64,000 nt of DNA, from NCBI RefSeq assembly GCF_001049895.1, contig NZ_CVPE01000003.1:62001-126000 (forward strand). The letters are read 5' to 3'. This stretch comes from Rubeoparvulum massiliense. Its GTDB lineage: Bacteria; Bacillota; Bacilli; Rubeoparvulales; Rubeoparvulaceae. Positions 1 to 64,000 of the stretch are shown one piece after another. Position 1 is the stretch's first letter. Every line of letters starts with the position of its first letter. A program made the position numbers and the translations under genes. The notes below the pieces were generated by a model that saw only the letters and a list, made by a program, of their open reading frames with translations, had not been told where the DNA came from and made no database searches.

Positions 1-171
1 CATAATAAGTATTAACTTTAACGTTAATTGTGCTAGTTTGCAAGAGTTCATTGAACATGTTCATCTTTTCTTCATTTTCCAAAAATAGTCTCACAATTTG
101 AAGAATTGTTTCATTGCTTTACGTAGTATAGAATAGAAGCATGATCAGCTTTAGAAAGGAAGCGATAGCAA
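1..171. other. Left-edge non-coding leader with one palindrome
   Basis: No gene is recognised here. The stretch is AT-rich and precedes the plus-strand gene at 172. It holds the inverted repeat ACAATT-TGAAG-AATTGT (93-109), directly upstream of a possible -10 (TATAGA, about 129-134). A Shine-Dalgarno-like GAAAGGAAG lies just before the start codon at 172. The palindrome could be an operator for that gene, but no regulator can be named. Confidence 0.4.
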
Positions 172-642
172 ATGTATCAGCGTCACGTTTGGATCGGTGC
201 TGGCTTCATTATTTTAGGCATCCTGCTCCTGCTTCAGTCCATTGGCTGGGGGGTTGATGGTCTCTTCTTCCTCCTCCTAGCACTACTCTTTAGCTTCTGG
301 TATGTACGGAATCGCACCACGGGCATGTTTATTGCAGCCTCTGTCTTTTTTGCATTAGGTTTATCACAGCTACTCGAGAACACCTTCCATGTTCCTATTG
401 ATCTATTTCTCTTTTTCTTAGGTGTCGGCTTTTTACTTCTTTATTACATTCATATACAGCAGTATCTTGGGCAGCGTTCCACCACTTGGCCACTCTTTGT
501 AGGGACCATTCTGATTGTCTTGGATGTTCTCAGCTGGATCGATGACTGGTTTAAAGCCGAGTATGGAGGCAGTCTGGTTTTTGCAGTTCTCCTTATCTTT
601 ATCGGTATCTGGTTTATCGTCACGAGTAATCGTAAGAAATAG
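172..642 (+). CDS. Small multi-pass membrane protein (LiaI/DUF5668-like)
   Basis: A 156-residue, very hydrophobic protein with about five or six predicted membrane segments, short polar turns and a basic C-terminal tail (NRKK). The pattern of repeated short hydrophobic hairpins with conserved glycines resembles the LiaI/LiaF-N type of Firmicute membrane proteins, which often act in envelope stress responses. That assignment rests on general appearance only. The ATG at 172 follows a GAAAGGAAG Shine-Dalgarno. The gene is alone on the plus strand, convergent with the thioesterase gene and closed by a strong hairpin immediately after the stop. Function unknown. Confidence 0.7.
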   Translation: MYQRHVWIGAGFIILGILLLLQSIGWGVDGLFFLLLALLFSFWYVRNRTTGMFIAASVFFALGLSQLLENTFHVPIDLFLFFLGVGFLLLYYIHIQQYLGQRSTTWPLFVGTILIVLDVLSWIDDWFKAEYGGSLVFAVLLIFIGIWFIVTSNRKK

Positions 643-674
643 ACAGCGTACCTTCATGGTTACGCTGTCTTTTC
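641..674 (+). terminator. Intrinsic terminator between convergent genes
   Basis: Ten-base stem AGACAGCGTA / TACGCTGTCT (641-650 and 661-670), extended by a CC/GG pair, followed by TTTT on the plus strand. It starts one base before the end of the stop codon region of the small membrane protein and probably serves that gene. The facing thioesterase gene ends at 704. Confidence 0.85.
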
Positions 675-703
675 TTGAAATCCAGAACATCCTGTCCAAT
701 TCT

Positions 704-1222
704 TTACTGCTGTTGTTCCAGTTTCTCAGGATGATGATATTTGGCTTTCCGCCGTTCATTTCGATAAGCCTTCCGCTCACCTGCTCGTTCGAAGTGCCAT
801 TTCTCCTCTTCCGTCTCAGGAAGAATAGCTGGGACATTGGTGGGCTTTCCTTCCTCATCTAATGCCACAAAGGTTAAGTAGCATTCTCCTGTTAAGTATC
901 TCGTGGAGGTGTAAAGATCTTCCCCCATCACCTTGATGTAGATCTCCATGGAGGTTCGACCTGTGGATGCGATAAAGCCATCAATATGAATGGCTTCTCC
1001 CAGTTTGATCGGTGCTAAAAAATCAAACGAATCGATGGAGGCTGTCACAACCTCACAGCCTGAATGCTTACGTGCACAAATACTTCCAACCTTATCCACC
1101 AGGGCAAGAACATGCCCACCAAATACATTCCCATGGTAATTACTATCCCCAGGAAGAATCATATCGGTTAAATGGGTGCGAGATGCAGAAGTAGGTTTTG
1201 CTTGAACCATTATGTAACTCAT
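704..1222 (-). CDS. Acyl-CoA thioesterase, hotdog fold (YciA/BFIT type)
   Basis: A 172-residue single-hotdog thioesterase that hydrolyses acyl-CoA to free acid and CoA in the cytosol. The N-terminal half carries the family signature: DxxLPGDSNYHGNVFGGHVLALVDKVG-type residues with the catalytic N-xx-G-xxFGG-xx-L-xx-D pattern near residues 29-45, followed by the VTAS-IDSFDFLAPIKLGE strand typical of YciA/BACH domains. I chose the ATG at 1222 because an AGGTGA Shine-Dalgarno lies just upstream; a longer reading frame to 1294 has no such site. The C-terminal tail is charged and probably disordered. It is the last gene downstream of fetAB, 72 nt after fetB. Substrate chain length cannot be read from sequence. 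Confidence 0.85.
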   Translation of the reverse strand: MSYIMVQAKPTSASRTHLTDMILPGDSNYHGNVFGGHVLALVDKVGSICARKHSGCEVVTASIDSFDFLAPIKLGEAIHIDGFIASTGRTSMEIYIKVMGEDLYTSTRYLTGECYLTFVALDEEGKPTNVPAILPETEEEKWHFERAGERKAYRNERRKAKYHHPEKLEQQQ

Positions 1223-1294
1223 CCTTTCACCTAGAGCATCTTGAAAAATTGAATATTTTCTTTCTATTGTATACGAATTCCTCAGGGAAAGCAC

Positions 1295-2068
1295 CTATTT
1301 TGCTCGCTCCTGCTGCTGTATGCGGGGAGCAAGCTGCCATGCTTCATTAAATAAGATTGGATAGACCAATAAGCTTAACATGATCGAAGTTAAAGCAGCT
1401 GAGGAAGAAAAAGAGTACATGATCAAGATCTGATACTTCACCGCTTCCAAAGGACTAGCTCCTGCGATAATCAAACCGGTCATCATCCCGGGTAATTGAA
1501 CTAACCCCACCGTTTTCATCCCGTCAATCGTGGGGATCATACTGGCCTTCACAGCCCGTCGAAGCGTATTTTGAATAGCCTGTCGTGGCGAGGCACCGAG
1601 GGATAGATAGAGATCGATCTCTTGTCTGGACACCTCCAACTCACGTTTTAGCTGATTAAGCAGAAGGCCAGACACCACCATACCATTCCCGATGATCATC
1701 CCACTAATGGGAATCACATAGCGGGGAAGCGGTTCAATCATGTTTAAAAGTAGAAGCAAGGAGATGGTCACCGTCTCCACAAAAGCAATGGTAAGCAGGA
1801 TACGCCAAAAAACGCCAGTTATTCCCCTTCCTCTTTTCTCCGCATTTTTTGCTGCCACGATAATCATCACAATGAGCATCACGAGGATATAGAGTACTTT
1901 TTCCTGGGCAAAGATGAATTGGAGTACATAGCCTACTGCAATGAGCTGAATGGCTGTCCTTATCGTAGCAATTAGAATATCTCGCTGTAGTCCTAGTCTT
2001 TGCCATGCTGAAATAATCACAGTAATGGCAACAAAAATCAGGGTCCAGAGTAATGCCGTATCACTCAT
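1295..2068 (-). CDS. fetB: FetB-type ABC transporter permease (UPF0014)
   Basis: A 257-residue integral membrane protein of the UPF0014/YbbM family with about seven membrane helices. The family motifs are visible: the loop GMIIGNGMVVSGLLLNQLKR near residues 125-145, then LSLGASPRQAI and the late PGMMTGLIIAGASPLEAVKYQ segment near residues 193-213, which is strongly conserved. In Escherichia coli the FetAB pair exports iron and protects against oxidative stress; the same role here is inferred. The start overlaps the end of fetA by 8 nt, so the two are translationally coupled and form one transporter. Thioesterase follows downstream. Confidence 0.88.
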   Translation of the reverse strand: MSDTALLWTLIFVAITVIISAWQRLGLQRDILIATIRTAIQLIAVGYVLQFIFAQEKVLYILVMLIVMIIVAAKNAEKRGRGITGVFWRILLTIAFVETVTISLLLLLNMIEPLPRYVIPISGMIIGNGMVVSGLLLNQLKRELEVSRQEIDLYLSLGASPRQAIQNTLRRAVKASMIPTIDGMKTVGLVQLPGMMTGLIIAGASPLEAVKYQILIMYSFSSSAALTSIMLSLLVYPILFNEAWQLAPRIQQQERAK

Positions 2069-2816
2069 CCTGCTTCACCTCCTCTGGGTGATACAAGTAC
2101 TGGCCGTTCTCCCATCTGGCCTTCTCTGCAAAAAAGCGCTTTGTCGCACCAACAAAAGAGAGTTGTTGCGCATCCATGAACCAGATGGTCTCCGCCATTC
2201 TTTGAGCTTGTTGTAAATCATGGGTAACCCAGAGTATGGTGATTCCTTGCTCTTGATTCAAGCGCAACAGAAGTTGCTCAAGGAGATGCTTGCTCTCCAC
2301 ATCCAATGCAGATGTAACCTCGTCAAGGAGCAAGACCTTTGGCTGATTGGCAAGGGCACGAGCTAGACTTACCCGTTGTTTTTCACCACCGGATAAGGTG
2401 TTTGCTTCCTTATGTAGATAGTGTGTGGGTAGCCCCACTAATTCCAACAGCTGTGCTGCATCCGCTTCAGTAAAAGGCTTTTGGAGTAGCTGTGGTCCTA
2501 ATTGAAGATTCTTATATACGGTATCCTGAAGCATATAGCATTCCTGAAAAACATAGCCCACCTCTTGACGTAGTTGAGAGATGGGATAGGCTTCCAATGA
2601 TTTGCCTTTGTAATCGATCCTCCCCTCGTCCGGTGTAACAAAACGATTACACATGCCGAGCAATGTGCTCTTTCCTGCTCCTGAAGGTCCTAGCAAGCAG
2701 ATGAAGTCTCCTTCATAGACTGAGCAGGATAGATTGGAAAAGATCTTGCGGCGATGGCCAGCCTCCTCCACATATTTCCCCACTTCATGAAATGTAAATA
2801 AGGCATTTGAACACAT
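2061..2816 (-). CDS. fetA: FetA-type ABC transporter ATPase
   Basis: A 251-residue ABC ATPase, partner of the overlapping FetB permease. It shows Walker A GPSGAGKST (about residues 42-50), the Q-loop region VGYVFQE, the ABC signature LSGGEKQR, Walker B VLLLDEVTSALD and the H-loop WVTHD. The pair is predicted to move iron or a related metal out of the cell (family knowledge from E. coli FetAB). I placed the start at 2816 because GGGAGG sits 9 nt upstream; a start at 2837 would swallow the ribosome-binding site. It lies downstream of the terminator of the alcohol dehydrogenase gene and so should have its own promoter in the short gap. Confidence 0.9.
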   Translation of the reverse strand: MCSNALFTFHEVGKYVEEAGHRRKIFSNLSCSVYEGDFICLLGPSGAGKSTLLGMCNRFVTPDEGRIDYKGKSLEAYPISQLRQEVGYVFQECYMLQDTVYKNLQLGPQLLQKPFTEADAAQLLELVGLPTHYLHKEANTLSGGEKQRVSLARALANQPKVLLLDEVTSALDVESKHLLEQLLLRLNQEQGITILWVTHDLQQAQRMAETIWFMDAQQLSFVGATKRFFAEKARWENGQYLYHPEEVKQDE

Positions 2817-2860
2817 AGATTGTTCCCTCCCTTGCAAGAATCCTGTAACGAACTCGGTTG

Positions 2861-2896
2861 AAAAAACCTACCCTCAATACGGTCTGAGAGTAGGTT
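2861..2896 (-). terminator. Intrinsic terminator after alcohol dehydrogenase
   Basis: Twelve-base stem formed by 2865-2876 and 2885-2896 (TGAGAGTAGGTT against AACCTACCCTCA, one mismatch). Read on the minus strand it is followed by a run of six T. It lies between the alcohol dehydrogenase stop (2928) and fetA. Confidence 0.85.
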
Positions 2897-2927
2897 CAGC
2901 ATTGAATCCTGGTATGGTAATGCGTAA

Positions 2928-4094
2928 TTACAGAGAGGCACGATAAATGGCTGCTACATCGTCATGATTGAGGACCTTAAAGCGACCAAATGGTCCAAAA
3001 GCCATGGCTTTTTCCACAAGCAGATCCAATTGGGAATCATCGATCTCGTAATTGGCCAGACGTGCTGGTGCACCTAACTCCGTCCAGAATTGACGAAGAC
3101 GTTCAATTCCCTCTAATGCCACTTCACGATCTGATTTACCTGTTGGATCTACATTCCATACACGAATTGCCAATTGCTTCACACGGTCAAGCTTCTCATC
3201 CATCACATGCTTCATCCAATTAGGGAAGAGGATAGCCAAGCCACCACCATGAGGAATGTCATACACTGCACTCACCGCATGCTCTAGGTTATGCGTTGCC
3301 CAATCTCCACGGATTCCCATATTGATCATCCCATTTAAGGCCATGGTGCCACTAAATAAAATGGTCTCGCGCAATTGGAAATTGTGTAGATCATTGACTA
3401 GCTTCGGCGCTGTTTCAATCACCGTTTGTAATACACTTTCGCATAAACGTTCTTGCAAAGGTGCATTGGGTGAAATATGGAAGTAGTGTTCAAAGACATG
3501 AGCCATCATATCAACCATCCCATTGATGGTTTGATCCTTAGGGACGCTAAATGTATTCTCAGGATCGAGGATGGAGAACTTCGGATAGACGAGTGGTGTT
3601 CCCCAGCCATACTTTTCCTGTGTTTCCCAATTCGTAATGACAGAGCCAGAATTCATCTCGGAGCCTGTTGCAGCTAGGGTGAGAATCGTACCTAATGGTA
3701 GAGCTGCTTTGGGTGCTTCATGCTTAATAATTACATCCTGCCAGAAATCACCTTCATGAAGAGCTGCCACAGCAATGGCCTTGGTGCAATCGATGGTACT
3801 ACCGCCCCCCACAGCGAGGAGGAACTCAATCTTATGCTCACGGCAGAGAGCCGCCCCCTTCTCTACCATTGTAAGGCGGGGATTGGGTTCAACGCCTGGT
3901 AGTTCAAACACCTCTGCATCAATGGTATTTAACTGCTCAATCACACGATCATAGAGGCCATTCCGCTTGATGCTGCCACCACCATAGACGAGTAATACCC
4001 GCTTTCCGTACTTTGGAACCTCATCCTTTAATGCGGTGACGGTATCTTTACCGAAGATGAGCCTTGTAGGGTTATAATATTGGAATGTTTCCAC
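2928..4094 (-). CDS. Iron-containing alcohol dehydrogenase (butanol dehydrogenase-like)
   Basis: A 388-residue group III (iron-type) alcohol dehydrogenase, resembling NAD(P)H-dependent butanol dehydrogenases and YqhD. It reduces aldehydes to alcohols in the cytosol. Visible features are the N-terminal FGKDT motif, the dinucleotide-binding GGGS segments (VYGGGSIKR and [12 protein letters not shown], about residues 38-46 and 94-106), TGSEMN near residue 145, and the metal-binding stretch [10 protein letters not shown] followed by [20 protein letters not shown] near residues 193-283, giving the Asp/His/His/His set. Full length for the family. It appears to be a single-gene unit closed by its own terminator. 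Physiological substrate not readable; fermentative or detoxifying use is inference. Confidence 0.92.
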
Positions 4095-4215
4095 TTCAAA
4101 ACCACTCCTTTGCCATCAATTCTAAATTCTACTCTTCCTATTGTAACATAAAGAAGAGCTGGTTCAGATGCAGTTTTTTCCTCATATGAGACTTTGGCGC
4201 CCTGATTTCAAAGCT

Positions 4216-6135
4216 TTATTTCGGACGGGTCCGGAGCAATCGTAGACCATTCAGGATTACGAGAATTGTACTTCCTTCATGACCGATCACACCCAGTGGT
4301 AGATCCAAAAGTTGAAAGAAGTTGGCCCCAATGAGGAGCAGGATCACCGCGATTGAGAAGACGATATTCTGCTTAATAATCCGGTTCATCTTCTGCGAAA
4401 GCTGGATTGTTGCAGCAATCCGTTGCAGATCATTCTTCATTAACACAACATCCGCTGTTTCTAGAGCCACATCCGTTCCTTCTCCCATAGCGATACCTAC
4501 ATTGGCTGTAGCTAAAGCGGGCGCATCATTGATCCCATCTCCAACCATGGCCACATGCCGAAACTGATCCCGCAACCGTTTTACATGGAGTACCTTATCC
4601 TCGGGTAAACACTGGGCGATGACTTCATCTACACCCGTTTCTACGCCGATGATGGCCGCTGTCGTTGGACTATCACCGGTTATTAATACCGTATGAATCC
4701 CCGCTCCCTTAAGGGCTGCTACAGCCTGCTTCGCTCCTTGCCGTACACCATCCCGAAGAGCGAAGATACCAATCACCTGACCCGCCTTTTGTACATAGAC
4801 GATGGTCTTTCCTTCTTCCTCCAATTGCTGAGCCATCTTCTTGATCTCTTCATCAAAGGACTGCTGCATCAATCTTCCATTGCCAATCCGCCACTCCTCC
4901 CCCTGTATGCTCGCAGTAATTCCCTGCCCCGGCATATCCTCTAAACGCTCCATTTCAAGACGACCTTCAATTTGCGGATCCGCATATTGAACAATGGCCA
5001 GGGCCAAAGGATGATTGGACGCAGCTTCAATGGTTGCAACCACGGTGAGAAATTCTCGCTCATCAATGCTAGGATCCAAGATGAGATCCGTAACAATGGG
5101 TTTTCCTGTGCTTAATGTTCCTGTTTTATCAAAGGCAATGGCACGAATCGTCCCAAGACTCTCCAAATGAGCGCCCCCCTTGAGCAAGATCCCTTGACGC
5201 GCTCCATTGGAAATGGCTGAAAGGGTAGCAGGCATTATGGATGCCACCAATGCACATGGACTGGCTACAACCATAAAGACCATGGCTCGATAGATGGTCT
5301 CATTCCAGCTCCAGCCCAAGAGATAGTGGGGTAGGAAAAGGAGCAGGGCAACTACTACAAGTACCACCTTCACATAGAGTGCTTCAAAACGTTCAATAAA
5401 GAGCTGTGACGGTGATTTTTCCTGTTGAGCAGCTTGAACCATGGTAATAATCTTTTGAAATAAGGTATCGGTAGAGGGCTTTGTGACCTGTACATGTAGC
5501 AACCCTTCTTGATTCATGGTACCTGCATATACCTCATCACCATGCTTACGATAAACCAGACTAGATTCTCCCGTGATTGCAGCTTGATTCAAATGAGATT
5601 CCCCACGAACAATCACGCCATCCACAGGTACCTGTTCTCCCGGCTTAATCACTACAATGTCACCCATCACCAGATCTTCCACGGGCAGTCGTATGGTGAG
5701 ACCATCGCGGAGCACATGGGCTTCATGAGGCTCCATGGACATTAATGCGGAGATCTCCCGATGACTCTTCTGCATAGTGTAGGACTCTAATGCGCCACTG
5801 AGTGCGAAGATAAAAATGAGAATGGCACCTTCTGTCCAGTAGCCAATGATCGCTGAACCTATAGCAGCAAATAGCATCAGTAACTCGACACTCAGCTTTC
5901 GTTGGAGGAAGAGCGCTTGAATTCCTTCTTTGGCTTTCGCAAAGCCTCCAATCATAAAAGCGAAGAGATAGATGAGCACGGTACCTGTTTCCCAGCCTTG
6001 CCCTTCCAGACTCCATGCAACCATGATTAAGATGCCACTCACCAAGGCAGCGATTAATTCACCAAACTTTAGCCAAAAAGGGCTGGATAGCTGAAGAGCG
6101 ACTAGTTCTTGCTTCACTTCTCCTTTTGCTTCCAT
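4216..6135 (-). CDS. zosA: P1B-type metal-transporting ATPase, ZosA-like
   Basis: A 639-residue P-type ATPase that would couple ATP hydrolysis to transport of a transition metal, probably Zn(II), across the plasma membrane. It has the TGES actuator motif, the membrane SPC motif (Cys294), the phosphorylated Asp336 in DKTGT, GDGINDAP in the hinge and eight predicted membrane helices. No N-terminal CxxC heavy-metal domain is present. Length and lack of that domain match B. subtilis ZosA (YkvW), a zinc uptake ATPase, better than CadA or CopA. The start at 6135 has GGAGG 7 nt upstream; an ATG at 6162 is less well placed. A Fur/PerR/Zur-type site and a terminator-like hairpin precede it. Zinc uptake versus export remains inference. 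Confidence 0.85.
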   Translation of the reverse strand: MEAKGEVKQELVALQLSSPFWLKFGELIAALVSGILIMVAWSLEGQGWETGTVLIYLFAFMIGGFAKAKEGIQALFLQRKLSVELLMLFAAIGSAIIGYWTEGAILIFIFALSGALESYTMQKSHREISALMSMEPHEAHVLRDGLTIRLPVEDLVMGDIVVIKPGEQVPVDGVIVRGESHLNQAAITGESSLVYRKHGDEVYAGTMNQEGLLHVQVTKPSTDTLFQKIITMVQAAQQEKSPSQLFIERFEALYVKVVLVVVALLLFLPHYLLGWSWNETIYRAMVFMVVASPCALVASIMPATLSAISNGARQGILLKGGAHLESLGTIRAIAFDKTGTLSTGKPIVTDLILDPSIDEREFLTVVATIEAASNHPLALAIVQYADPQIEGRLEMERLEDMPGQGITASIQGEEWRIGNGRLMQQSFDEEIKKMAQQLEEEGKTIVYVQKAGQVIGIFALRDGVRQGAKQAVAALKGAGIHTVLITGDSPTTAAIIGVETGVDEVIAQCLPEDKVLHVKRLRDQFRHVAMVGDGINDAPALATANVGIAMGEGTDVALETADVVLMKNDLQRIAATIQLSQKMNRIIKQNIVFSIAVILLLIGANFFQLLDLPLGVIGHEGSTILVILNGLRLLRTRPK

Positions 6136-6210
6136 ATCATCCCTCCGTTCTCCATACTCCATTCCTTCTTATTGAGAAAGAAAATCACTTTCATATCCCC
6201 TATTAGCAGG

Positions 6211-6233
6211 AAAAGCTGCCCGCAATGGGCAGC
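6211..6233 (-). terminator. Terminator-like hairpin in the zosA leader
   Basis: Perfect stem GCTGCCC (6215-6221) / GGGCAGC (6227-6233) with a five-base loop, followed on the minus strand by TTTT. It lies between the Fur-like site (6265-6283) and the zosA start (6135), so a transcript begun at that site would have to pass it. It may be an attenuator, or a terminator for read-through from rnpB. Confidence 0.5.
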
Positions 6234-6264
6234 CTTCACCTTCTTTAAAAGTGTATGCTGAAAT

Positions 6265-6283
6265 GAAATTGATTTTCATTTTC
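6265..6283. promoter_or_regulatory. Fur/PerR/Zur-family operator candidate
   Basis: GAAATTGATTTTCATTTTC matches 15 of 19 positions of the classical Fur box (GATAATGATTATCATTATC). It lies 130 nt upstream of the zosA start. In B. subtilis zosA is under PerR, a Fur relative, so a metal- or peroxide-sensing regulator is plausible; the exact family member cannot be told. Confidence 0.5.
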
Positions 6284-6367
6284 TCAATTTATTCTCATTC
6301 TAGTTTAAGTCTTGTTATAGTATATCATCGTCTGGTTACTTTTGCCACTGCTGATATGCATTGGAAG

Positions 6368-6402
6368 CAAAAATAAGCGCCTGACCTATTTAGGTCAGGC
6401 GC
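6368..6402 (-). terminator. rnpB terminator
   Basis: Perfect 12-base stem (6377-6388 with 6391-6402, two-base loop) followed on the minus strand by TTATTTTTGC. It directly follows the RNase P RNA 3' end. Confidence 0.9.
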
Positions 6403-6410
6403 ATCAATGC

Positions 6411-6830
6411 TTTAGAAGTAGAGCTATAAGCCGGGTTCTGTTCTCCAGGTGGTCATATCGCATCGTCTGCTCCCACCTCTTGGAGTGGTAATCATTTATC
6501 TAGGTTTACCTTCACAGATAAACTCAAGCCTCTTACCATCAAGGACACGTACGGGCAGCACGTTCGGTGATTAAACACCTGTCCTACTCTTAGAGTTGCA
6601 CCAGATGGGGTTTACCAGATAAGCAGTTGCCTACCTACCTCGTGAGCTCTTACCTCACGCTTCCACCCTTACCTGTGATGCTTGCGCATCCATCGGCGGT
6701 CTCTGTTTCTGTGGCACTAGCCATCATCTCGCGATGTCCAGCTGTTAGCTGGCATCTTCGCCCTATGGTGCCCGGACTTTCCTCTTGCAAGTTACCTTGC
6801 CAGCGATTACCCGCTCTACTTCTCATTTGC
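6411..6830 (-). ncRNA. rnpB: RNase P RNA, class A architecture
   Basis: Catalytic RNA of RNase P, which trims tRNA 5' leaders. Reading the minus strand, the P1 helix closes the molecule (AGAAGTAGAGC near 6813-6823 with its complement near 6414-6424). The conserved GAGGAAAGTCCGGGC core follows, then CCATAGGGC, and the 3' core AGAACCCGGCTTA. Between them are AGACCGCCGATGG and CAGGTAAGGGTGGAA flanking a hairpin, then a second hairpin, which is the P13/P14 arrangement of class A RNAs such as E. coli M1. The B. subtilis class B RNA lacks it. The 5' end is set from the promoter. The identification as rnpB is secure; the class call is by eye. Confidence 0.95.
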
Positions 6831-6837
6831 ATTCTTA

Positions 6838-6866
6838 ATTATAACGGGTTACCCTCCATTCTGCAA
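6838..6866 (-). promoter_or_regulatory. rnpB promoter
   Basis: On the minus strand TTGCAG (6861-6866), 17 nt, TATAAT (6838-6843): a near-consensus sigma-A promoter. The transcript is expected to begin near 6830, just upstream of the P1 helix of RNase P RNA. Confidence 0.85.
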
Positions 6867-6924
6867 CAGGAAGAGTAACAATTTAATATAGCAAATGTAT
6901 GGAAATTAGGCAAGTGGTATCTAT

Positions 6925-7758
6925 TTAACAAAATTGGAATGGGTTGGTATTTGCTTGTGAAATTATAAACTGGGTCTCGGAGGCTGACTTCCGTGCCATG
7001 GCAGTCTGCTGGAGATAACGAGCTACTTCTGCTTTCATAATATGCTCCATATAGTGGCCACCATCGATGAGGGCCAGACCAGCAGCCATGGCATCATGAG
7101 CTGTATGGTAATAGATGTCACCTGTGATTAAAACATCTGCCCCACGGAATGCAGCCTTCTGGACAAAACGATTGCCATCACCGCCAACCACCGCAACCTT
7201 ATTCACCAGTTGCGAAGGTTCTCCCACAATCCGTGCCCCATCGAGAAGAAAAAGCTCTTTCACTTGCATAGCTAACTCATGTAAGGTACATGGCTCTGGC
7301 AAAACCCCTATGCGACCCACGCCATATGCTTTTTCACTCTTCACCACAGGGTTCGTGACTTCATACTGGTGTGCTTCTAGCAATTCGACCTGCCTCAAGC
7401 CAAGCCGTGTAGCTATCCAGTCATTTAAGCCACCCTCTGTAATATCGAGATTGGTATGGACGGTATAGACCGCAATGTCATGGGATAATAACTTTTGGAG
7501 CACACGCCCTGCGGGGAGATCCGTCCGAAGATGAGCCAGTGGGCGATAGATCAGTGCATGGTGAGAGATGATTAGATCAACGCCTAGCTCAATCGCTTCA
7601 TCCACCACTGCTTCAAGGACATCTAGTGTAATCATCACCTTTTTAATCTCCCGGTTCACACGTCCCACCTGCAAGCCGATCCGATCATCCTCATAGGCCA
7701 AATACTTTGGTGCTAATTCCTCGATCCATTGGATGATTGTTTCTCCCCGTAGGTACAT
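6925..7758 (-). CDS. Nif3-like protein (YqfO/DUF34 family), short form
   Basis: A 277-residue member of the Nif3/YqfO (GTP cyclohydrolase 1 type 2) family, a dinuclear-metal hydrolase-like fold of uncertain biochemical role. Metal-binding segments are visible: [13 protein letters not shown] near residues 62-74, the VYTVHTNLD segment near 96-104, and [12 protein letters not shown] near 234-245. Many Firmicute YqfO proteins are about 370 residues because of a PII-like insertion in the middle; here the two halves are joined by a short segment, so that domain is missing. The start has AAGGAGG 8 nt upstream and lies 46 nt inside trmK, a conserved pairing in Bacilli that points to coupled translation. 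Confidence 0.88.
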
Positions 7759-8489
7759 TGTAAGACCTCCTTGATTATCGTGATCTCATCCTGAAATCTG
7801 CGAAGCTGTTCCATTACCTGCTCTTGCTCCTTCGCTTTCATCATGGATTCTAACGCTTGCTCTCGTTTATGAAGCTCACCTTGCCATTTTTCATGGAAAA
7901 TGGCACCACCTTGCCGTACCAGTAATGGACCTACTAAGAAGAGATGCTCCTGGGAAAGCTGAGGATGATCATAGGCAGGATCCCAGGGCTCCTGATTCTC
8001 TTTCCTTTGGGCTGGCTCGGCCGCCATCATTTCATAGATTTTCCCATCCTCTTTCACGATTCGCTCCGCCACCAGCTGCCAGCCATGGGAATAAAGCCAG
8101 CGTCGCACACTCTGGGCAGCCACATTAGGCTGAAGGATCAAGCATTGAACTCCAGCTAACCGAGCCTCGTCATTCTGCAGAATCGAAGTGATCAAGGTTC
8201 CTCCCATCCCTGCGATTACGATGGCATCCACTTCGCCTGGAGTAAGAACACTTAGTCCATCGCCTTGGCGAATCGCGATCTCCTGAGATAGACCAGCCTC
8301 ATCCACATGTCGGTGCGCCATCTGTAAAGGTCCTTCATTAAGCTCTCCTGCAATCGCTACTGGAGCGATCCCTTCCCTTACAAGATAAGTGGGGAGATAC
8401 GCATGATCGCTACCGATATCAGCGATTCTGTACCCTGAGGGAACCAATTGGGCGATGGTTTGTAAACGGATCGAATTTTCTACGCTCAT
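7713..8489 (-). CDS. trmK: tRNA (adenine(22)-N1)-methyltransferase TrmK
   Basis: A 258-residue SAM-dependent methyltransferase that makes m1A22 in tRNA. The Rossmann motif is [13 protein letters not shown] (about residues 21-33); next come the acidic ribose-binding AGELNEG and the catalytic-region [10 protein letters not shown], all typical of TrmK (YqfN). The C-terminal part (from about residue 190) is charged and predicted coiled-coil, also as in the family. It is the first gene of a two-gene unit with the Nif3-like gene, which it overlaps by 46 nt, and lies downstream of the fadD terminator. Confidence 0.93.
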
Positions 8490-8514
8490 GTTGCAACTCC
8501 TTTAAATCCTGACC

Positions 8515-8551
8515 AAATTTGAAAGGGTTGCCTCATACGACTGGGCAACCC
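8515..8551 (-). terminator. Terminator after acyl-CoA ligase
   Basis: Stem GGGTTGCC (8525-8532) / GGCAACCC (8544-8551), followed on the minus strand by TTTCAAATTT. It separates the fatty-acid pair from trmK-nif3. Confidence 0.8.
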
Positions 8552-8594
8552 CCCATCCATCAATATCCTACCTTTTCAGCGCAAGAACTGCAAG

Positions 8595-10154
8595 CTACTG
8601 TTGAAGCTCTTGCTCGATTAATTTTCGTCGTAATAGTTTACCCGAAGGCCCCTTGGGAATCTCTGCAATAAAGCGAATCTCCTTTGGACACTTATAATCA
8701 GCCAGCTGCTGGCTGCAGTAGTCAAGGAATTCCTTCTCCGTGGCGATACATCCCTCCTTCAGAACAATAAAGGAGAGCACCTCTTCGCCATACTTCTCGT
8801 CTGGAATTCCCACTGTTGCTGCATCACGCACCTTGGGGTGTGCATATAATGCTTCATCCACTTCACGGGGGTAGATATTCTCACCACCGCGGATGATCAT
8901 ATCCTTCTTTCGGTCTGTTAAGTAGAAATAACCATCTTCATCACGGTAGCCAACATCACCGGTATGGAACCAGCCATCACGGAATGCTTCCTCATTGGCT
9001 TCTGGTCGCTTAAAGTATCCCTTCATCACATTTTGTCCTCTGACAATGATCTCTCCCCGCTCATAGGCTGGCAGCTCATTACCATTCTGGTCTACCACCT
9101 TCATCTCATTACCTACAGGAAGACCAATGGAGCCATAACGGCGATACTGATTCCCTGTACCAATTCCCTCTTCACCATGAGGAGGATGAGGATTAAACGA
9201 TGAATAGCATGTGGTCTCCGATAAACCATAGCCTTCAATAATATAGATTCCCACCTTCTGCTCAAAAGCACGCTGTACCTCAACGGGTAGCGGTGCAGCA
9301 CCACAAATACAGAAGCGGAGCGATGAGAGATCATATTGGGTTAAGTCTACATTGGTATTAAGTAAGATGGTGAGATTGGTGGGAACAGCACTAAACCAAT
9401 TGACCCGATATTTTGCAATGGTGGGAAAGAATTGACTCGCTGAGAAGCGCTCTGGCATCACCACCGATCCTCCTGATAAGAGTGGAGTGATAAGCGTCAC
9501 AACCTCTCCATTCACATGGAAGAGGGGAAGGATACACATGGCACGATCATCTGGGGTGAGTCCATGCCAGATCGCGATCTGTTCCGCATCATAGAGTAGA
9601 TTCTCATGGGTTAATAACACCCCCTTGGGATGACCTGTGGTACCTGATGTATAAATGATCATCGCTTCATCATGGGAAGCGACAGCCTGCTGTTCAATTT
9701 CAGTTGATTGCGCTTCTAACAAAGGATAGAAGGATTGAGCCAACTCAGAATCCGGTTCATCTACTACTAGAATGGTTTGTAAGAGAGGAAGCTGATCACG
9801 AATCGCTTGTAGCGCTGGAAGATAGGTACTTGTTGTTGCTAGAACCTTGGCCTCTGAATTATGGATCACATATTGCAATTCAGCAGACTTGAGTAAGATA
9901 TTCACGGGTCCTGCAATAGCGCCAAGCTTCATCGTTCCAAAATAAAAGTAGAGAAATTCAGGAATATTGGGTAAGAGTAGTGCTACCTTATCTCCATGGG
10001 TAATCTGCAATTGCCGCAATAGATTGGCTGTTTGACTTACCCGTTGATTCAACTGTTGGTATGAAATGATCTCCTCTCGTTCAGGCACAATTAAATAGGG
10101 CTTCTCTCCATATTTCGCTGCCTGTAGTTCGATTAATTCACCGATGGTCTTCAT
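8595..10154 (-). CDS. Fatty-acid/aryl-CoA ligase, AMP-forming
   Basis: A 519-residue ANL-superfamily enzyme that activates a carboxylic acid to acyl-AMP and then acyl-CoA in the cytosol. Motifs are the P-loop-like IIYTSGTTGHPKGV (about residues 168-181), YGLSETTC, the adenylate-binding TGD in GWFHTGDVG, the hinge YLTDRKKDMIIRGGENIYP, and the catalytic lysine in GPSGKLLRRKL at the C-terminus. I took the ATG at 10154 as start because GAAGGAG lies 9 nt upstream. It is 29 nt downstream of an acyl-CoA dehydrogenase gene, so the pair probably feeds beta-oxidation. Chain-length preference is not readable. Confidence 0.9.
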   Translation of the reverse strand: MKTIGELIELQAAKYGEKPYLIVPEREEIISYQQLNQRVSQTANLLRQLQITHGDKVALLLPNIPEFLYFYFGTMKLGAIAGPVNILLKSAELQYVIHNSEAKVLATTSTYLPALQAIRDQLPLLQTILVVDEPDSELAQSFYPLLEAQSTEIEQQAVASHDEAMIIYTSGTTGHPKGVLLTHENLLYDAEQIAIWHGLTPDDRAMCILPLFHVNGEVVTLITPLLSGGSVVMPERFSASQFFPTIAKYRVNWFSAVPTNLTILLNTNVDLTQYDLSSLRFCICGAAPLPVEVQRAFEQKVGIYIIEGYGLSETTCYSSFNPHPPHGEEGIGTGNQYRRYGSIGLPVGNEMKVVDQNGNELPAYERGEIIVRGQNVMKGYFKRPEANEEAFRDGWFHTGDVGYRDEDGYFYLTDRKKDMIIRGGENIYPREVDEALYAHPKVRDAATVGIPDEKYGEEVLSFIVLKEGCIATEKEFLDYCSQQLADYKCPKEIRFIAEIPKGPSGKLLRRKLIEQELQQ

Positions 10155-10183
10155 TGTACTCATCTCCTTCAATCATCTGAATA

Positions 10184-11329
10184 TTAGTGGAAACACCCGA
10201 TTTCTCGGGCAATGACATTGCGTTGGATTTCGGAGGTTCCTTCCCCGATCTCTAATAAGCGTGTATCACGGTAGAAGCGTTCTACCTGATAATCATGCAT
10301 ATAACCATAGCCTCCATGAATCTGAATGGCCCCATCACAGACCCGTGAACTCATTTCTGTAGCATAGAGCTTCGCCATGGCCGCCTCCTTCGTATAGGCA
10401 CGGTTACGATCCTTTAACCATGCTGCCTTATACACCAAGTTCCGTGCTAATTCAATTTCTAATGCCATATTCGCTAGGCGATGATGAATCGCCTGAAAGC
10501 GTGCGATGGAATGACCAAATTGCTTCCGTTCCTTCGCATACTGAAGTGCTTTCTCAAAAGCGCCTTGGGCAATCCCTACTGCCATGGCAGCGATTCCGAT
10601 TCGGCCGCCATCCAAAGTCGTCAAGAATTGTTTAAAGCCCTGTCCTTCCACCCCTAGAATATTCTCACGGGGAACACGTACCTCATCAAGAATGATCTCT
10701 GTTGTATTGGAGGCATGGAGTCCCATTTTCCGATAGGGTGTATAGATAGTGATCCCTTTTAGGTGGGTTGGAACGATGAGCGCACTGATCCCCTGCTTTC
10801 CCTTCTCTAGATGAGTTTGTGCTGTCAAGGTGACAAACTGGGCAAAGCTCGCATTGGTAATAAACACCTTCGTTCCAGAAATCACCCACTCTTCTCCATC
10901 TAAGTATGCTCTCGTTTCTGTCCCACCTGCATCAGAGCCTGCATTGGGCTCAGTCAATGCGAAGGTACCTAGGCATTCCCCTCTACATAATGGTGAGAGA
11001 TAGGTGGATTTTTGCTCCTCATTCCCAAACATAGCAATGGGAGCAGCCCCCAACGAGATATGGGCAGAATACGTAATCCCTGTGGATGCACAGACACGAC
11101 TTAGCTCTTCGGTTACAATGACAAAGCTAAGCGTATCCCCACCTCCACCTCCATACTCTTCAGGAAATGGTAGACCTAACATCCCCAGTTCACCTAACTG
11201 TTTCATCACATGGATCGGAAATTCTCCACTCAAATCACGTTCATTGGCACCAGGCTCCACCTCTGCTTCAGCAAACTGCTGAATGGTTTTTTTCAGCAGT
11301 CGCTGTTCTTCTGTTAAATCAAAGTCCAA
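10184..11329 (-). CDS. Acyl-CoA dehydrogenase
   Basis: A 381-residue FAD-dependent acyl-CoA dehydrogenase catalysing the first dehydrogenation step of beta-oxidation, passing electrons to ETF. Family signatures are present: [18 protein letters not shown] (about residues 121-138), [32 protein letters not shown] and the C-terminal [12 protein letters not shown] with the catalytic-base Glu in GEGT. The start is a TTG at 11329: an AAGGGTGAT Shine-Dalgarno ends 4 nt before it and the protein then begins at the conserved [12 protein letters not shown] at 11338 lies inside the ribosome-binding site. First gene of a pair with the acyl-CoA ligase; a repeat-rich operator candidate lies just upstream. 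Confidence 0.9.
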
Positions 11330-11348
11330 GCGAATCACCCTTTCCGAG

Positions 11349-11373
11349 TGAGCGTTTGCTCAGGCTTGCTCAG
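11349..11373. promoter_or_regulatory. Operator candidate upstream of acyl-CoA dehydrogenase
   Basis: Perfect inverted repeat TGAGC-GTTT-GCTCA (11349-11362). One arm is repeated 10 bp further on, as TTGCTCAG at 11356-11363 and again at 11366-11373. It sits between the promoter and the ribosome-binding site of the fatty-acid pair. TetR-family regulators commonly control such genes; the site does not match the B. subtilis FadR consensus spacing. Confidence 0.45.
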
Positions 11374-11401
11374 ATATTTTTCAAACCTTTTCATTATTCA
11401 G

Positions 11402-11430
11402 ATTATTCTATTCGTCACTTTTCCATGCAA
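11402..11430 (-). promoter_or_regulatory. Promoter of the fatty-acid pair
   Basis: On the minus strand TTGCAT (11425-11430), 17 nt, AATAAT (11402-11407). It would start transcription near 11395, upstream of the repeat-rich site and the acyl-CoA dehydrogenase start. Confidence 0.6.
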
Positions 11431-11440
11431 TCCTTCTTAA

Positions 11441-11467
11441 AAACAAAAAAAACCCCATCCACGGGGT
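11441..11467 (-). terminator. Terminator of the membrane protein gene
   Basis: Stem ACCCC (11452-11456) / GGGGT (11463-11467), followed on the minus strand by a run of eight T, just after the stop at 11479. Confidence 0.85.
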
Positions 11468-11478
11468 CATAATAAAAA

Positions 11479-12324
11479 TTATTTTCGCTTGCGCCATAAC
11501 TTAATGCTTAATGTAATCAAGACCGTTGCAATCAGTGTCTTCGCCAGGAAGAATAATTGGAGCTCTAGGGATTGTAAATTACTCAGATATAATGCTTGGA
11601 GCTCAGGACCAAATAGCATTAATACAATAAGCAGAATGAAGTAAGGAAACCAGCGTTGGAGAATCGTGGTGCGGAGCCAGACCAATACGCCAAGAATGAT
11701 CATCGGCAGAATCCAAATCAGCTGGACAATCCAAATAGACTCTCCGTCGATTTGCGGATATAACCAGATCGCATAGCATAGGACCAGTGCGATCTCTCCG
11801 CCAATAATCAGATAAGGTACTTTAAAAATAAATCCCATAAGTAGCCATAGCAAGGCGATGAGAAGAAGAAAGCTAGGCTTTAAACCGGAGTCCATGCCAT
11901 CGCCCAGCTGAAATTGCAGCAGGAAGGCGAGCCAGATTAGCAGAAGCGCTGCTGAACCCATAAAGAGATGGGCAAAGGGCTCTTTTCGCTTTAAGAGCCA
12001 TGCTCCTGTTCCTAATAGAAGGAGGAAAAGAAATCCAACGAAAAGAATTTGCATTGTCGGATCAAAATCGGTAAAATGGTAGGCAAGATAAATAATTCCA
12101 GTTAAGGAGGAGACTAGCACCAGCAGTAACCATTTGAAACGCTTCAATTTCTCCCAAAGGAAATGCTTCGCTCCACTTGATTGGGGTAGTCCCTCCGCAG
12201 AAGAACTTACCTCCCCTTCGGTATAAAGATTGAGGAGGAAATCACAATAATGGGCAGGGAGCAGTTGGTTTCTTTTCCAGGATTCTATCTCAGTAACGAT
12301 TATTTTGCGTTTAACATCATCCAT
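11479..12324 (-). CDS. Conserved membrane protein of unknown function
   Basis: A 281-residue protein. Residues 1-60 form a soluble N-terminal part with the phrase KRKIIVTEIESWKRNQLLP, followed by HYCDFLLNLYTEGE. This is a short helical domain also found at the start of other Bacillales membrane proteins (DUF2157-like appearance). About eight predicted membrane helices follow (residues 64-280), ending in a basic tail. No catalytic motif is visible. It lies downstream of rpoD, separated by a hairpin, and has its own terminator. I do not recognise a function. Confidence 0.75.
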   Translation of the reverse strand: MDDVKRKIIVTEIESWKRNQLLPAHYCDFLLNLYTEGEVSSSAEGLPQSSGAKHFLWEKLKRFKWLLLVLVSSLTGIIYLAYHFTDFDPTMQILFVGFLFLLLLGTGAWLLKRKEPFAHLFMGSAALLLIWLAFLLQFQLGDGMDSGLKPSFLLLIALLWLLMGFIFKVPYLIIGGEIALVLCYAIWLYPQIDGESIWIVQLIWILPMIILGVLVWLRTTILQRWFPYFILLIVLMLFGPELQALYLSNLQSLELQLFFLAKTLIATVLITLSIKLWRKRK

Positions 12325-12392
12325 GGGTATCCATCCTTTACCTGGGTCTACTGATTATGTCGGCACTTTTTCTCCCTTTTTCAAGCATAGAA

Positions 12393-12425
12393 AGACCTAC
12401 ATGTTCGCAATCAACATGTAGGTCT
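12393..12425 (-). terminator. Hairpin after rpoD
   Basis: Perfect 13-base stem (12393-12405 with 12413-12425). On the minus strand only TTCT follows, so as an intrinsic terminator it is moderately convincing. Confidence 0.6.
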
Positions 12426-12453
12426 CTAGGTCTAAAACATGGAAACCATGCAA

Positions 12454-13575
12454 TTATTCTAAGAAATCTTTTAAACGTTTGCTACGACTAGGATGGCGCA
12501 GTTTACGCAAAGCTTTAGCTTCAATTTGACGGATACGCTCCCGCGTAACGCCAAAAACCTTACCAACCTCTTCGAGTGTACGGGTGCGTCCATCATCAAG
12601 GCCAAAACGCAGACGTAGCACATTCTCTTCCCGCTCAGTCAGCGTATGTAAGACACTCTCCAATTGCTCCTTCAACAATTCGTAAGCAGCAGCATCTGAA
12701 GGGGCTAACGCATCCTGATCTTCAATAAAATCACCTAGATGGGAATCATCCTCTTCACCGATAGGTGTCTCAAGGGAGACAGGCTCCTGAGCGATCTTCA
12801 TAATCTCCCGAACCTTTTCAGGTGGTAAATCCATTACCTTACCAATCTCTTCAGGTGTAGGTTCACGACCGAGCTCTTGTAATAGTTGCCGTGATACACG
12901 GATGAGCTTATTGATGGTTTCTACCATGTGTACCGGGATGCGGATGGTCCTAGCCTGATCCGCAATTGCACGCGTAATGGCTTGACGAATCCACCAAGTA
13001 GCATAGGTACTAAACTTGTACCCCTTCGTGTAATCAAATTTTTCAACGGCTTTGAGCAAGCCCATATTACCCTCTTGAATTAAATCTAGAAAGAGCATCC
13101 CCCGACCAACATAACGTTTTGCGATACTTACCACAAGACGTAGGTTGGCTTCTGCTAAACGGCGCTTCGCCGATTCATCCCCTTGTTGTATCCGCTTGGC
13201 CAGTTCAATCTCCTCTTCTGCACTAAGAAGGGGAACACGACCAATCTCTTTTAAATACATACGAACAGGGTCATTGATTTTGACTCCTGGTGGAACGGAG
13301 AGATCATCCATCTTTAATTCGTCAATCTCTTTGTCATCCTTCATTTGATTAAAGTCTGGTTCCTCATCCTCTTCCGTATCCTCGTTGAGAACTTCTACTC
13401 CCTGGTCACTTAGATACTCAAAAAACTCATCAATCTGGTCTGCATCCTGATCAAAGGGTGAGAGCTTATCCATAATCTTTTTATAAGAGAGTGAACCCCG
13501 TTTCTTCCCTACTTCAACGAGGTGCTCTTTTACTTGCTCCAAGGAGTGCCCCATTTCGGAGTGTTCATTCGGCAT
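12454..13575 (-). CDS. rpoD: Housekeeping RNA polymerase sigma factor SigA
   Basis: A 373-residue primary sigma factor, directing RNA polymerase to -35/-10 promoters. The N-terminal region 1.1 is short and followed by an acidic linker, as in Firmicutes. Region 1.2 begins [11 protein letters not shown]; region 2 contains [15 protein letters not shown], then [26 protein letters not shown] and the IRQAITRA segment. Region 3 follows, and region 4.2 is [20 protein letters not shown]. The start at 13575 has AGGAGG 7 nt upstream and overlaps the end of dnaG by 11 nt, the classical dnaG-rpoD arrangement. The -35/-10 boxes noted elsewhere in this window fit recognition by this protein. Confidence 0.97.
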
Positions 13576-15433
13576 TTTCTTCCCTCCTTCCACAGGAATC
13601 TTGCTTCTGCCACTGTTTCAATTCCTTTTCCAATCGAATCACCTGTTCAAAAAGTTCTGCGGCTCGTCCAGCTTCTCCAACCTTATCCAGCTGTTTCGCC
13701 TCGTTTTTTAACCGTTCAATCTCTGCCCATTTCGGGTAAGATAAAATCTGAATCATATAATCTTTAATCACCTGATCCGAAACCTCCAGATTCACATCCA
13801 ACATTGCGATTTGTGAGGCCGTATTCTGTAACTCGGTGTCAGGGAGGGATTGGATAAAGCTCGCCACATCCACTTCATCCTTATCACCTTCATAGCTATA
13901 TAGATAAGCAGCGATGGCTGCAAATTGATCCACATTGAATTGCCCGCCAATCTTCTCTTCGACCTGGCGTATTAAATGACGATTATAAAACATCAGCGCC
14001 AATAAATGCTGCTCCGCATAATAATAGGCAGGTTTTCTTTTTCCTTGAATCGCTCGTGAAGTATAATTGCTACTATTATTCCACGTTTGCTTATTGTTAT
14101 CCCTATTCTTTTCCATTTTTTGCGTTCGTCGATATATATGATACTGCTCCTGTTTTAATGCATCGAGGGAGAAGGAGAATTCATCAGCAAGCTGACGAAG
14201 ATAATGATCACGTTCAATAGCGTGGCGTAAACGTGAAATCTCCGTTAACGCATCGTCCATAAACTTACGTAATTCTGCCTCATCCTTCAAGTTCTTCCCT
14301 TTTTTTAAGTAATTTAATCGGAATGCTGTTACAGGTAGTGCCGTATCAATAATTTGCTTTTGAAATGACTCGGACGAATTCTTGCGTAGATACTCATCGG
14401 GATCCATACCATCAGGAAGCTGAGCAATCTTTACAAATACTCCTGCTTCTTCAAGAATCCCTGCTGCACGATTGGCTGCATCAACACCTGCTGAGTCACC
14501 ATCAAAGCAGAGAATCACTTGATCCACCTGACGTGCTAAGATCTGAGCATGTTCTGGCGTCAATGAAGTTCCCAAAGTACCCACACAGTTTCGGATCCCT
14601 GCTTGCCATGCTGAGACCACATCCACATATCCCTCGAAGAGGATCACTTTTCGCTCTTGCCGAATGGCTTGACGAGCACGATGGAAATTAAAGAGGATGC
14701 GACTCTTATGAAAGATGGGTGTCTCCGATGTGTTTAAGTACTTCGGTTGACCATCTCCCAGCGTTCTTCCGCCCAAACCGATTACCCTCCCCCGATGATC
14801 ATGAATCGGGAAGATTAAGCGGTGGCGAAAACGGTCATATACTTTATGATCAAACTCACGACGAGCAAGAAGGTCTGCCTCAACCATGAGTGGCAAAGGA
14901 AAGCCACGTCTCTTTAGTAAATTGGCCAGTGATTCCCAATCATTGGGGGCATAGCCGATTTGGAACTCTTGAATGGTTAGTGGTTCCAGTCCGCGAGTTT
15001 TGGCATACTCCCGTGCCATTTGACCATATGGTGTCTCTTCCAATAAGTAATTATAATATTTGGCTGTTAGCGTATAGGCCTCATATATTTGATTCTTCCC
15101 TTGGTTATGAGCATGATTGTCATCACGTTCAGCCAACTGTGGAAGCAAGATACCTGCTTTATCAGCCAGATCTTTAACCACCTCTTGAAAGGTAAGCCCT
15201 TCAATCTCCATTAAAAATGAAAGAACATTCCCCCCTTTGCCACACCCGAAACAGTAGTATATTTGTTTATCAGGAGCCACTGAAAATGATGGGGTCTTCT
15301 CAGAATGAAATGGGCAAAGTCCGAAATAGTTACGCCCACTTTTTTTAAGTTGGACGTATTGACTCACCACATCTACGATGTCATGGGCTTGCCGTACTTG
15401 TTCCACCAATTCTTGAGGAATCAGTTTTGTCAA
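13565..15433 (-). CDS. dnaG: DNA primase
   Basis: A 622-residue DnaG primase, which lays down RNA primers at the replication fork. The N-terminal zinc ribbon is visible as [11 protein letters not shown] followed by [11 protein letters not shown] (about residues 38-65). The catalytic core contains the TOPRIM motif [13 protein letters not shown] and [14 protein letters not shown]. The C-terminal part is the variable helicase-interacting region. The TTG at 15433 is the best start: AAGGTGAT ends 4 nt upstream, and the reading TKLIP then lines up with the start of B. subtilis DnaG as I remember it. GTG/ATG codons at 15442 and 15439 overlap the ribosome-binding site. It overlaps rpoD by 11 nt. Confidence 0.95.
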
Positions 15434-15619
15434 TCTCATCACCTTACTTATACAGTATCCCTCTTCATCCTGAGTTTCTCTCTACTTTCATATTCGTCAA
15501 AATTCAACAAAAATCCTTTTCCCATGAACTAGAAATAAATGTTGCTCGATGGCTTCTTTCTGTGATTTCGACATCACTGCTAATATTCCTGCATGAAAAA
15601 ATAAAAAGAACTTGGTGGT

Positions 15620-15660
15620 GATTCATAAAAAACAGAATACTCCTTAGTAAAGGAGTATTC
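15620..15660 (-). terminator. Terminator after ppdK
   Basis: Perfect 11-base stem (15635-15645 with 15650-15660, loop AGTA), followed on the minus strand by CTGTTTTTTATG. It ends the ccpN-ppsR-ppdK unit before dnaG. Confidence 0.85.
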
Positions 15661-15705
15661 CATTACAAACGAAATTAATATACACCATTCTAGTCTACCC
15701 GTCAA

Positions 15706-18351
15706 TTATTTTGCATTGCGGATGGTGGCTTGTGCTGCTGCAAGACGTGCTAAAGGCACACGATATGGAGAGCAGCTTACATAATTGAGGCCAGCTCGAT
15801 AGCAAAAATCAATGGAGCTCTTTTCGCCACCATGCTCACCACAGATACCCGCTTTGAGGTTCGGCTTCGTCTGACGTCCGAGACGAACTCCTGTTTCAAC
15901 CAATTTACCAACACCTTCTTGATCGAGAACAGCAAAGGGATTCTCAGGAAGAACCTTGTGCTCAATATAGGTTTGTAGGAACTTACCTTCAGCATCATCG
16001 CGACTAAAGCCAAAGGTAGTCTGTGTTAAGTCGTTGGTCCCGAAGGAGAAGAAATCTGCTTGGGTAGCAATTTGATCGGCAGTGAGCGCAGCACGTGGTA
16101 GCTCAATCATTGTACCGATTGCATAGGAAATGGTAACCCCTGTCTCTTCCATGACCATCGCTCCAGCCTTCTCAACAACTTCACGTAAAATTTGAAGCTC
16201 ATGAACATGACCAACTAATGGGATCATGATCTCTGGATAGACTGCTGTCCCTTCTTTAATTAAGGTTGCAGCAGCGTAGAAGATCGCTTTCGCCTGCATC
16301 TCATAAATATCAGGATGAAGAAGGCCAAGACGGCAACCGCGATTTCCTAACATGGGATTCATCTCTTTTAATTGACGAACCTTGCGCATCATCTGTTCAA
16401 GCTCTTTCAATTCTTCACTTTGAGGTGCTGTAATCTGTAATTTTGTAATTTCTACTAATAGATCTTCAAAGTCTGGTAAGAATTCATGTAATGGTGGGTC
16501 AAGAAGACGAACGGTAACAGGTAGTCCTTCCATCGCGCGGAAGATGCCTTCAAAATCATCTTGCTGCATGGGCAATAATTGATCTAATGCCACTTTCCGA
16601 GCTTCATCATCTTCAGCTAAGATCATCTCTTGAACGATAGGAAGACGGGCAGGATCCATAAACATATGCTCGGTACGGCATAGTCCTACACCCTCAGCTC
16701 CAAATTCCCGTGCTTTCAAAGCATCATGAGGTGTATCCGCATTGGTAAAGACCTTCAATTGACGTACCTCATCGGCCCAGCCAAGTAATTGTTGGAATTG
16801 TGGTGATAGCTCAGGATCAACCATCTTCGCAGCACCCTTCATGACTTCACCTGTGCTTCCGTCGATGGAGATGATGTCACCATGATGGATTTCTAGGCTA
16901 CCTACATGGAAGCGTTGTGCTTTTAGATCAATTTGAATCGCTTCGCAACCGCAGATACAAGCCTTACCCATCCCACGTGCTACTACAGCAGCATGACTCG
17001 TCATCCCACCACGGCTGGTTACAACCCCTTGAGCTGCAACGATACCATGAATATCATCCGGTGTTGTTTCAGGGCGAACTAAGATTACTTTTTCACCAGC
17101 ATTGCCCAGTTCTTCTGCTTCGTCTGCATCAAATACCACTTTCCCTGTAGCTGCCCCTGGGGAAGCAGGAAGCCCTTTGGCCATGACGTTCTTTTCTGCA
17201 GATTCATCGATACGGCGATGGAGTAATTGATTCAATTGATCAGGGTCTACACGTAAGAGTGCGGTCTCCTTATCGATGATCCCTTCCTCTACCATCTCTA
17301 CTGCAACACGGATGGCAGCCTGTGCTGTCCGTTTACCATTCCGAGTTTGGAGGAAATAGAGTTTACCATGTTCCACGGTAAATTCAATATCCTGCATATC
17401 CTTGTAGTGTTGCTCTAGTCGGGTACATACCTCTTTAAATTGCTGGAATACAGCAGGCATCTCCTGCTCAAGCTGGGCAATCGGTTCAGGTGTACGAATA
17501 CCGGCAACTACATCCTCACCTTGGGCATTGATTAGGAACTCCCCGTAGAGAACAGCCTCACCTGTAGAAGGATTACGAGTAAAGGCCACGCCAGTACCAG
17601 AATCATTCCCCATATTCCCGAAGACCATGCTTTGGACATTAACAGCTGTTCCAATATGATCAGGGATTTTGTTTAATTTCCGATAGACGATGGCACGTTG
17701 ATTATTCCAGGATTCAAACACCGCATTAATGGCTAAGAATAATTGCTCCATAGGATTTTGGGGGAATGGCTTGCGAATCTGTTTTTCTACGATCTTTTTA
17801 TACTCTACAATCACTTCTTGCCAGTCTTCAGCAGTCATCTCCGGATCTGCTGAATAGCCCTTGGCCTCACGAACTCCCTCCAATAGGTGCTCGAAATGGT
17901 ACATATCCACGCCCAATACCACGTCACTAAACATCTGGATAAAGCGACGATAGGAGTCATAGGCGAAGCGAGGATTCTGAGTTAAGCGAGCTAAGCCAAC
18001 AACGGTTTCGTCATTTAAACCTAGATTCAAAACCGTATCCATCATCCCTGGCATGGAGATGGCAGCACCAGAACGTACAGAAACCAATAATGGATTCTCT
18101 ACATTCCCTAATTGCTTACCTGTGGTCTCTTCCAATTGACGGAGGGCAGTCATCACTTGATCACGCATCTCCTCGGTCAATTGCTTACCATACTCGTAGT
18201 ATGCATTACAAGCCTCTGTGGAGATGGTGAAGCCTGGAGGTACTGGTAGACCAATATGGGTCATCTCTGCTAGATTGGCACCCTTTCCTCCTAACAAATC
18301 ACGCATGTTACTGCGTCCTTCTTGAAATAGGTAAACATACTTCTTGCTCAT
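15706..18351 (-). CDS. ppdK: Pyruvate, phosphate dikinase
   Basis: An 881-residue PPDK that interconverts pyruvate + ATP + Pi with PEP + AMP + PPi. Three parts are visible: the N-terminal ATP-grasp domain ([10 protein letters not shown] at about residue 22), the swivelling phosphohistidine domain with [19 protein letters not shown] (catalytic His near residue 455), and the C-terminal TIM barrel with [17 protein letters not shown] and the catalytic Cys in GICGEHGG. Length is normal for bacterial PPDK. The start at 18351 has GGAAGGAG 9 nt upstream and overlaps the ppsR stop by 4 nt (ATGA), so the enzyme is coupled to its own regulator. Its direction, gluconeogenic or glycolytic, is not readable. 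Confidence 0.97.
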
Positions 18352-19202
18352 TCTGTGTAACTCCTTCCCCGATTTAAGATATCGATAATTAAACTTGCTG
18401 TCTCTTCTACTGCTTTGTTGGATACATCGATAATGGGGCAACCTACCCGCTTCATCACTTTTTCTGCATATTCCAATTCTTCAAGGATCCGCTCAAAACT
18501 AGCGTAATTGGCTTGAGAAGTTAACCCTAATGACTTTAGACGCTCGGTGCGAATCTGATTCAGCTTATCTGGAGAAATAATCAGACCGACACAACGATTG
18601 CGCGGAACCTGAAATAACTCATCGGGAGGAGCCACCTCTGGCACGATGGGTACATTGGCTACCTTATAACGCTTATGGGCTAAATACATGGATAAAGGTG
18701 TTTTTGAAGTACGTGAAACGCCTAGCAGGACAAGATCTGCACGGAGGATCCCCCGTGGATCTCGACCATCATCATATTTTACAGCAAACTCAATGGCTTC
18801 TACACGGCGGAAATAATCATCATCCAGTCTTCTCATCAAGCCTGGTTCATGCTTTGGCTCCACAGCAAAGAATTCGCGAAAAGCATCGATCAAGGGGTTG
18901 AGCAGATCGACGGCCTTCACACCCTCCTTGCTTGCACGTTCATCAAGGATTGCTTTTAATTCTGGTATGACCAGCGTATAAGCAATAATGGCCTGATGTT
19001 CCTTTGCCAGTTGAATAACATCCTCTATATCATCTGGGTCAACAGCATAGGAATAACGGCGGATATCAACATGGCCACCATTAAACTGGCTAGCAACCGC
19101 CTTCACCACAAATTCTGCTGTTTCACCTACAGAGTCAGAAACAACATAAACAATCTTCTCATTCGCGCTGATTGGATATCCCTCCCTAAATGGATTCATC
19201 AT
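18348..19202 (-). CDS. ppsR: PPDK/PEP synthase regulatory protein (DUF299)
   Basis: A 284-residue bifunctional kinase/phosphotransferase of the DUF299 (YqfL/PpsR) family. It inactivates PPDK by ADP-dependent phosphorylation of a threonine and reactivates it by Pi-dependent dephosphorylation. Diagnostic segments are [14 protein letters not shown] near the N-terminus and the P-loop-like [17 protein letters not shown] near residues 148-165. The neighbouring ppdK supports the role. The start is uncertain. An ATG at 19202 has a GTGGAG 7 nt upstream and overlaps ccpN by 17 nt. The strongest Shine-Dalgarno (AGGGAGG) is 8 nt upstream of an in-frame ATC at 19172, which is also close to where homologues begin. 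Confidence 0.93.
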
Positions 19203-19860
19203 CCAGTAACTCCACGTAAGCACGTGTGATGGTGGTCTTCGTGATCCGACCCATTACCTCATATGTATTTTCGCCTTGACCTACACGACGAACCACAGGT
19301 AATGAATCGATAGCGTTATTAATCAATTTTTTTGCAGCGTCAAGGAGTGTCTCTTCAGGAAAAATCGTAACAATATTCGGCATACGCGTCATAATAATAC
19401 TAACAGGTAGTTCCTCTAAACTCTTGTTACCAATGGCTGCCCGTAATAAGTCCTTACGAGAGATCACACCTGCCAGCTGCCCCTCTTTATTCAGAACGAA
19501 TAAGGTACCCACGTCCTCAAGAAAGAGTTGTACAATGGCATCATAGACCGATGCAGACTCATTGATGACGATGGGATGCGCTTTATAGTCCTTCACTAAC
19601 TGATTCTCTAATTGTGCTGCATAAAGGCGGACATTACTATTCTTGCCTATAAAATACCCCACGCGAGGTCTCGCTTCAACGAAACCAGCCATGGTCAGAA
19701 TGGCTAGATCAGGACGCAATGTTGCACGTGTTAAATTCAATTGCTCTGCGATCTGTTCGCCTGTAATGGGGCCTTGTTTTTTTACGATCTCGATAATCAA
19801 TTCTTGACGTTCACTTAAACGGATGGGACTCACCACCTTTGACGAAAACAATTGTGTCAT
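19186..19860 (-). CDS. ccpN: CcpN-type transcriptional repressor (HTH plus two CBS domains)
   Basis: About 224 residues. An N-terminal winged helix ([20 protein letters not shown], then [19 protein letters not shown]) is followed by two CBS domains (from about residue 85), which sense adenine nucleotides. B. subtilis CcpN represses gluconeogenic genes in the presence of glucose; here the gene is first in an operon with ppsR and ppdK, which fits control of pyruvate/PEP flux. The start is unclear. The ATG at 19860 has no good Shine-Dalgarno. A near-perfect one (AAAGGTGGTGA) ends 5 nt before an in-frame ATC at 19824, close to the start of homologues. Confidence 0.9.
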
Positions 19861-19988
19861 ACTTTTCATGAATAGTATATTACATTTGTGCCTAATAGGA
19901 AACCATAAGTGTGAAAATTGTATGGCAGAATGAAAGATTTCACATTTGTTCCCTTGGATGAATTCAGCTAACTGTGCTGAATCAGAAA

Positions 19989-20014
19989 GGTCACTCGTAT
20001 CCCTACGAGTGACC
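19989..20014 (-). terminator. Hairpin at the end of recO
   Basis: Perfect 11-base stem GGTCACTCGTA (19989-19999) / TACGAGTGACC (20004-20014), with only a short T stretch (CTTTCTG) after it on the minus strand. It marks the end of the era-yqzL-recO unit. Confidence 0.7.
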
Positions 20015-20018
20015 CCCA

Positions 20019-20762
20019 TTACAGACCATTGCGGTCTAGCTGTTCAATAAAAGCACGAGATTTACATTGTACAGCGGTATGTTCTTCGATAAATCGTGAC
20101 ATGAGCTGCGCCATTTGCTTCTGTGTTTCCTGTTTCACTGCGATGGCGCCAACACGATGGGAATCCATCACTTGAAATAAGCGTAAAAGCTTCTGTGTCG
20201 CTTCAGAGATGCCAATGGCATAGGGATCGTGAGCAATGCATTGCTGACAGAGTAAGCCACCCTCTTTAATACTAAACAGAAAGGGTGGCGCTGTGCTCCT
20301 ACAGTGAATACAGCTGGTCAATTCAGGCTGCAAGCCGATGGAGTTTAGCACTTTCATTTCAAAGATTCGGCCGATGATATCCGGGTCCTTACCTTCTTCA
20401 AGATATTGCAGCATGGTAAGTAAAAGATCATAGAGCGCTGGATTGGGTTCATGATCCGGGATAAGTCGCGTAACCAATTCACATAGATAGGAAGCATAGG
20501 CGGTTTGCCTTATATTTTCCTGAAGATGAAAGAAATGAAGCACTTCTGCTTGATTCAGCGAGGGCATCCCTTTGCCAGCAAAGAGCAAAAAGATCCCCTG
20601 CGAAAATAGCTGGGAGGCCGCTCGTAGCTTACTCTTCCCCCGCTTCGCTCCATTGGCCATTACTGCAAGCTTCCCTCGATCTTGCGTTAACAGAGTGAGT
20701 ACCACATTGGCTTCCCCATAAGGAACTGTACGTATCACAATTCCCTCTACTTTAATTAACAA
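20019..20762 (-). CDS. recO: DNA repair protein RecO
   Basis: A 247-residue RecO, the recombination mediator that anneals SSB-coated DNA and loads RecA with RecR. The N-terminal OB fold starts EGIVIRTVPYGEANVVLTLLT; the zinc-binding cysteines are CIHC near residue 160 and CQQC about 20 residues later. The gene is 26 nt downstream of yqzL and ends in a strong hairpin. Length and motifs are normal for Firmicutes. Confidence 0.95.
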   Translation of the reverse strand: MLIKVEGIVIRTVPYGEANVVLTLLTQDRGKLAVMANGAKRGKSKLRAASQLFSQGIFLLFAGKGMPSLNQAEVLHFFHLQENIRQTAYASYLCELVTRLIPDHEPNPALYDLLLTMLQYLEEGKDPDIIGRIFEMKVLNSIGLQPELTSCIHCRSTAPPFLFSIKEGGLLCQQCIAHDPYAIGISEATQKLLRLFQVMDSHRVGAIAVKQETQKQMAQLMSRFIEEHTAVQCKSRAFIEQLDRNGL

Positions 20763-20788
20763 GATCTATCCTCTCCACTATGTATGAT

Positions 20789-20941
20789 CTAAAATACTTC
20801 CTGTTGCATGGACAGGCTCAGCACAGTCTGTTTTTCCTCTGCGTTCGATTGATGACAGGATATACGTTCAAGCTCTTTATATAACAAATAACTCTGGATA
20901 TCTCCAGTGGATGTAAAGAGTCTCCACAATAGTTCATTCAT
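20789..20941 (-). CDS. yqzL: YqzL-family small protein
   Basis: A 50-residue protein starting MNELLWRLFTSTGDIQSYLL, followed by YKELE. The pattern W-x-x-F-x-x-TG-x-I-x-x-YLL-x-KELE is the one I know from B. subtilis YqzL, which sits at the same place between era and recO. AAAGG lies 9 nt upstream of the ATG at 20941; an in-frame ATG at 20950 is nearer to it. The function of the family is unknown. The C-terminal half is polar and less conserved-looking. Confidence 0.8.
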   Translation of the reverse strand: MNELLWRLFTSTGDIQSYLLYKELERISCHQSNAEEKQTVLSLSMQQEVF

Positions 20942-21056
20942 GCTGATCATCCTTTCGCAGGGAATGAATTCGTGAAGAGTCGATTACCTCTTCTATCCTA
21001 TAGAGTTTGAGCCAACCCGTCACTCTATGCCTTGGAAAATTTGCTAAAGTATTTTA

Positions 21057-23147
<2,091 letters not shown>

Positions 23148-23228
23148 GCTTACATTAAATCCCCTTTCACAACAGAATGGTTGCCTAATCTAGCTTCGAC
23201 GAACAATAATCATCAAGCCTTGACGATT

Positions 23229-23732
23229 TTATCTTGTAATATTGCAGGATTGTAAGATCTCCTCCTGACGAGCAAACATGGCTTGCGCTGCTGCTTCCAC
23301 CTCATGATCATAGCCGATTAAGTGCAGGAAGCCATGAACAGCAAGAAAGGCCAACTCTCTATGAAATGAGTGTCCATACTCCTCAGCTTGTTCCTTTGCC
23401 TTGGGGATGGAGATAATAATATCCCCAAGTAATCGCGGAATCTCTCCATTCTCCTCTAATTCATCCTCTTCGTAGATAATATCTAGTTCTCCCTCCCCTT
23501 CTTCATCAAGGGCAAAGGAAAGAACATCCGTAGGACGATCCACTTGACGATATTGTAGATTTAATTGGTGAATCATCTCATTATCCACAAGGGTAACAGA
23601 AACCTCTCCCGCCTCATCCTCCAACTCAGAGGCTCGTTGCAATACAGTTTCGATCAGTTGTTCAATCTCTGCATTTTCTTCTTCGCTTACAAGATCGGGT
23701 ACTTCATTCTCTAGATAGATGGTTAAGCTCAT
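23229..23732 (-). CDS. ybeY: Endoribonuclease YbeY
   Basis: A 167-residue metal-dependent single-strand endoribonuclease involved in 16S rRNA 3'-end maturation and ribosome quality control. The zinc motif is VHGFLHLIGYDH near the C-terminus; the DVLSFALDE strand and GDIIIS segment are also standard. An acidic stretch of about 40 residues separates them. The ATG at 23732 is 10 nt after AAAAAGGAG. An ATG at 23741 would overlap the pgpH stop (ATGA) but is too close to the Shine-Dalgarno. It is the downstream partner of pgpH. Confidence 0.94.
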   Translation of the reverse strand: MSLTIYLENEVPDLVSEEENAEIEQLIETVLQRASELEDEAGEVSVTLVDNEMIHQLNLQYRQVDRPTDVLSFALDEEGEGELDIIYEEDELEENGEIPRLLGDIIISIPKAKEQAEEYGHSFHRELAFLAVHGFLHLIGYDHEVEAAAQAMFARQEEILQSCNITR

Positions 23733-23737
23733 GCTCG

Positions 23738-25924
23738 TCATACTCCTTTTTCTTTACCCTGTTTTGGGAGATTCAATTGTGGTGTTACATCCTTCTCATC
23801 GGGATACTCGATCCGTGAATGAAAGGTGCCATGTAAAGTCTGCAGAATGGTCTTTGTGATGATATCTAACTCCTTCAAGGTAAGATGGCACTCATCAAAC
23901 TGACCATCCTCTAAACGATCCTTCACGATTTTATGCACAATCAATTCGATCTTTTCAGGTGTAGGCTTGGATAAAGAGCGCACTGCTGCTTCTACAGAGT
24001 CAGCGATCCCAACGATGGCCGCCTCTTTAAATTGCGCCTTGGGTCCAGGATAGCGAAAATCGCTCTCCTGAATAGGCTGTTCCGATTGCTCCTTCGCCTT
24101 ATGGTAAAAGTATCGTAGCAATGTCGTACCATGATGCTGTTCAGCAATATCTTGTATCGCCTTAGGAATTCGATACTCCTTTAACATTTCCACACCATCA
24201 TAAGGATGAGCGATGATAATGGTTTTACTTAAGGAGGGAGAGATTTTATCATGAGGATTCTCTCCACCCATCTGATTTTCAATGAAGAAGCGTGGCCGCT
24301 TCATTTTTCCCACATCATGATAGTACGAGCCCACTCGGGCAAGTAGACCATTAGCCTGGATTGCCTCAGCGGCAGCCTCCGCCAGATTGCCCACCATTAC
24401 ACTATGGTGATAGGTTCCTGGTGTCTCTAAAAGCAGTTTCCGTAGTAATGGATGATTGGGATTGGATAGTTCAATTAATTTTACATCAGAGAGAATGCCA
24501 AAGATCGTTTCAAAGAATGGCATAATTCCCATTGCAAGAACGGAAGAGATAAAACCGCTGGCTAATCCCAAAACTAATTGATCCCATAGCTCTGACCAAC
24601 CAGAAGGTCCCCCCTCCAGCATGGAGATGGTTACAATACTGATCATATTGGCTAAAGCAATCATTAAACCAACGATTAGAATTTTACTTTTCTTCTGCCG
24701 TAACCATTGGAGAAAGACGATGGCTGTAATTGAGCTTACCATCATCGAAAAGCCATAACGAAAATCTAGAATCTGACCAAGTTGCTCATTAAACATCACG
24801 CTGGTGAAAAGCGATAAAATCACCGCTGTAAAGAGCGCAAGTTGGCTATCAAAATAGAGCATCGTTAAGATGATGGCAAAAATCCCAGGAACAATAAAAC
24901 CGATATGGCTCCAGTTCAACTTCAAGCCCAGTTGGAATATCGCCATTACAAGCAAGGCTAAAATAACAATGGCCACATACATGGTGAGTCCCTTATTATC
25001 TAATTGGAGCCGGGGATGGATTAAATAAAGATAGCTATAGATCGTCGCTAGTACCAGGAGGGCAGTAAGAAATGTCCCGATATAGAGAAATGGATTGGTT
25101 TCTGTCTCTAGAAGTCCTACAAGCTTTAGATTGCGATAAATCTCATTGGTAATAATCTGACCACTTTTAAGCAGAAGTTCACCTTCAGAGACCGTAATCT
25201 CTTCAACATTGTCCATGGCCTGCTGCCGTAGCTCTTCTGTTTTTTGTTGATCATAGAGCTCATTGGGTACAACACTTGCTTTGGCAAGCTCTTGTACCAC
25301 CTTACGGTAATTACTCCGCAATTCATTAACAGCTAATTTTTCGTTAATATACTGCAGCGCTTGTTGCATATCTTCATCTGAGGATTGACGAATACCTGGC
25401 AACATCACTTCCATAACTAGATCTGTAGTTGGTACCTTGATTGAAGGTAAGATCTCTGGGGGAATGGTAGCTAATGTTTGATAGGATTCCTCAGATAGCT
25501 GAAAAGGAATGGCATTCTGAATCTGTGTGACACGTTCATCCCGACTTAACTCATCATTGGAGTTAATCTCCTTCACTGCAGCAAAAATATTCTCCAATTG
25601 CTGAAGCTGTTCCCTTAATTTACTATCCTCTAAGGTATAAACAGGCTGAACACGCTTGGCTGCTTGTTCTCTGGCATCTGCTGTCTTTTCTTCGTCAACC
25701 ACTGTTCTAGGAGCACGGATCTCCGTATCTCCCATGTAAGTATCATTGACGTTAAAGTGATAGACAACAGGTTTTACTGCATCGAAAAACAAGAGATACA
25801 TCACCAGTCCAAGGGCGACAAATAGGAGTAAGCGAATAGCAGGATGCTGTTTCCAGACAGCCAAAATCGAGATCTTTTCGCTTTTTTTCTTCCTCTCTTT
25901 ATTCGTTTTTTCTACTTTCTTCAT
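23738..25924 (-). CDS. pgpH: 7TM-HD cyclic-di-AMP phosphodiesterase PgpH
   Basis: A 728-residue membrane phosphodiesterase that degrades c-di-AMP to pApA. Order of parts: a cytosolic basic N-terminus, one membrane helix (about residues 20-42), a large extracellular 7TMR-HDED domain (about 45-270), seven membrane helices (about 275-470), and a cytosolic HD domain with HHSVMVGNLAEAA, YYHDVGKMKRP, HPYDGVEM and AEQHHGTTL. The start at 25924 is preferred because GGAG lies 9 nt upstream. It sits between phoH and ybeY as in B. subtilis (yqfF). Confidence 0.94.
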   Translation of the reverse strand: MKKVEKTNKERKKKSEKISILAVWKQHPAIRLLLFVALGLVMYLLFFDAVKPVVYHFNVNDTYMGDTEIRAPRTVVDEEKTADAREQAAKRVQPVYTLEDSKLREQLQQLENIFAAVKEINSNDELSRDERVTQIQNAIPFQLSEESYQTLATIPPEILPSIKVPTTDLVMEVMLPGIRQSSDEDMQQALQYINEKLAVNELRSNYRKVVQELAKASVVPNELYDQQKTEELRQQAMDNVEEITVSEGELLLKSGQIITNEIYRNLKLVGLLETETNPFLYIGTFLTALLVLATIYSYLYLIHPRLQLDNKGLTMYVAIVILALLVMAIFQLGLKLNWSHIGFIVPGIFAIILTMLYFDSQLALFTAVILSLFTSVMFNEQLGQILDFRYGFSMMVSSITAIVFLQWLRQKKSKILIVGLMIALANMISIVTISMLEGGPSGWSELWDQLVLGLASGFISSVLAMGIMPFFETIFGILSDVKLIELSNPNHPLLRKLLLETPGTYHHSVMVGNLAEAAAEAIQANGLLARVGSYYHDVGKMKRPRFFIENQMGGENPHDKISPSLSKTIIIAHPYDGVEMLKEYRIPKAIQDIAEQHHGTTLLRYFYHKAKEQSEQPIQESDFRYPGPKAQFKEAAIVGIADSVEAAVRSLSKPTPEKIELIVHKIVKDRLEDGQFDECHLTLKELDIITKTILQTLHGTFHSRIEYPDEKDVTPQLNLPKQGKEKGV

Positions 25925-25951
25925 GTTTTTCATCTCCAAACATGGGCGGAT

Positions 25952-26914
25952 TTACTCCGGTTTGGCTTCATAAGCATCGATAATCTGTTGTACTAATTGA
26001 TGTCGAACTACATCCATTGCACTGAATTGAATAATTCCAATTTCATCAATTGCTTGAAGTAGATGGATCGCTTCAACTAAACCTGAGGCTTTACCTCTTG
26101 GCAAATCGATTTGTGTAATGTCGCCAGTTATTACCATTTTGGAGCCGAAACCCAAACGTGTCAAGAACATCTTCATTTGTTCTCGCGTTGTATTTTGTGC
26201 TTCGTCTAGAATCGCAAAACAATCCTCCAGTGTGCGTCCACGCATATAGGCAAGTGGAGCAACCTCGATGACACCACGTTCCATTAAGCGTGCAACATGA
26301 TCAGCACCGAGTGCATCAAATAGTGCATCATATAGTGGACGGAGATAGGGATCAACCTTCTCTTGCATATCACCTGGTAAGAAGCCTAGGCTTTCACCTG
26401 CTTCCACTGCAGGCCTCGTTAAGACAATGCGCTTTACTTGATTCTCCTTCAGCGCACGTACAGCCATCATGACCGCCAAATAGGTTTTTCCAGTACCTGC
26501 TGGGCCGATCCCAAATACAATATCCTTCTTTTTGATGATGGAGATATAGTGACGTTGGCCTAATGACTTGGGATGAATGGCCTTCCCCTTCTGCGTAACA
26601 AGGATCACATCCTGAAATAACTCCAGTAACTGATCCGCTTCAAAGTGTTGCGCAAGCCGAATGGCATATTGAATATCACGGGGATGTAATGGCGAGCCCT
26701 GACGAACAAGTTGAATCAGTACGCGGAAGAGATGATCAAGCACCGCACATTGTTTCTCTTCCCCTTCAATCATGACCTCTGTACCTTTTGAAACAATCTT
26801 TGCATTTGTAGATGCTTCAATCAATTTTAAATACTGATCTTGCGGGCCCGTAACCAGCTGTCCTTCTTCAACACTATCAAAACTAATTTTGATTTGGTTC
26901 TTTTGCTCTTGCAA
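25952..26914 (-). CDS. phoH: PhoH-like ATPase
   Basis: A 320-residue PhoH-family P-loop ATPase. An N-terminal KH-like region (residues about 1-110) precedes the helicase-like core with Walker A GPAGTGKTY (about residues 136-144), Walker B ILDEAQN, and GFGSKMVITGDITQIDLP. The family is associated with RNA metabolism; the precise reaction is unknown. The start appears to be TTG at 26914, with AAGGGG 11 nt upstream. No ATG in frame is better placed. It follows yqfD closely and precedes pgpH-ybeY, an arrangement conserved in Bacillales. Confidence 0.93.
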   Translation of the reverse strand: MQEQKNQIKISFDSVEEGQLVTGPQDQYLKLIEASTNAKIVSKGTEVMIEGEEKQCAVLDHLFRVLIQLVRQGSPLHPRDIQYAIRLAQHFEADQLLELFQDVILVTQKGKAIHPKSLGQRHYISIIKKKDIVFGIGPAGTGKTYLAVMMAVRALKENQVKRIVLTRPAVEAGESLGFLPGDMQEKVDPYLRPLYDALFDALGADHVARLMERGVIEVAPLAYMRGRTLEDCFAILDEAQNTTREQMKMFLTRLGFGSKMVITGDITQIDLPRGKASGLVEAIHLLQAIDEIGIIQFSAMDVVRHQLVQQIIDAYEAKPE

Positions 26915-26959
26915 ACAGTTTCATTCCCCTTACATATATTTTTATTACAGCTACCTCTA

Positions 26960-28162
26960 TTATGGAATAATCGGCTTTGGTTTTGCAATGTTCTCCATTA
27001 CAACATAGAGAAACCTTAACGTTACTTTACCACCTTCTACCCGTTGTTGTAAAATTTTCTCCTCGAGAATCTCTCCTTTACCGCTTATTGCCCGATTCAA
27101 TTGTTCCTTTGCCTGTCGCTTGCCGAGATCAATCGCTTCATCAACACTGCGTTCCTGTTGTAATTCCTGCGTTTCCCAATAGACTTCCTTCTTCATTCCT
27201 AAGGGAATACGCCAGCCAAAGATGTTAAGAAACTGTGATTCTTCTCTTTTTTCAAAGCGATCATATGGCACATCCTCTTGACCATGAAAGCCGATCTGAT
27301 AATCTCCCAATAGTAAAGAAGTCACCTTCTGTTTCTCTCCTGTGAAGGTTTGAATCTGCTGAGTAAGTGGTACTTCAACCTCAGCTTCATACCATACCTC
27401 TCCCATCACATTCCCTTCAGCCATGACTAACTGCTCTGTCCCAGTACCCTCCCCCTCTATGCCACCCTGGGGCAAATAACCGGAGATTAAGATATCACCT
27501 GGCTCTACCCAGGTGTTCTCATTGATTACAGCACGTCCCTTCGTCACGATGATCCGATGGACGCGAGCCTTCTTCGTTGCAACAAGATGCTGCGGTTGGT
27601 TGGGTAATGCTTCTGGACGCACCTTTTCCACAATGGTAATACGCACTGTGGTTCCCTCAATGGTATATCCAACCCATGATACATCGGGTAAGGCCTCCCG
27701 TAAGGCGAGCTCCATTCGTTTTACATCATTGACTCGCCTGATCCATTCCCACTGTTTAATACCCAGTTCCTCGGCAACTTGCCGTACCTGCGGGGTGGAA
27801 ATACGTTCATTTCCTTCCACCTCGATCTTCCATACCAACTGAGAGAGCATGTACATGGAGATGAGAAAAAAAAGAGCACCTATGACGATGCCATTGCGCC
27901 GTTTTAATGCACGCAAGCGAAACGGCACGCCTTGCTTCTTTATAATATGTATCTTCACTTCTCTACGTCTCCGCAAACGACGGAGCTTTGAAAAATCCTG
28001 ACGGCTCATCCAGAACTGGAGCCGACGCTGTGAAAGACGTTTCACCTGCCATAAAGGAATTCCTTCCATCACCAAACGGTTTAGCTCACGCTCAGGATAG
28101 AGCCCATCTACCACAACACAGATACTCCCTTTAAACCAATGAATGATTCTTTCACTCCACAC
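26960..28162 (-). CDS. yqfD: Sporulation protein YqfD
   Basis: A 400-residue protein of the YqfD family, made in the mother cell of sporulating Bacilli. A basic N-terminal cytosolic part (residues 1-90, many Arg/Lys) leads to one membrane helix (about 92-112). A large extracytoplasmic domain follows, starting VWKIEVEGNERISTPQVRQ, which resembles the POTRA-like entry of FtsQ/SpoIIR-type proteins, and it includes the family phrases RITIVEK and AVINENTWVEPGDILISG. GTG at 28162 has AGGAGG upstream. It forms a pair with yqfC. This gene is one of the reasons to call the organism a likely spore former. Confidence 0.92.
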   Translation of the reverse strand: MWSERIIHWFKGSICVVVDGLYPERELNRLVMEGIPLWQVKRLSQRRLQFWMSRQDFSKLRRLRRRREVKIHIIKKQGVPFRLRALKRRNGIVIGALFFLISMYMLSQLVWKIEVEGNERISTPQVRQVAEELGIKQWEWIRRVNDVKRMELALREALPDVSWVGYTIEGTTVRITIVEKVRPEALPNQPQHLVATKKARVHRIIVTKGRAVINENTWVEPGDILISGYLPQGGIEGEGTGTEQLVMAEGNVMGEVWYEAEVEVPLTQQIQTFTGEKQKVTSLLLGDYQIGFHGQEDVPYDRFEKREESQFLNIFGWRIPLGMKKEVYWETQELQQERSVDEAIDLGKRQAKEQLNRAISGKGEILEEKILQQRVEGGKVTLRFLYVVMENIAKPKPIIP

Positions 28163-28174
28163 TGGTTTCCCCTC

Positions 28175-28456
28175 CTAAATTGACAAAAACTCCATAGCTG
28201 TAATCTCACCTTCAAGAAATAGTTCCTCTTTATAAATGGTGCGAATGGATAGATTCTTTCCAGCAATTCGGAGTTGTCCATTCTTTAGTAATAAACGGAG
28301 TTCATCATCGTTAAAGATAAGCACTCCGTGATGATTCTCAATATAAGCCTGGTATGTACCAATTACCGTGATTCGTGGCAGATTCAGAATGGCATCTTCC
28401 GGTATGTTTAGAATATCTGTTGTGAACCGTTGTAGACGGCGGCTCCACTTTCCCAT
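28175..28456 (-). CDS. yqfC: Sporulation protein YqfC
   Basis: A 93-residue protein with the YqfC features: a basic start (MGKWSRRLQRFTTDILNIPE), LPRITVIG, the ENHHGVLIFND strand and a C-terminal GEITAMEFL. In B. subtilis yqfC-yqfD belong to the sigma-E regulon. The protein length equals that of the B. subtilis homologue as I recall it. The ribosome-binding site AAAGGGGG is unusual: it forms the 3' arm of a terminator-like hairpin immediately before the ATG. yqfD starts 12 nt downstream. Confidence 0.92.
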   Translation of the reverse strand: MGKWSRRLQRFTTDILNIPEDAILNLPRITVIGTYQAYIENHHGVLIFNDDELRLLLKNGQLRIAGKNLSIRTIYKEELFLEGEITAMEFLSI

Positions 28457-28457
28457 C

Positions 28458-28508
28458 AAAAAGCCCCCTTTTCCCCACATAGATATGCAGGAAAAAAGGG
28501 GGTTATGC
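28458..28508 (-). promoter_or_regulatory. Hairpin masking the yqfC ribosome-binding site, with sigma-E-like promoter inside
   Basis: Read on the minus strand, a CCCCCTTTTTTCC arm (28490-28502) can pair with GGGGAAAAGGGGG (28464-28476), followed by CTTTTTG and then the yqfC ATG. This looks like an intrinsic terminator for the upstream gene, yet its 3' arm is the yqfC Shine-Dalgarno. Between the arms lies CATATCTAT (28479-28487), with GCATAAC (28502-28508) 14 nt upstream: a partial match to sigma-E promoter boxes. Confidence 0.5.
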
Positions 28509-28526
28509 TTGATCTCAAGGAAGGGA

Positions 28527-28958
28527 TTATGGATGAAGTCGTTCCGAAGAAAGGGAGCGGTGGGCACGGGGAGGCCCATAAATAATCGACCAGATCATAC
28601 CCTGACGTGCCTGATCAAAAGTTATTCCCTCGTGTTCCTTCCCATGATCATCTTCTAGATCTGCAATGAATCCGTGCTGCTCTTGACTTTCATTACGTCC
28701 TTGGAAAGATCCCTTCATCTCACGCTGGTCACTTTCGTCCATTTCCTCTGTCACAACAGTAGTTACTCGACGGCTTGAAGTATAGGGCTCCCGTGTTTGA
28801 GTAGGGCGACTGAGCGATGTCTGCGTTTGAACTGACCTTTGAACCGGTCTTGGTGTACTTGTTTGAACCCTTTGACGTGATTCCATTCCAGATATTATGG
28901 CACCTCTTACATTACGAATCAAATAGTAAAGCGCTATGATGATCAAAATCGTACTCAC
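28527..28958 (-). CDS. Membrane-anchored protein at the YqfB position, unknown function
   Basis: About 143 residues from a GTG at 28958 (GGGGGG lies 8 nt upstream). One N-terminal membrane helix (residues 1-20) is followed by a long Ser/Thr/Gln/Arg-rich, probably disordered stretch (about 25-75), an acidic part, and a C-terminal motif ITFDQARQGMIWSIIYGPPR. That last motif is the only part that looks conserved and may be a short amphipathic interaction element. It lies directly downstream of floA, where B. subtilis has yqfB, and may work with the flotillin; that is inferred from position only. Confidence 0.7.
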   Translation of the reverse strand: MSTILIIIALYYLIRNVRGAIISGMESRQRVQTSTPRPVQRSVQTQTSLSRPTQTREPYTSSRRVTTVVTEEMDESDQREMKGSFQGRNESQEQHGFIADLEDDHGKEHEGITFDQARQGMIWSIIYGPPRAHRSLSSERLHP

Positions 28959-28993
28959 TGCGTACACCCCCCAAGGCTGTTCCGTTCATTCTT

Positions 28994-29989
28994 CTATTTC
29001 TTCCGATCACCATGGGATGAATCTGGCGTTTGACCGAATGACTGGCGCATATTAGTATCAGCTAAAATATTCTGGTAGTTCACATAATCCATGACACCCA
29101 TCTTTCCATTCCGTAAGGCATCAGCTAAGGCAAGAGGTACCTCTGCTTCCGCTTCTACCACCTTGGCCTTCATTTCTTGAACCTTGGCCTTCATCTCCTG
29201 TTCATGGGCAACCGCCATGGCACGTCGTTCCTCTGCTTTAGCTTGAGCAATTTGCTTGTCTGCCTCTGCTTGATCAGTCTGGAGCTTCGCACCAATATTT
29301 TTACCTACATCCACATCTGCAATATCGATGGAGAGGATCTCGAAGGCAGTGCCTGCATCCAATCCTTTATTCAACACCGTTTGCGAAATTTTATCAGGAT
29401 TCTCCAATACATCTTTATGATGGACGGACGAGCCTACTGTAGTGACAATCCCTTCACCTACACGAGCAAGAATTGTCTCTTCACCTGCTCCACCCACAAG
29501 ACGATCAATATTAGCACGAACAGTAACACGAGCACGTGCCTTCACTTCAATTCCATCCATGGCCATAGCAGAAACAACGGGAGTTTCAATCACCTTCGGA
29601 TTGACACTCATCTGCACAGCCTGCAACACATCACGACCAGCAAGATCAATAGCTGCCGCCCGCTCAAATCCAAGAGGAATATCGGCACGTTGCGCAGCGA
29701 TCAAGGCATCTACAACTCGATCCACATTACCACCTGCAAGATGATGACTCTCTAGTTGATTGGTGGTTAAGTCAATCCCTGCTTTGCGTGCCTTAATCAA
29801 AGGATTCACAATTCTTGAAGGAACGACCCGACGCAGGCGCATCCCAACAAGTGTCAATATGCCAACACGTACCCCAGATGCGAGGGCGGAAATCCAGAGC
29901 ATCACAGGAACAAAGGTAAAAAATATGGCAAGTACAATGATAATAACAGCCACCATCAATATGGTCGTTAACTCAATAACTCCAGGCAT
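28994..29989 (-). CDS. floA: Flotillin-like protein FloA
   Basis: A 331-residue UPF0365/FloA scaffold protein of functional membrane microdomains. It starts with a membrane hairpin (about residues 5-45), continues with the PHB-like domain ([20 protein letters not shown], then LARVGEGIV) and ends with a long EA-rich coiled coil (about residues 230-290), then a short tail. ATG at 29989 has AAAGGGG 8 nt upstream. It is 15 nt after nfeD. The nfeD-floA pairing is conserved in Bacilli, where the two partner proteins meet in lipid domains. Confidence 0.95.
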
Positions 29990-30004
29990 CAATAATACCC
30001 CTTT

Positions 30005-31357
30005 CTAATCCTCGTTCTTTTTTCGAGTAGGTCGAACGATAATACGACCTCCATCCACATGAATCACTTCTACCTGTTGATTAGCTGCAATAAACTCGCC
30101 TTCAGATACCACATCCACCCGTTCACCCTGAATTAGAATCACGCCAGCAGGTCGAAGTGGTGTGATGGTCACCCCCTCTTGATGGAGGAGATCATCTCTT
30201 CGCTTTGCAGAAACATAGCCTTCATCATTTTTCTGCTCATCTTGGAGAATAAAGCGATTCCACAGCTTACGCACCCCATAGATTCGAATAAGGACCAAAC
30301 TAGCAAAAATCGTGACAGCCATGGCAATTCCTAAATAGAGTAAGCCCTGTGCAGAACTTGCTGCAGCCAACACAATACTGATTAACAATGAAATGATTCC
30401 GAGTCCTCCAAAAATCCCGAAACCAGGAACAAAAATTTCAATGAGAAGAAGAATTACACCGATGATAAAGAGGATGATGGTTTCCATCCCTGCAAAGCCA
30501 GCTAGATAATGGCCAAAGAAGTAAAGTAACATGGAGACAGCACCGATTCCACCGGCAATGCCAAAGCCAGGAACCAATAGCTCTACAACAATCCCTAAGA
30601 TCCCTAATACTAATAAAATGGATGCAACAATTGGATTGGTAATCCAGTTAGCTAGTTGATCCGCAAAGGATGGGCGAATCTCTTCAATGCTAGCAACAGT
30701 GAAGTCTAGCCATGCTAAAACCTCATCAATACTCTGGGCTACCCCATCAGCATACCCTACCTCCTGGGCCATTCCTGGATTTAGTGTTAAGACCTCCCCT
30801 TGCTTACTAATCCCTGGAATCTCAACCTCTGGGTCTACCATGGCAGCTGCATAAATCGGATCACGATCATTCATTTCTGCTGCTGATGTCATCTTGGCCT
30901 TCCATGCAGCCATGACTTTTGCATCTGCCATATTCCCTGTTAGATAAATTGGTGTAGCTGCTCCCATGGTACTTCCAGGAGCCATTAACAAATGTGTAGC
31001 ATTAAGAGCTAGATAAGTCCCTGCAGAGAATGCCTCCCCCTTGATATATGCTGTAACGGGTACCTGAGAGGAACGGATCAATTCCCCAATTTGTCCTGCT
31101 ACATCTACACGACCTCCAGGTGTTGTAATCTCCATAATGATAGCATCTGCATTTGCTTCCTTCGCATCGGCAAAAGCGCGCTGTAAGTAGATGAGAAGCG
31201 CCCGTTCAATGGGCTGATTAAGCTCTACCACATAGACAAGCTGCTCTCCTCCCCTTTCCGCTTGAACCTCTGATGTTGGATACCCTAGGAGTAAAAAGCT
31301 TAATGCTAGGAGCAGGAAAATGGTCGTAAGACGGGTCATTCTTCTTTCCCCAATCAT
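30005..31357 (-). CDS. NfeD-family membrane serine protease (YqeZ-like)
   Basis: A 450-residue protein: signal peptide (residues 1-32), a ClpP-class serine-protease-like domain with PGGRVD (about residues 106-111) and the nucleophile region GEAFSAGTYLAL, four to five membrane helices (about 240-375), and a C-terminal NfeD OB-fold domain ending VIHVDGGRIIVRP. AAGGAGG lies 6-7 nt before the ATG at 31357. It is first in an operon with floA and probably acts with it at the membrane (family knowledge). No separate terminator is seen before floA. Confidence 0.93.
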   Translation of the reverse strand: MIGERRMTRLTTIFLLLALSFLLLGYPTSEVQAERGGEQLVYVVELNQPIERALLIYLQRAFADAKEANADAIIMEITTPGGRVDVAGQIGELIRSSQVPVTAYIKGEAFSAGTYLALNATHLLMAPGSTMGAATPIYLTGNMADAKVMAAWKAKMTSAAEMNDRDPIYAAAMVDPEVEIPGISKQGEVLTLNPGMAQEVGYADGVAQSIDEVLAWLDFTVASIEEIRPSFADQLANWITNPIVASILLVLGILGIVVELLVPGFGIAGGIGAVSMLLYFFGHYLAGFAGMETIILFIIGVILLLIEIFVPGFGIFGGLGIISLLISIVLAAASSAQGLLYLGIAMAVTIFASLVLIRIYGVRKLWNRFILQDEQKNDEGYVSAKRRDDLLHQEGVTITPLRPAGVILIQGERVDVVSEGEFIAANQQVEVIHVDGGRIIVRPTRKKNED

Positions 31358-31817
31358 ATGATACCTCCTTCCTTCCCATGATCGATGAAGAATAATTTCC
31401 CCATGTACTATTCTACGTATTAATAACCCAGCAGTTTCTTCGTTATTATACCAGATATTTACACATTGGATAAGGTAGATTCCAATTTCATAGCTGGTAA
31501 CAGGTAGGACTCCTTATGTCCCAATCCTCATCCACCAGGAACATCCGCCTTCTTTCTTACATCACCTCGCCTGATAGTTAAATTTTACTAATTTTCTTAC
31601 TTGTCTGAATTTATGGAGGGTTCTTCCAAAATATGTTGAAGTAATATACTGGAAATTCGGTGCTCTTTTTTATTACTGGATGAACGCAAAAAAGAGGCCA
31701 ATTAAAACCAAGAAGGAGGGATGTAACAAAAGCAGCAACTAGATAAGTCTGTTCCGATTTTTACCGTAGGCGTCTCACCAACTCTTGTCAAATTAAAATG
31801 GGAGGGGAAGAAGCGGA
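31358..31817. other. Intergenic region between divergent nfeD and protease genes
   Basis: About 460 nt with no gene that I can support. It must hold promoters for both neighbours. TATACT near 31644-31649 is a possible -10 for the plus-strand gene, but no good -35 is visible. AAGGAGGG occurs near 31713-31720, followed at once by ATG TAA, which is not a usable start. I looked for a cyclic-di-GMP riboswitch around 31684-31760 and found no convincing fold. Confidence 0.35.
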
Positions 31818-34800
31818 TTGAGAAAATCAAAATGGCAACGCTTGGTTTCAATGATGATGGCAATTCTCATGGTGATTTCGTTAGCACCCACTGTATATGC
31901 TACCTCATCCACATCTGCCAAAGCAGATGCTGTTTCATCATTACAATTGGCCACAGAAAAAATCGATGCAAAATTAGCCTCACAGTTTGATGATGAAAAG
32001 TATGTCACGTATCTCATTAAAATGGAAGAACAGACCGATACAACACGAGTGGCTCAACTGGCTAAGGAACGTGCACTCTCTAATAATGAGAGCGTTGCAC
32101 AGCAAAAGCTAACGGTTCGTTCAGCAGTAGTCAGCGCTTTACGCGAAACCTCTGAGCGTACACAGATCCAGTTGACTCACTATCTTGATAAAAAGCAAAA
32201 GGAAGGTGAAGTCAAGGAATACCGCAGCTTTTTTATTGTGAATGCCATGGCCATCACCAGTACAAAAGAAGTGATGGAGGAGATTGCAAATTTCGCTGAA
32301 GTTGCGAAGGTTCTTCCTAATGAAGAACGCTTCCTTGACCGATCTGAACCTGCAGCAGAGCTTGAAATTGCAGCCCAACCTGAAAACGACCCCATCGGCT
32401 GGAATCTCTATTCTGTTAATGCACCATCAGCATGGGCAATGGGAATCGATGGAACAGGTACTGTGGTTGCCAACTTGGACACTGGCGTGGATATCAATCA
32501 CCCCGCTGTTCAACGGATGTGGCGAGGCTACGATGCGAATGGGAATGTAGTGAACCCAGAGCTCAGCTGGTATGACGCCCACAGCCGTCGCGGTGGGTTA
32601 CCAACAGATACCGATGGCCACGGAACCCATACCATGGGAACCATGGTAGGAGCAGAGCCCGATGGCAGTAACCAAATCGGAGTTGCTCCTGGTGCAAAGT
32701 GGATCGCTGTACGTGTTTTTAATCCATCTACCACCGATGCCATCCTCCTCGATGGTGGCCAATGGATCATTGCGCCCCGAGATGCCCAAGGCAATCTCCA
32801 TCCAGAATTGGCTCCTGATGTGGTGAATAACTCTTGGGGTGGCGGTCCCGGTATGGATGAATGGTACCGTCCTATGGTACAAGCCTGGCGTGATGCTCAG
32901 ATCTTCCCAGAATTCTCCGCTGGAAACACCCGTGCTGGAAATCCTGGTGGTCCAGGGTCTGTCGCCAATCCTGCTAACTATCCTGAATCCTTCGCCACCG
33001 GAGCTACAGATATCAATAATAAATTGGCGAGCTTCTCCTTGCAAGGCCCTTCACCTTATGGTGAGTTAAAGCCAGAGGTAGTAGCTCCTGGGGTGGCTGT
33101 TCGATCCTCGATTCCAGGTGGAGGTTACGCGAACTATAATGGTACCTCCATGGCAGGACCTCATACAACAGCTCTAGCAGCTTTACTTCTTCAGGCCAAT
33201 CCTTCCTTAACGGTAGATGATCTTGAAGAGATTATTGTGAATACTGCCACACCACTGACCGATGCAAACTTCCCTGAAGCTCCCAACAATGGATATGGTC
33301 ATGGAATTATCAATGCAGAGGCAGCCGTTGGCTCTGTGGTTAGTGGATTAGGAGCTTTGAATGGTCGCGTACTTGTTGAAGGTGATGACTTAGAAGAACC
33401 TGTGTTAAACCATACTCCAGTCACCTTTGCTTTTGCAGGCATGGATATTCCGTTGATTGCTGAAGTATCAGATAATGTAGGCGTTGTAGATGTAGAAGCT
33501 TTTGCTCGCAACAAGAAAGATCGTCACTGGACCTATCTTCCCATGAATCGGACCAGTGGCGACTACCGCAATGGCACCTATGAAGGAAGCATTCCTGCGA
33601 GCCTTCTTTCTTCAGAGGGTGTGGAATATTATCTGCGTGTCAACGATTACGGAAATAATGGGTTCAAAACTGCCACCTACCAAATTGAGATCTCCAATGG
33701 TGTCACCCCAGGATATTTCCAAGACTTCGAGAATGATTTCTATGGCTTCTCTACAGGTGGTACCAATAGTACATGGGAATGGGGAGAACCCACTTCTGGA
33801 CCAGGTAGTGCATATTCTGGTGCCAAGGTAGTGGCAACCAACCTATCAGGTCCCTATAGTAGTGGTGCGAATGCTTACCTGCTCATGCCACCATTAGATT
33901 TAACAGGTGAATCACGAGCAGCCTTCTTAACCTTCCATCACTGGTATAATCTTGAGACCAACTACGATAAAGGCGCAGTCTATATTGCCAGTGCTAACAG
34001 TAATTACGAATTTGTAAAAATCAAAGAGTATACCGGACTAAGCGATGGATGGAAGAAGGAGTTTATCGACTTAACTCCCTATGTAGGACAACAAATCTTC
34101 ATTCTCTTTAATCAAACCTCTGATAATTCTGTAACCCGTGATGGCTGGTATATTGATGACATCGCCCTGATCGGTGCAGATGAAGAAGCACCAGCAGCAC
34201 CTACCAATTTACAAGCTACTGGAAATGAGTTAGGTAATGTACGACTCACCTGGAATGCATCCAATGACCAAGATGTGAAAGAGTATAAAGTATATCGTGG
34301 TGATCAATCTGGTGGCCCGTATACTGCCTTAGGAACAACTTCTAACACAAGCTATGAAGATACGACAATCACAGAAGATCAAACCTACTACTATGTAGTA
34401 ACAGCCATCGATTTCAGTCAGAATGAAAGTGCATACTCTGAGGAAGCCTCTGTAACCATCATCGCACCTACCGTCATCTTCTATGATAACTTCGAAGGTG
34501 AAGATGATAATGGTTGGGCCCATAGCGGAACTAAAGATAAGTGGGAGCGCGGTGTGCCAACATCTGGCCCGAACTCTGCCATCTCTGGTGCCAATGTATG
34601 GGCAACCAATTTAGCTGGTACCTATGATAGCAGTAGTGATTTCTCACTCTTTTCCCCTGTCATTGACTTAACCAACTATAACAACGCTGCGCTAACCTTC
34701 TTCCACTGGTATGAAATCGAAGGCACTCCCTCTAGCCAATGGGATAAGGGAATCCTCGAAGTAAAACGAGTCAATAGCGATGAATGGCAACGCCTTGCTA

Positions 34801-37214
34801 TCTATTCACATAGTACCGATGGAAGGGATTGGCGATTGGTTGGGCATGATCTTAATGCCTATGCTGGTGATTCCATCCAACTTCGCTTCCGCCTAACATC
34901 CGATGGTAGTGTGAATAAATTAGGCTGGTATATCGACGATGTAAAGATTACAAGCTATGCTGATGGGAATCCGCTGACAAAAGTAAAACGATTTGAGCCA
35001 GTAGAGCTCCCAGGTACACCTGACCTTAATAAGGGCAAAGAAGCTGAGCATTCTTTAGAATTTCAGCTCAATCGAACAATCGTAGCTCCTCAAGCTGAGC
35101 TCAACGCACTTCCCATCACAGATCCTGGGCTAGAAAGCTTACCTTCCCATGCAACAGTCACCGTCTTAGAATCAGGTCGTAGTGTGAAAACTGATCCTAG
35201 TAATGGTCGGTTCTCCATGGTTCATTCGGCTGGTGATTTTACCGTTCAAGCAGAAGCTTATGGGTACTACCCACAGACGAAGCCAATTACCATCCAAGAT
35301 AATAGTACAAGTACGGTAAACTTCTTCCTACAACCCATTCCAAAGGGATTAGTGGAAGGAACTGTCGTTGATGAACGCTCTGGTCAACCCATTGCAAATG
35401 CTCGTTTAACCTTGCTGGAAGATGCAAGAATCGCACCTGTAACTACAGATGATGAGGGCCGCTTCCAATTAGAAGCACTAGAAGGAGCATATACCTTATC
35501 CATCTATGCCTCTGAATATAGTGCGAAACAAGTAACCGTTGAGATTATTGGTAATGAGACGATTCAATTACAGGTCGCCTTGAAGCCCTTTATCGGATAC
35601 CCTGGTGAAATCAAATATGATGATGGCACTGCAGAAAATGCTCGCGCCTTCTACGAAGCAGGCAATGGATGGGCTGTTCGCATGAGTCCAGAAGAAGGCA
35701 AGCAAGTCCAAGTGGCTGGTGCACTCATCCGCTTCTGGGATACAACCTGGCCAACGCCTGGTGGTACTGCCTTCCAAGTAGCCATTTTTGATAGCACGGG
35801 TGCAGGTGGTGCTCCTGGAAAGATGCTTGCCGGACCATTTGCTGCCACAGCAAAACGTGATGGCACCTGGACCCATGTTGATCTAGGTGAGCATACCATC
35901 ATGACCTCTGGTGATTTCTATATCGCCTATATCCAGACACAGCCTCATCCCAATGCACCTGGATTAGGCACCGATGAAAATGGTCCGAATGCAGGTCGTT
36001 CTTACCAATTGGTTGATGGAGCATGGAGTCCTTCACCAGCAGATGAAGGAAACTACATGATCCGTGCCATCGTTAATTATGAAGTGGGTGCTCCCATCAT
36101 TACCTCACCAGTAAATGATGCACACACCAATCAACAGCTAATTACCGTTGAAGGTACTTCGCCTGCTGATGGTGCCACCATTCAACTCTATAATGGAGAA
36201 GAGATAGTAGGAACAGGATTGATTGAGAACGGTCAATTCGCTGTTGAGACGACACTCCATGATGGCGAGAACATCCTCACTGCAGAGGTGATGGTGAATG
36301 GTAAGGTCACAGACCGCTCACAACCCATTACAGTTACCTTGGATCAAGCTGCACCAGAGCTAACTGTGAGCTCACCTGCTGACCAACAGAAGGTCAATAG
36401 TGAAGTGATAAGGGTAGAAGGTCAAGTGATTGATCCGCATTTTACTGCGCTCCTTGTCAATGAAGAGGCAGCAGAAGTGAATGAGGATGGCACCTTCTCT
36501 CATCGTCTCATGGTGAATGAAGGAGAATTTACAATCACAGTGAAAGCACTGGACCGTGCAGGTAATGAAACCGTAATGACACGAACCATTTTCGTTGATT
36601 TAGTTGGTCCAGCCATCAATAACCTTCAGCCTGCCACCGATCAGCACTTAATGGATGGGGATCTCCTCACCGTCTCCTTCGATGGTGAAGAAGGCTTAGA
36701 TGCATCCTTCACCATTGAGTTGGATATGAATCTAAATATAGATCTAGCTAACAATGGTTCTACTATGACAGAGGTTGAAGCTGGACATTATGAAGGAACC
36801 TGGGTCGTTCCTGCAGGTCTTCAATTAAATGGCGCTCTCATCGTTGTCCGCGTTCGAGATCAAGCAGGCAATAAAGCAGAAGCTACCGCTGAAGGACGCC
36901 TCTTCGTTGAAGAAGGGAATGAGCCTGGAGAGCCTGGCGATCAAGTAGGTGAGCCACCTATCGCCATGATTAAAGCTCCACCTACAGCAAGAGTAAATAA
37001 GACTGTTGTGTTGGATGCTTCAGATTCCAAAGCAATTGGTGATGACCCAGTAATCACTGAGTATACATGGAATTTGGGTGATGGAAGTAATACTGTTACA
37101 GGCAAACTCATCCGTCATCGGTATACCAAGGCTGGTACCTACACCGTGACCTTGACTGTGACCGATAGCAATGGACTCACGTCTACGACAACCCATACCA
37201 TTACAATTCAATAG
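31818..37214 (+). CDS. Giant secreted subtilase, bacillopeptidase F-like
   Basis: A 1798-residue secreted serine protease. Parts in order: signal peptide (about 1-28, ending PTVYA), an I9-type propeptide (about 50-150), and the S8 catalytic domain with Asp221 in LDTGVD, His268 in GHGTH, oxyanion Asn370 in SAGNT and Ser444 in NGTSMAGP. Next come two MAM/jelly-roll-like repeats (about 631-786 and 888-1045), each with WEWGEPTSGP- or WERGVPTSGP-like phrases, separated by a fibronectin III domain. Then follow two carboxypeptidase-regulatory-like domains (about 1111-1255), a YDDGTAENA domain (about 1258-1421), Ig-like repeats (about 1423-1708) and a C-terminal PKD domain (about 1713-1798). No LPXTG or SLH anchor is seen. 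Start: TTG after GGGAGGGG. It faces opposite to most neighbours and is probably a free or surface-held scavenging protease. Confidence 0.93.
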   Translation: MRKSKWQRLVSMMMAILMVISLAPTVYATSSTSAKADAVSSLQLATEKIDAKLASQFDDEKYVTYLIKMEEQTDTTRVAQLAKERALSNNESVAQQKLTVRSAVVSALRETSERTQIQLTHYLDKKQKEGEVKEYRSFFIVNAMAITSTKEVMEEIANFAEVAKVLPNEERFLDRSEPAAELEIAAQPENDPIGWNLYSVNAPSAWAMGIDGTGTVVANLDTGVDINHPAVQRMWRGYDANGNVVNPELSWYDAHSRRGGLPTDTDGHGTHTMGTMVGAEPDGSNQIGVAPGAKWIAVRVFNPSTTDAILLDGGQWIIAPRDAQGNLHPELAPDVVNNSWGGGPGMDEWYRPMVQAWRDAQIFPEFSAGNTRAGNPGGPGSVANPANYPESFATGATDINNKLASFSLQGPSPYGELKPEVVAPGVAVRSSIPGGGYANYNGTSMAGPHTTALAALLLQANPSLTVDDLEEIIVNTATPLTDANFPEAPNNGYGHGIINAEAAVGSVVSGLGALNGRVLVEGDDLEEPVLNHTPVTFAFAGMDIPLIAEVSDNVGVVDVEAFARNKKDRHWTYLPMNRTSGDYRNGTYEGSIPASLLSSEGVEYYLRVNDYGNNGFKTATYQIEISNGVTPGYFQDFENDFYGFSTGGTNSTWEWGEPTSGPGSAYSGAKVVATNLSGPYSSGANAYLLMPPLDLTGESRAAFLTFHHWYNLETNYDKGAVYIASANSNYEFVKIKEYTGLSDGWKKEFIDLTPYVGQQIFILFNQTSDNSVTRDGWYIDDIALIGADEEAPAAPTNLQATGNELGNVRLTWNASNDQDVKEYKVYRGDQSGGPYTALGTTSNTSYEDTTITEDQTYYYVVTAIDFSQNESAYSEEASVTIIAPTVIFYDNFEGEDDNGWAHSGTKDKWERGVPTSGPNSAISGANVWATNLAGTYDSSSDFSLFSPVIDLTNYNNAALTFFHWYEIEGTPSSQWDKGILEVKRVNSDEWQRLAIYSHSTDGRDWRLVGHDLNAYAGDSIQLRFRLTSDGSVNKLGWYIDDVKITSYADGNPLTKVKRFEPVELPGTPDLNKGKEAEHSLEFQLNRTIVAPQAELNALPITDPGLESLPSHATVTVLESGRSVKTDPSNGRFSMVHSAGDFTVQAEAYGYYPQTKPITIQDNSTSTVNFFLQPIPKGLVEGTVVDERSGQPIANARLTLLEDARIAPVTTDDEGRFQLEALEGAYTLSIYASEYSAKQVTVEIIGNETIQLQVALKPFIGYPGEIKYDDGTAENARAFYEAGNGWAVRMSPEEGKQVQVAGALIRFWDTTWPTPGGTAFQVAIFDSTGAGGAPGKMLAGPFAATAKRDGTWTHVDLGEHTIMTSGDFYIAYIQTQPHPNAPGLGTDENGPNAGRSYQLVDGAWSPSPADEGNYMIRAIVNYEVGAPIITSPVNDAHTNQQLITVEGTSPADGATIQLYNGEEIVGTGLIENGQFAVETTLHDGENILTAEVMVNGKVTDRSQPITVTLDQAAPELTVSSPADQQKVNSEVIRVEGQVIDPHFTALLVNEEAAEVNEDGTFSHRLMVNEGEFTITVKALDRAGNETVMTRTIFVDLVGPAINNLQPATDQHLMDGDLLTVSFDGEEGLDASFTIELDMNLNIDLANNGSTMTEVEAGHYEGTWVVPAGLQLNGALIVVRVRDQAGNKAEATAEGRLFVEEGNEPGEPGDQVGEPPIAMIKAPPTARVNKTVVLDASDSKAIGDDPVITEYTWNLGDGSNTVTGKLIRHRYTKAGTYTVTLTVTDSNGLTSTTTHTITIQ

Positions 37215-37227
37215 TCTTAAGAAAGGC

Positions 37228-37256
37228 AAAGAGACGACCCAGTGGGTCGTCTCTTT
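37228..37256. terminator. Bidirectional terminator, protease / yqeY
   Basis: Perfect 13-base stem (37228-37240 with 37244-37256). Its arms begin and end with AAA/TTT, giving T runs in both directions. It serves the convergent protease and yqeY genes. Confidence 0.9.
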
Positions 37257-37262
37257 TACGTT

Positions 37263-37706
37263 TTATTGTAAGTATTCCTGAACTAGGCGATTAATAAGTG
37301 TACCATCTGCACGTCCTTTTACCTTTGGCATAATGGCACCCATTACCTTACCCATCTCTTTTTTGGAGGTGGCACCAACTGAAGCGATGGTAGCTTGTAT
37401 CAGTTGGCGTAATTCTTCCTCATCCATTTGTTTGGGAAGATACTTCTCAATAATCCGCATCTCTTCGTTAATTTGTTCAACCAGGTCATCTCGACCTGCT
37501 TTTTCATACTCTTGGAGGGAGTCACGCCGTAATTTCATTTCATGAACCACGATAGCTAGTGCTTCATCGTCTGTTAATGGACGTTTCCGCTGAATCTCAT
37601 CATACTTCAGCGCGGAACGAATCATACGAATCACAGATAGGCTAGTTTTATCCTTCGCCTTCATTGCTTCCTTCATATCTGTTGATAATTGTTCCTGTAA
37701 ATCCAT
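37263..37706 (-). CDS. yqeY: GatB/YqeY domain protein
   Basis: A 147-residue all-helical protein of the YqeY family, related to the tRNA-binding C-terminal domain of GatB; cellular role not settled. Typical phrases are MKAKDKTSLSVIRMIRSALK (about residues 14-33), the QINEEMRIIEKYLPKQMDEEE stretch split across residues 73-95, and GKVMGAIMPKVKGRADG near the end. It starts 11 nt after rpsU and is transcribed with it, as in other Firmicutes. Confidence 0.93.
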   Translation of the reverse strand: MDLQEQLSTDMKEAMKAKDKTSLSVIRMIRSALKYDEIQRKRPLTDDEALAIVVHEMKLRRDSLQEYEKAGRDDLVEQINEEMRIIEKYLPKQMDEEELRQLIQATIASVGATSKKEMGKVMGAIMPKVKGRADGTLINRLVQEYLQ

Positions 37707-37717
37707 GAAATGCCCTC

Positions 37718-37891
37718 CTAATACTTGCGTTTCCGTGCTGCTTCAGATTTTTTCTTGCGTTTTACACTAGGCTTTTCATAGTGACTACGCTTTCTTACTT
37801 CTTGAATAATTCCATCTTTGGAAGTGGAACGTTTAAAACGACGAAGAGCACTCTCTAAGGATTCATTTTTCCGCACTTTTACTTCAGCCAC
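37718..37891 (-). CDS. rpsU: 30S ribosomal protein S21
   Basis: A 57-residue basic protein beginning (GTG)[19 protein letters not shown] and ending with a Lys/Arg-rich tail ([14 protein letters not shown]). This is S21, which binds near the 16S 3' end and helps mRNA selection. GGAGGGAGG lies upstream of the GTG at 37891. It is followed at once by yqeY, the standard order in Bacilli. Confidence 0.97.
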
Positions 37892-37990
37892 TTGATTTCC
37901 CTCCCTCCGAACAAACCAGTACGTCCCTTTTGCTCAACAATACGCAAAAAGGTTCATCATTCATTTTATCCAATGTAGTTTTTGAGGTCA

Positions 37991-38021
37991 ACAACAATAA
38001 TACAATTGTATGAAATTGTTG
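37991..38021 (-). terminator. Possible hairpin downstream of the HIT gene
   Basis: Nested inverted repeat: CAACAAT...ATTGTTG surrounds ATACAATTGTAT, AT-rich, just after the HIT stop codon. There is no clean T run, so termination is uncertain. It lies between the HIT gene and rpsU. Confidence 0.35.
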
Positions 38022-38029
38022 CCCCTTTT

Positions 38030-38374
38030 TTACTCAGGGAAGGCTTCAATCTTGCCTCCGCCAAGCATATGATAGTGAAGATGAAATACTTCTTGGCCAC
38101 CACCCTTATCACAATTAGCAATGAGACGGAAGCCATTCTGTAAGCCTAGCTCTTGCTGAAGCTGAAGAACTACCTTGTGAATGTGAGCAATTAATGGCAA
38201 ATCCTCTTCTTGTACATGAGCCAGCGTAGGAATATGCTTCTTTGGAATAATAAGGACATGGACGGGAGCCTTGGGAGATATATCATGAAAAGCTACGACC
38301 TGGTCATCCTCATAGATAATCTTAGCTGGAATCTCATGATTCACGATGCGGCAAAAAATACAGTTCTCTACCAT
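38030..38374 (-). CDS. HIT-family nucleotide hydrolase (HinT-like)
   Basis: A 114-residue histidine-triad protein. The N-terminal zinc-type motif CIFCRIVNHEIP and the catalytic HLHYH (consensus HxHxH) near residues 97-101 place it in the HinT branch. This branch hydrolyses purine nucleoside phosphoramidates and aminoacyl-AMP in the cytosol. The gene stands between rpsU and the oppositely oriented murF, with its start about 120 nt from the murF start, so the two are divergent. Confidence 0.92.
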   Translation of the reverse strand: MVENCIFCRIVNHEIPAKIIYEDDQVVAFHDISPKAPVHVLIIPKKHIPTLAHVQEEDLPLIAHIHKVVLQLQQELGLQNGFRLIANCDKGGGQEVFHLHYHMLGGGKIEAFPE

Positions 38375-38493
38375 GGTATCTTTGCCTCCCTTCTACCTGT
38401 TCTGCTTATTCATTATAGCATGCAAAGTAGAGATGAAAAAGTGCCACAGCTGTTGTACAATAAGGGTTACATATTAGCAAAGGGGTTAAGACC

Positions 38494-39885
38494 ATGTTAC
38501 AACTTGAATGGCTTCAACAAGCCTTAGCAGCAACCATGAATCTCCATGTGCTTCAAGCAGGAACGAATAAAGAATGGAATGGTGTTCAATTTGACTCCCG
38601 CCTTGTGGAACCAGGTAATCTGTTTATTCCCTTGACGAGCGGTACCCGTGATGGTCATGTATTTATTCCTAATGCCCTCCAAAATGGTGCTCATGCCATC
38701 ATTCTCTCCGATTCCACCTATCTTCAAACCATCCCACCCTCTTGCACTGTCTTTCTCATTGACGATACAGAGAAGGCACTGCAAGCCTTAGCAGCTGCTT
38801 ATCGCCAGCTCCTATCTACTCGTATCATCGCCGTTACAGGTAGCAATGGTAAAACAACTACGAAGGATATGACTGCCCACCTTCTCCGCTCCTGCTTTAA
38901 AACCTACTCTACATATAAAAATCTTAATAATCATCTCGGCGTTCCCTTAAGCTTACTCCAAATTGCTGAGGATGATGAGATGGCTGTGATCGAGATGGGG
39001 ATGAATCATGCAGGAGAGCTTGATTTTCTCGGCCAACTTGTTCAACCCAACTACAGCATCATCACCAATGTCAATGATGCCCATATTGAATTTTTTGGAA
39101 CACGGGAGAAAATCGCCGAAGCAAAAGCTGAACTGATTACCCATACTGATCCAAAGGGCTGCTTACTGTTGAATGGTGATGATCCTTTGGTTCGCGCCAT
39201 GAGCTCCCGCTATGCAGGTCAAGTATATCTCTACGGTATTTCCTCCGATGATACGGATATTCAGGCAACAGCTATTCATGCTGATGCAGATGGGACCCAC
39301 TTTCAGGTTCGAATTGGCGAACAGATCTCATTCCCCTGCCAGATCCCGCTCTATGGGAAGCATAATGTATCCAATCTCTTGCCAGGGCTCTTACTCGCTC
39401 ATCTTCTCGGCGCCTCCATCGAGGCACTACAAGAGCAAGCACGAACACTACAGATCTCTGGCATGCGCTTCGAGCGAATCATCGGGAAAAATGAAGCATT
39501 ACTGATCAATGATGCTTATAATGCGAGCCCTACATCGATGCGTGCGGCCATCGACACCTTTGCCTCCATTCTTCCTGAGAAGAAAAAGGTGCTGGTGATT
39601 GGCGATATGTTCGAGCTTGGAGAAGACAGCGCCCAACTCCATGCTGGGCTGGGTGATTATGTAAACAGCTATGCTTCCCAATTATCCTGCGTCTTTACCC
39701 TGGGAGAATCGATGGAGCATTTTCATCACCATTATGAAGGAAGGAAGCAACACTGCACCACACACCAGGAGCTTGCAGAAGCCCTCCAGCCCTATCTCCT
39801 ACCGAACTATGCCCTGCTCTTTAAGGCATCGCGGGGGATGACGCTAGAAAAGGTAATTGAAGCCTTGCTCCCTGTCAAAGCTTGA
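38494..39885 (+). CDS. murF: UDP-MurNAc-tripeptide:D-alanyl-D-alanine ligase
   Basis: A 463-residue Mur ligase adding D-Ala-D-Ala to the UDP-MurNAc-tripeptide, the last cytosolic step of peptidoglycan precursor synthesis. The N-terminal substrate domain has GVQFDSRLVEPGNLFI; the ATP-binding core has VTGSNGKTTTKDM (about residues 113-125), IEMGMNHAGE and ITNVNDAH; the C-terminal domain has INDAYNASPTSM. AAAGGGG lies 8 nt before the ATG. It is on the plus strand and convergent with ddl, whose product supplies its dipeptide substrate; in many Bacilli the two are in one operon. Confidence 0.95.
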   Translation: MLQLEWLQQALAATMNLHVLQAGTNKEWNGVQFDSRLVEPGNLFIPLTSGTRDGHVFIPNALQNGAHAIILSDSTYLQTIPPSCTVFLIDDTEKALQALAAAYRQLLSTRIIAVTGSNGKTTTKDMTAHLLRSCFKTYSTYKNLNNHLGVPLSLLQIAEDDEMAVIEMGMNHAGELDFLGQLVQPNYSIITNVNDAHIEFFGTREKIAEAKAELITHTDPKGCLLLNGDDPLVRAMSSRYAGQVYLYGISSDDTDIQATAIHADADGTHFQVRIGEQISFPCQIPLYGKHNVSNLLPGLLLAHLLGASIEALQEQARTLQISGMRFERIIGKNEALLINDAYNASPTSMRAAIDTFASILPEKKKVLVIGDMFELGEDSAQLHAGLGDYVNSYASQLSCVFTLGESMEHFHHHYEGRKQHCTTHQELAEALQPYLLPNYALLFKASRGMTLEKVIEALLPVKA

Positions 39886-39941
39886 TGCAATGATCAAGCT
39901 TGATGCTAAATGCTAAAATGTCGCTGCGTATCGTATCATGA

Positions 39942-39996
39942 AAGAAGGGGTTGTTCCATCAGTCGGTTCTCCTGACTTTTGGAACAGCCCCTTCTT
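39942..39996. terminator. Hairpin between convergent murF and ddl
   Basis: A 16-base stem (39942-39957 with 39981-39996, one non-Watson-Crick pair) with a 23-nt loop. Short T stretches only. It probably ends both convergent transcripts. Confidence 0.55.
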
Positions 39997-40025
39997 GATC
40001 ATCGCTCTGAGATCAACGATGGCAA

Positions 40026-41093
40026 TTAATTATCCAGTTCAATGATCATCACTTGGTTCTGTCTGCGCTCTTCGGCTTTTTCTAATGCGAGCTGTAGCAG
40101 ACGTTCAATCAATTCGGAATAAGAGAGACCGGCTTTTTGGAAAAGCATGGGATACATACTCACTGGTGTAAAGCCAGGTAAAGTGTTCACTTCGTTAATA
40201 TAGAGTTGATCCTGCTCTTCATCCCAGAAGAAGTCAACGCGTGTTAATCCACTTAAATCAAGTGCTTTAAAGGCACGTTTGGCTAAGACTGCCATCTCAT
40301 CAGCCACGTGCTGAGGTATGGAGGCTGGAATATGAAGCTTCGTCGAGTTATCCTTATACTTCGCATCATAGTCATAAAAATCATTCGCTGAGACGATCTC
40401 TCCTACCACAGAGGTGATTAATTCATCATTTCCAAGAACACCAATCTCTACTTCCCGCCCACGAATAAATTCTTCCACAATAATTTTGAAATCAAAGCGA
40501 GCCGCAAAGTGAATGGCTTCGATTAACTCCTCTTGAGATTTTGCCTTGGAAATCCCTACACTGGAGCCGAGATTAGCTGGTTTCACAAACATGGGATAGG
40601 GGAACATTTGTTCAAGCTGTTGAACGATACTCGCTTGATCTTGCTTCCATTGTTTCCGTGTAAAGGAGAGAAATTTACCTTGGGGTAGACCATAGTAATC
40701 AAAAACCACTTTGGCCTGTACCTTATCCATCCCTACTGCAGACCCCATTACACCAGAACCGACATAGGGAATATCAGCTAGTTGTAGTAAGCCTTGCAAT
40801 GTTCCATCTTCACCATTGGGACCATGGATAACGGGAAAGACTACATCCAGTTGGTCATGGAGTAGGAAGGGTGAAGTAAGTTCAGCAGCCTGATTCAAAC
40901 GGAGCTGATTCACAGCTTCAATCTTACCGACTGGTTCACCCATGAACCATTGTCCTTGTAAATCCACATAGATGGGGTGAACTTCGTATTTGCTCCCATC
41001 AATAGCATTGATAATGGCCGTTGCCGTCCTTAATGACACCTCGTGCTCTGATGATTTGCCTCCATAGATGATACCTACATGCTGTTTTGTCAT
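40026..41093 (-). CDS. ddl: D-alanine--D-alanine ligase
   Basis: A 355-residue ATP-grasp enzyme making the D-Ala-D-Ala dipeptide for peptidoglycan. Visible motifs are GGKSSEHEVSLRTA (about residues 11-24), the glycine-rich HGPNGEDGTLQGLL, VKPANLGSSVGISKA, GREVEIGVLG and the metal-binding INEVNTLPGFT near residue 308. Length is normal. GGGAG lies upstream of ATG 41093. It faces murF rather than preceding it. Confidence 0.96.
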   Translation of the reverse strand: MTKQHVGIIYGGKSSEHEVSLRTATAIINAIDGSKYEVHPIYVDLQGQWFMGEPVGKIEAVNQLRLNQAAELTSPFLLHDQLDVVFPVIHGPNGEDGTLQGLLQLADIPYVGSGVMGSAVGMDKVQAKVVFDYYGLPQGKFLSFTRKQWKQDQASIVQQLEQMFPYPMFVKPANLGSSVGISKAKSQEELIEAIHFAARFDFKIIVEEFIRGREVEIGVLGNDELITSVVGEIVSANDFYDYDAKYKDNSTKLHIPASIPQHVADEMAVLAKRAFKALDLSGLTRVDFFWDEEQDQLYINEVNTLPGFTPVSMYPMLFQKAGLSYSELIERLLQLALEKAEERRQNQVMIIELDN

Positions 41094-41264
41094 GTTTCTC
41101 CCTGCCTTTTTATTTAAAAAATCTGCCTAGTCTATCTCTATGCTGCATTATCAATCGGGGATACGTAAGTACTATCATAGCATATCAAGAACATTTACCT
41201 AGAAACCACTTTTTACTTTCATTGAAGGATGGTCTGTTCCAACGAGAAGTAGCATAGGATGCTC

Positions 41265-41290
41265 CTAAGGACAACCTATGTAGTCCTTAG
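41265..41290. repeat. Inverted repeat upstream of yqeW
   Basis: Perfect 8-base arms CTAAGGAC (41265-41272) and GTCCTTAG (41283-41290), 22 nt before the yqeW ATG. A second pair, CATAGG and CCTATG, overlaps it. It could be a leader hairpin or an operator; no T run follows. Confidence 0.4.
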
Positions 41291-41311
41291 AATCGAATTG
41301 GAAGTGACGTC

Positions 41312-42238
41312 ATGATTAAATTATTGATCGTCCCCTTCTTCGTGGGCCTTGCCATCCTTCTCTTTGGTATTCAATTGATGAAGATCGGTCTACTCCAATG
41401 GGGATCTACCCATGTCAATCGTTGGTTACATCGCTTTACTCAATCGATTCCCCACAGTTTTGGAACCGGTTTGATCTCCACAATGATCCTTCAGAGCAGT
41501 AGCGCTGTTACCCTTCTCGCCATCGGGATGGTGGAAGGATCCTTATTAACCTTCCGACAAGCCTTTGGCATTGTGCTTGGAAGTAATATCGGCACGGTTA
41601 TTACTGCAGAATTAATGATTCTTCCCATGGACAGACTGGCACCTTGGCTCTTTCCCTTGGGTGGCCTCATCTGGATCCTTGGTAAAGGAAGGGGAAGACA
41701 ATTGGGATTAGTCCTCGGTGGCTTCTCCTGTATTCTGTTGGGGATGAGTGCGATCACGACCATTACGGAACCACTCCAGCAATTCCAATGGTATCAATGG
41801 ATGCTGCATCAACAGCATTCCATCTTGTTTGGGGTGCTGATTGGAACCATTCTCACTGCCATCATCCAAAGCAGTACAGCAACCACCTTAATCACCATGT
41901 CCTTCATGCAGGATGGCATGATCGCTCTTCCCTTTGCCATCGCCATTATCCTCGGGAGTAATATTGGTACCTGTGCCACCTCATTACTAGGTGCAATTGG
42001 CACCAGTCGCGTTGCCCAACGTGTAGCCTGGACCCATGTGATCCTCAATCTGTTAGGTGTGTTCCTCTTTTTACCCTTTATCCAGTTCTTTGTCATGCTT
42101 GTGATTAACATCACAGCGGATCCTAGCGCACAAATCGCTCACACCCAAACCATATTTAATGTGGTCTGCTCGATGTTGGCTTTACCATTCGCTGAGCCCT
42201 TTATTCGAATGATGGAACGGTTAGTGCCAGATTATTGA
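41312..42238 (+). CDS. yqeW: Na+/phosphate cotransporter-like protein YqeW
   Basis: A 308-residue membrane protein with two inverted PF02690 repeats, each with a QSS motif (ILQSSSAV near residue 61, IIQSSTAT near residue 187) and a GSNIGT motif (near residues 90 and 211). This is the core of the NptA/SLC34 sodium-phosphate family, without the C-terminal PhoU-like part, as in B. subtilis YqeW. Phosphate as substrate is inferred from the family. The Shine-Dalgarno is weak. Its stop codon overlaps the 3' end of the convergent deoC gene by 7 nt. Confidence 0.88.
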
Positions 42239-42891
42239 CCCTTTACAATGGCGATACCTGCACTTGCCCCGATCCGTGTTGCACCTGCTGTAATCATCCC
42301 TTGAGCATCGGCGCATGTACGTACACCGCCTGATGCTTTTACGCCCATTTCACTTCCTACGGTATTGCGCATTAATTTTACATCTTCAATGGTTGCACCA
42401 CCGTAGCCAAAGCCAGTGGATGTTTTGACAAAATCAGCACCTGCTTCTTTACTAAATTGGCAAGCAAGTACCTTCTCTTCATCTGTTAGAGCGCCGGTCT
42501 CAATGATCACCTTGGTCAATGCTTTTCCTTTAGCTGCTTGCACCACTGCAGCAATATCTTCCTTGACCAATGCATACTCGCCAGATTTTAAAGCGCCAAT
42601 ATTGATCACCATATCGACTTCGGTAGCACCATTTTGAATGGCATCCTCGGTCTCCTTCACCTTGATCGCTGTTGTGGTAGCACCAAGGGGGAAGCCAATC
42701 ACGGTACAGACTTTCACATCTGCTCCTTCTAGCAAGCGGGCACAGAAGGGCACCCAAGTAGGATTCACACAGACAGAAGCAAAGTGATACTCCTTTGCTT
42801 CTTCACATAACTTCGTAATATCCGCTTTCGTTGCTGTAGGCTTTAATAGGGTATGGTCAATGTAGCGGGCAATCTCTTCCCGTTGAATCAC
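42232..42891 (-). CDS. deoC: Deoxyribose-phosphate aldolase
   Basis: A 219-residue class I aldolase splitting 2-deoxyribose-5-phosphate into glyceraldehyde-3-phosphate and acetaldehyde in nucleoside catabolism. Markers are [16 protein letters not shown] at the N-terminus, [16 protein letters not shown], the Schiff-base lysine in [10 protein letters not shown] (near residue 151) and GVKASGGVR. It ends inside the 3' end of yqeW (7-nt overlap). Its acetaldehyde product could be handled by an alcohol dehydrogenase such as the one at 2.9-4.1 kb; that link is speculative. Confidence 0.95.
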
Positions 42892-43011
42892 ATGGATCGC
42901 TCCCTTCAGATTTTAGGTTCTTTCTTATCATTGCCATTTGATCATACGCTTTCTCATATTTCTTAGCAACCACCGGTTTATTTTCGTAGCATTACTAAGT
43001 GAATATCATAT

Positions 43012-43047
43012 GAAAAAGCACAGGTAAGGAGAGGCTCACCTGTGCTT
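43012..43047 (-). terminator. Terminator of respiratory operon 1
   Basis: Stem AAGCACAGGT (43016-43025) / ACCTGTGCTT (43038-43047), followed on the minus strand by TTTCATATG after the stem's own TT. It ends the 46.8-43.1 kb operon before deoC. Confidence 0.8.
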
Positions 43048-43123
43048 GGCTTCAATCTATTTTATGGGGGAGTTGAAGCAAATAATCTGAACATCTTCTT
43101 GAAACGTCCTTATCTTATCATCC

Positions 43124-44014
43124 TTAGATAATGGTAACTGCAATTGCAGCAGCAAGGATGAGATAACGTAAGATAAAACCTCCAGCAAGTACGAACAGTT
43201 CAATCAACATGGTCATTGCTGAACCAGATGCAGATGCTGCACCACCTGCAGAAATTTCTACACTCTCCTTACGATGCTTCATCAATTCCATTCCTTCCAC
43301 AGCAAGTGGGATGATTAAACCGACAATCATCAGTCCACCCCAGAAGAGCATGCTGAATTCACCAGAGAGTAAGGAACGAACTGATTCACTAGCCACGGTG
43401 CTTACAGAGCTTGTGATGTAGAACATGGTGAAGAGAAGCAGAATTTCAATAGCGATAAGCCAGAAGTGAATTCTCTTCATCTGAACCGTTCCATTCATCG
43501 CAGTACGATCCATGAGCAAGCCAGTAAAGACGGTAATCGCCATCCCAGTGGAAGCTGCAGAGACTGCGAAGAGAATGGGTAGAATTGAAGTGTTCCAGAG
43601 CGGTACTGTGTTCACAACACCGATTAGGAAGCCGGTATACATAGCCGTCCCTACAGCGAAGGCAACACCGATGTATTCAAGCCATGCAGGAATCGCTTTT
43701 TTAAGAAAATTGAGAAGTGCAACAAAAAATGTAATCATGATGAAAACCGATAGTATGGCAGTACCAATGGTCATCATCGAACCCCAGTTTACAAAGAGGT
43801 AAATAAACCGTAAGGGATGTTTCAATCCTGCTTCAGCATCTACGATGAGGAGCAGCAAGCCGATGGCTAATAAGACGGGAGCTAAATAACGACCTGCTGT
43901 CACCAATGCTTTCTTTTCTGGATATTTACGACTCACATAGAATGCAGTTACGAATGCTCCTGCACTCAAACCTGCTAAAAACAGATAGATTGCAATCATT
44001 GTTCCCCAAGCCAT
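43124..44014 (-). CDS. NrfD/PsrC-type quinol-interacting membrane subunit, operon 1
   Basis: A 296-residue integral membrane protein with eight predicted helices (NrfD/PsrC, PF03916-like). It anchors the molybdoenzyme complex and exchanges electrons with the menaquinone pool. A conserved acidic motif LLLIVDAEAGLKHPLRF follows the second helix, and LPILFAVSAASTGMA lies midway. The ATG at 44014 is preferred to a GTG at 44023 because GAGGTGA sits between them as ribosome-binding site. It is 5 nt after the ferredoxin subunit gene. It looks closely related over its whole length to the copy at 48.0-48.9 kb. Confidence 0.9.
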   Translation of the reverse strand: MAWGTMIAIYLFLAGLSAGAFVTAFYVSRKYPEKKALVTAGRYLAPVLLAIGLLLLIVDAEAGLKHPLRFIYLFVNWGSMMTIGTAILSVFIMITFFVALLNFLKKAIPAWLEYIGVAFAVGTAMYTGFLIGVVNTVPLWNTSILPILFAVSAASTGMAITVFTGLLMDRTAMNGTVQMKRIHFWLIAIEILLLFTMFYITSSVSTVASESVRSLLSGEFSMLFWGGLMIVGLIIPLAVEGMELMKHRKESVEISAGGAASASGSAMTMLIELFVLAGGFILRYLILAAAIAVTII

Positions 44015-44019
44015 CTTGC

Positions 44020-44559
44020 TCACCTCACATAGAAAATTTTTGGTTTCGTACCTAAGTCAGGACGTAATTGTTGGGCTTTCTTTTCAACAATTGCTTTGGA
44101 AATATCACTATTTGGATCATCCAAGTCGCCGAAAATACGAGCACTGCCAATACAGGTTTCTACACAAGCAGGTTGCCAGCCAGCAGTTACTGCTTCATAG
44201 CAGAAGCGACATTTTTCTACGACACCGGTCTCTTCATTAACCACACGGGCATCGTAAGGGCATGCTACCATGCAGTACTTACAGCCAATGCATTTTTCAT
44301 GATCTACGAGAACCATACCTTCTTCTGTATAGTAGGAAGCACCAGTTGGACACACATTGACACAAGGTGCATCTTCACAGTGCTGACATTGTACTGGGAA
44401 GATTTGCAAGGATACATTCGGATAAGTACCTGTTTCTTTTTCATAGAACTTGATAAAAGATTCAGATGGCGGAAGACTATTAGTCATTTGACAGTCTACC
44501 CGGCATGCAAAGCACCCAACACATTGGGACACATCGATTAACATTCCATAGCGTGGCAT
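44020..44559 (-). CDS. Four-cluster ferredoxin subunit (PsrB/DmsB-like), operon 1
   Basis: A 179-residue electron-transfer subunit with four cysteine groups for [4Fe-4S] clusters: CVGCFACRVDC, CQHCEDAPCVNVCP, CIGCKYCMVACP and CRFCYEAV with a later CVETC. It relays electrons between the membrane subunit and the molybdenum subunit. No signal peptide is present, as expected for a subunit co-exported with its Tat-signal partner. It begins directly after the stop codon of the catalytic subunit gene. The partner in operon 2 has the same length and all cysteines in the same places. Confidence 0.93.
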   Translation of the reverse strand: MPRYGMLIDVSQCVGCFACRVDCQMTNSLPPSESFIKFYEKETGTYPNVSLQIFPVQCQHCEDAPCVNVCPTGASYYTEEGMVLVDHEKCIGCKYCMVACPYDARVVNEETGVVEKCRFCYEAVTAGWQPACVETCIGSARIFGDLDDPNSDISKAIVEKKAQQLRPDLGTKPKIFYVR

Positions 44560-46761
44560 CTATGCTCCCACCTTTCTGATTCGGACGATGGCTTCTTGAC
44601 ACATAACGCCACCACCGGTAGGCTCTGTATCATGTTTCGCATGGTCATTGTAGCTAAAGCCTACACCATTCGCGATTGTCAGTCCTTTAGAGAAGCTACC
44701 ATAACCAGATGGAATGAAGACTGCTTCAGGATGGAGCCGTTCAGTTACCTTAACCCTTACTTGGCTCTTCGCTAAGTCTGATTCCACTTCAACCATGTCG
44801 CCATCCTTGATCCCTAAGGCTTTCGCCCGTTCTGCATTGATCCAAAGTCGCTCTAAGTCATAATCCTTCGTAATCTGCATCAAAGACTCAAGGTTTGCTG
44901 TGGAACTATGGGAGTGAATGCTCTGTTTACCGGTAATTAAGCGGAAGGAATTCTCATCAGGCATGGTCTTTGGTGGATACCATTGGGGAACAGCATTAAA
45001 GCCTGCTTCCTCATACGCCTTGCTATAGAATTCGATCTTGCCCGATTCCGTTTTTAATTTCGGCATCTTACCCATTTCTGCTTTATTATCTTCAAACGTA
45101 ATGGTACCTTGCTCACGCAATTCTGCCATGGTGATACCTAAAGGAGCAATATTGGCTTCATTCAATTCTTCCAAGGTGAAGTTGAAGTATTGACCTAAGC
45201 CCATGGCATTGGCAAGACCTACCACAATTTCATCGAAGGGCTTACATTCTGGATGAACGATATCAATGGCTTTTTGCCGTAAGTATACAGCACCCTTCTT
45301 ACCGCTTAGGGCACCAACCAGTTCATCACGTTCTAGATAGCTCACTTCTGGTAATACATAGTGAGCCAGCTCAGCTGTTTCGGAGAGCTGAATATCGCAG
45401 ACAACCAGTAGTTCAATCTCTTTTAATGCATCAATCCACACGGCTGGGTCTGGGAAGTTACGAACGGGGTTAATATGATTAACCAGATAAGCTTTTACAG
45501 TACCATCTTTTACACCGTCAGGAACTGCCTGTGGCATTCCTTTACCAGGAGAAACCAGTGGATATCTGCCTGCTTCACCTGCACCGTCAAAACGTTTACC
45601 CTTTGCCTTTGGTGGTTTTGGATGCTTGGTTTCATCGAGGGAGCCTAGCTTTGGTTTTGCACCAAAGTAGCTACCACCATCTTGCTGAATATTGCCTAGT
45701 AAAGCGTTATAGAGCGATACTGCACGGGCTGTCTCAGTGCTATTAATATAAGCGCAACCAAAGGCTCCGCGCCATGAAGTATCTACTACAGCTTTAGGCT
45801 TCGCTTTTGCCATGTCATGGGCAATCTCGATGATCTTCTCAGCAGGGATTCCTGTAATCTCAGCAGCCCACTCAGGAGTATACTTGGTTAATTCTTTCGC
45901 ATATTCTTCAAAGCCCACACTATTTTCTACCACAAAGTCCTTGTCATATAGGTCTTCTTTTACGAGGACATGGGATAATGCAAGCACGAATGCCAGGTCC
46001 GTACCAGGACGGATAGAAAGCCATTCAGACGCGAAAGGTGCCGTGTTATTTAAGCGAGGGTCCACCAACACAATCTTCGCACCATTCTGTTTTGCCTTCA
46101 CAAGGTTTTGTAAGTGTCCTGGACGAATCCCATCACCATAACTACGACCGATGAACAGTACATACTTCGCTTTGGCAACATCAGAGCTTGGTGTACTACC
46201 TACGGTCCATTCATAGCCAATGTCACGAGAGAGGTTACAGGACGCACTGTGAGCAGAATAGTTAGGTGAACCAATGGCATCAAGGAAACGTTTTGAGTAG
46301 AAGGTATTGGTGGTCTTTGGATTCTCTGAATAAACCACGGATTCGCCACCATACTTCTTCACAATCTCATTCAGTTTCGTTCCAATCTCTTCATAAGCTT
46401 GTTCCCAGCTAATCGGTTCAAAATCTCCATTTTCATTCTTCTTCAAAGGTTGTGTTAAACGATCTGGTGAATAAGGCCAAGTTGCTGCCCCATGTCCCCT
46501 TGCACATAATTTCCCTTTACTGTAGGAATGGTTTTCTTGTCCAGAAAGACGATACACACGTCCATTTTTACTAAAGAGACGGATACCGCATTTACTAGTA
46601 CAACCATTACAAGTGGTTGGGGTGATAACTGTTGGAGCTTCTTCACCTTCTGCTTTCAATTGTGACCATTCATGAAAGCCAACCGTACCTGTTGCAACAA
46701 CGGCTGTTGTTGCAGCTGATGTCTTTAGAAACGTACGGCGTGAAATCTTATGTTCTAACAT
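44560..46761 (-). CDS. Molybdopterin oxidoreductase catalytic subunit (PsrA/PhsA-like), operon 1
   Basis: A 733-residue bis-MGD molybdoenzyme with a Tat signal (ISRRTFLKTSAA near residues 6-17), so it works outside the membrane. A [4Fe-4S] site follows: CNGCTSKC with the fourth Cys in KLCARGHG. Cys175 (SASCNLSRD) is at the position of the Mo-ligating cysteine of polysulfide and thiosulfate reductases. The C-terminal MGD-binding domain starts about residue 615. Size, motifs and the B and C partners suggest a polysulfide-, thiosulfate- or similar reductase; the true acceptor is not readable. Upstream lie a Crp/Fnr-like site and G-rich leader sequences. It is first in a three-gene operon. Confidence 0.9.
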   Translation of the reverse strand: MLEHKISRRTFLKTSAATTAVVATGTVGFHEWSQLKAEGEEAPTVITPTTCNGCTSKCGIRLFSKNGRVYRLSGQENHSYSKGKLCARGHGAATWPYSPDRLTQPLKKNENGDFEPISWEQAYEEIGTKLNEIVKKYGGESVVYSENPKTTNTFYSKRFLDAIGSPNYSAHSASCNLSRDIGYEWTVGSTPSSDVAKAKYVLFIGRSYGDGIRPGHLQNLVKAKQNGAKIVLVDPRLNNTAPFASEWLSIRPGTDLAFVLALSHVLVKEDLYDKDFVVENSVGFEEYAKELTKYTPEWAAEITGIPAEKIIEIAHDMAKAKPKAVVDTSWRGAFGCAYINSTETARAVSLYNALLGNIQQDGGSYFGAKPKLGSLDETKHPKPPKAKGKRFDGAGEAGRYPLVSPGKGMPQAVPDGVKDGTVKAYLVNHINPVRNFPDPAVWIDALKEIELLVVCDIQLSETAELAHYVLPEVSYLERDELVGALSGKKGAVYLRQKAIDIVHPECKPFDEIVVGLANAMGLGQYFNFTLEELNEANIAPLGITMAELREQGTITFEDNKAEMGKMPKLKTESGKIEFYSKAYEEAGFNAVPQWYPPKTMPDENSFRLITGKQSIHSHSSTANLESLMQITKDYDLERLWINAERAKALGIKDGDMVEVESDLAKSQVRVKVTERLHPEAVFIPSGYGSFSKGLTIANGVGFSYNDHAKHDTEPTGGGVMCQEAIVRIRKVGA

Positions 46762-46794
46762 TTACTTGTCCCTCCCTTGCGTTCGACAAATTTT

Positions 46795-46810
46795 CGTGAA
46801 TTTTTTCACA
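46795..46810. promoter_or_regulatory. Crp/Fnr-family binding site candidate
   Basis: CGTGA-N6-TCACA on the plus strand (equally TGTGA-N6-TCACG on the minus strand), 9 of 10 positions of the TGTGA-N6-TCACA consensus. It is centred about 41 nt upstream of the start codon of the operon 1 catalytic subunit. Fnr-type control fits an anaerobic reductase; whether it would activate or repress from this position is unclear. Confidence 0.5.
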
Positions 46811-47050
46811 CTTTTGCCACTTTCAATTCCTCATGAGCGATAAAATTACCCCTCCTCGTAACCCCCTTGCTAACCCATAACATTTTTCAAATTTCGATGA
46901 GGTAGATAGTGGAACTCCTCCCTCACTAATAAGTGTAGCGTAATATTTCTATCTTAGGGTTGAACTCTTTTCGACCAAGAATAGACTTTGAATAGTATTT
47001 TACCCTCATCGTTTGTTACTTGTTCATATGTCGTTCATATTCAATTGGTA

Positions 47051-47082
47051 CTATAAGTAACTCCAATAGCAGCTATAAGTAA
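47051..47082. repeat. Direct repeat with 22-nt period
   Basis: CTATAAGTAA occurs at 47051-47060 and again at 47073-47082, about two helical turns apart, between torD and operon 1. It could be paired regulator sites; nothing more can be said. Confidence 0.4.
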
Positions 47083-47128
47083 GCACAATAAAGCATTTTA
47101 ACTATTGGAAGCTAACTAGAATAATTAT

Positions 47129-47170
47129 AAAGCAAAGGACCTAGGTGGTTTTCCCTAGGTCCTTTGCTTT
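47129..47170 (-). terminator. Strong hairpin at the end of torD
   Basis: Perfect 17-base stem (47129-47145 with 47154-47170), overlapping the torD stop codon. An AT-rich but not T-only tail follows on the minus strand. It isolates torD from operon 1. Confidence 0.75.
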
Positions 47171-47789
47171 ACCGAAACTGCTTCTCTTTTTTGGTAATTT
47201 CCATTAATAATTGGACCACATCTTGATAAATTGACGGAGCTTTTACCTCTTTCATCTTCTCATGAAAGTCAGGAAGCCAATCGAGGTGATCCTGTAAAAA
47301 TTCACTCACCATCTGATCGGTCCCCTCCGTCATGAGGAAGCCTAAAAATTCTAGAATTAAGGTGAGATGGTCAGGAATTCCTTGATATTCATCAGGAATC
47401 TCCAAATGGCTCTGTTCAAATAAGTATTTCATATGAAGTGCTGGATCACCATAGAGATAGCCCTTTTGATTCACCAGCATTACCTCAGCTTCAGGATCTG
47501 TCGTCCATTCTTTGTAGATTGATTCAATGGGCTGTGCAGATGGATGATAAATTCCAGAAAAGGCATGAATATATTCCGATCTAAAGGATGAATAATCCTT
47601 AATATACTCACTTAAGTTCAGCGAATACTCTCCATACCCAGCATGGGAAAAAAGTCTTCGTAGTTCTTCATCCACCTCCCCACTCTTCATCTGTTGCACA
47701 AATTCTTCTTCAGGTAATTTAAACATCTCAGCAAAGATAAGAATCACTTCACTTGCTGCTTCTTTGCGTTGATCCATATTATTCTCCAT
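47169..47789 (-). CDS. TorD/DmsD-family molybdoenzyme chaperone
   Basis: A 206-residue all-helical chaperone that binds Tat signal peptides of molybdoenzymes and holds them until cofactor insertion. Family landmarks are AQPIESIYKEW (about residues 82-92), YLYGDPALHMKYLFE (about 111-125) and PDHLTLILEFLGFL (about 139-152). AGGAGG is 7 nt upstream of the ATG. It is a single-gene unit between two paralogous molybdoenzyme operons, with hairpins on both sides, so it can serve both catalytic subunits, whose signal peptides are nearly alike. Confidence 0.92.
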   Translation of the reverse strand: MENNMDQRKEAASEVILIFAEMFKLPEEEFVQQMKSGEVDEELRRLFSHAGYGEYSLNLSEYIKDYSSFRSEYIHAFSGIYHPSAQPIESIYKEWTTDPEAEVMLVNQKGYLYGDPALHMKYLFEQSHLEIPDEYQGIPDHLTLILEFLGFLMTEGTDQMVSEFLQDHLDWLPDFHEKMKEVKAPSIYQDVVQLLMEITKKEKQFR

Positions 47790-47934
47790 TCATCTTCCTC
47801 CTTCCAAGATTCCAACGACATCGGTTTTTCTAATGGGATGTCTATTCAATATTGTACCTTGTCTACTAGAATTATCCCTGTGGTATTAAAGCTCCTTTAT
47901 GACGAAATGATGAAGTGATTTTCATGCTATCTAG

Positions 47935-47972
47935 ACAAAACAACCTACGCTCCTAGGGAGACGTAGGTTGTC
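47935..47972 (-). terminator. Terminator of respiratory operon 2
   Basis: Stem CAACCTACG (47941-47949) / CGTAGGTTG (47962-47970), followed on the minus strand by TTTTGTCT. It ends the 51.6-48.0 kb operon. Confidence 0.85.
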
Positions 47973-48011
47973 TAATCCTTCAACACATACCCAAATCATG
48001 CTTCAAGGTGC

Positions 48012-48893
48012 TTAAATAATGGTGACTGCAATGGCAGCTGCGAGAACGAGATAACGGAGAAGGAAACCCCCTACGAGCACAGCTACCTCTGCGATGACGG
48101 TGGAGCCAATACTTACACTACCATCAGCAGCAACAGAAGCTTTCTCTTTACCGCCTTTAAATAATTCCATGCCTTCCATAAGTGTAGGAAGAACGAGTCC
48201 TACTAAGACCAAGCCCACCCAGAAGAGCATCGCCCATTCACCTGTAACAAGAGCTTGAACGGATAATCCTGCCTCAACACTCACAGAATTCGTAATATAG
48301 AGCATGGTGAATAAAAGAATCAATTCAATAATCATCAGGCTGAAGTGAATCTTCTTCATACCGAATACCTTGTGTAAATCTTCCTTATTCACAAAAGTAG
48401 TTACTACCAAGGTGATAGCCATCCCTGTGGATGCTGCAGATACAACAAAGAGGATTGGTAGAATTGAAGTGTTCCACAATGGAGCAGTGTTAACTACCCC
48501 AATTAAGAACCCTGTGTAAATGGCTGTGCCTGTGGCGAAGACAACACCAAGCACCTTTAACCATTCTGGTACAGCCTTCTTCAGCCACGTGAATAGGGCA
48601 ACAAAGAATGAAATAATGATAAAGATCGATAGAATAATTGTTCCAATCGTCATCATGGAGCCGAGATTGGAGAAGAGATAGAAGAAACGTAAGGGATGAT
48701 GAAGCCCTGCCTCCGCGTCCACAATGAGTAGTAGTAGACCAATGGCTAAAAGTATAGGTGCCAGGATATAGCCTACTGTTTGCAATGTTTTCGCTTCAGG
48801 CATCTTTTTCCCTACATAGTAAGCAGTAACAAAGGCCCCTGCGCTTAAGCCAGCTAAAAATAGATACCATGCAATAATTGCTCCCCATGCCAT
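48012..48893 (-). CDS. NrfD/PsrC-type quinol-interacting membrane subunit, operon 2
   Basis: A 293-residue NrfD-type protein with eight predicted helices, paralogue of the operon 1 subunit. It shares MAWG at the start, LLLIVDAEAGLHHPLRFFYL, NTSILPILFVVSAASTGMA and the C-terminal LRYLVLAAAIAVTII. Role as for the family: menaquinone-side electron exchange. The ATG at 48893 is chosen over a GTG at 48902, because GAGGTGA lies between them. The clearest differences from operon 1 are in the loop after helix five (KEDLHKVF against TAMNGTVQ) and in the charged region before the last helix. Confidence 0.9.
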   Translation of the reverse strand: MAWGAIIAWYLFLAGLSAGAFVTAYYVGKKMPEAKTLQTVGYILAPILLAIGLLLLIVDAEAGLHHPLRFFYLFSNLGSMMTIGTIILSIFIIISFFVALFTWLKKAVPEWLKVLGVVFATGTAIYTGFLIGVVNTAPLWNTSILPILFVVSAASTGMAITLVVTTFVNKEDLHKVFGMKKIHFSLMIIELILLFTMLYITNSVSVEAGLSVQALVTGEWAMLFWVGLVLVGLVLPTLMEGMELFKGGKEKASVAADGSVSIGSTVIAEVAVLVGGFLLRYLVLAAAIAVTII

Positions 48894-48898
48894 GGTGC

Positions 48899-49438
48899 TC
48901 ACCTCACATAAAAGATTTTTGGCTTAGTTCCAAGGTCTGGACGGAGTGGTTGTGCATGTAGGCGTGCAATCTCCTTAGAGACCTCACTATTGGGGTCGTC
49001 CAAGTCCCCAAAGATCCGTGCCCCACCAATACATGTTGCGACGCAGATCGGTTGATTACCCTGCTCCACTTCTTCCACACAGAACCGACATTTCTCTACG
49101 ACACCAGTCTCTTCGTTGACAACACGGGCATCGTATGGGCAGGCCACCATGCAATATTTACAACCAATACATTTATCATGATCAACAAGTACGATTCCAT
49201 CTTCCCGTTTATAAGAAGCACCAGTTGGACAAACTTCAACACAAGGTGCGTCCTCACAATGCATACATTGCGTTGGGAAAATCTGATAAGAAACATTGGG
49301 GAATGTTCCTTCTTCTTTTTCATGGAACTTAATAAAAGCCTCTTCAGGTGGTAAACTATTCTGCATTTGACAGGCTACACGACAGCCATAGCAACCGACA
49401 CATTTTTTTACATTGATTAACATTCCATAGCGTGCCAT
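48899..49438 (-). CDS. Four-cluster ferredoxin subunit (PsrB/DmsB-like), operon 2
   Basis: A 179-residue subunit with four [4Fe-4S] cysteine groups: CVGCYGCRVAC, CMHCEDAPCVEVCP, CIGCKYCMVACP and CRFCVEEV with a later CVATC. Over its length it is very similar to the operon 1 copy, with identical stretches such as DHDKCIGCKYCMVACP (one change) and RPDLGTKPKIFYVR. The ATG at 49438 has AAGGTG upstream and gives the same length as the paralogue; a GTG at 49447 is possible. It follows the catalytic gene by 5 nt and precedes the membrane subunit gene by 5 nt. Confidence 0.93.
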   Translation of the reverse strand: MARYGMLINVKKCVGCYGCRVACQMQNSLPPEEAFIKFHEKEEGTFPNVSYQIFPTQCMHCEDAPCVEVCPTGASYKREDGIVLVDHDKCIGCKYCMVACPYDARVVNEETGVVEKCRFCVEEVEQGNQPICVATCIGGARIFGDLDDPNSEVSKEIARLHAQPLRPDLGTKPKIFYVR

Positions 49439-49443
49439 AGCGA

Positions 49444-51609
49444 TCACACCTTCCTTACCTTAACGATGATTTCTTGAACCATGGAATGACCACCCATAGG
49501 CTCAATGTCAAACTCCAGATGGTCCATATAACTGAAGCCGACACCTACTGCATTCGTTAGGTATTTTGAGTAGTTCCCGTATGGTGAAGGAACGAACACA
49601 CACTCAGGATATAACCGTTCCGTTACCTTTAAGCGTACTTGGCTCTTCGCCATGCTAGATTCTACTTCCACAAGGTCCCCATCTTTTAGACCTAACTCGG
49701 CTGCACGCTTTGCATTCATCCATAAGCGTTCAGAATCATAATCCTTGGTAATCTGCATGAGATAGGGTAGGTTGGTTGAATAGCTATGTGTGTGATACCC
49801 TTGTTTTCCATTGATCAAGCGGAAGGAATCTGCATCTGGCATCACTTTCGGAGGAATCCAACTAACGATAGGACTAAAGCCTGCTTTCTTAAATGCTTCA
49901 CTGACGAACTCGACCTTGCCAGATGGTGTTTTTAGCTTAAACTCTGCTGGTGCAGCAGGTGCGGCAGGTTTTGGTGGGAAGATAATCCCTTTTTGCCGTA
50001 GCTCATCGATATTAATACCCAATGGTTTAACCCGAGCAGCATTCAGTTCTTGAATGGTAAAGTTGAAATATTGACCTAAGCCCATCTCTTTGGCGATGTT
50101 GGTTATAATTTCGTCAAAGGGGCGGGTATCTTCATATACTCGATCGATGGCTTGTGCCCGAATAATTGCGCCAGCACCTTGAGCAGCCACCACATCTTCC
50201 CGCTCCAGATAGCTAGGTTCTGGTAGCACATAATCTGCAGCGAGTGCTGTTTCAGACATTTGTACATCACAGACAATGGTAAGTTCCATTTTTTCCATGG
50301 CATCGATCATGGTTTTTGGATCCGTATAGTTCCGTACAGGATTGGTCTGACAGAAGATGACTGCTTTCGCCTCACCGGATTCTGCCTTCTCTGGAATTAT
50401 GGTGGCTACACCGGTTCCCGTGCTAACCAGTGGAAAACGTGCATCCCAACGAGGAAGCTTGGACTTCTCAGGAACTGGTTCCATATCGCCTAATTTAGCA
50501 CCACCGCCAAAGGTTAATCCACCTTTTTGATTAATATTACCTAGTAAGGCGTTAAAGAGGGCGGCAGCACGGCCACATTCTGTACTGTTATAGTAGACGC
50601 AACCATTGGCTCCACGCCAACCAGGTTCGATCATGGCATGTGGTTTAGCGGCTGCGATCTCTCGAGCGATGCGGATAATCGTTTCCTGCGGAATATCAGT
50701 AATCTCTGCAGCCCATTCTGGGGTATATTCGTTCATGGCCTTCGCATATTCATCGAAGCCAATGGAGTTATTTTGAACAAATGCTTCATCATATAATTTT
50801 TCAGTAATCACCACATTGGACATGGCTAGGATGAGTGCAAGGTCAGTACCTGGACGAATGGGGATCCACTCATCACCGAGGGGAACGGTGGCATTCAAGC
50901 GAGGATCGACGAAGACAATCTTCGCTCCATTATCCTTCGCTGTGGTTAAATCATAGACACTGGCAGGACGAATCCCATCGCCATAGCTCCGACCAATGAA
51001 GAGAATGTACTTACTGTTCTTAATATCTGCACCGGGTACACCACCAATGGTATGGATATAGCCCGTATTCCGACCATTATTACAGCATACTTGGTGTGTA
51101 AAGTAGTTTGGTGAGCCGATGGCTGCAAGAAAACGTGGACCATAGTAACTCCCTGTAGGACGGGGGTCTTCCACATAGCCAACACTCTGTGGTCCATATT
51201 TTTTAATGATTTCATTAAGCTTTTGGCCAATCTCCTGATAAGCTTGCTCCCAGGTAATCTGCTCAAAAGTTCCATCCTCTTTTTTCTTAAGGGGATGTTG
51301 TAAGCGGTCTGGTGAATAAGCTAAGGTTGCAACACCATGACCACGGGCACATAATTTCCCTTTACTAAAGGGATGATCAGGGTGCCCTTCCATTTTCCAT
51401 AAGCGCCCATTCTTCGTGATCACTAAAACGCCACATTTACTTGAACACGCGTTACACAAAGAAGGGGTAACTTTGATATCATCATGTTGGTTGCCTTCTG
51501 CAAGCGTTTTTGACCAAGCATGAAAGCTGACGGTTCCTGTTGTAAGAACTGCGCCAGTTGCAGCCGATGCTTTCAAGAAACTTCTACGACTGATTTTGCT
51601 GTCTAGCAC
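49444..51609 (-). CDS. Molybdopterin oxidoreductase catalytic subunit (PsrA/PhsA-like), operon 2
   Basis: A 721-residue bis-MGD molybdoenzyme, paralogue of the operon 1 subunit, starting at a GTG (51609) that has AAGGAGG 8 nt upstream. The Tat signal is ISRRSFLKASAATGAVLTTG. The cluster cysteines are CNACSSKC with KLCARGHG. The Mo-ligand position is Cys175, here in QVCCNNGRN with a second cysteine next to it, unlike SASCNLSRD in operon 1. A proline/alanine-rich stretch lies near residue 550. The changed pocket suggests that the two enzymes do not reduce exactly the same compound; that is inference. First gene of a three-gene operon. Confidence 0.9.
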   Translation of the reverse strand: MLDSKISRRSFLKASAATGAVLTTGTVSFHAWSKTLAEGNQHDDIKVTPSLCNACSSKCGVLVITKNGRLWKMEGHPDHPFSKGKLCARGHGVATLAYSPDRLQHPLKKKEDGTFEQITWEQAYQEIGQKLNEIIKKYGPQSVGYVEDPRPTGSYYGPRFLAAIGSPNYFTHQVCCNNGRNTGYIHTIGGVPGADIKNSKYILFIGRSYGDGIRPASVYDLTTAKDNGAKIVFVDPRLNATVPLGDEWIPIRPGTDLALILAMSNVVITEKLYDEAFVQNNSIGFDEYAKAMNEYTPEWAAEITDIPQETIIRIAREIAAAKPHAMIEPGWRGANGCVYYNSTECGRAAALFNALLGNINQKGGLTFGGGAKLGDMEPVPEKSKLPRWDARFPLVSTGTGVATIIPEKAESGEAKAVIFCQTNPVRNYTDPKTMIDAMEKMELTIVCDVQMSETALAADYVLPEPSYLEREDVVAAQGAGAIIRAQAIDRVYEDTRPFDEIITNIAKEMGLGQYFNFTIQELNAARVKPLGINIDELRQKGIIFPPKPAAPAAPAEFKLKTPSGKVEFVSEAFKKAGFSPIVSWIPPKVMPDADSFRLINGKQGYHTHSYSTNLPYLMQITKDYDSERLWMNAKRAAELGLKDGDLVEVESSMAKSQVRLKVTERLYPECVFVPSPYGNYSKYLTNAVGVGFSYMDHLEFDIEPMGGHSMVQEIIVKVRKV

Positions 51610-51732
51610 TTTCAATCCCTCCTTCAACATGCATCCTTTACATCTTTGGACTCAACTCTGCCAAGCTGACCCATTATTACTAGTACAAACGATGGATAGA
51701 AGGAAAATTGATGATTGGCTCGTACCTGCTGG

Positions 51733-51798
51733 TTATTCGATTAACAACGCTGGTAGAAGGTAACTTACCCCAGCGTTGTACCTCCAAGAAGTTCTCAA
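51733..51798 (-). CDS. Possible 21-residue leader peptide of operon 2
   Basis: A short frame starting with TTG (51798) 4 nt after AGGGGGAGGGGGAG and reading LRTSWRYNAGVSYLLPALLI then Glu and stop. Its second half overlaps the hairpin at 51745-51778, and it ends about 120 nt before the catalytic subunit start. The strong ribosome-binding site is the main support. It could be a regulatory leader peptide; it may also be chance. Confidence 0.35.
   Translation of the reverse strand: MRTSWRYNAGVSYLLPALLIE
51745..51778 (-). promoter_or_regulatory. Leader hairpin of operon 2
   Basis: Perfect 9-base arms CAACGCTGG (51745-51753) and CCAGCGTTG (51770-51778) with a 16-nt loop that itself holds GTAA/TTAC. 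On the minus strand only TTAATC follows, so it is a weak terminator or a regulatory hairpin inside the short leader ORF. Confidence 0.45.
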
Positions 51799-51976
51799 CG
51801 TACTCCCCCTCCCCCTATTGACGTTTTAGCTTCTGAAGAAGATACGAGTTTTGTCACCACACCCTCTACACTTTTCATTGTAAAGAAAATCTCCCATGGT
51901 GATTTGAATTATTGGAGAACGATTTCCAGTTCCATATGGTCAAATATACCCACAAATACCTTGACGGGTATCGCTT

Positions 51977-51995
51977 TGTTACATGGTTTGTAACA
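51977..51995. promoter_or_regulatory. Palindromic operator candidate
   Basis: Perfect inverted repeat TGTTACA-TGGTT-TGTAACA. Located about 370 nt upstream of operon 2. Its 7-5-7 layout fits a dimeric repressor, but I do not recognise the consensus. Confidence 0.5.
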
Positions 51996-52046
51996 TCTTT
52001 GTCCAACGAATGAATATTATCTGAATTTTAAAACTTTTTTAAACGC

Positions 52047-52063
52047 TATAGCTTATATACTAT
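52047..52063. promoter_or_regulatory. AT-rich palindrome
   Basis: TATACT-ATATA-AGTATA, a 6-5-6 inverted repeat (position accurate to within a few bases). It contains -10-like sequence on both strands, so it may be a promoter element, an operator or both. Confidence 0.35.
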
Positions 52064-52257
52064 ATAAGTATACTTTATCATCAATCGTAGGAAGTAGTTT
52101 GCTATCTGATGGTATGAAATCGCACTCTTGCAAACGATAAAATGAGTATTTCCCCTTGTTCAATCTTTGCTAGAACTCTGGTTCTCAACACTTCATCTGC
52201 ACACCAATATCAGTCTAAATAAGTAACATCGCATAGATCGTCCTTGGTAATGAGCAT

Positions 52258-52287
52258 TAAAAAAGACCGTATCATCGTGATACGATC
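52258..52287 (-). terminator. Terminator of the tRNA cluster
   Basis: Stem GACCGTATCA (52265-52274) / TGATACGATC (52278-52287), followed on the minus strand by TTTTTTAAT. It follows tRNA-Arg. Confidence 0.85.
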
Positions 52288-52305
52288 CGAACGTTCTTAT
52301 GTAAA

Positions 52306-52382
52306 TGGCGCGCCCTGAGAGATTCGAACTCCCGACCTTTTGATTCGTAGTCAAACACTCTATCCAGCTGAGCTAAGGGCGC
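52306..52382 (-). tRNA. tRNA-Arg (anticodon ACG)
   Basis: A 77-nt cloverleaf including encoded CCA. Acceptor GCGCCCT pairs with AGGGCGC; the anticodon loop is CTACGAA between TTTGA and TCAAA; the T loop is TTCGAAT. Last gene of the three-tRNA cluster. The A34 is expected to be edited to inosine. Confidence 0.95.
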
Positions 52383-52402
52383 ACGATTTGATGGCAAACC
52401 AA

Positions 52403-52491
52403 TGGTGCCGAGGACCGGAATCGAACCGGTACGGTAGTCTCCTACCGCAGGATTTTAAGTCCTGTGCGTCTGCCAGTTCCGCCACCCCGGC
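52403..52491 (-). tRNA. tRNA-Leu (anticodon TAA)
   Basis: An 89-nt tRNA with a long variable arm (class II) and encoded CCA. Acceptor GCCGGGG pairs with CCTCGGC; the anticodon loop is CTTAAAA between CAGGA and TCCTG, giving TAA. Middle gene of the cluster. Confidence 0.95.
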
Positions 52492-52520
52492 TTGTGACAT
52501 GCAGACAAATTTAAAAAAGA

Positions 52521-52596
52521 TGGAGCGGAAAACGGGACTCGAACCCGCGACCCCAACCTTGGCAAGGTTGTGCTCTACCAGCTGAGCTACTTCCGC
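52521..52596 (-). tRNA. tRNA-Gly (anticodon GCC)
   Basis: A 76-nt tRNA with encoded CCA. Acceptor GCGGAAG faces TTTCCGC; the anticodon loop is TTGCCAA between CAACC and GGTTG, giving GCC; the T loop is TTCGAGT. First gene of the cluster, 36 nt after the -10 box of its promoter. Confidence 0.95.
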
Positions 52597-52632
52597 ATCT
52601 GTTATAAGTGCCTTTTTTGAAGGACAAGATAT

Positions 52633-52661
52633 ACTATACCAAAGGATCTCTTGAAATGCAA
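52633..52661 (-). promoter_or_regulatory. Promoter of the tRNA cluster
   Basis: On the minus strand TTGCAT (52656-52661), 17 nt, TATAGT (52633-52638). A good sigma-A promoter directly upstream of tRNA-Gly. Confidence 0.75.
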
Positions 52662-52703
52662 GGGTGTTCGTGAAAAAAATCGCAGACAAATGGTACCAGG
52701 GGA

Positions 52704-52741
52704 GAAAGGGAGGAGGATGAAATAAGCATGTACCTCCTCCC
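52704..52741 (-). terminator. Terminator of the heat-shock/mtaB operon
   Basis: Stem GGGAGGAGG (52708-52716) / CCTCCTCCC (52733-52741), followed by TTTCT on the minus strand; the plus-strand side has ATAATTTTT. It lies 55 nt after the mtaB stop. Confidence 0.7.
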
Positions 52742-52795
52742 ATAATTTTTGCTCAGTCAATATAGATTATCTACCCTCAGTATCCAATTTTGGTC

Positions 52796-54115
52796 TCAAA
52801 CTAGGATACGTGCGAGATTCCCTATTGCATGTTCCTCTTCTGCTTTCTCTATTTTCACACGACAGAGATGACCGATTAACGACTCATCGCCAGGGAAAAC
52901 AACCTGCACATAGTTGTCCGCATGTCCCACCAATAATCCATCTTCGGGTGCCTCTTTCCACGGACGCTCTGGAATCACTTCCAGTACCTCTCCTTGCCAT
53001 TGGGCAATATAATCTGCCCGTAAGCGATTAGAAAGCTGAATTAAACGTTGAACCCGTTCATGCTTTACCTCTTCTGGAATCTGATCAGGCATACGCGCTG
53101 CTGGCGTCCCATTTCGTTTGCTGTAAGGGAAGACATGCATCTCGGCATAAGCGATCTCTTCCATAAAGCGATAGCCATTATTAAACTGTTCTTCTGTCTC
53201 TCCAGGAAAACCAACGATCACATCAGTAGTAATGGCGACACCGGGTAAAGCTTCACGAATTCGATGAATCTTTTCTCTGTACTCTTCTAGGGTATATTTG
53301 CGACGCATCCGTTTTAACACCTCATCATCCCCTGCTTGGAGAGGAATATGGAGATGACGACACATCTTCGGTGAGTCATGGAGAATCTGAATCACCTCGT
53401 CATCAATCTGTGAGGCTTCAATGGAGCTGATCCGAATCCGCGCTAAGCCCTCCACCTGATCGAGATCCCGGAGTAGACGGGCTAGGGAGTAATCCGCTAG
53501 ATCCTCACCATAACCTCCCGTATGAATTCCAGTGAGGACAATCTCTTTATACCCTGCTGCAACCAGCTGCTGAGCTTGTTCAATGACACGTTCAGGCTGA
53601 CGACTACGGAGTAGACCTCGTGCCCACGGAATAATACAGAACGTACAAAAATTATTACAGCCCTCTTGAATTTTTAGTGAGGCCCTTGTTCGATCTGTAA
53701 ATTGTGGAACATCTAGCTCCTCAAATTCTTTCGTTTTCATAATATTGGAGACTGCATTAATAGGCTTGCGCTGTTGACGGAATTCCTCCACATACTGGAG
53801 AAGATTCTCTCGCCCTTGTGTACCGATAACGATATCTACACCAGGAATCTTCAGTACCTCTGCTGATGAGGTTTGGGCATAACAACCGGTCACTACGATG
53901 ACTGCATCGGGATTCCGACGAATGGCCCGGCGGATGACCTGGCGACTTTTCTTATCCCCTGTATTGGTTACCGTACATGTGTTGATGACATACACATCGG
54001 CATCCTCTTCAAAATCCACCTTCTCATAATCATGCTGCTGAAAGAGATTCCACATGGCCTCTGTCTCATAAAAATTGACCTTACAGCCCAGTGTATGGAA
54101 TGCTACACGATTCAT
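52796..54115 (-). CDS. mtaB: tRNA t6A37 methylthiotransferase MtaB
   Basis: A 439-residue radical-SAM methylthiotransferase converting t6A to ms2t6A at position 37 of tRNAs reading ANN codons. The N-terminal UPF0004 domain begins VAFHTLGCKVNFYETEAM with its cluster cysteines (near residues 11, 47 and 82); the radical-SAM motif is CNNFCTFCIIPWARG (near residue 152); a TRAM domain closes the C-terminus. The start overlaps the rsmE stop by 4 nt (ATGA). The order dnaJ-prmA-rsmE-mtaB is that of B. subtilis (yqeV). Confidence 0.95.
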   Translation of the reverse strand: MNRVAFHTLGCKVNFYETEAMWNLFQQHDYEKVDFEEDADVYVINTCTVTNTGDKKSRQVIRRAIRRNPDAVIVVTGCYAQTSSAEVLKIPGVDIVIGTQGRENLLQYVEEFRQQRKPINAVSNIMKTKEFEELDVPQFTDRTRASLKIQEGCNNFCTFCIIPWARGLLRSRQPERVIEQAQQLVAAGYKEIVLTGIHTGGYGEDLADYSLARLLRDLDQVEGLARIRISSIEASQIDDEVIQILHDSPKMCRHLHIPLQAGDDEVLKRMRRKYTLEEYREKIHRIREALPGVAITTDVIVGFPGETEEQFNNGYRFMEEIAYAEMHVFPYSKRNGTPAARMPDQIPEEVKHERVQRLIQLSNRLRADYIAQWQGEVLEVIPERPWKEAPEDGLLVGHADNYVQVVFPGDESLIGHLCRVKIEKAEEEHAIGNLARILV

Positions 54116-54864
54116 CGTTCGCTTCCTCCGTTCTGTTCAAAATGATAGGAGCAACAGGAGAGAGCATAGAGCCCTGCTGTCTCTGTTCGTAATATCCGTG
54201 GACCCAATGTGACGATGGAGACCCCATGGTTGATGGCCTCTTGCACCTCATGAGATGCAAAGCCTCCCTCTGGTCCGATGATAATCAAAATGGAGTGAAG
54301 CTCAGCCTTTGATCGTAAAGCTTGGGCAAATTGATACTCTTCCTCTCCCTCATAAGCCATAAGCACAAGATCATACTGTGAAGCAGCTTGTAGGAGCTCC
54401 TTCCACTGATGCAGAGGATGGAGTCTGGGTAGATAGTTACGATGGGATTGTTCTGCTGCTTCCTTAATAATGCGCTCCCAACGCTCTCTTCGTTTCCCTT
54501 CCTTCTGATTGTCTAACTTCACAATGGTGCGTTCAGATATGAAAGGCAGAAAGGCATGCACCCCTAACTCCGTACACTTCTGAAGGATCCAATCCCATTT
54601 CTCACCCTTGGGCATGCTCTGTGCTAAGGTGATCTGTACAGGCATCTCAGATTGATGTTGGAGCTCTTCTTCAATGGTGCAATTCACCTGATTACTGGAT
54701 ATCTCATGAATCGAAGCACGGTAAGCCTTTCCTCTACCATCAGATAGAATGATTTCGTCACCAACCTGTGCTCTCATCACACGGAGAAGATGATGGACGT
54801 CATCACCAAGGATTTGCGCTGCTTTCCCATCAATTTGCTCAACTGGAGTGAAATATCGTTGCAT
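54112..54864 (-). CDS. rsmE: 16S rRNA m3U1498 methyltransferase RsmE
   Basis: A 250-residue SPOUT methyltransferase modifying U1498 of 16S rRNA. The N-terminal PUA-like domain contains DDVHHLLRVMRAQVGDEI; the C-terminal SPOUT knot shows IIGPEGGFASHEV and LGPRILRTETAGLYAL. Two adjacent ATG codons (54867 and 54864) follow AAGGAG; the second has the better spacing of 7 nt. It begins 11 nt inside-out of the prmA end, closely packed, and overlaps mtaB by 4 nt. Confidence 0.94.
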   Translation of the reverse strand: MQRYFTPVEQIDGKAAQILGDDVHHLLRVMRAQVGDEIILSDGRGKAYRASIHEISSNQVNCTIEEELQHQSEMPVQITLAQSMPKGEKWDWILQKCTELGVHAFLPFISERTIVKLDNQKEGKRRERWERIIKEAAEQSHRNYLPRLHPLHQWKELLQAASQYDLVLMAYEGEEEYQFAQALRSKAELHSILIIIGPEGGFASHEVQEAINHGVSIVTLGPRILRTETAGLYALSCCSYHFEQNGGSER

Positions 54865-54875
54865 CATTAATCTCC

Positions 54876-55811
54876 TTATTTCTTTTGGGCTACGATGACA
54901 ACCCAATTCTCTTCTTCCTTCGTTTCAAGAACCCTCATGCCATACTCAGCCAACTGCTGAAGGACTGGTTCTTCTTTCCCTGCAAGAATTCCTGAAACAA
55001 TATAGATTCCCTCATCCTTTAACAGTGAGACTGCTTGCGGGGTAAGCCGCAGAATAATATCGGCTAACAGATTCGCCATAATCAAATCCACAGGCTCTGA
55101 ATAGCCATCGAGCAGATTATTTTGATTTACATGTACTGCATGAGATACGTGATTGAGCTCACAGTTTGCGATGGTGCTTTGAACTGCGATATCGTCTAAA
55201 TCCAAGGCATCCACATGCTGAGCACCCAATTTCACTGCAGCGATACTAAGGATGCCTGTACCACAGCCCACATCATAGATTTTGACACCAGGCTTCATAT
55301 AAGAGGCTAACGCTTGAATTGTCAATGTGGTCGTTGGATGTGTTCCTGTCCCAAATGCCATCCCAGGATCCAGTGATATGACCTGCTCACCTTCAGCTTG
55401 TTCATAATCGATCCAGGAGGGAGAGATGGTAAGATAAGAGGTGACGTGCACAGGTTGATAATGCTGTTTCCATCCTGCTGTCCAATCCTCATCTTGTAAG
55501 ATGGCCCACGAAACCTCCCCCGATCCAATGTCCAAACCATATTCACTTAATTGAAGAATGTCCTGGCGGATCCCCTTCACCATCTCCTCTAGCTCCGGTT
55601 GTACATCAAAATACCCCTTCACCAGTACCCCCTCTACAGGGTAATCTGCTGGAGATAGATCATAGATTTCCCCGTAGGTACTCTCCCATGTACGGTTCAG
55701 GACTTCTGGATCTTCAATCACAACACCATTGGCTCCTGTCTCATGTAGAATATTGCAGATGGCTTCAACCGACTCCTCTTTGGTCAGTACTCGTACTTCC
55801 GCGTAGCTCAT
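54876..55811 (-). CDS. prmA: Ribosomal protein L11 methyltransferase
   Basis: A 311-residue SAM-dependent enzyme that trimethylates ribosomal protein L11. The N-terminal L11-recognition domain (about residues 1-90) leads to WTAGWKQHYQPVHV, the substrate loop DPGMAFGTGTHPTT, the Rossmann motif YDVGCGTGILSIAAVKLG (about residues 176-193) and IMANLLADI. Usual place after dnaJ and before rsmE. Confidence 0.96.
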   Translation of the reverse strand: MSYAEVRVLTKEESVEAICNILHETGANGVVIEDPEVLNRTWESTYGEIYDLSPADYPVEGVLVKGYFDVQPELEEMVKGIRQDILQLSEYGLDIGSGEVSWAILQDEDWTAGWKQHYQPVHVTSYLTISPSWIDYEQAEGEQVISLDPGMAFGTGTHPTTTLTIQALASYMKPGVKIYDVGCGTGILSIAAVKLGAQHVDALDLDDIAVQSTIANCELNHVSHAVHVNQNNLLDGYSEPVDLIMANLLADIILRLTPQAVSLLKDEGIYIVSGILAGKEEPVLQQLAEYGMRVLETKEEENWVVIVAQKK

Positions 55812-55921
55812 ATTCGAACCCCTTCCCGCAGATTTCCATAGGATTGACCCTCTTCATGATCTTGCTTATTTATAGCTTGTTTTGCTATTCTTGTCAACGA
55901 AAAGCCTTGGAACGATTACGG

Positions 55922-57067
55922 TCATTCCCCACGAAAGGCACGTTTTACCTTGTCAAAGAATCCTTTATCATCATCTTCCACTTCGGTGAGCACACTGCCA
56001 GAAATCTTCGCAAGTTCCTGGAGTAAATCCTTTTGGCGTTCCGTTAGCTTCGTTGGTGTTACTACCTTCACAACTACATGCTGATCGCCTCTGCCATACC
56101 CACGAAGATGGGGTACGCCTTTCCCTTTGATCCGGAAGGACGTCCCTGATTGTGTCCCAGCAGGAATCTTTAGCTTCACTTTTCCATCTAAAGTAGGTAC
56201 CTCAATTTCATCACCCAATGCTGCCTGTGAAAAATTGAGAGGCATTTCGCAATAGATGTCATTCCCATGGCGCTCAAAGAATTGATGAGGCTTCACACGG
56301 AAAATAATATAAAGATCGCCGGCTGGTCCTCCGTTGACCCCTGCTTCACCTTGCCCAGTGACACGTAAGCGTGAACCATCATCAACACCAGCTGGAATGT
56401 TCACACGAATCTTCTTCTGTTTCTTGACACGTCCTACCCCGTGACAAACCGAGCAAGGCTGTTCAATAATGGTACCTCGTCCCTGACAGCGTTGACAAAC
56501 ACGACGGTTCACAACGCGCCCAAACATGGTATCCTGCACTTGCTCCTTTTGTCCAGTACCATGACAATCCGGACAGGTTTTGGGTTGTGTCCCCGGCTTA
56601 GCACCTGTACCGTGACAGTGATCACAATTCTCCTCCCGCGGAATATTGATCTCTGTCTCTTTCCCAAAAACTGCTTCTTCAAACTGGATGGTCATAGTGT
56701 ATTGAAGATCAGCACCTTGCTGTGGTGCATTCGGATTAGCTCTTCTTCCTCCTCCACCAAAGAACATATCAAAAATATCACCAAAACCACCAAAATCGCC
56801 CTGGAACCCCCCTGCGCCACCAAAGCCCCCTGCACCAAAATTAGGGTCGGTTCCTGCATGACCGAACTGATCGTAGCGTGCCCGCTTTTCTGAGTCACTT
56901 AAAATATCGTAGGCTTCTTTCACTTCTTTGAAGCGCTCTTCTGCATCAGGCTCTTTATTCACATCGGGGTGATATTTTCGTGCTAATTGACGATAGGCTT
57001 TTTTTATGGTTGCCTCGTCAGCATCCTTGCTTACACCTAGGACCTCATAATAATCCCGCTTGCTCAT
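55922..57067 (-). CDS. dnaJ: Chaperone DnaJ
   Basis: A 381-residue type I J-protein, co-chaperone of DnaK. J domain (residues 1-70) with HPD in YHPDVNKE; Gly/Phe-rich region (about 78-115); four CxxCxGxG zinc repeats ([32 protein letters not shown], about 144-205); C-terminal substrate-binding domains. ATG at 57067 has GGAG 7 nt upstream. A terminator-like hairpin lies between dnaK and this gene, so it is probably made at a lower level than DnaK. Confidence 0.97.
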
Positions 57068-57110
57068 ACAATCACTCCACTTTCTCCATAACTTGCAATT
57101 GATGACGGAA

Positions 57111-57150
57111 AAAAAGTCAAAGTCAATGGCCACTGACTTTGACTTTTTTT
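57111..57150 (-). terminator. Internal terminator between dnaK and dnaJ
   Basis: Perfect 15-base stem AAAAAGTCAAAGTCA (57111-57125) / TGACTTTGACTTTTT (57134-57148), with T runs in both directions. It lies within the heat-shock operon and probably allows only partial read-through into dnaJ. Confidence 0.75.
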
Positions 57151-57180
57151 ATCTTCATTCTAGCATACTTTCAGAAGAGA

Positions 57181-59031
<1,851 letters not shown>

Positions 59032-59050
59032 TCAGTATGTAAAAAGTCTA

Positions 59051-59653
59051 TTATTCTGCTACTTTAACCATGGCAACACGTAACACCTTGCCATGAAGGG
59101 TATATCCTTTTTGGAATTCATCCATTACACTACCTGATTCAAATTGATCCGATGCTTCCTGCATCACTGCTTGATGCATATAGGGATCGAATGGTTTACC
59201 AATGGTCTCCATCGGTTCCACACCATGCTGTGCAAAGATCTCGAGCATTTGACGTTGTACCATCTTCACACCTTCCACGAAGGGATCATCGGTAGCAAGG
59301 TGCTGACTACCACTTTGAATGGCACGTTCTAAATTATCTAATACGGGTAGCAAAGCCTCTAGTAAGGAAGCATTGGCACTCTTAATCAGGTCTGCTTTTT
59401 CTGTACGCGTACGGCGACGGAAGTTATCAAAGTCTGCTTGCAAACGAAGCATGCGTTGATAATGCTCATCTGACTCTAGTTGCACGCGTGTCAGTTCAGC
59501 CTGTAATCGATTGAACTCTGCTTGTGCCTCTTCATTGCTTACGTGGGCATCTGCGTTCACCTCTTCAACTTGTTCAGGCTTCAGCTCTTCCCTTGATTCA
59601 GGTTGACCCTCTACTGTTGGTTCAGCCTGGTGAAGATCTTTCTGCTCATCCAT
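59051..59653 (-). CDS. grpE: Nucleotide exchange factor GrpE
   Basis: A 200-residue GrpE, which releases ADP from DnaK. An acidic disordered N-terminus (about residues 1-45) leads to the long dimerisation coiled coil (about 46-105, with LQADFDNFRRRTRTEKAD), and the C-terminal beta-wing contains EPMETIGKPFDPYMHQAV and VLRVAMVKV. It lies between hrcA and dnaK. Confidence 0.97.
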   Translation of the reverse strand: MDEQKDLHQAEPTVEGQPESREELKPEQVEEVNADAHVSNEEAQAEFNRLQAELTRVQLESDEHYQRMLRLQADFDNFRRRTRTEKADLIKSANASLLEALLPVLDNLERAIQSGSQHLATDDPFVEGVKMVQRQMLEIFAQHGVEPMETIGKPFDPYMHQAVMQEASDQFESGSVMDEFQKGYTLHGKVLRVAMVKVAE

Positions 59654-59723
59654 TGTGTCACCTCATATCCATTAATGTAAAGAAGAAGGGGCGATGATGA
59701 CCTGTTGGCATCATCGCGTCCAC

Positions 59724-60767
59724 TTAAGTTGTATCAGCCATATTTCGATAATACGCATCAAGCAAGTATGAAAGATTGTCTGACATAAAATCTAAGATGC
59801 CGATCACCCGCTCATATTCCATACGTGTAGGGCCTAAAATACCAATAGTTCCCACCGTACGACCTCCTATGTTATAGGTGGCAGTAATCATGCTGCAATT
59901 AGCCATCTCCTCAATACTGTTCTCTGTGCCAATCCGCACCGAGATACCTTTTTTCTTAGGATACAGCAAGGAAACCATCAGCTCCCGTTGCTCTAACAAA
60001 TCGAGGAGTGCTTTCACTTTATGCACATCCTGAAACTCAGGTTGCATTAAAATATTGGTCATTCCACCGAGAAAGATTTGATCCTTCCAGTCCTGGACAA
60101 ACATCTCATCTAGCATCTGTAGCACCTGCTGATAGGCTTGAAGGTTTCGCTGTAGTTCAATAGCCACCTCTGCATGCAGTCGTTCCTGTACCTCTGAGAT
60201 CGGTAAATTGGTTAGTTTATCATTAAGGATCCTTACCAAACGTTCCATATCAGAGCCTGAAATATTCGAGGGAATACGTACGAGACGATTCTCCACATGT
60301 CCATTGGTCAAAATTAAAATTGCCACCGCCATGTTCTCACTGAGTGGCACAAATTGGATCTGCTTCAAATAGGTTTGTGTAACCTCTGGTCCAAGGACGA
60401 TAGACGTATAGTTGGTCATTGAAGAAAGAATGGTGGCAGTACGCTGTACCATCTCCTCCACGTGTACCATTTTGTCGGTAAAAAAGTTGCGAATCTTGAA
60501 GATCTCTGTTTTATCTAAATTGTGAGGTCTCATCAGATTATCCACATAGAAACGATAACCTTGATGAGAAGGAATGCGACCTGCTGAAGTGTAGGGCTGT
60601 TCAAGATACCCTAGTTCCTCTAAGTCAGCCATCTCATTGCGAATGGTTGCTGAGCTATAGCCCACATGCTTATGTTTAGAGATGGTCCGCGAGCCTACCG
60701 GTTCACCATGCATAATATAATCTGCAACAATCGCTTGTAAAATGAGTTGTTGACGCTCGGTGAGCAC
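59724..60767 (-). CDS. hrcA: Heat-shock repressor HrcA
   Basis: A 347-residue repressor that binds CIRCE and is kept active by GroEL. Winged helix at the N-terminus with PVGSRTISK, SSATIRNEMADLEELGYL and SAGRIPSHQGYRFYVD; then a GAF-like and a dimerisation domain ending in GPTRMEYERVIGILD. The GTG at 60767 has AAAGGAGG 8 nt upstream. A perfect CIRCE lies in its leader, so it represses its own operon. Confidence 0.96.
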   Translation of the reverse strand: MLTERQQLILQAIVADYIMHGEPVGSRTISKHKHVGYSSATIRNEMADLEELGYLEQPYTSAGRIPSHQGYRFYVDNLMRPHNLDKTEIFKIRNFFTDKMVHVEEMVQRTATILSSMTNYTSIVLGPEVTQTYLKQIQFVPLSENMAVAILILTNGHVENRLVRIPSNISGSDMERLVRILNDKLTNLPISEVQERLHAEVAIELQRNLQAYQQVLQMLDEMFVQDWKDQIFLGGMTNILMQPEFQDVHKVKALLDLLEQRELMVSLLYPKKKGISVRIGTENSIEEMANCSMITATYNIGGRTVGTIGILGPTRMEYERVIGILDFMSDNLSYLLDAYYRNMADTT

Positions 60768-60784
60768 GACGCAAGCCTCCTTTA

Positions 60785-60811
60785 TTAGCACTCTATCGTA
60801 ACGAGTGCTAA
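60785..60811. promoter_or_regulatory. CIRCE operator
   Basis: TTAGCACTC-N9-GAGTGCTAA, a perfect match to the consensus. It lies between the promoter and the ribosome-binding site of hrcA, the standard place for HrcA autoregulation of the hrcA-grpE-dnaK-dnaJ operon. Confidence 0.97.
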
Positions 60812-60822
60812 ACCATAACTCA

Positions 60823-60851
60823 AAAATACCACCCTAACCTAGGTTTGTCAA
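60823..60851 (-). promoter_or_regulatory. Promoter of the hrcA operon
   Basis: On the minus strand TTGACA (60846-60851), 17 nt, TATTTT (60823-60828). The start point is expected just upstream of CIRCE. The -35 box overlaps the end of hemW. Confidence 0.85.
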
Positions 60852-61999
60852 CTCGTTAAAAGAAATCTCATATAAACTTCATTCCCAAGCATCATACCTC
60901 GAGGGGTACAGCGGAGGTGTTCATTCTCAAGCACTATTAAGCCTTGCTCCTGTAATTCACGGATCGGATCTGCGTAAATCTCCCAGATGGATCGCTGAAA
61001 GCGCTCTGCAAAGGAAGGGAGGGATACACCTTCTTTCATACGTAAACCAAGGAACATGGTTTCTTCCATGGCCTCTGTAATGGTTACTTGATGAGTCTCA
61101 GCTAACGGAAGCTGTGCAGGATTCATCTGCAATGCCTTGATATACTTCTGTAAGGGTTGAAGATTGGCATATCTTACACCATCCAGATAACCGTGGGCAC
61201 CTGTTCCGACCCCATAATAGGGCTGATCACGCCAATAGACGAGATTATGCTGACTTTCATAGCCCTTCTGCGCAAAGTTACTCACCTCATACTGATGATA
61301 GCCCCGGTCCTCAAGTAATTGGATGATCAATTCATACATCCCAGCTTCTTGCTCCTCCGTTCCTGGTTCAAGGCGCCCCTCCCGAACCCAACGACCAAAC
61401 AGGGCACCTTCCTCGATCTGAAGATCATAAACAGAAAGATGGGTGGGAGCAAGCTGAAGCAGTTCCTCCATGCTAGCACACAGTTGTGCTTCACTTTGAC
61501 CTGGTAGACCAAACATTAAATCGAGAGAAATATTGTGAAAACCGGCTTTCCTTGCCCAATGAACCGCCTCTACCACATCCTCAGGTTGATGGAGACGACC
61601 AATCCTCTTTAGGATCTCTCGATCCATGGTCTGGGCACCGATACTGAGTCGATTCACACCAGCATCATGCAATAGCTGAAGCTTCATCGGATCAAGGGTT
61701 CCAGGATTGGCCTCCACTGTAAACTCCCCATGGTCATCATCGAGTATGAGAAAACGATGGACCATCTCCATCAATCGCCCCAATTGATCAAGACTAAGCG
61801 CTGTTGGTGTCCCCCCCCCTACATACAATGTATGTAAGCGAACCTTCCCTGTTGAGAAGCGAAGAAGCATTTCCTGTTCGAGGGCATCTAAGTATTGATC
61901 TACATACTTGTCCTGTTGCATCACGAAGATATTAAAATCACAGTAATAGCATTTATGGGGACAGAACGGGATATGAATATAACAAGCTTCCACTTTCAT
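60848..61999 (-). CDS. hemW: Heme chaperone HemW (HemN-like radical SAM protein)
   Basis: A 383-residue radical-SAM protein. The cluster motif is CPHKCYYCDFN (Cys13, Cys17, Cys20), with one further Phe where HemN has its extra Cys, which is typical of HemW. Other landmarks are TLYVGGGTPTAL, VEANPGTLD, RLSIGAQTMD and the C-terminal HemN domain. HemW proteins bind heme and deliver it to respiratory enzymes rather than making protoporphyrin. Usual position between lepA and hrcA. Its stop lies in the -35 region of the hrcA promoter. Confidence 0.92.
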   Translation of the reverse strand: MKVEACYIHIPFCPHKCYYCDFNIFVMQQDKYVDQYLDALEQEMLLRFSTGKVRLHTLYVGGGTPTALSLDQLGRLMEMVHRFLILDDDHGEFTVEANPGTLDPMKLQLLHDAGVNRLSIGAQTMDREILKRIGRLHQPEDVVEAVHWARKAGFHNISLDLMFGLPGQSEAQLCASMEELLQLAPTHLSVYDLQIEEGALFGRWVREGRLEPGTEEQEAGMYELIIQLLEDRGYHQYEVSNFAQKGYESQHNLVYWRDQPYYGVGTGAHGYLDGVRYANLQPLQKYIKALQMNPAQLPLAETHQVTITEAMEETMFLGLRMKEGVSLPSFAERFQRSIWEIYADPIRELQEQGLIVLENEHLRCTPRGMMLGNEVYMRFLLTS

Positions 62000-62020
62000 T
62001 TCGACTCACCTTCCATGTGA

Positions 62021-62053
62021 AAAAGACCTCGAACTACCTGTGGTAGCGAGGCC
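62021..62053 (-). terminator. Terminator of lepA
   Basis: Imperfect stem: GGCCTCG and TACC pair with GGTA and CGAGGTC on the minus strand, followed by TTTTTC. It lies between the lepA stop and hemW. Confidence 0.75.
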
Positions 62054-62068
62054 TTTCCTTCATTTCAA

Positions 62069-63883
62069 TTAGTCATCATTTAATTGCAGGACAGCCATGA
62101 ATGCCTCTTGTGGTACTTCCACATTCCCTACAGACTTCATTCGCTTTTTCCCCTCTTTTTGCTTCTCCAGCAATTTTCGTTTACGGGAGATGTCACCACC
62201 ATAACATTTAGCCAGTACGTTTTTACGCATAGCACGGATGGTTTCACGAGCAACAATTTTAGTTCCAATGGCTGCTTGCACAGGTACCTCGAACATTTGA
62301 CGAGGAATCAGCTCACGTAGCTTTTCCACCATCTGTTTGCCCCGTTTATACGCCATATCACGGTGAACGATCAGAGATAGGGCATCCACCTGCTCGCCAT
62401 TTAAGAGAATATCCAGCTTCACCAGCTTCGATTGGCGATAGCCGATCAGTTCATAGTCTAGAGATGCATAGCCCTTGGTATTGGACTTCAAGAGGTCAAA
62501 GAAATCATAGACGATCTCCGCTAGCGGAAGCTCATAGGTAATATTGACCCGGTTGGCATCTAAATATTGCATATTGATAAAGGTACCCCGCTTCTCCTGG
62601 CAGAGCTCCATTACTGCACCTACATACTCATTGGGCACCATGATGGCTGTTTTCACATAGGGCTCCTCCACACTCTCAATCCGTTGCTGATCTGGCATCA
62701 TGGAAGGATTCTCAATAGTTAGGGTCTCACCCTTTGTGAGATTGACTCGGTAAACTACGCTAGGTGCCGTCCGAATCAACGGAATTTTAAATTCCCGCTC
62801 GATCCGTTCTTGAATAATCTCCATGTGTAGCAAGCCGAGAAAGCCGCAACGGAAACCAAATCCTAAAGCTTGGGAGGTTTCTGCCTCAAACTGTAAGGAA
62901 GCATCATTGAGTTGTAGCTTCTCTAAGGCGTCACGAAGATCATTATATTCATTGGAATCTACTGGATAAAGGCCGCAGAACACCATAGGAAGAACCTTAC
63001 GATAGCCTGGAAGTGGTTCTGCTGCTGGATTGGTCACCGTCGTAATGGTATCCCCTACATGCGTATCCTTTACGCTCTTGATACTAGCAGCGATAAAGCC
63101 TACATCACCTACAGTTAATTCCTCTACGCTGATCGGATGTGGGGCAAAGGTACCTACTTCTGTCACCTCAAAGGTTTTACCAGTGGCCATCATTTTAATC
63201 TTCATGCCACGACGAACTACACCATCCATCACACGAATATAGGTGATCACACCGCGATAGGAATCATACAGAGAGTCGAAGATCAATGCCTTCAAAGGAG
63301 CATTAGGGTCACCCGTGGGCGCAGGCACCTTCTCTACGATCTGCTCTAAGATATCTTGGATCCCAATCCCTGCCTTAGCAGAAGCTAACACGGCATCGCT
63401 GGCATCTAAGCCGATCACATCTTCAATCTCCTGCTTAACTCGCTCCGGCTCTGCGCTAGGAAGGTCAATCTTATTGATCACGGGGATGATCTCCAAATCA
63501 TTATCCAAGGCAAGATAGACATTGGCCAGGGTCTGGGCTTCAATCCCCTGAGAAGCATCAACAACTAAGATGGCTCCCTCACATGCTGCAAGACTGCGGG
63601 AGACTTCATAGGTGAAGTCTACGTGTCCTGGGGTGTCAATCAAATGAAGGATATATTCACTTCCATCTTTTGCTTGATATTGTAAGCGTACTGAATTTAA
63701 TTTGATGGTGATTCCACGTTCCCGTTCCAGATCCATCTGATCAAGGAATTGATCTTCCCGCTCACGATCAGACAACGCTCCTGTATATTCAAGGATACGA
63801 TCTGCTAACGTGGATTTCCCATGGTCAATATGGGCAATAATCGAAAAATTACGGATCCGTTTTTGCCGTTCCAGTCTCTCCAT
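62069..63883 (-). CDS. lepA: Elongation factor 4 (LepA)
   Basis: A 604-residue translational GTPase that acts on stalled or back-translocating ribosomes. G motifs are AHIDHGKST (about residues 17-25), the RGITIK switch, DTPGHVDF and NKIDLP; after the EF-G-like domains comes the LepA-specific C-terminal domain with [20 protein letters not shown]. Complete. The 117 nt upstream to the window edge hold no recognised gene. Confidence 0.98.
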
Positions 63884-64000
63884 CTAAAACTCCTCCTACA
63901 TTAAGCCCTAGCACATCACAGCATAAGACAGTAAGAATAATTATAGCAGTTCACAGTTAGGAGAGCAATAATTGAGCAAAAAGGTAGAGCCAGGTCACCA

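Follow-up and report, generated by a model that had tools for sequence, protein, structure and literature searches.

Two tandem molybdoenzyme operons around one torD-family gene in Rubeoparvulum massiliense: probably distinct catalytic lineages on closer-kin membrane modules

Two respiratory operons of the same gene order standing next to each other raise the question of whether they are copies of one another, separate arrivals or the product of a more mixed history. Such a pair is found in the window, i.e. the 64,000-nucleotide stretch of the Rubeoparvulum massiliense genome analysed here (contig NZ_CVPE01000003.1, positions 62,001 to 126,000), and an initial annotation had taken it for a duplicated island. 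Both A-B-C operons are complete; they follow one another on the minus strand, separated by a single torD-family gene. Along that strand the order is A_U-B_U-C_U, hairpin, torD, hairpin, A_D-B_D-C_D, hairpin (U, upstream; D, downstream):

52306..52596, minus strand: tRNA-Gly, tRNA-Leu and tRNA-Arg, which share the mtaB-deoC addition with the operons
49444..51609, minus strand: A_U, catalytic subunit (MopB) in the upstream operon; GTG start, 721 aa; Tat signal, [4Fe-4S] cysteines, Mo-ligand Cys
48899..49435, minus strand: B_U, ferredoxin-like subunit; 16 cysteines for four 4Fe-4S clusters (by-eye count from the translation)
48012..48902, minus strand: C_U, NrfD-type membrane subunit; 296 aa
47932..47978 (limits approximate), minus strand: terminator-like hairpin with a T-rich 3' arm in the C_U/torD gap; fold z -4.5
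47169..47789, minus strand: torD, NarJ/TorD-family chaperone gene; 206 aa
47127..47172, minus strand: intrinsic-terminator-like hairpin at the torD end; fold z -9.4
46795..46810, minus strand: TGTGAANNNNTTCACG palindrome just upstream of A_D, a candidate only, not clearly above chance
44560..46761, minus strand: A_D, 733-aa catalytic subunit (MopB) in the downstream operon
44020..44559, minus strand: B_D, ferredoxin-like subunit; 16 cluster cysteines
43124..44023, minus strand: C_D, membrane subunit of NrfD type; its predicted model has eight long helices
43016..43047, minus strand: intrinsic-terminator-like hairpin after C_D; fold z -5.1

With A-B gaps of at most 10 bases and B-C overlaps of 4 bases in both operons, this layout bears out the tandem of catalytic/ferredoxin/NrfD operons described initially, as it does the placing of torD alone between hairpins of its own. 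The A subunits have indeed diverged (58.4% identical) and are less alike than the C subunits (66.6%) and the B subunits; the latter, however, are not near-identical as had been stated, but share 78.7% identity in protein and 72.8% in DNA. GC content of the operons (0.42-0.47) is that of their surroundings, with the torD stretch lower at about 0.38. The palindrome upstream of A_D, which is putatively Rex/FNR-like, has one match in the genome with a pattern derived from the site itself; a Rex/FNR-like pattern with up to three mismatches gave 10 matches scattered across the window (5.0 expected), and a looser one 29 (35.7 expected).

Both complexes are of the PsrABC type and belong to the PsrA/PhsA/SrrA lineage. 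The operons contain MopB, Fer4 and NrfD domains; B and C match PF13247 and PF03916, i.e. a four-cluster B combined with an NrfD-type membrane C, and both A subunits carry the Tat signal domain PF10518. The N-terminal [4Fe-4S] cysteines and the Cys Mo ligand (C51, C54, C58, C86 and C175 in A_D numbering) are invariant in all 14 aligned A sequences, and PMC10100899 gives Cys as the Mo ligand of this lineage. By sequence, the best match of both A_U and A_D is 2vpw, which is also the top structural match of the predicted A_D model (Z 42.9, rmsd 1.9, 671 residues aligned); the C_D model matches ActC (Z 26.2) and PsrC (2vpw_C, Z 21.8). Arsenate, tetrathionate and DMSO reductases were rejected as identities, with at most 164 bits for ArrA, 72 for TtrA and 263 for DmsA against cut-offs of 1600, 1750 and 777.7; the scores with the PhsA equivalog NF012032 (480.9 and 448.9 bits) also lie below its curated cut-off of 694. 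The phylogeny of the A subunits, which the initial annotation had proposed as a check, places both far from the Citrobacter and Shewanella rows of PhsA, with 2vpw on a separate deep branch and with a clade around the row taken to be SrrA (10 rows, 100/100) that excludes both, so that SrrA was rejected as well.

That the operons are an addition to a conserved housekeeping stretch emerged from a comparison of the mtaB stretches of five relatives. Together with the three tRNA genes, the operons sit between genes tentatively named mtaB and deoC (some of the flanking names follow the initial annotation). In three of the five relatives, deoC directly follows mtaB (553 bp apart in G048, 690 bp in G007, 1356 bp in G001), and the gap holds neither a MopB operon nor a tRNA gene; deoC was not found at the mtaB stretch of the other two (G254, G816). 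The insertion site, initially put between mtaB and rpsU, is better described as lying between mtaB and deoC. A mobile element at the tRNA-Arg end was considered and rejected: the window contains no second copy of the tRNA-Arg 3' end and no integrase-like ORF recognised by eye.

Are the operons then duplicates of each other? For the catalytic subunits, the trees mostly say otherwise. Among 50 rows (the window pair and 48 matches hand-picked out of all that scored over 250 bits), A_U forms a group with the U-type copies found in G063, G048 and G007 (family f8) and G001 (family f2) with support of 100/99. In a 43-row tree, made by dropping 12 of the 50 rows (long branches, all Coriobacteriia and three deep rows, none of U type) and adding five, this group has 99/98, and A_D lies outside it and also outside the Bacillaceae copies (99/97, 98/99); in other row sets support for the A_U group is lower (83/74; 87/98). 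Candidates in the genomes were scored for the best two per genome. Among the A positions at which all four U-type relatives agree, 68 pair U with f8, 42 pair D with f8 and 16 pair U with D.

If a single ABC operon had simply been duplicated in tandem within the lineage, with A_D then evolving faster or being misplaced towards the base of its group, this would account for adjacency and identical gene order, for the B and C trees and similar signal peptides described below, and for the two of four row sets that do not reject a U+D clade for A (p 0.071 and 0.104). In the other two sets this clade is rejected (p 0.0125 and 0.0254, the latter after dropping 5 of 20 rows); rows absent from both rejecting sets are present in the non-rejecting ones, and their removal was made after the first results. 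The site counts run against it as well, and the end branch of A_D is barely longer than that of A_U (0.41 and 0.37 in the 43-row tree). We therefore regard plain duplication as rather unlikely.

The membrane modules tell a different story. U and D pair in the C tree (94/92) and in the B tree (81/74); with B and C combined they are sisters (82/95, unstarred), and a grouping of U with the f8/f2 relatives of its A subunit is rejected (p 0.0155), although the column bootstrap of this contrast, -34 to +3.4, touches zero. The hypothesis of a U+D clade was preset by the initial annotation, whereas the alternative, U with f8/f2, was formulated once the A tree was known. Among the C positions on which these four relatives agree, 15 pair U with D, 5 U with f8 and 2 D with f8, and the counts for A and C differ with a Fisher p of 4e-6 when columns are treated as independent; the corresponding B counts are 8, 8 and 7, and B alone is neutral. 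A change-point falls near the A/B junction with p 0.036, a value that is optimistic because the two fixed trees under comparison were selected with the gene trees already in view. The signal peptides side with the membrane modules: A_U and A_D share 64% identity there, A_U and its four A-relatives 47-53%, whereas in the mature protein the figures are 58% and 61-67%. For the signal peptide of A_D, however, L185 (61%) is almost as near a match as A_U.

A simple duplication of the island is not well supported: B and C do pair within it, but A_U groups with copies from other families apart from A_D, although a joint A clade is rejected in only two of the four row sets. Grouping of one operon with an unrelated family, or separate acquisition, had been named as evidence against duplication; A_U does group apart from A_D, yet neither A falls in an unrelated family. 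Separate acquisition with no exchange at all, in which B and C came to resemble each other by fitting a shared membrane, a shared quinone and a common Fe-S assembly machinery, would agree with the presence of A_U relatives in other families, with B being short and conserved and with the lack of a young conversion tract (silent identity averages 0.41-0.50 per gene against 0.34-0.42 expected from codon usage, and 0.30-0.57 in smaller segments, so that young gene conversion was rejected). We nevertheless consider it clearly improbable, as two unlinked copies in G058 exhibit no such pull, with A, B and C each following their orthologues (one case, in which the B pair is 83% alike), and as B pairs of non-adjacent copies in G048, G007 and G063 are only 59-69% alike, compared with 79% in the window.

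From the conflict between the A and the B+C trees we infer that the catalytic heads probably represent separate lineages of long standing, while the membrane modules are closer kin, perhaps via an old exchange between neighbours. With A lineages that seem different and old and membrane parts that are alike, the pair does not look like plain recent copies. The simplest route would be that the neighbours long ago recombined with each other or underwent gene conversion, or else that the operon was duplicated and one A was later replaced. Mainly C, together with the Tat signals, would then have remained or become closer kin.

Does the one torD gene serve both enzymes? Its product belongs to the NarJ/TorD family (PF02613, 50.6 bits, cut-off 22.2), although it falls short of the TorD equivalog NF003442 (54.1 bits, cut-off 132). 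As far as the sequence goes, a single torD chaperone serving both A subunits is plausible. Somewhat short of even odds is the alternative that it serves one operon, the other enzyme being matured by another of the genome's five PF02613 (TorD-family) proteins or by none. Besides their number, gene order suggests this: torD comes last in an A-B-C-torD order at L071 and L191 (with an extra gene in between at L051, L053 and L194), as if it ended the upstream operon, whereas in the Bacillaceae copies L062, L187, L188, L212 and L214 it precedes A. Yet the hairpins isolate torD on both sides, which leaves room for it being part of neither operon, and the likeness of the two Tat signals also speaks against a chaperone for one enzyme. 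No torD match was found within 5-10 kb on each side of five of the six U-type and D-like f8 loci, and such enzymes may thus be matured by chaperones encoded elsewhere. In the torD tree, 6 of 25 inner branches are starred and many rows are long. Separately, two MopB genes have no PF02613 neighbour.

Overall, the locus would encode two Tat-exported Mo-bisPGD reductases. Electrons from menaquinol, the presumed donor, would enter at the NrfD-type subunit C, pass the four Fe-S clusters of B and one in A, and reach the Cys-ligated Mo centre, where a sulfur-, selenium- or arsenic-type acceptor would be reduced outside the cytoplasm. The acceptors reduced by known enzymes of this lineage are polysulfide, thiosulfate or selenite; no means of telling the substrate from the sequence is known. 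Distinct heads on similar membrane parts suggest that the cell may have a pair of related enzymes, each for its own sulfur-type compound, and one torD-family chaperone may serve both. We give this reading as a whole, i.e. old separate A lineages, closer-kin membrane modules and Tat signals, and probably different acceptors, a probability of roughly 0.5. More tentative, and on balance doubtful, is the further idea of two heads with different acceptors on one chassis, in which recombination in tandem keeps the Tat/TorD signal and the quinol subunit alike and leaves the mature A apart. If so, it would be the tandem placement itself that lets paralogous respiratory complexes go on working with the partners they share. 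The pair offers a natural comparison for acceptor choice and for the limits of chaperone and quinol-module sharing, and it warns that trees of A only and of B/C only may give different histories of one operon.

Among known systems, PsrABC of Thermus thermophilus (2vpw) is the best structural match, with the same subunit plan, a Cys-ligated Mo and an NrfD-type subunit; PsrA is 32% identical to A_D over the structural alignment and sits on its separate deep branch. PhsA (NF012032) is the best NCBIfam match of both A subunits, yet below its cut-off and with its Citrobacter and Shewanella representatives distant in the tree. Locus L210 in G816, which we take from its layout to be the respiratory selenite reductase (srr) operon of Bacillus selenitireducens, belongs to the same lineage and likewise has the A-B-C-torD-family order; at 391 aa its C subunit is the longer one, with a weak score against the C profile. 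Rhodanese genes, which are part of the srr layout, were seen at L210, which they flank, and at L231, whereas the island's seven genes include none. The U-type ABC operons of G048, G007, G063 and G001 also resemble the upstream operon: they are located elsewhere in their genomes, lack an adjoining D-type operon and have a C subunit only 54-57% identical to C_U, but they share the same B and C types, with an A subunit that is 60-66% identical to A_U.

The two operons lie on the minus strand in the order listed below, where A, B and C denote the catalytic, ferredoxin-like and NrfD-type membrane subunits, and U and D the upstream and downstream operon. The initial annotation had correctly spotted this pairing around a single torD, and gene order, Pfam families and hairpins bear out the layout.

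Gene order around the paired operons (protein families from Pfam)
54115-52796, minus strand: mtaB
52596-52306, minus strand: tRNA-Gly, tRNA-Leu, tRNA-Arg
51609-49444, minus strand: A_U, MopB with Tat signal
between A_U and torD, minus strand: B_U, 4Fe-4S dicluster, and C_U, NrfD
47789-47169, minus strand: torD, PF02613
46761-44560, minus strand: A_D, MopB with Tat signal
following A_D, with C_D running to 43124, minus strand: B_D, 4Fe-4S dicluster, and C_D, NrfD
42891-42232, minus strand: deoC

The flanking genes are presumably mtaB and deoC, in part as named in the initial annotation. Fold analysis places hairpins 3' of tRNA-Arg, C_U, torD and C_D, which makes separate transcription units for U-ABC, torD and D-ABC plausible. 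The GC content of the operons is about that of their surroundings (0.42-0.47), with a lower value of about 0.38 in the torD stretch. A palindrome at 46795-46810, about 40 bp 5' of the A_D start, which we take to be Rex/FNR-like, is not clearly above chance.

In kind, the paired operons are ordinary. For A_U and A_D alike the closest solved structure by sequence is polysulfide reductase (2vpw), which is also the top match of the predicted A_D structure (pLDDT 89.9; Z 42.9, next ArrA with 37.7), and the top NCBIfam match is PhsA, under its cut-off. A published MopB survey describes PsrA, PhsA and SrrA as one lineage with a Cys ligand (PMC10100899). In the A-subunit phylogeny that had been proposed as a check (43 rows), the window's pair stands apart from the SrrA clade (100/100; paired figures are branch supports), Thermus thermophilus PsrA and the Citrobacter and Shewanella rows; the grouping of A_U with copies from other families goes in part against plain duplication.

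Protein identity between U and D is 58.4% for A, 78.7% for B and 66.6% for C, and where both carry the same residue, the codons agree just slightly more often than expected from codon usage; hence the U/D split is old. A_U clusters with the U-type copies, i.e. those resembling it, of family f8 (G063, G048 and G007) and of G001 from family f2, with 100/99 in a 50-row tree, 99/98 in the 43-row tree, and 87/98 and 83/74 in two other row sets; A_D falls outside this cluster and, in the 43-row tree, outside the Bacillaceae copies too. Trees of A constrained to unite U with D are worse by 21 to 33 log units across four row sets (p 0.104, 0.071, 0.0125 and 0.0254, where 0.071 belongs to the set with 83/74 support and 0.0254 to that with 87/98). 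The C tree, by contrast, pairs U with D (94/92), as does the B tree weakly (81/74), and for B and C combined a grouping of U with its A-relatives is rejected (p 0.0155). On fixed trees, A prefers U with f8 over U with D by 32 units, whereas U with D is preferred by 13 units in C and by 1 in B, the bootstrap interval of the combined B and C contrast extending to zero; the preference switches close to the A/B junction (change-point p 0.036). In columns 1-36 of A, which make up the Tat signal, the preference is for U with D as in C, a lean this strong occurring in 30 of 681 same-length windows, and the A_D signal is 61% like that of the G063 U-type copy (L185), nearly equal to its 64% likeness to the A_U signal. 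With A_U set among other families' copies and A_D outside, while B and C pair U with D, the plain duplicated twins initially proposed are better replaced, with moderate support, by a mosaic in which the A subunits would be old and distinct and the membrane modules, mainly C, closer kin.

In the genomes compared here, presence in one genome is not enough to make the modules alike: A, B and C of two unlinked copies in G058 (identity 72%, 83% and 71%) each follow orthologues from other genomes, and in G048, G007 and G063 the U-type and D-like copies are non-adjacent and their B subunits 59-69% alike. Membrane modules are indeed exchanged in this family, since the D-like A-B operon of G048 (L048 5726-9347) has a cytochrome b561-type third gene, not NrfD. 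Taken together, these observations favour exchange between adjacent operons or duplication with replacement of one A (considered jointly) over convergence.

In the alignment, 26 positions are fixed in five U-type A subunits and different in A_D and five D-like relatives, two of them (177 and 181) in the Mo-Cys loop; at position 429, U-type A subunits have Gln, whereas A_D and the D-like rows keep His. Such differences in the catalytic subunit would be compatible with different acceptors.

The insertion site was compared along the mtaB stretch of five relatives (G048, G007, G001, G254 and G816; G780 and G401 left out). In the first three, deoC comes next after mtaB (spacing 553, 690 and 1356 bp, respectively), the interval searched holds neither a MopB operon nor a tRNA, and a transporter-like gene lies 3' of deoC as in the window. 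The 9.9 kb mtaB-deoC stretch, with its tRNA-Gly, -Leu and -Arg genes, therefore appears to have been added in this lineage; no mobile-element features are visible on it in the window. At the mtaB stretch of G254 and G816 deoC was not found, nor was a close mtaB in G063. G001 has a U-type operon with torD (L051 8076-17970) a few kb upstream of a gene which we take for lepA. This operon is some 25 kb away from mtaB and lies in the dnaK-mtaB neighbourhood that also holds the island in the window.

The genome additionally holds DmsA (above cut-off), TtrA-like and other MopB genes and one TatC. Its five PF02613 genes comprise one at the window's operon pair, one in the DmsA cluster, two in a three-gene cluster on contig 4 and one in the cluster at C5:108522 (contig 5). 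The MopB genes of contig 5 with in-frame TGA (L006, L013/L014), perhaps selenocysteine formate dehydrogenases, have no PF02613 gene listed nearby (C5:527794 and C5:39339-40967). Putative sharing of one torD by both operons has an even to slightly better than even chance. The alternative, that torD would be tied to the upstream operon, draws on the A-B-C-torD order in some relatives, and five of the six U-type and D-like loci of the f8 genomes lack torD within the 5-10 kb searched, which counts against sharing; the alike Tat signals of A_U and A_D, on the other hand, fit a single reader for both. NarJ-family members are linked, in one published study, to enzymes of their own operons, nrfD-type operons included (PMC4464133).

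At a threshold of at least 43% identity, two copies occur in 6 of 61 genomes, the window's included (all but a few candidates scored), in 8 of 398 and 2 of 398 in two scans with two candidates scored per genome, and in 2 of 8, the same 2 within 35, in further scans; the second copy of G781 is partial and broken. In the ten two-copy genomes besides the window's, the copies are either on separate contigs or 43 kb to 725 kb distant from each other. Locus L210 (6070-13013) is a rhodanese-A-B-C-TorD-rhodanese operon, which we take to be srr of Bacillus selenitireducens MLS10. In G063, a third, srr-type copy (rhodanese-A-B-C-torD-rhodanese; L231 2739-8580) stands directly before the U-type ABC operon (L185 4591-8223), so there is at least one further case of two ABC operons around a single torD, there with another type of partner.
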